Shown here: positions 1 to 18,311 of the stretch, one piece after another
Numbering within the stretch: position 1 is the stretch's first letter
How the letters are laid out: every line of letters starts with the position of its first letter
Assembly: GCA_002690755.1 (NCBI GenBank)
Contig: NZFT01000026.1
Span: 7,691-26,001, forward strand
Reading direction: 5' to 3'
Source: Phycisphaerae bacterium
GTDB taxonomy: Bacteria; Planctomycetota; Phycisphaerae; Phycisphaerales; SM1A02
DNA: 18,311 bases
Position numbers and translations under genes: made by a program
The notes under the pieces: generated by a model
Databases searched by the model: none
What the model was told of the DNA's origin: nothing
The model's input: the letters and a program-made list of their open reading frames with translations, nothing else

Positions 1-2181
1 CTGACGATGCGGGTCGCGATGGCGGTGCAGCACGCCCACGAGAATCTCGTCGTGCATCGCGACATCAAGCCCGACAACGTCATGGTGACGCCCAACGGTG
101 ATCCGAAACTGCTCGACTTCGGCATCGCGAAGATCGTGAACCCGGATCTCGGGGGTCTCGGCAGTCGAGTGACCCAGGTCGGCGAGGGCGTCCTGACCCC
201 CGACTACGCTGCGCCCGAACAGTTCACCGGCGACTCGATCGGCACCCGGGCCGACGTCTATTCACTGGGCGTGGTGCTCTACGAACTCCTCACCGGCCGG
301 CTTCCCTTCGCGGACGTCGACCGTGGATACGTGAGCATCCGGGACGCCAAACTCGAGACCGAACCACTTCGCCCGAGCGAGGCCATCTCGACCGCGTCGA
401 TCGATGCGGCGGCGGCGAAACGGATCTCGACCGGCCGCAGCAGTGGAATCGATCGGATCCGGCGTCGTCTCGACGGCGACATCGACGTGATCATCCTGAA
501 GGCCCTGCGACGGGAACCGTCCCGGCGATACGGTTCACCGCGGGAATTCGTCGAAGATCTGCAACGTCATCTCGACGGACTTCCGGTGGAAGCCCGCCCC
601 GAGTCGATCGCCTACGTCACCACCCGGTTCCTCGCCCGGCACCGGGCCGGCTTCGCGGTTTCCGTGGCCTGCCTGCTCGCGATCGCGTTCGCGTCCCTCG
701 CGACCATCGCGGTACTGACCACCCGGGCGACGGAACAGCAGCTCGAGCTCACCTCCGCGAGAGCGGAGACCGAAACGGCCCGGGCCGAGGCCGCCGAACA
801 GGTTCGAACGGCGCTCGCCGACCTGGAGATCGAAGCGGCGGCCTCGGGCACCGAAAGCCTGATCCGTTCCCTGCAGGAAGCGAACCAGCTCGACACCGCC
901 AGTTCCCTCTCCGCCCTGATGCTCGATCGGCTCGAACGCGTGGAGCGGACGATCCCCGACGACGCGACGATCCGAGCCCGGAAACTCGCGCTCGAGCTGC
1001 AGCAGGCCCGGATCCAGTGGCAGCGTCGAAATCCCTCGCTCGGCGACGCGGCGGCCGCCGCGTCGATCCGATCGAAGATCGCCGAGGAACTCGAGGCCGC
1101 CCGCATCGAGCATCCGGAGTCGATCGATCTGCTCCTGGTCGCGGCGCAACTCGCGATGGAGGAGGCCGACGCGACGCCTCGAGCCGAACGCCTGCCGTAT
1201 CTCGAGGCGGCGATCGCCCTCTTCAAGCAGGCCGGTTCGATCTCCGGACAGGATTTCGGACGCCAGCTCGCGATGCTGGGAACGGATCGTGCCGACCTGC
1301 TCTTCCTCGCGGACGACCTCGAAGGGGCGCTCGAACAGTACGAGACGTCGCACGCCTTTCACGCCCGACGCGGCGAAGATGCGGATCGTGACCTCGCGAT
1401 CCTCGAGGTCCGGATGGCGGACGGACACCGGCTGCTCGGGGACCGAGCCACCGCCCGCACGCTCCTGGAGGGATCCCTCGAGCGTCGGGAACGACTCGCG
1501 GATCGCGCGGCAAGGATCGAATCCAATCGGGCGCGGCGTGATCTCGCGAAGGTCCATCTGTACCTGCAGGAACTCCTCGCGGACGACGCCCCCGCCACCG
1601 CTCGACGCCATCTCGAACAGCATCTCGAACTCACCCAGCAGGTCGCTTGGCTCGACCCCATCGATCGTCGAGGCGGCGTCTCCGACGTGATGAAGGCGAT
1701 GTCGATCTCCTCCCGTCTGGTCCGCTTCGACGGTGGCGACACCACTGCGTTCGTGGAGATGATCCGCCGGTTCCGCGACTCGATCATCGAGCCGCGATTG
1801 CGGACGCTCCCGGACGCCGACGCCCGGCGACTGGCCATTCGCGCGGATCGATATCTCGCGGAAGTCGCGATCGCCGACCTCGCGGGCGGTCTCGATTCCG
1901 ACGAGACCGGACCCTCGACCTCGGACATCCGCGATCGACTCGATCGGTCGATCGAGATCGGCCGCGCCCTGCTCGACCTGGTCACCCGCGATTCGGAAGT
2001 CACGGCGGAAGTCGGACTCTGTCTCGCCTATCGCGCGAGCATCGTCGGCCTCGACGAGGAGGCGGCCAAGGACGACCTGACGGAAGCCTCCCGACTCCTC
2101 GAATTGTCGTTGGAGCGGGGATCGGGCGGACCGCTTCAGAACAAGCTGCGCCGTCAGTTGGATTCGCTCGCGGTTTCTTGA
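1..2181 (+). CDS. Ser/Thr protein kinase, C-terminal part (5' truncated by window edge)
   Basis: This is the C-terminal part of a Hanks-type (PknB-like) Ser/Thr kinase. The frame is open from base 1, so the ATP-binding N-lobe lies outside the window. Counting from the first visible codon, the catalytic loop HRDIKPDN is at 19-26 (Asp21, Lys23, Asn26), DFG at 39-41 and APE at 71-73, so the visible part of the kinase core looks catalytically competent. One hydrophobic segment at about 216-239 is the likely membrane anchor. It is followed by a charged, probably coiled-coil stretch (about 240-275) and then about 440 residues of Ala/Leu/Arg/Glu-rich helix that resemble degenerate TPR repeats. Kinase-TM-TPR proteins are common in Planctomycetes. 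By analogy the kinase is cytoplasmic and the helical region is on the other side of the membrane; the ligand and substrate are unknown. The last 28 bp overlap the convergent gene at 2154. Confidence 0.93.
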   Translation: MTMRVAMAVQHAHENLVVHRDIKPDNVMVTPNGDPKLLDFGIAKIVNPDLGGLGSRVTQVGEGVLTPDYAAPEQFTGDSIGTRADVYSLGVVLYELLTGRLPFADVDRGYVSIRDAKLETEPLRPSEAISTASIDAAAAKRISTGRSSGIDRIRRRLDGDIDVIILKALRREPSRRYGSPREFVEDLQRHLDGLPVEARPESIAYVTTRFLARHRAGFAVSVACLLAIAFASLATIAVLTTRATEQQLELTSARAETETARAEAAEQVRTALADLEIEAAASGTESLIRSLQEANQLDTASSLSALMLDRLERVERTIPDDATIRARKLALELQQARIQWQRRNPSLGDAAAAASIRSKIAEELEAARIEHPESIDLLLVAAQLAMEEADATPRAERLPYLEAAIALFKQAGSISGQDFGRQLAMLGTDRADLLFLADDLEGALEQYETSHAFHARRGEDADRDLAILEVRMADGHRLLGDRATARTLLEGSLERRERLADRAARIESNRARRDLAKVHLYLQELLADDAPATARRHLEQHLELTQQVAWLDPIDRRGGVSDVMKAMSISSRLVRFDGGDTTAFVEMIRRFRDSIIEPRLRTLPDADARRLAIRADRYLAEVAIADLAGGLDSDETGPSTSDIRDRLDRSIEIGRALLDLVTRDSEVTAEVGLCLAYRASIVGLDEEAAKDDLTEASRLLELSLERGSGGPLQNKLRRQLDSLAVS

Positions 2182-2918
2182 GCATCGATCGCCCGACGAA
2201 GCGCCCGCTTGCCGATCGATCCGATCACCACGATCGCGATCAGCAGCACCACGACACCGGCGAGCGTCACCGACCATCCGCGTTCACGAACGACGGCGGC
2301 CAGATCCCGGGATCCATCCGCCGCGGCACCGGCCGCGAAGACCGCTGCGAGGATGGTGCGCGGGGCCATGCCGAACATGGTCCCCAGCAGATACGGGATC
2401 ACCGGCGTCCGGGCCCCCCCCAGGGCGAGATTGGACAAGGCGAAGGGACTGTTCGGACTCAGCCGGAGCAGACCGACGATGTAGGTGGATCGAATCATTC
2501 CCGCGCCGAGAATCGCGTCCCGGACCGCGGCGACCACCGGCCGTGCATCGATGATGGCCTCCACGCGTGCGCCCGAGACCAGCCGGGCCAGACCGAATCC
2601 GAGCATGGCGCCAGTGGTGATTCCAAGGATGGCGCCGAACGACCCTCCCGTCGCACCGAACGCCCAACCGGCGAGGATCGCCTGCGCGTAGGTCGGCAGG
2701 ACGCCCAGACCGGAAGTCACCGCGAAGAAGCTCGCGAAGATCGCGATCGCGGCGATGGTGCCGATGTCGGTCTCGATGGTCCGGAGAAGATCCGAGGCGT
2801 CGCCGAGTTTCGCGAGCAGGAAGAAGCCGGCGAGGGCGGGCAGGAACGTCCAGCACGCGGCGAGGATGCCGAGGCCGCGAAGGCTTCGTTTCTCGCCCGC
2901 GTCGAGCGGTCGCACCAC
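2154..2918 (-). CDS. TVP38/TMEM64 (VTT/DedA-like) family membrane protein
   Basis: A 254-residue polytopic inner-membrane protein of the VTT (SNARE-associated Golgi protein/DedA-related) superfamily, whose members are implicated in lipid scrambling or transport. Hydrophobic segments lie at about 13-36, 50-75, 78-112, 145-185 and 218-240. The Gly-rich stretch starting QAILAGWAFGATGG and the later LRLSPNSPFALSNLALGG with a following LLGTMFGMAP fit the family's conserved re-entrant-loop motifs; the Arg and Pro in LRLSP are typical. The start is GTG at 2918, with GGAG 12 nt upstream. The frame stays open further upstream, so a longer protein is not strictly excluded. It is the last gene of the minus-strand series, 70 bp after the small lipoprotein, and overlaps the kinase gene tail to tail. 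The substrate is unknown. Confidence 0.85.
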   Translation of the reverse strand: MVRPLDAGEKRSLRGLGILAACWTFLPALAGFFLLAKLGDASDLLRTIETDIGTIAAIAIFASFFAVTSGLGVLPTYAQAILAGWAFGATGGSFGAILGITTGAMLGFGLARLVSGARVEAIIDARPVVAAVRDAILGAGMIRSTYIVGLLRLSPNSPFALSNLALGGARTPVIPYLLGTMFGMAPRTILAAVFAAGAAADGSRDLAAVVRERGWSVTLAGVVVLLIAIVVIGSIGKRALRRAIDAQETASESN

Positions 2919-2988
2919 CGGCGCGGTTCGCTCCGGGGAAGCGTCCGGGGGTTGGTTCGAGGAAGTGATGCGGCGTGTCCCGGTCGGT

Positions 2989-3510
2989 TCAGTCGTCGAT
3001 GACGTTGAGGTCGACCGCGGGTGGCGAATCGAGCTCGACGACGTCCGGCTCGGCGTCGATGACCTCGACCTCGCTCACCTCGACGGTCTCCACGATCTCG
3101 AGGTCCGCCACACCGAGAATCGAGCGCATGTCCTCGAAGTAGCGGTCGGCTTCACGCCAGAGATGGGCGGGTACCGCGATCTGCCGGGCCGAGAAACCGA
3201 TGGTCGGCGGATCGGTGTTGAGGAAGGCGATCTCGAACTTCCATCGCTCCTCCTGTCGTTCGGGGTCGCTGCCGACCCGGACGAGGTCCCGACGAAGGAA
3301 TCGATGGATCTCGATGCGGCCCTCGGGGCGATCGGTCCAGACTTCGTTCTCGAAGACGAACCAGTCGTCGTACTCGGGGTTCTTCGCCACGGTCACCATC
3401 GCGTTCCAGACCTCGGGATCGCTGTAACCGGGGAACGTCGCGGTGCGACTCCCGCATCCGGCGAGTGTCAGGGCGGCGAAGAGCAACGGAAGAAAGCGGA
3501 GTGGGTGCAT
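2989..3510 (-). CDS. Small lipoprotein of unknown function with acidic C-terminal tail
   Basis: A 173-residue predicted lipoprotein. The N-terminus (MHPLRFLPLLFAALTLAGC) is a short signal peptide with lipobox LAGC; Cys19 would be lipidated after signal peptidase II cleavage. I chose the ATG at 3510 over an in-frame ATG at 3561 because it puts the signal peptide at the N-terminus and has GAAGGA 11 nt upstream. The 3561 ATG would overlap the acyP stop as ATGA but adds 17 non-signal residues. The mature protein has a compact Trp/Phe-rich region (about 25-130). It ends in a strongly acidic, valine-alternating tail (about 134-173) that includes VETVEVSEVEVIDAEPDVVE. I recognise no family. Location is periplasmic, in the inner or outer membrane leaflet. 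It lies between acyP and the VTT protein. Confidence 0.75.
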   Translation of the reverse strand: MHPLRFLPLLFAALTLAGCGSRTATFPGYSDPEVWNAMVTVAKNPEYDDWFVFENEVWTDRPEGRIEIHRFLRRDLVRVGSDPERQEERWKFEIAFLNTDPPTIGFSARQIAVPAHLWREADRYFEDMRSILGVADLEIVETVEVSEVEVIDAEPDVVELDSPPAVDLNVIDD

Positions 3511-3557
3511 GTCGGCAAGGATCCTTCGAGGGCCGGGAAGGGTGGCCCCGCACGTCC

Positions 3558-3890
3558 TCATCGGTCCGGAAGCGGGTTGAACTTGATGCGGAAGCCCTTG
3601 AGGAGGCCCGAATCACCGCCGTTCACGGCCTCGGGAGGGATGATTTCGCGGTGCACCCCGTCAAGATCCGGCTCGCGGCGATCCTGGATCGTCTCGATCA
3701 GGGCGTCGAGATCCCCGGAAACACCCTCCACGAGCATGCAGACCGTTCCATCGGGCTCGTTCCGGACCCAGCCCGCGATCGGCCGCCCGACGGCGACCTC
3801 GGACACCAGGGCCCGAAAGCCCACCCCCTGAACACGGCCGAGAAAGATCACCCGCTCCCGCCGGTGTTCCGCCTGCGGCGGATCACTCAC
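3558..3890 (-). CDS. acyP: Acylphosphatase
   Basis: A 110-residue acylphosphatase (EC 3.6.1.7), a small cytoplasmic enzyme that hydrolyses carboxyl-phosphate bonds such as those of acetyl phosphate or 1,3-bisphosphoglycerate. The signature GRVQGVGFR is at 18-26, giving catalytic Arg26. GWVRN at 40-44 supplies the second catalytic residue, Asn44. The DG-V--EG segment typical of the family follows. Length is close to the usual 90-100 residues, with about 10 extra at each end. The start is GTG at 3890, whose sequence GTGA overlaps the yebC stop; GGAAGAGG lies 7 nt upstream inside yebC, so translation is probably coupled. Acylphosphatase has no obvious functional link to YebC; the pairing may only reflect operon packing. 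Confidence 0.95.
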   Translation of the reverse strand: MSDPPQAEHRRERVIFLGRVQGVGFRALVSEVAVGRPIAGWVRNEPDGTVCMLVEGVSGDLDALIETIQDRREPDLDGVHREIIPPEAVNGGDSGLLKGFRIKFNPLPDR

Positions 3891-4624
3891 GCGTAGGCCT
3901 CTTCCGGAATCTCGGCATTGTGATGCACCTGCTGGACGTCGTCCTGGTCCTCGAGGGTGTCGATCAGCCGGAGAAACTTCTTCGCCGCCGACACGTCGAG
4001 CTTCACGGTGGTGCCCGGGGTGTAGGTCAGCTCCGCCTGTTCGATCTCGAATCCCGCCGCGACCAGCGCGTCCTTCACGCCGATGAAGTCCGTCGGCTCG
4101 GTGGAGACGGTCACCAGCCCGTCCTCGTTCGCGACGTCCTTCGCACCGGCCTCGAGCGCCGCTTCGATCACCTCGTCCTCGTCCGCCTTCGATGCGTCGA
4201 GGTGGATGACCCCTTCATGGGTGAATCCGAACGCGACCGAGTTCTGCGTCCCGAGGTTGCCGCCTCCCTTGTCGAAGATCGAACGGATCTCCGGAGCCGT
4301 CTTGTTCGCGTTGCTCTGGAGACAGTCCGCGAGAATCGCGACGCCGCCGGGTCCGTAGCCCTCGTATCGCGCCGGCTCGTAGGTCTCTCCTTCGATCTCG
4401 CCGGTGCCCTTCTTGATCGCCTTTTCGATCGTGTCCTTGGGCATGTTCACGGCCTTCGCATCATCGATGGCATAGCGAAGGGTGGTGTTGAACTTCGGGT
4501 CGCCGCCGCCGTCGCGAGCGGCGACGATGATCGCGCGACTGCAGTTGCTCCACTGCTTGCTCCGCTTCGAGTCGACGCGGGCCTTGCGATGCTTGATGTT
4601 GGCCCATTTGCTGTGACCGGCCAT
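3887..4624 (-). CDS. yebC: YebC/PmpR (TACO1-like) family protein
   Basis: A 245-residue member of the YebC/PmpR/TACO1 family, first described as transcriptional regulators and more recently linked to translation and ribosome-stalling relief. The diagnostic N-terminus MAGHSKWANIKHRK is intact. It is followed by the family's conserved NMPKDTIEKAIKKGTG and YEGYGPGGVA motifs and the SVAFGF segment. Length matches the usual 240-250. An in-frame ATG at 4693 would add 23 residues not found in the family, so I place the start at 4624. The gene starts 75 bp after the TPR lipoprotein and overlaps acyP by 3 bp. Its position downstream of nusA-infB-rbfA fits a role in gene expression, but the exact role here cannot be read from sequence. 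Confidence 0.96.
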   Translation of the reverse strand: MAGHSKWANIKHRKARVDSKRSKQWSNCSRAIIVAARDGGGDPKFNTTLRYAIDDAKAVNMPKDTIEKAIKKGTGEIEGETYEPARYEGYGPGGVAILADCLQSNANKTAPEIRSIFDKGGGNLGTQNSVAFGFTHEGVIHLDASKADEDEVIEAALEAGAKDVANEDGLVTVSTEPTDFIGVKDALVAAGFEIEQAELTYTPGTTVKLDVSAAKKFLRLIDTLEDQDDVQQVHHNAEIPEEAYA

Positions 4625-4699
4625 CTGTATGTTCCGTGGGGTGCTGTCGGGTTTGCGTGTCCGAACCGACGGGACGATCCCGCGGCCCGCCATTGTGAT

Positions 4700-7600
4700 T
4701 CATTCCGAGGCCGGCTGCACGCCCTCGCCCGCTTCCGACCAGGTCGGGGTGACCGGGGGGGAGCGATCCTCCGCGATCGCCGAGAGGCGAGCTTCGGCCG
4801 CCCGCTCCCAGCGACCGTCGATCCGGTCGTGCATCGACCGCGGGTCGGCCAGCACCCGGCCCCAGACCGCACGCTGGAAGTCCGCGAACGCGGCCAGTCG
4901 GCGTGCGAGGGATTCGTTCCTCAGCGTCGCTTCCGTGATCCGACTCCAGGCGGCGACCGCATCGGTCCTGCGACCGGCCCGCCAGGAGGCGTCACCGTAG
5001 TGCAGCAGCACCTCCGCGGAGAGCGGTCGACCGGCGGCGGATCTCGCCCGGAGCGAACGGCCGACGAGCGCCAGCCCGCCGCCGGGGTCCGCGGCGTCGT
5101 TCCGGCCCTGCAGGTACCGGCACCATCCGAGGGAATCGAGCACGCTCGGATTGGTGGCATCCATTTCGTACGCGCGATCGAGCATCATCGACGCACGTTC
5201 TCGATCGGCCTCGCTTCCCTCGAGGAGCGCGAATCCCAGATTGTTGAACGTCGCCGCGTCGACCTCGGGATCGGCGACCGCCTCTTCAAGCAGCGAGATC
5301 GCCAGTTCGGCCCGGTCGAGCAGCGAGGCATCTCCGGAAACCGCGGCGAGGATCTCCCACGTCGTCCCCCCCACCTCGTAGATCGCCGCCCAGTCGAGCC
5401 CGGCGTCGGTTCCGTCCTCGAGCATCGAGACCACGAGTTCCGACGATCCACCCGCGGCCATCGCGACCGCGACCGCGGTTCGCGGCAGGCCACCACCGGA
5501 CTCGGTGCCCGCATCGGGCGATCGCAAGGCGAACCGCAGCAGATCCGCGGCCGCCGTCGGATCGACGTCGAAGCGCGAGCGTCCCACGGCGCTCCATTCC
5601 CGGTCGAGAAACGTGGCGGCGGCGGCGGGTCGAAGGTCTTCGAAGATCTCCCACCGCGCTTCGCCATCCCGGGTGCGAACCACCGCGGCGGCGACGTCCA
5701 CGTCGACCGGCGTGTTCGTCGCGCGGTACCAGTTCGTCACACGGTCCACGATCCGTCTGCCCCGCTGATCGGGCAGCGTCGCCGCCACCATCGCGAGTCG
5801 GCGTCGTTGACGTGGCGCGAGCACGGACGGATCCAGATCCGAAACGACGGGCAGCAGTCGATCGGTCGCGGCCGAATCCTCCATTCCAATCGCCCGCTCC
5901 AACGCGTCGATGTCGCGCGAAACGGTCATCGGACGGTGACCCAGACGAATCCCTGCGAGCCGATCACGTTCCGCGTCCTTCTCGGGGCGATCCGCAAGCA
6001 GCAACTCGAGACGCCTTCGCGGATGACCGGACAGGGCCCCCGCGGACTCGATCCGGAGCGCTTCCAGAAGCCCGGCCCGATTCTCGTCCGACTGTCGCAG
6101 GGCGAATACGGCGTCCTGAAGCACGGGATCCGCCGGATGCCGATCGAGCAGCGATTCGAGTCGGCGCCGACCATTGGCGATGCGACCGGTCGCCTGCCAC
6201 ACGCCGACGAGTCTCACCAGGACCTCCTCCCGCGCCTCCGGATTCTCGAGCATGCCGTCGAGCAGACGCGAAGCCGTCGAAAGGTCACCGGACGCGATCG
6301 CCCGGTCGGCTTCGACGAGCGGCCGGAACGCCGGCTCCTCGGCCACCATCCCGACCACGATTCCGATCTCGGAATCCATTTCGACCTCACCCCCGAGCCG
6401 ACGCACCGCACGAGCAAGCCCGATCCGCGTCGACCACCGTCGATCTCCCAGCCGAATCGCCCGAGCGTACGCCGCCGCCGTGTCGAGCTCCCGGCCTCGG
6501 AATCGAGCCGCGGCGGCACCGAAGGCGGCCCAGCATTCGCCGGCGCTCGGCGCGGTCACGACGAGATTCGTCGCACCGGCGAGGGCGAGCTCGGGTTCAC
6601 CCGCGACCAGCAATCCTTCGATCCGGGCCGCCTCGACGGATGCGTCGAACGGTGCATCCGGAACCGCCAGCACGCCCGCGGGATCGGAGACGTCTGCGGC
6701 GAGCCGGATCCGCACCACGCGTCGGACCGGATCGTCGATCGACGCTCCGGCGGCGGCCAGTGCATCCGCGGCGAGGCCGGGTCTTTCGTACCGACGCAGC
6801 AGTTCAGCGCGAATCAGCGAAGTGTCCGTCGCACTCTCGACCAGTCGCTCGTCCAGCAGGGCGTCCAACAGGGTCTGATCACGCCAGGGCGCGGAGATCA
6901 GTCGATCGACCGCGGCGTCCAGCAATTCGGTCGAATCCACCACCCCCGACGCCATCACGACTCCGGATCTCGGTCCCCCGGGAATCGCGGCGTCGACGAG
7001 TGCGACTCGAAGCTCGGCCGGTACCGCGGCCGCATCCATCCGACCGATGATCTCCGCGGCACGCTTCGGATCGAGGGAGACCAGGAGGGTCGACGCCGCG
7101 AGATCGTCCGGAGTCGCGAGAATCCGTTCCACCAGCGCCTCCCGGAGTTCCGGGAGCGCCACGCCGCCGTCACGGAGCAACGTGAACATCTCACGATCGA
7201 CCCCCGTCGGCACGACATTCGATTCCAGAAGCATCTCCTGCATCGTCGCGTCGCGTCCAAGCGATGCCGACGACCAGATCAGCCGCGGGCGCAGCACCGC
7301 GGGATCGATCCCACCCTGCAGCGCCGCCGATCGCCAGCGTTCGTCCGCGAGAATCGGACGACCACGCTTCGCGGCGTCGTCGCCCGCCAGCAGCAGGTAC
7401 TCCGCCCTGACCGCCGCCGGGAGATCACCGAGCAATCTTCCGTCGTCCTCCACCAGCACCGCCTCGCGAAGTTCCGAAGCGGCATCCGCCCCCTCGCTCG
7501 CCTCGATCGCACGCATGAGGTCCCGTACCGCGTCCGCCGCGATCCAGGGTCTCCGATCGACTTCGCGGAGATACCGGGCGGCGACCACCGCCAGCGCCTC

Positions 7601-8221
7601 CTCGGAGCGGCGACGACGGGCCAGTTCACGACCGAGGGATCGAAGATCACGATCGTTCGCGGATCCCCGAGCCGCGAGTCTTCGACGGATCGCCAGCGCG
7701 TCCGCGGCGTTTCCAATCTCGTCGAACGCGATCGCGAGCACTCGCAAGGCGGTGTCACCAGCCCCGTCTCGGACCGCTGATTCAAGCGGTTGAATCGCAT
7801 CCCCCGGACGCCCCGCCGCGAGCAGCAGTCGCCCGCGGACGTACCCGCGGATCGCGCGGGTCGAAACCGGACCCGATTCCGCCTCGGGCGGGTCGAGGCG
7901 GATGATCGCCGGATCGAAATGAGCCTCCGCGATCGACCGGACCGTCCGTCCCGCGACGAAGGTCGTCGCCTCCTCCGCGGCGAGCATCGGTGGCGGTGGC
8001 AGGACTCGGACGACCTTGGGGGGTCGCTCGATCTCCTCGATGGCGGCGGCTCGAAGTCGGGATCGGCGATCGACGTGCTCGATCGAGATCGTCTCACCGG
8101 AGCGAGGCGCCTGCGAGGACGTGATGCATCCGCTGGCGGCAAGGCACCCGAGTCCAAGCAGGAGGACTCGTGGGATGGTGTGGATCCGGCAGATCGGTTC
8201 GAGCCAGCCCGGCCCGAACAT
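4700..8221 (-). CDS. Large TPR-like repeat lipoprotein
   Basis: A 1173-residue predicted exported protein. The N-terminus has a hydrophobic stretch (about 19-31) ending in LAASGC, so Cys32 is a plausible lipidation site, although the lipobox is not a strong one. Almost all of the rest is Ala/Leu/Arg/Asp/Glu-rich helix with the 30-40 residue rhythm of degenerate TPR or HEAT-like repeats. The clearest TPR-like pair is near the C-terminus (about 985-1045), around FNNLGFALLEGS and LDSLGWCRYLQGRNDAA. A Pro-rich segment (about 65-77) separates the anchor from the repeats. The start is ATG at 8221, overlapping the stop of the upstream gene as TGATG; a TTG one codon earlier is less likely. I recognise no enzyme domain. 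It may be a periplasmic scaffold, but that is inference. Confidence 0.85.
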   Translation of the reverse strand: MFGPGWLEPICRIHTIPRVLLLGLGCLAASGCITSSQAPRSGETISIEHVDRRSRLRAAAIEEIERPPKVVRVLPPPPMLAAEEATTFVAGRTVRSIAEAHFDPAIIRLDPPEAESGPVSTRAIRGYVRGRLLLAAGRPGDAIQPLESAVRDGAGDTALRVLAIAFDEIGNAADALAIRRRLAARGSANDRDLRSLGRELARRRRSEEALAVVAARYLREVDRRPWIAADAVRDLMRAIEASEGADAASELREAVLVEDDGRLLGDLPAAVRAEYLLLAGDDAAKRGRPILADERWRSAALQGGIDPAVLRPRLIWSSASLGRDATMQEMLLESNVVPTGVDREMFTLLRDGGVALPELREALVERILATPDDLAASTLLVSLDPKRAAEIIGRMDAAAVPAELRVALVDAAIPGGPRSGVVMASGVVDSTELLDAAVDRLISAPWRDQTLLDALLDERLVESATDTSLIRAELLRRYERPGLAADALAAAGASIDDPVRRVVRIRLAADVSDPAGVLAVPDAPFDASVEAARIEGLLVAGEPELALAGATNLVVTAPSAGECWAAFGAAAARFRGRELDTAAAYARAIRLGDRRWSTRIGLARAVRRLGGEVEMDSEIGIVVGMVAEEPAFRPLVEADRAIASGDLSTASRLLDGMLENPEAREEVLVRLVGVWQATGRIANGRRRLESLLDRHPADPVLQDAVFALRQSDENRAGLLEALRIESAGALSGHPRRRLELLLADRPEKDAERDRLAGIRLGHRPMTVSRDIDALERAIGMEDSAATDRLLPVVSDLDPSVLAPRQRRRLAMVAATLPDQRGRRIVDRVTNWYRATNTPVDVDVAAAVVRTRDGEARWEIFEDLRPAAAATFLDREWSAVGRSRFDVDPTAAADLLRFALRSPDAGTESGGGLPRTAVAVAMAAGGSSELVVSMLEDGTDAGLDWAAIYEVGGTTWEILAAVSGDASLLDRAELAISLLEEAVADPEVDAATFNNLGFALLEGSEADRERASMMLDRAYEMDATNPSVLDSLGWCRYLQGRNDAADPGGGLALVGRSLRARSAAGRPLSAEVLLHYGDASWRAGRRTDAVAAWSRITEATLRNESLARRLAAFADFQRAVWGRVLADPRSMHDRIDGRWERAAEARLSAIAEDRSPPVTPTWSEAGEGVQPASE

Positions 8222-9198
8222 CAACCGCCCCGTTTCCGGGTCGATGCCTTCTTCGCCGGCGCCTTCTTCGTCGAAGCCTTCTTGGTTGCAGCCTTCCTGG
8301 TTGCGGTCTTCTTCGCCGGCGCCTTCTTGGCTGCGGCCTTCTTCGCCGGCGTCTTCTTCGCGGGCGTCTTCTTGGTCGCAGCCTTCTTCACCGGCGTCTT
8401 CTTCGCCGCAGGCTTCTTGACGACGGACTTCTTGGCCGGTGCCTTCCTGGCCGCAGGCTTCCGAGGGACTTCCGGTGCGGCTGCGGCGGTGTCTTCGGCG
8501 TCCGCCGCCACCGGTTCATCGGGTACGCCGGCCGGCTTCGAGCCACGACGGCGACGGGAGAGTTTCGTCATCGTCCCATCCGACCAGGCCACGTCCACCG
8601 CGGCCTGCAACGCCTCGATGGCCGCCGGTCCTTCGTCGGCCTTGACGGCGGATGCCAGCCAGGTCGCAAGAGTCTCGTGCTCCACGACCTCGTCGATCAC
8701 GCCCAGTTCGTGGAAGAGCAGCGAAAGCTGTTCGTCGGCCGGCATCGCATGAACGTCGAACGAGAGCCTGAGCAGTCGACCCGAGACGAAGGGATTGATG
8801 CCGTCGAGCGATTCGATCTCCGCCTTCGCGTCCCGCTTCCCCTTCTCCCGGACGTAGTCGAGAGAGATCTCGTGTCGTCGCAGGTAGATGGCGTGCAGCG
8901 AACGCTTCAGCCCGCCGAGGCGTTCCTCGAGGCGGGGATATCGCTTGCCGATCGCCGGCGCGAGTTCGTGCGGAAGCGACACGCGGATCTCGTTGACGTC
9001 GACCCTCGCCTCCATCAACTTCGTCATCGCGGTGGAGGCGTGCTCGGTGCTCGCCTCCCAGAGCATCCATGAGTGGATCAGAACCGAGATCGGATCCTCG
9101 GTGGAGACGGTCTCCGGCAACGGCGACTCCGTCGCGGCGACTCGATGCTTCTTCAGAAGTGCCGAGAGCTTCGTCGGCTTGGCCCATTTGGTCTTCAC
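8221..9198 (-). CDS. HhH-GPD (endonuclease III fold)-like protein fused to a histone H1-like Lys/Ala-rich tail
   Basis: A 325-residue two-part protein. Residues about 30-212 resemble the HhH-GPD fold of DNA glycosylases. [17 protein letters not shown] (131-147) lines up without gaps with the helix-hairpin-helix of endonuclease III (LPGVGRKTANVVLNTAF), and continuing that alignment places Asp155 at the catalytic Asp. The catalytic Lys position is Phe137. There is no C-terminal four-cysteine Fe-S motif. An Arg cluster (SRRRRGSK, about 216-223) and an acidic Ala-rich linker lead to 80 residues (246-325) built from sixteen five-residue units, mostly K-K-x-P-A or K-K-A-x-x, like bacterial H1-like DNA-binding tails. 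The start is GTG at 9198 with GAGGTG 5 nt upstream. It lies 15 bp after rbfA and overlaps the TPR lipoprotein start by 1 nt. A nucleoid-binding protein or a Lys-independent glycosylase are both possible. Confidence 0.82.
8224..8463 (-). repeat. In-frame 15-bp coding repeat (sixteen K/R-rich pentapeptides)
   Basis: This is the DNA encoding residues 246-325 of the HhH-GPD/H1-like fusion. Each 15-bp unit starts with two basic codons, mostly AAG AAG, followed by three codons drawn from Ala, Pro, Thr, Ser and Val. The register holds for all sixteen units with no insertion or deletion. Third-base and residue variation shows that the copies are old or under selection rather than a fresh expansion. 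Confidence 0.9.
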
Positions 9199-9213
9199 GA
9201 ACGCACCTCGTGA

Positions 9214-9705
9214 TCAGTGGTCGGGCGAGAACTCGCCGTCCCGATCGGGGTTCGACGCTTCGGCGTCGACGGGACCATCCCGTCGATCCGGATCCGCAGG
9301 ATCCGTCTCCGTCGCGTCATCTCGCTCCGCGGAATCCATCCCGTCGCGAATCGCCGCATCAAGCGCGGCTTCATCCTTCATCGAAGTGTCGAGCCGGAAG
9401 ATGAGACGTGGAACGCGGCGAAGCGACGTCTCATCACGGACGAGTTTGCGGAACAGTCCATCGGCGCTTCGAAGGCCAGAGAGCACTCGCGTCTCGTACT
9501 TGTCGGGAAGCACCGAGATCCCGATCCAGGCCGTCAGGAGATCGGCGGAGAGCTCGACCTTGGTCACCGAGACGAGCCCGCGGATCCGGGGATCCGCGAA
9601 GCCTCGGATGATCCGCTCCTGAATCACACGAGACAACACGGAACTGACCTGCTTGGGTCGGATCCGCTCCGTGTGCTGGGTCTCCTGGAATCGACGGCGC
9701 GCCAT
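9214..9705 (-). CDS. rbfA: 30S ribosome-binding factor RbfA
   Basis: A 163-residue RbfA, a cytoplasmic factor that binds the 30S subunit during late maturation of 16S rRNA. The KH-like core is recognisable at about 18-115: a helix with SRVIQERIIRGFADPRI, then the strand VSVTKVELSADLLTAWIGISVL, and RVPRLIFRLDTSM near its end, all in the expected order. RbfA is usually about 110-135 residues; the extra length is an Asp/Glu-rich tail (about 118-163). The ATG at 9705 has GAGGGA 5 nt upstream. That Shine-Dalgarno overlaps the infB stop codon, and the intergenic gap is 9 bp, so the two genes are probably translationally coupled. Confidence 0.93.
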   Translation of the reverse strand: MARRRFQETQHTERIRPKQVSSVLSRVIQERIIRGFADPRIRGLVSVTKVELSADLLTAWIGISVLPDKYETRVLSGLRSADGLFRKLVRDETSLRRVPRLIFRLDTSMKDEAALDAAIRDGMDSAERDDATETDPADPDRRDGPVDAEASNPDRDGEFSPDH

Positions 9706-9710
9706 GAGAT

Positions 9711-9716
9711 TCCCTC
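9711..9716 (-). promoter_or_regulatory. rbfA Shine-Dalgarno overlapping the infB stop codon
   Basis: GAGGGA lies 5 nt before the rbfA ATG. Its first two bases are the last two of the infB TGA, so a ribosome terminating on infB covers the rbfA initiation site. Confidence 0.75.
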
Positions 9717-12537
9717 AAAGACTCCGGGCCACGGCGATCGTCTTGTAGCACTCGAGCACGTCGCCTTCCTTGATGTCGTCGTAGCCATCGATCTTCATGC
9801 CGCATTCCATGCCACTCTTGACTTCCTTGGCGTCGTCCTTGAATCGCTTGAGCTGGTCGAGCCGACGATCCTTCTCGACGACGATGCCGTCGCGGGTGAC
9901 TCGGATCTGGGCATTGCGTTCGACCACGCCGTCGGTGACGTAGCAACCGGCGATCGCCCCGACCTTGGAGACCCTGAAGACCTCCTTGACCTCGGCATGC
10001 CCGAGGACCTCGAGCTTGAGCTCGGGATCGAGCAGTCCGGAGGCGGCCTTCTCGACGTCGTCGGTGATGTCGTAGATGACGTCGTAGAGCCGGATGTCGA
10101 CGCCCTTGCTCTCGGCGAGCTGCCTCGCCTTCGCGGTGGTGGTCACGTTGAAGCCGATCACGATCGATCCCGTCGCTTCCGCGAGCGTCACATCGCTCTC
10201 GTTGATGCCGCCCACCGCGGAGTGCTTGACAGAGACCTTCACCTCGTCGGAGCCGATCTTGCCGAGCACCGCGCGAAGCGTCTCGACCGAGCCCTGCACG
10301 TCGCCCTTGACCACGAGCGGGAGATCCTTCTTCTTCCCCTCCTCGAGGTGGTCGAAGATGTTGTCGAGGGTGATCTTCGGTGCGGCGAGCTCCCGCTCGC
10401 GTTCGAGCCGACGACGCTCCTCGGCGGCGGCTTCCGCCTCCTTCAGCGAGTCGACGACGAAGAACCGGTCGCCGGCGTCCGGAAGCTGGTCGATGCCGCT
10501 GATCGCCACCGGGGTCGAGGGACCCGCGGAGGCGATGCGATCACCGTGATCGTTGACGATGTCGCGGACCCGGCCGTAACCCCGGCCGGTCACGATGAAG
10601 TCGCCCTTGTTGAGCCTGCCTTCCTGAACCAGCATCCGGGCCACCGGACCGCGGCCCTCTTCGACCTGGGCCTCGAGCACGGTGCCTTCCGCGTTGCCGT
10701 CGAAGTCACCCTTGAGTTCGAGCAGGTCGGCCTGATAGTCGAGAATGTCGAGCAGGTCCTGAACGCCGGTGCCGTCGATCGCACTGGTGCGGATGACTTC
10801 GGTGCCTCCGCCCCACTCCGTCGGGTTGAGTTCGTGTTCCGCGAGCTGACCGAGGATCCGCTGGATGTTGGCATCCGTGGCTTCGGCCTTGTCGATCTTG
10901 TTCAACGCGACGACCAGCGGCACGCCCGCCGCCTTGGAGTGACTGATCGACTCCGCGGTCTGCGGCATGATGCCGTCGTCCGCGGCGACCACCAGCACCA
11001 CCACGTCCGTGACCTTCGCACCACGGGCCCGCATCGCGGTGAACGCCTCGTGGCCCGGGGTGTCGATGAATGTGACGACCCGCTCCTTCTCGCCGGCCTT
11101 CACCGGAACCTGGAACGCGCTCGTCGCCTGGGTGATGCCACCGGCCTCACCGTCGGCGACGTTGGTCTGTCGGATTCGATCCAACAGGGAAGTCTTGCCG
11201 TGATCCACATGGCCGAGGATCGTGACGATCGGGCTTCGCCCCCGTTCGTCGCCCCGCTCCCGGGCCATGAACCGTTCTTCGATGACTTCGGCCGCGGTCT
11301 TCGCCTCCTCGACCTGCAGCTCGATCTCGTACTCCATCATGATCTCGATGGCCCGTTCGGTCTCGATCGCGGAGTTGATCGTCGCCGGAATCCCTTCGAG
11401 GAAGAGCTTCTTGACGATCTCGGCACCCTTCACGCCGGTCGCGGCGGAAAGGTCTTTGATGGTGATCGGCTCCGAGATCTTCACGGGTCCGGTGGGCTTC
11501 ACCGGCACCGAGGGCCCGCGGCGGCCGCCGCCACGACCACGCGAACGGTCCTGACGATGCTGGCGGAAGAATCCCTGTGAGTGCTTCAACGCCTGATCAC
11601 GCTCGGCGAGATCCTGGGCACGCCAGGGCTGGAACGCCTTGTTCTCCCCCATGCCACCACCGGCGCGGCCCGTTCGGCCGTCGCCACCCTGTCGCCGTGG
11701 ACTGCGCCCCTTGCCGGCCGCACCACCACCGCCGCCGCCTCGTCGTCCGTCGCCCATTTCACCACCGCCGGCGCCACCACCTCGGCGGGGACCGCCCGTG
11801 GTCATCATGCCGTCGTTCGGCTGCTGTCGCGGCCGCGGGGGCGGAAGCTTGTCGGGTTCCTCGACCCGGATCACCTTCGGTCCACTGAGTGCAACCTTGG
11901 TCGGCTGCTCGAGCTTCGGGCCGACCGGACTCACGGAGTCGGGTCGGCTGGGAACGTTCATCACGGGCCCGGGCTCGGTGCCGGTCGTCGGTGTGTCCGG
12001 CGCATCCGTTCCCGGCGCCGAGGCGGCGATTCCCGGCGGGTCGACCTGCTCGGAAACGGGATCCTGGCCCGGTTCGGCGATGGGTACGACGTCGGGTCCG
12101 TCCAGCGCGTCGACCGACGGTTTCTCCGCCGCCGCCGCCGCCGCCGCCGCGGCTGCGGCCGCCGCCGCGGCGACCTCGGCGATCGGCGGCATGCTGGGAT
12201 CCTCGACGGTTTCCACCTTCTTCACGGGCGCCGGCGTCTCGACCTTCGGCTCCTCCGGTGCCGCGACCTTCTTGGTGGCCTTCTTCGCCTTGGCCCGGGC
12301 CTTCGCCACATCGACCTTGGCCGCGGTCTCCACGGCGGTTGTCGACGCTTCGGCCGCGACACTGAACCACTCCCGCACCGTGTGCGACAGCCCCACCGAG
12401 ACCGCCGACATGTGGTTGGTGATGTCGGGGATGTCTTCGGCCACGCACTTGGCGATGATGTCCTTGCTGGACACGCCGAGTTCCTTGGCGAGCGTGTGCA
12501 CTCTGAGAGTGGTCGTCTTCTTCTTCTTCGTGGCCAC
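9715..12537 (-). CDS. infB: Translation initiation factor IF-2
   Basis: A 940-residue IF-2, the GTPase that brings initiator tRNA to the 30S subunit and promotes subunit joining. In order: an IF2_N helical domain (about 8-57, [18 protein letters not shown]); a long Ala/Pro/Gly/Arg-rich linker (about 60-345) with 15 consecutive Ala at 123-137 and Gly/Arg-rich blocks; a second IF2_N-like segment (about 350-415); then the G domain. G1 is GHVDHGKTS (Lys448), G3 is DTPGH (492-496) and G4 is NKID (546-549), all intact. C-terminal domains II-IV are complete and end in [20 protein letters not shown]. The switch I segment reads [10 protein letters not shown] instead of the usual GGITQHIGAY. The start is GTG at 12537 with GAGGAG 6 nt upstream. 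The gene lies 141 bp after nusA and 9 bp before rbfA. Confidence 0.97.
12127..12171 (-). repeat. GCN codon run encoding 15 consecutive alanines in IF-2
   Basis: Fifteen alanine codons in a row, with mixed third positions, in the disordered N-terminal linker of infB (residues 123-137). It is flanked by Val and Glu codons. The mixed codons argue against pure trinucleotide slippage. Confidence 0.9.
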
Positions 12538-12543
12538 GTGGTT

Positions 12544-12549
12544 CTCCTC
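12544..12549 (-). promoter_or_regulatory. infB Shine-Dalgarno that fixes the GTG start
   Basis: GAGGAG lies 6 nt upstream of the GTG at 12537. It supports that non-ATG codon as the start, immediately before the expected IF-2 N-terminus (MATKKKK and then the IF2_N domain). Confidence 0.75.
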
Positions 12550-12588
12550 GCGAATGTGGACTTCCGCACTCGCGGACCGTCGATCAGT

Positions 12589-12620
12589 TCATCGTTTCAT
12601 CGTTTCATCGTTTCTTCGTT
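12589..12620 (-). repeat. Four tandem 8-bp repeats in the nusA-infB gap, forming overlapping minimal ORFs
   Basis: On the minus strand this reads AACGAAGA followed by three exact copies of AACGATGA. Because 8 is not a multiple of 3 and each exact unit contains ATGA, the repeat makes three chained tiny frames: ATG AAA CGA TGA from 12608, the same again from 12600, and ATG AAC TGA from 12592. Each ATG overlaps the previous stop. AGGA lies 11 nt before the first ATG. The block is about 50 nt upstream of the infB start. Confidence 0.85.
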
Positions 12621-12678
12621 CCTGCCGAATCAACTTCCGGGCGATCCGGCCGATCCATCGACCGTCACCCCCCATCGA

Positions 12679-14139
12679 TCACGCCTCGCCGCCCCCGGGA
12701 CGCGGCGTCTCCGCCGGGGCATCCCCACCACCACCAAGCAGGGCGTCGGCCGAGGCTTCCGCCGCGGCATCCGCCTCCGTCGCCTCGGGCGTTTCCGTCG
12801 CATCCGTCGCATCCGTCGCGTCGGCGGCCGCGGCCGGCTCGGGTGCCGAGCCACCACCCAGGATCGACGCCGCCGAGGATTCCGCGTCGGCGTCGGTCGC
12901 CGACAGGATGGCGTCCGCCGACTGCTCTTCGGAGGCCTTCGCCTCGGCTTCGGCCTTCGCCTTCTCCTGTTCCTCCGAGATCTCGTGGGCCCGCGTCGCG
13001 GCCCGCTCGACGATGGTCGCCGCGAGATCCTCGGGAAGCTCCAGGTCGTCGACGAGGACGCCCTCGCCCACCTCTTCGATGTCGAAGACGCTGATCATGC
13101 CGAGCGCCCCCATCCGATCGAGCATCTCTTCCGTGACGCCCTCGACGCTGCGAACCGTGCTCTCGAGATTCTCAAGGCCCTTCGCGAACTCGTCCGGAGT
13201 GAGGATGTCGATGTCCCAGCCGGTCAACCGGGCGGCGAGCCGCACGTTCTGACCTCGACGGCCGATGGCCAGCGAAAGCTGATCCTCTCGAACGATGATC
13301 GTGGCCCGGCCGAGTTCGAAGCAGAGGCTGACCTCTTCGACCTCCGCGGGCTTCAACGCATTGGCGATGAGGACCTGACTGGATTCGTTCCATCGGACGA
13401 TGTCGATCTTCTCACCGTTGAGTTCGTCGACGATGTTCCGAATGCGGCTTCCGCGGACCCCGACGCACGCACCGACCGCATCGACCTTCGAATCGATCGA
13501 GCTGACCGCGAGCTTCGTTCGGAAGCCGGCCTCTCGGGCCATCGCCTTGATTTCGATCACCCGCTCGCTGACCTCGGGCACTTCCTGCTCGAAGAGACGC
13601 TGGATGAAGTCCGGATGCGAGCGGCTGAGGACGATCTTGACCTGATTGCCGGCGTCACGGACGTCGAGGATCAGGCAGCGGACGCGGTCACCCGGATGGA
13701 ACTGTTCTCCCGGGATCTGCTCGCTGCGCGGCATGAAACCCTCGGCCCGATCGATCTGCACGACCAGCGCTCCGCCCTCGTACCGCTGCGCGGCACCGGT
13801 CACGACCTCGCCCTGACGCTTCGCGAACTCCTCGAGGAGACTGTTGCGCTCGTCCTCGCGGAATCGCTGGATCATCACCTGCTTCGCGGTCTGGGCGGGA
13901 ATGCGGCCCATCGCGGCGAGCGGGATCTCCTCGATGCCTTCACCTTCGACGTTCCGCCAGAGGCGGATCGCACCGCTGAGGCGGTCCATCTGACATCCGA
14001 ATTCCTCGGTGTCGAGCGAGTTGAAGTGCTTCCGGGCCGCACTGACCATCGCCTGCTCGAGATCCTCGATGAGGAGCTCCCGATCGATGTTCCGGTCACG
14101 TGCGATGGAGTCGAGGATTCGAAGGGTTTCTGGATTCAT
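12679..14139 (-). CDS. nusA: Transcription termination/antitermination factor NusA
   Basis: A 486-residue NusA, the RNA polymerase-associated factor that modulates pausing, termination and antitermination. In order: the NusA N-terminal domain (1-105), S1 (about 110-175), KH1 (about 205-255, GxxG as GVRG at 227-230) and KH2 (about 285-312, GRRG at 293-296). A helix-hairpin-helix-like segment (about 330-382) resembles one acidic repeat of longer NusA proteins. The last 100 residues are an acidic Ala-rich tail with three related motifs: SADAIL (407), SAASILGGG (422) and SADALLGGGG (463), plus a short ATDATDAT run. The start is the ATG at 14139; no clear Shine-Dalgarno precedes it. rimP, the usual upstream neighbour, is absent; a long structured leader occupies the space instead. 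Confidence 0.97.
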   Translation of the reverse strand: MNPETLRILDSIARDRNIDRELLIEDLEQAMVSAARKHFNSLDTEEFGCQMDRLSGAIRLWRNVEGEGIEEIPLAAMGRIPAQTAKQVMIQRFREDERNSLLEEFAKRQGEVVTGAAQRYEGGALVVQIDRAEGFMPRSEQIPGEQFHPGDRVRCLILDVRDAGNQVKIVLSRSHPDFIQRLFEQEVPEVSERVIEIKAMAREAGFRTKLAVSSIDSKVDAVGACVGVRGSRIRNIVDELNGEKIDIVRWNESSQVLIANALKPAEVEEVSLCFELGRATIIVREDQLSLAIGRRGQNVRLAARLTGWDIDILTPDEFAKGLENLESTVRSVEGVTEEMLDRMGALGMISVFDIEEVGEGVLVDDLELPEDLAATIVERAATRAHEISEEQEKAKAEAEAKASEEQSADAILSATDADAESSAASILGGGSAPEPAAAADATDATDATETPEATEADAAAEASADALLGGGGDAPAETPRPGGGEA

Positions 14140-14707
14140 GTCGTCTGCTGCTTCGGACGGGTGATCGCCCGCCGCTCCCTGGGATGTCGAGCCTGTGGCT
14201 CAGATCGGGTTGTCGTCGGCCCCCGTCGGCCGAGCGGTGTCGTCTCCCCCGCGTCCCCGGAAGTCGTGTTCCCGTCACACGAAGCGAGCCACGCTTCCCG
14301 GCAAGGGAGCGTGGCCCGTCGAGCCGACCGTGATGCGGTCGGAGTCGTCCTGTGGAGATTCATCACCGCATGGTGACGATCTCCGTACGAGCAGGTGATT
14401 CACGTCCGAACCGAGCCGCCGAGACGGGTCGGTTCGCAACTTCCACGATGAACCGGGATTGCCGGTTCGATCGTGCACCGTCGCGGGTGATCGTGCGTTC
14501 AGGATGGCCGGAAAAATGGCTCAAACTGAAAACCCGAACCCTTGTCGGTCCGATGCGCTGTTGTCAAAAGCGTTCATCTGCATCGGCGAATCATCCTTTC
14601 CCGGCGTCGGACGACGGACGGGACCACGACCTCGATGACGCGAGGCCGATCCGGGAGGATACCCGGACCCCGCCACGAGTGACTGATGTTTCGCTGAAAA
14701 ACCGGCT
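14140..14707 (-). promoter_or_regulatory. 568-bp non-coding gap upstream of nusA (leader and probable promoter region)
   Basis: No credible gene lies here: the plus-strand frame at 14352-14849 has no family signal and ends inside fliM. Reading toward nusA, the fliM-proximal part has one 6-bp hairpin (14650-14667, TCCGGG/CCCGGA). A relatively A/T-rich patch follows (about 14510-14570) with a TTGACA hexamer at 14567-14562 but no convincing -10 box at 17-18 nt spacing. After that come the stem-loops described separately. Nearer nusA there is a small GAGCC/GGCTC hairpin (14189-14201). A promoter for nusA is expected in this gap, but I cannot place it. Confidence 0.6.
14288..14475 (-). ncRNA. Candidate structured RNA leader of nusA: five consecutive stem-loops
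   Basis: Five adjacent inverted repeats fill 188 bp. In minus-strand transcription order: 14475-14444, 13 bp with one bulged C (CACGAT and GAACCGG pair with CCGGTTC and ATCGTG, 5-nt loop); 14436-14407, 8 bp (CGAACCGA/TCGGTTCG, 14-nt loop); 14384-14354, 6 bp plus 5 bp around an internal loop (GGAGAT/ATCTCC outside, TCACC/GGTGA inside); 14342-14324, 7 bp (CCGACCG/CGGTCGG, 5-nt loop); 14315-14288, 11 bp with one bulge (GCCACGCT and CCC pair with GGG and AGCGTGGC). None is followed by a U-run, so they do not look like intrinsic terminators. They match no RNA family I recognise. The strand is inferred from the neighbouring nusA. Confidence 0.5.
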
Positions 14708-15763
14708 CTACGATGCCAAATCGACGGCTACGTCCGGGTTTTTTCCGGAGTTTGCGGAATCCACGATGCGTAAGGCCCGCTTTCCCCGGTGCTGGCCGAG
14801 CGTCGCTTCGAACTTCGGACGCCCCGCGATGCTCACCGCGACCGGCTGATCCGCCCTTCGATCCGTGGTGATGACGTCCCCGACTTCCAGGCGGCCGAGA
14901 TCGGCCAGCGTCATGGAGGTTTCGGCCAGCGTCGCCTCGACCTGAACCGTCGAATCGTGCAGCTTGGAGACGATCGCCTGCTCCGCACCATGGATGCCGG
15001 CCTCGCCCGCGACGAACCAGTTCTCGGTGCTGAGATCCTCCATCACCGGCTCGATCACGTTGTAGGGAATGCAGAGGCTCATGGTTCCCACCCCGTCACC
15101 GACCCGGCTTCCGAGGCGGATCTCGAACCCGATCATGACCACGACTTCGTTCGGCGGAACGATCTCGACCAGCTGCGGGTTCGATTCCATCGCCGAGATC
15201 CCGAAGTCGATCTGCTTGACGCCGGACCACGCCTCGGTGAGGGCGTTCATGCCGAGGTCGAGCACCTGCCGCATCAACCTGGATTCGATCCCGGTGAGCG
15301 GACGCTTCGGGACGAGGAGACTCTGGTTCGTCCCGCCGAGCAGCCGCTCGACCAGCGGATACACCACGAGTGGACTGATGTCCATGCAGATCTGCCCCCC
15401 GAGCGGCGGGCAGTCGAGCAGGGTGAAGCAGGTCGGATTCGGCAGGCTTCCGATGAATTCCGCGTAGGTCATCTGCTCGGCACTGGCGACCCGGACTTCC
15501 ACGATCGAGCGGATGAAACCGGATATCTGCGCGCCGAACCCGCGGGCGAAGGCCTCGTGCAGGGTCCGCAGGGTCCGCATCTGATCCTTGCCGATCCGCT
15601 CCGGACGCTTGAAGTCGTAGACGCGGATCTCGACCTTCTCGTGATCCCTTCGGAAACGGGAGAAGATCCGAGCGGGTCGTTGCTCTTCGCGAAGATCCCC
15701 CGACTCGACGGCTTCCATGAGGGTGTCGACGTCGGACTGATCAAGCATCTCGGAATCGGACAT
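14708..15763 (-). CDS. fliM: Flagellar motor switch protein FliM
   Basis: A 351-residue FliM, the C-ring protein that binds CheY-P and sets the direction of flagellar rotation. The N-terminal CheY-binding/EIDxLL-type segment is visible as MLDQSDVDTLMEAV (6-19). The CheC-like middle domain follows, with FGAQISGFIRSIVEV, GLNP-like SLPNPTCF and YPLVERLLGG. The C-terminal SpoA (surface-presentation) domain covers about the last 80 residues. I use the ATG at 15763 because GGAGAAG lies 8 nt upstream and the next in-frame start, 15835, adds 24 Arg/Pro-rich residues foreign to the family. No other flagellar gene is in the window. It lies 568 bp upstream of nusA in the same direction and is divergent from the DsbD gene. 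Confidence 0.95.
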   Translation of the reverse strand: MSDSEMLDQSDVDTLMEAVESGDLREEQRPARIFSRFRRDHEKVEIRVYDFKRPERIGKDQMRTLRTLHEAFARGFGAQISGFIRSIVEVRVASAEQMTYAEFIGSLPNPTCFTLLDCPPLGGQICMDISPLVVYPLVERLLGGTNQSLLVPKRPLTGIESRLMRQVLDLGMNALTEAWSGVKQIDFGISAMESNPQLVEIVPPNEVVVMIGFEIRLGSRVGDGVGTMSLCIPYNVIEPVMEDLSTENWFVAGEAGIHGAEQAIVSKLHDSTVQVEATLAETSMTLADLGRLEVGDVITTDRRADQPVAVSIAGRPKFEATLGQHRGKRALRIVDSANSGKNPDVAVDLAS

Positions 15764-16033
15764 GGGAAACGCTTCTCCGGTGCGGCGGTCGGGGCTTCGC
15801 GTCGGCCTCCTGCCCACGCGAGGGCCACCCCGCACTGTTGAATCATCGGCCGTCGGTTCGGCCGGGCTTGAGGTTCGCCCCCGGAGAAGGCCTCGGGACG
15901 CCGATTCGCTCGCCGAGATCCCGAAACCGGAGCCCGACCTCGATTATCGGTGCGGAATCAAGGGGCCGAATCGAGCGTCCGGGTTCGAATCCGACCGCGT
16001 CCCCGCCCGGGAACGTCGTACCATTTCACGTCC
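15764..16033. promoter_or_regulatory. Divergent intergenic region between fliM and the dsbD-like gene
   Basis: 270 bp that must hold start signals for both directions. The only element I can point to is TACCAT at 16019-16024, a -10-like hexamer 9 nt before the dsbD-like ATG. No Shine-Dalgarno precedes that ATG, so a leaderless or nearly leaderless transcript is possible. I see no convincing -35 box or operator. Confidence 0.4.
15772..15778 (-). promoter_or_regulatory. fliM Shine-Dalgarno that decides the 15763 start
   Basis: GGAGAAG lies 8 nt before the ATG at 15763. It supports the shorter FliM rather than the in-frame start at 15835. Confidence 0.75.
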
Positions 16034-17992
16034 ATGCGACACCGAACCAGCATCCTCGAACGACTCCTGGCGATTCTCGCGGCGACCCTGTTCGGAACCA
16101 TCGTTCTGACCGGTTCGCCCGCCCTCGCCCAATTCGACTTCGGCATCACTGGAAACGACGACCCGGGGTTCAACGATTCCCGCGACCGGGTCGGCACCGA
16201 GATGCTCCTGTCCCGGAACTCGGCGGCCCCCGGCGGCGACGTCGTCGTCGCGGTGATCCTCGACATGGAAGCCGGATGGCACGTCTGGCCCGGGCCGGGA
16301 TCCGCGCCCGATGATCTCGCCGAATTCGACGGGGCGATCCGGACCACGATCGCGATCCCTTCGGCGGAGGTCGCGCCGTTCACGATTCACGACGGATTCT
16401 CGACCTGGCCGGAAATCCACGGCGTGCTTGCCGATCTCGGCGATGGCCCGATCAAGTACGCGGTTTATGAAGGACGGGTCGCGATCCTCGTGCCCGTCAC
16501 CGTGGACGAGGACGCCGCACCGGGCACTTATGACCTCACCATCGACGTGGGATTCCAGACCTGCGACGACCGGAACTGCCTCGCCCCCGCCGAAGTCTCG
16601 CTGACCCGGTCCCTCGAGATCTCGACCTCAGGCGGCGGTGGCGCGACCAATGAGGACGATCCGGCGTTCGCGGCGTTCGATCCGGCGATCTTCGCCGCGA
16701 TCCGGGGGGGTGCGGTCGCCGCGGACATCATCGAATTCGACGTGTTCGGACTGGCCTTCTCGGTCGACGCCGCGGGCACCGGCGGTTTCCTCCTGCTGCT
16801 CCTGGTCGCCGCGGTCGGCGGCCTGCTCCTGAATCTCACCCCCTGCGTCCTCCCGGTCATCCCCCTGAAGATCATGGGCCTCAGCGCCGTGGCGGAGAAT
16901 CGCCGCCGGTGCTTCACCCTCGGCGTCTCGATGTCGGTGGGCGTCATCTTCTTCTGGATGGTGCTGGGTGGGATGATCGCCGGTCTGAAGAGCTTCCAGT
17001 CGATCAGCGAGCTCTTCCAGTATCCGATCTTCACGATCAGCGTCGGCGCGATCATCGTGGTGATGGCGATCGGCATGGCGGGGTTCTTCACGATCCAGCT
17101 GCCGGCCCGGTTCTACGCGGTCCAGACGAGCCACGACACCCTCGGCGGCTCCTTCGTGTTCGGCATCATGACCGCGATCCTCTCGACCCCGTGCACCGCG
17201 CCGTTGATGGGCGCCGCGGCCGCCTGGGCGACGACCCAGTCGCCCGGAACGGTGCTCACGGTGTTCGGTTCGATCGGCACCGGCATGGCGATCCCCTACC
17301 TCGTGCTCAGTGCCTTCCCCGATCTGGTGAAGAAGATGCCGCGGACGGGCAAGGCGAGCGAGGTCGTCAAGCAGGTGATGGGCCTGCTGCTCCTCGCCGC
17401 CGGCATCTACTTCGTGGGCAGCGGGATCTCCGGCCTGACCGTCGTTCCGGGCGAACCCCCCAGTCGCCTCTACTGGTGGTTCGTGACCGCGGCCGCCCTG
17501 GCCTCCGGCGTCTGGCTGCTCGTCCAGACCTGGCGGATCGCGGATCGATGGCCCCCGCGGATCGTCTTCACCATCGTGGGCGGCTTCATCACGTCGCTTT
17601 CCATCTGGGTCGGCCTGACCATGACCGCGAAGGGCCCGATCGACTGGATCTATTACACCCCCGAACGCTTCGCGACCGCGGTCGCCGAGGACAAGGTGGT
17701 GGTCCTCGACTTCACCGCGGAATGGTGCCTGAACTGCAAGACGCTCGAAGCCACGGTCCTGCAGACCGAAGGCGTCGTCGCCGCGCTCGATCGTCCCGAC
17801 GTGGTGCCCATGAAGATCGACCTCACCGGCGACAACCCGGACGGCCGGGCGAAGCTGATCGAAGCCGCCCGCCGCACGATTCCGCTCCTCGTCGTCTACG
17901 GGCGGGATGGGGCCGAGATCTGGAAGAGCGACGCCTACACGCCGAGCCAGGTCCTCGACGCGATCGCGGAGGCAGGCCCCGAAGGCCCCTGA
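16034..17992 (+). CDS. dsbD: DsbD-type thiol:disulfide interchange protein
   Basis: A 652-residue protein that should carry reducing electrons from cytoplasmic thioredoxin across the inner membrane to periplasmic thiol partners. It has the full three-part layout. The signal peptide ends ALA-Q (cleavage after Ala32). The N-terminal periplasmic domain (about 45-200) has the Cys pair in TCDDRNC (Cys177, Cys182). The CcdA-like membrane domain (about 250-540) has conserved Cys271 (LTPCVLPVIPLK) and Cys387 (STPCTAP). The C-terminal periplasmic thioredoxin domain has WCLNC (Cys565, Cys568) and a likely cis-Pro in TIPLLVVYG. All six redox cysteines are present. The start is the ATG at 16034, because the signal peptide begins there; an in-frame GTG at 15950 adds 28 Arg-rich residues. 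There is no clear Shine-Dalgarno. Substrates may include cytochrome c maturation or DsbC-like proteins, which are not in this window. Confidence 0.93.
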   Translation: MRHRTSILERLLAILAATLFGTIVLTGSPALAQFDFGITGNDDPGFNDSRDRVGTEMLLSRNSAAPGGDVVVAVILDMEAGWHVWPGPGSAPDDLAEFDGAIRTTIAIPSAEVAPFTIHDGFSTWPEIHGVLADLGDGPIKYAVYEGRVAILVPVTVDEDAAPGTYDLTIDVGFQTCDDRNCLAPAEVSLTRSLEISTSGGGGATNEDDPAFAAFDPAIFAAIRGGAVAADIIEFDVFGLAFSVDAAGTGGFLLLLLVAAVGGLLLNLTPCVLPVIPLKIMGLSAVAENRRRCFTLGVSMSVGVIFFWMVLGGMIAGLKSFQSISELFQYPIFTISVGAIIVVMAIGMAGFFTIQLPARFYAVQTSHDTLGGSFVFGIMTAILSTPCTAPLMGAAAAWATTQSPGTVLTVFGSIGTGMAIPYLVLSAFPDLVKKMPRTGKASEVVKQVMGLLLLAAGIYFVGSGISGLTVVPGEPPSRLYWWFVTAAALASGVWLLVQTWRIADRWPPRIVFTIVGGFITSLSIWVGLTMTAKGPIDWIYYTPERFATAVAEDKVVVLDFTAEWCLNCKTLEATVLQTEGVVAALDRPDVVPMKIDLTGDNPDGRAKLIEAARRTIPLLVVYGRDGAEIWKSDAYTPSQVLDAIAEAGPEGP

Positions 17993-18081
17993 CGACCCCT
18001 GAGGCTGGTTTCGATCCCTTCGATTGTTGACGAACGTTCGATGACGCCCGCGGCCGGCCTGCGGGATGGTCGAATGCCGAC
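17993..18081. other. Short gap between dsbD-like gene and DUF4286-like gene
   Basis: 89 bp with a perfect 10-bp palindrome CGAACGTTCG (18031-18040) and a 5-bp GC stem (CCCGC/GCGGG, about 18047-18065). Neither is followed by a T-run, so no intrinsic terminator can be claimed. The palindrome could be a regulator site, but it is a single copy. Confidence 0.35.
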
Positions 18082-18311
18082 ATGCCGATCGCCTACACCG
18101 TCACCGCTCGTTTCGAGGAACACGACGTCGCCGAGGAGTTCGTCCACTGGTTGCGGTTCGGACACATGCGGGCGGTGCTCGACGGCGGCGCGGATCGCGC
18201 CGAAGTCGTGCGTTGGACGGAGCCGGAGGAGGAGGAGACGACGGTGACGGTGCGGTACCGCTTCCCCGATCGCGTCGCCTTCGACACCTATCTCGCCCAT
18301 CACGCACCCGG
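18082..18311 (+). CDS. DUF4286 family protein (3' truncated by window edge)
   Basis: The first 76 codons of a small protein, cut by the right window edge. The order of elements matches DUF4286: MPIAYTVTARFEE at the start, then EEFVHWLRFGHMRAVLDGGA, a charged strand, a VTVRYRF strand, and FDTYLAHHAP, the usual 'Y..HAP' ending. Family members are about 100 residues, so roughly 25 are missing. They look like small dimeric alpha-beta-barrel cytoplasmic proteins of unknown function. The start is the ATG at 18082, preceded by no strong Shine-Dalgarno. It is 89 bp downstream of the dsbD-like gene in the same direction. The minus-strand frame across this stretch is a shadow. Confidence 0.75.
   Translation, partial: MPIAYTVTARFEEHDVAEEFVHWLRFGHMRAVLDGGADRAEVVRWTEPEEEETTVTVRYRFPDRVAFDTYLAHHAP

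Follow-up and report, generated by a model that had tools for sequence, protein, structure and literature searches.

Gene X, its neighbours and its distribution

The window, by which we mean the whole stretch of 18,311 nucleotides analysed from a Phycisphaerae bacterium, carries on its minus strand a run of genes read in one direction, in the order nusA-infB-rbfA-X-TPR gene-yebC. Gene X lies between RbfA (9214-9705) and a TPR protein (4700-8224), so that the infB-rbfA cluster context given in the preliminary description of this DNA is correct. The features are:

3887..4693, minus strand: yebC/TACO1-family gene (PF01709, E 1.4e-53)
4700..8224, minus strand: TPR protein; by eye its start is lipoprotein-like, and it overlaps gene X at that gene's end
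8221..9198, minus strand: gene X (325 aa, GTG start), a predicted EndoIII-fold protein with a basic C-terminal tail
8224..8553, minus strand: basic K/A/P-rich tail of gene X, residues 216-325, net charge +31
8554..9102, minus strand: HhH-GPD (endonuclease III)-like domain of gene X, residues ~33-215, net charge -9
8734..8736, minus strand: Asp155 of gene X, at the position of endonuclease III's catalytic Asp
8776..8808, minus strand: helix-hairpin-helix remnant of gene X, residues 131-141, with Phe137 on the catalytic Lys position
8983..9000, minus strand: DxNxxR motif of gene X (D67-V-N69-E-I-R72), the family's most conserved feature
9214..9705, minus strand: rbfA (PF02033, E 1.7e-19), 15 nt upstream of gene X
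9715..12537, minus strand: infB (IF-2; TIGR00487, E 5e-209)
12679..14139, minus strand: nusA (TIGR01953, E 3e-103)

The protein consists of a short basic start, the core (33-215) and then the tail (216-325). For the domain, dN/dS was 0.045-0.32 in 20 of 21 pairs formed from the window, five same-genus relatives and one relative from a nearby genus, and the remaining pair was saturated; gene X is a real gene on which purifying selection acts. The window was scanned for known RNA families and tRNAs, and none were found. Two further ORFs, both named by eye, flank the nusA-yebC cluster: a FliM-like ORF (14708-15835, minus strand) and a DsbD-like ORF ending in a thioredoxin-type part (15950-17992, plus strand).

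A match to gene X was present in 95 of 101 relatives (77/77 of the good genomes), in all 120 class genomes (108/108 good ones) and in 147 of 197 phylum genomes (96/121 good ones), where the matches may include ordinary EndoIII. The counts of residues given below refer to 166 same-class loci, labelled family (30), order (38) or class (98), six of the 38 order-labelled loci also belonging to the window's family. They were drawn from 68 of the 95 matching relatives' genomes and 97 of the 101 same-class genomes (G316, G339, G344 and G371 being absent from the set), along with a second copy, L122. The loci were picked with a profile containing DxNxxR, which biases the set toward the motif; Nth proteins without the motif were still found.

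The gene directly upstream on the same strand was rbfA at 29/30 family, 38/38 order and 97/98 class loci (164/166); at the two others, X begins 111 and 163 nt from the contig start. Neighbours were called from profile or phmmer matches in the fetched stretch, and small genes within the gaps (largest 290 nt) fall outside these calls. The distance between rbfA and X was exactly -4 nt at 23/29 family, 23/38 order and 26/97 class loci, or 46/67 in the window's order; in the window itself the gap is +15 nt, with no overlap. Outside the class, rbfA was upstream at 12 of 32 phylum loci, the 32 coming from 31 of the 133 matching same-phylum genomes, 16 of them the best-scoring. We recognised yebC in 30 loci, always downstream and on the same strand, with many loci reaching too little DNA to tell; the TPR gene intervenes in the window. 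One assembly (G381) holds two rbfA-linked copies of gene X, L122 and L109, one of them near a contig start, and this pair represents either a duplication or contamination.

We considered gene X as the organism's only EndoIII. This is ruled out for the relatives: PF00730 matches occurred in 61/61 of them, with two or more such proteins besides gene X in 57/61, and these other proteins are putatively Nth and MutY. No PF00730 match fell at the rbfA-linked locus in the 59 genomes shared with the relatives' search. The window's own genome (88.8% complete) yielded one PF00730 protein, MutY-like by eye, and the Nth profile added only gene X. Assembly incompleteness likely accounts for the single protein, because four same-genus genomes have two PF00730 matches each.

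Relationship of the core to endonuclease III

The preliminary description had aligned residues 131-158 with endonuclease III free of gaps. We compared an alignment of 27 relatives (A1) with one of six canonical same-class Nth proteins (A3) using hhalign, and obtained a probability of 98.3%, an E of 2.2e-14 and a score of 96.8 over 182 columns. The alignment runs without gaps across residues 90-197 of the window protein; it pairs F137 with the catalytic Lys and D155 with the catalytic Asp, L131, F137, D155 and L158 all standing where they had been numbered. Ten column-shuffled profiles scored 11.3-18.6 and the reversed profile 12.9, and since these controls are flat the alignment is not a chance one. 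In the reverse search the Nth profile picked up the gene X locus in its own genome (E 9e-8). A search of the PDB with the A1 profile gave D. radiodurans EndoIII-1 (E 7e-7) and 8-oxoguanine glycosylase (1e-3), and the NCBIfam DR2438 model (NF053634) matched 23 of the 27 A1 members, the best at 1.2e-10, far under its cut-off. Relatives with the Fe-S pattern (L060, L068, L136, L166) matched that model near end to end (E 6e-12 to 8e-20). These profiles show that residues ~30-200 of gene X are homologous to endonuclease III, the DR2438 type being nearest.

Single gene X sequences are too weak to reveal this homology, and profiles are needed. The window protein alone reached NF053634 at E 0.08, far under the 400-bit cut-off; its sole PDB match was a CsoR chain (E 0.47), and against Pfam it gave the HC2 model in the tail and an extensin and nothing else. 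Searched as single sequences, neither the window protein nor any of the 27 A1 members matched Pfam HhH-GPD (PF00730), the members being searched at E 1. AlphaFold run twice from 8 sequences gave mean pLDDT values of 45 and 48, too low for use, and Foldseek on the first of these models returned 4 matches, none with E < 0.001; the absent match on a model of such low pLDDT is no evidence against the EndoIII fold. Scanning viral contigs with A1 gave 24 pattern matches and 0 relatives. The Fe-S-bearing relative L060 matched 13 plasmid records at 26-28% identity, and among the matches listed the annotation was mostly endonuclease III or DNA lyase; these are consistent with EndoIII and say nothing about gene X.

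Apart from the start Met, the best conserved columns at the 166 loci are R72 (166/166), D67 and N69 (163/166 each) and P153 (162/166). The residues of the EndoIII active site fared differently. Catalytic Lys was found at 0/166 loci, its position being occupied by F (79), Y (76), H (5), N (2), V (2), C (1) or W (1), with F or Y at 67/68 loci of the window's order. The catalytic Asp position is D in 143/166, and otherwise T (11), N (7), S (3), E (1) or H (1); thus Asp was lost at 23/166 loci across the class and retained at 67/68 in the window's order. Thr, Asn, Ser and Asp all cap helix N-termini well. Since the replacements at this position are mainly such residues, it may be retained for helix capping and not for chemistry; the 67/68 of the order are the main fact favouring residual catalysis there. 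After the Asp position, Thr stands in 15/166 and His in 4/166. Both glycines of the GxG phosphate-binding hairpin were present in 3/166 (the window protein reads GIN), and at the wedge position, where Nth has Gln, Q occurs in 2/166, E in 63, D in 59 and N in 22. The window protein contains 0 cysteines and is therefore without 4Fe-4S ligands, as had been described; the Fe-S cysteine pattern occurs in 6/166 same-class loci. Net charge of the core had medians of -6, -7 and -7 for the family, order and class sets and was at or below 0 in 162/166. The same columns of the six canonical Nth proteins (which with L122 form the paralog row of the residue table) show Lys in 6/6, Asp in 6/6 and R72 in 0/6, and their cores are mostly basic, with a median of +6.5 and one of them at 0.

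From 198 rows (L185 and L189-L193 omitted) a quick tree was built with the Asp column removed and with SH-aLRT support only. In it, some Fe-S bearers fall with the outgroups and others at the base of the class, and Asp presence or absence requires at least 9 changes on this tree, phylum rows included, with losses at several places. Six same-class, rbfA-linked loci (L136, L147, L152, L156, L166, L168) keep the Fe-S cysteine pattern with catalytic Lys gone, and such members may be intermediate stages in the enzyme's decay.

The basic tail

The basic, H1-like character assigned to the C-terminus was borne out by a match to Pfam HC2 (PF07382) of 50.2 bits against a cut-off of 40, in a region of low complexity. 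Its length somewhat exceeds the 80 residues given: counted from residue 216 the tail has 110 residues and a net charge of +31, and counted from 237 it has 89 residues and +32. The DNA encoding it overlaps tandem repeats of 15/45 bp.

Tail length ranged from 2 to 298 residues across 164 of the 166 loci (L021 and L078 excluded). L021 was left out of tail counts and of the charge correlation, the border between domain and tail being judged misplaced. A tail of at least 30 residues with a net charge of at least +8 was found at 27/29 family, 25/38 order, 65/98 class and 23/32 phylum loci; one shorter than 25 residues was found at 1/29, 10/38, 18/98 and 1/32, respectively, or 29/165 same-class loci. 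Because length and charge vary in this way among loci, the tail is a recurrent, variable addition and not the defining part of the gene X family. At one locus only (L078, G363:C20), gene X continues in frame past a short Lys-rich stretch into sequence that is HisG-like by eye, which could be a fusion or a missing stop. We also examined an electrostatic pairing of the acidic RbfA end with the tail of X, and rejected it, the charges being uncorrelated (rho -0.11, p 0.16, n=175 loci).

Eight HC2 matches were found in the window's own genome, three of them over the cut-off including gene X, and we read AKK-rich ORFs at four of the remaining seven. L217 (G000:C102) in this genome is another lysine-rich fusion, an ORF whose long N-terminal part is AKK/PAKK-rich and whose end is, by eye, DksA/TraR-type zinc-finger-like. 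L219 and L221 (G000:C125 and G000:C79) are near-identical loci for a lysine/arginine-repeat protein, one copy having ambiguous bases, and may represent a single gene assembled twice. At L215 and L216 (G000:C48 and G000:C64) HC2 was over the Pfam cut-off and the AKK filter gave no ORF.

Function of gene X and comparison with known systems

To excise a base, an enzyme must have a pocket and a wedge, a hairpin that grips phosphate, and a basic cleft. The sequences show that gene X no longer has the catalytic Lys or the Fe-S cluster; the GxG hairpin and the DNA wedge are gone too, and several lineages are also without the catalytic Asp. As most parts for base excision are gone and the charge of the core is reversed, and as the framework, DxNxxR and the place behind rbfA are kept, non-enzymatic re-use is the economical reading. 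We therefore favour, at a probability of roughly one half, a reading in which the EndoIII fold of gene X would have left base excision and would now serve as an accessory protein linked to translation, its tail binding nucleic acid. The X protein would be produced together and in step with RbfA and would act on the translation side; its acidic core would bind a protein partner, with DxNxxR either making that contact or keeping the fold together, and the lysine-rich tail, being disordered, would anchor it electrostatically on rRNA or DNA. Such a protein would neither cut DNA nor sense lesions. We infer the ribosome or RNA as its target from gene order only; YebC, encoded farther down the cluster, is a translation factor according to an excerpt of PMC12234827. 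A bolder form, which we offer tentatively, has a base-excision enzyme turned into a core factor of ribosome assembly or translation working with RbfA, class-wide and in related lineages of the phylum, its core charge reversed and a basic tail for rRNA added.

Several observations count against the favoured reading. Retention of Asp155 in 67/68 order loci would be expected had some catalysis persisted. Linkage to rbfA counts less for a role in translation inasmuch as shared regulation or inheritance alone can keep synteny, and the 12/32 phylum loci with rbfA upstream and the 15 nt without overlap in the window both speak against a translation link. So do the likeness of the tail to nucleoid proteins, together with the other AKK-rich ORFs of the genome, and the RbfA tail charge, which does not track that of X. 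Two rivals are live, nucleoid binding and a monofunctional activity surviving in the window's order.

The first of these, fairly unlikely in our estimation, is a non-enzymatic nucleoid or DNA-architecture protein, in which the tail would cover DNA in the manner of Hc2 or H1, with the EndoIII fold recognising either a partner or a structure in the DNA. The HC2 match, the net +31 and the further AKK-rich ORFs argue for it, as does the finding, in the portion of PMC9268735 used here, that DrEndoIII3, an EndoIII without detectable activity, still binds damaged DNA strongly. However, the core is acidic with the hairpin and wedge lost, gene X sits behind rbfA, and tails of fewer than 25 residues occur in 10/38 order and 18/98 class loci. 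The nucleoid protein of the preliminary description is conceivable through its tail, and loses ground at the 29/165 loci where that tail is nearly gone; the lesion-sensing DNA module also proposed is weakened by the wedge Gln (2/166), by GxG (3/166) and by the core charge (at or below 0 in 162/166).

Unlikely, in our view, is an active monofunctional DNA glycosylase, with Asp155 catalytic, an aromatic residue at the Lys position and a tail that speeds target search as in ROS1. Mig.Mth, MBD4 and AlkA have aromatic residues at the catalytic-Lys position, and in the window's order Asp155 and F/Y at 137 are each found at 67/68 loci; 23/27 A1 members weakly match a model named for a monofunctional DNA glycosylase. 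DrEndoIII1 is mostly a monofunctional glycosylase in the excerpted text of PMC10523315, and the Lys-rich region has its precedent in ROS1 (PMC3526269, in part). Yet gene, motif and synteny persist where the Asp is gone (23/166 class loci), GxG survives in 3/166, the core is acidic, and other HhH-GPD proteins are present in 61/61 relatives searched. Of the monofunctional residue pattern originally described, Asp without Lys stands, and an active enzyme behind it is weakened by the class-wide counts. That X is a passive passenger, its fold kept for stability alone and its place behind rbfA inherited without a functional link, would suit a tail of low complexity and very variable length but is highly improbable against a dN/dS of 0.045-0.32, a match in 120/120 genomes and R72 in 166/166.

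Gene X thus has a match in every class genome (120/120), beside a ribosome-maturation gene; in the parts drawn upon of the open-access literature on planctomycetes, EndoIII and nucleoid proteins, no description of the family was found. It presents a DNA-repair fold losing Fe-S, Lys, hairpin, charge and sometimes Asp stepwise, in a protein still under selection, and it cautions that the fold alone should not name such genes DNA glycosylases. If the link to the ribosome is true, gene X would be a lineage-specific translation factor of unexpected origin.

Among known systems, the canonical same-class Nth proteins (L172-L177) are homologous to gene X over 182 columns; they show the Fe-S pattern in 5/6 (a contig end truncates L172) and stand beside rbfA in 0/6. 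D. radiodurans EndoIII-1 (DR2438; PDB 4unf, 8a5f; NF053634), the best solved match of the A1 profile, carries a GDWDAI segment where the gene X family has DxNxxR; compared with it, gene X has no Fe-S cysteines, catalytic Lys or GxG, and has an acidic core, a basic tail and linkage to rbfA. D. radiodurans EndoIII-3, as far as the excerpt of PMC9268735 goes, resembles gene X in having the EndoIII fold with the Thr-His near the Asp replaced and, unlike gene X, retains Lys, Asp and the Fe-S cluster, with high affinity for damaged DNA; no EndoIII activity was detectable. Non-catalytic parts of glycosylases are reviewed in PMC9266487, and condensed planctomycete nucleoids and chlamydial H1-like proteins are discussed in PMC3177640, both cited here from extracts. 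The chlamydial Hc2 and HC2-like proteins (PF07382) share the K/A/P-rich composition of the gene X tail; gene X, in contrast, has the HC2-like part as a tail only, variable or near absent in relatives, and the likeness is compositional. The preliminary description knew of no described protein with its pairing, but an HhH-GPD domain joined to a lysine-rich region is known from the plant 5-methylcytosine glycosylases ROS1 and DEMETER (PMC3526269, in the section used), where the short lysine-rich region of ROS1 gives strong non-specific DNA binding and sliding. Unlike gene X, these are active, eukaryotic, multidomain enzymes with the lysine-rich region at the N-terminus.
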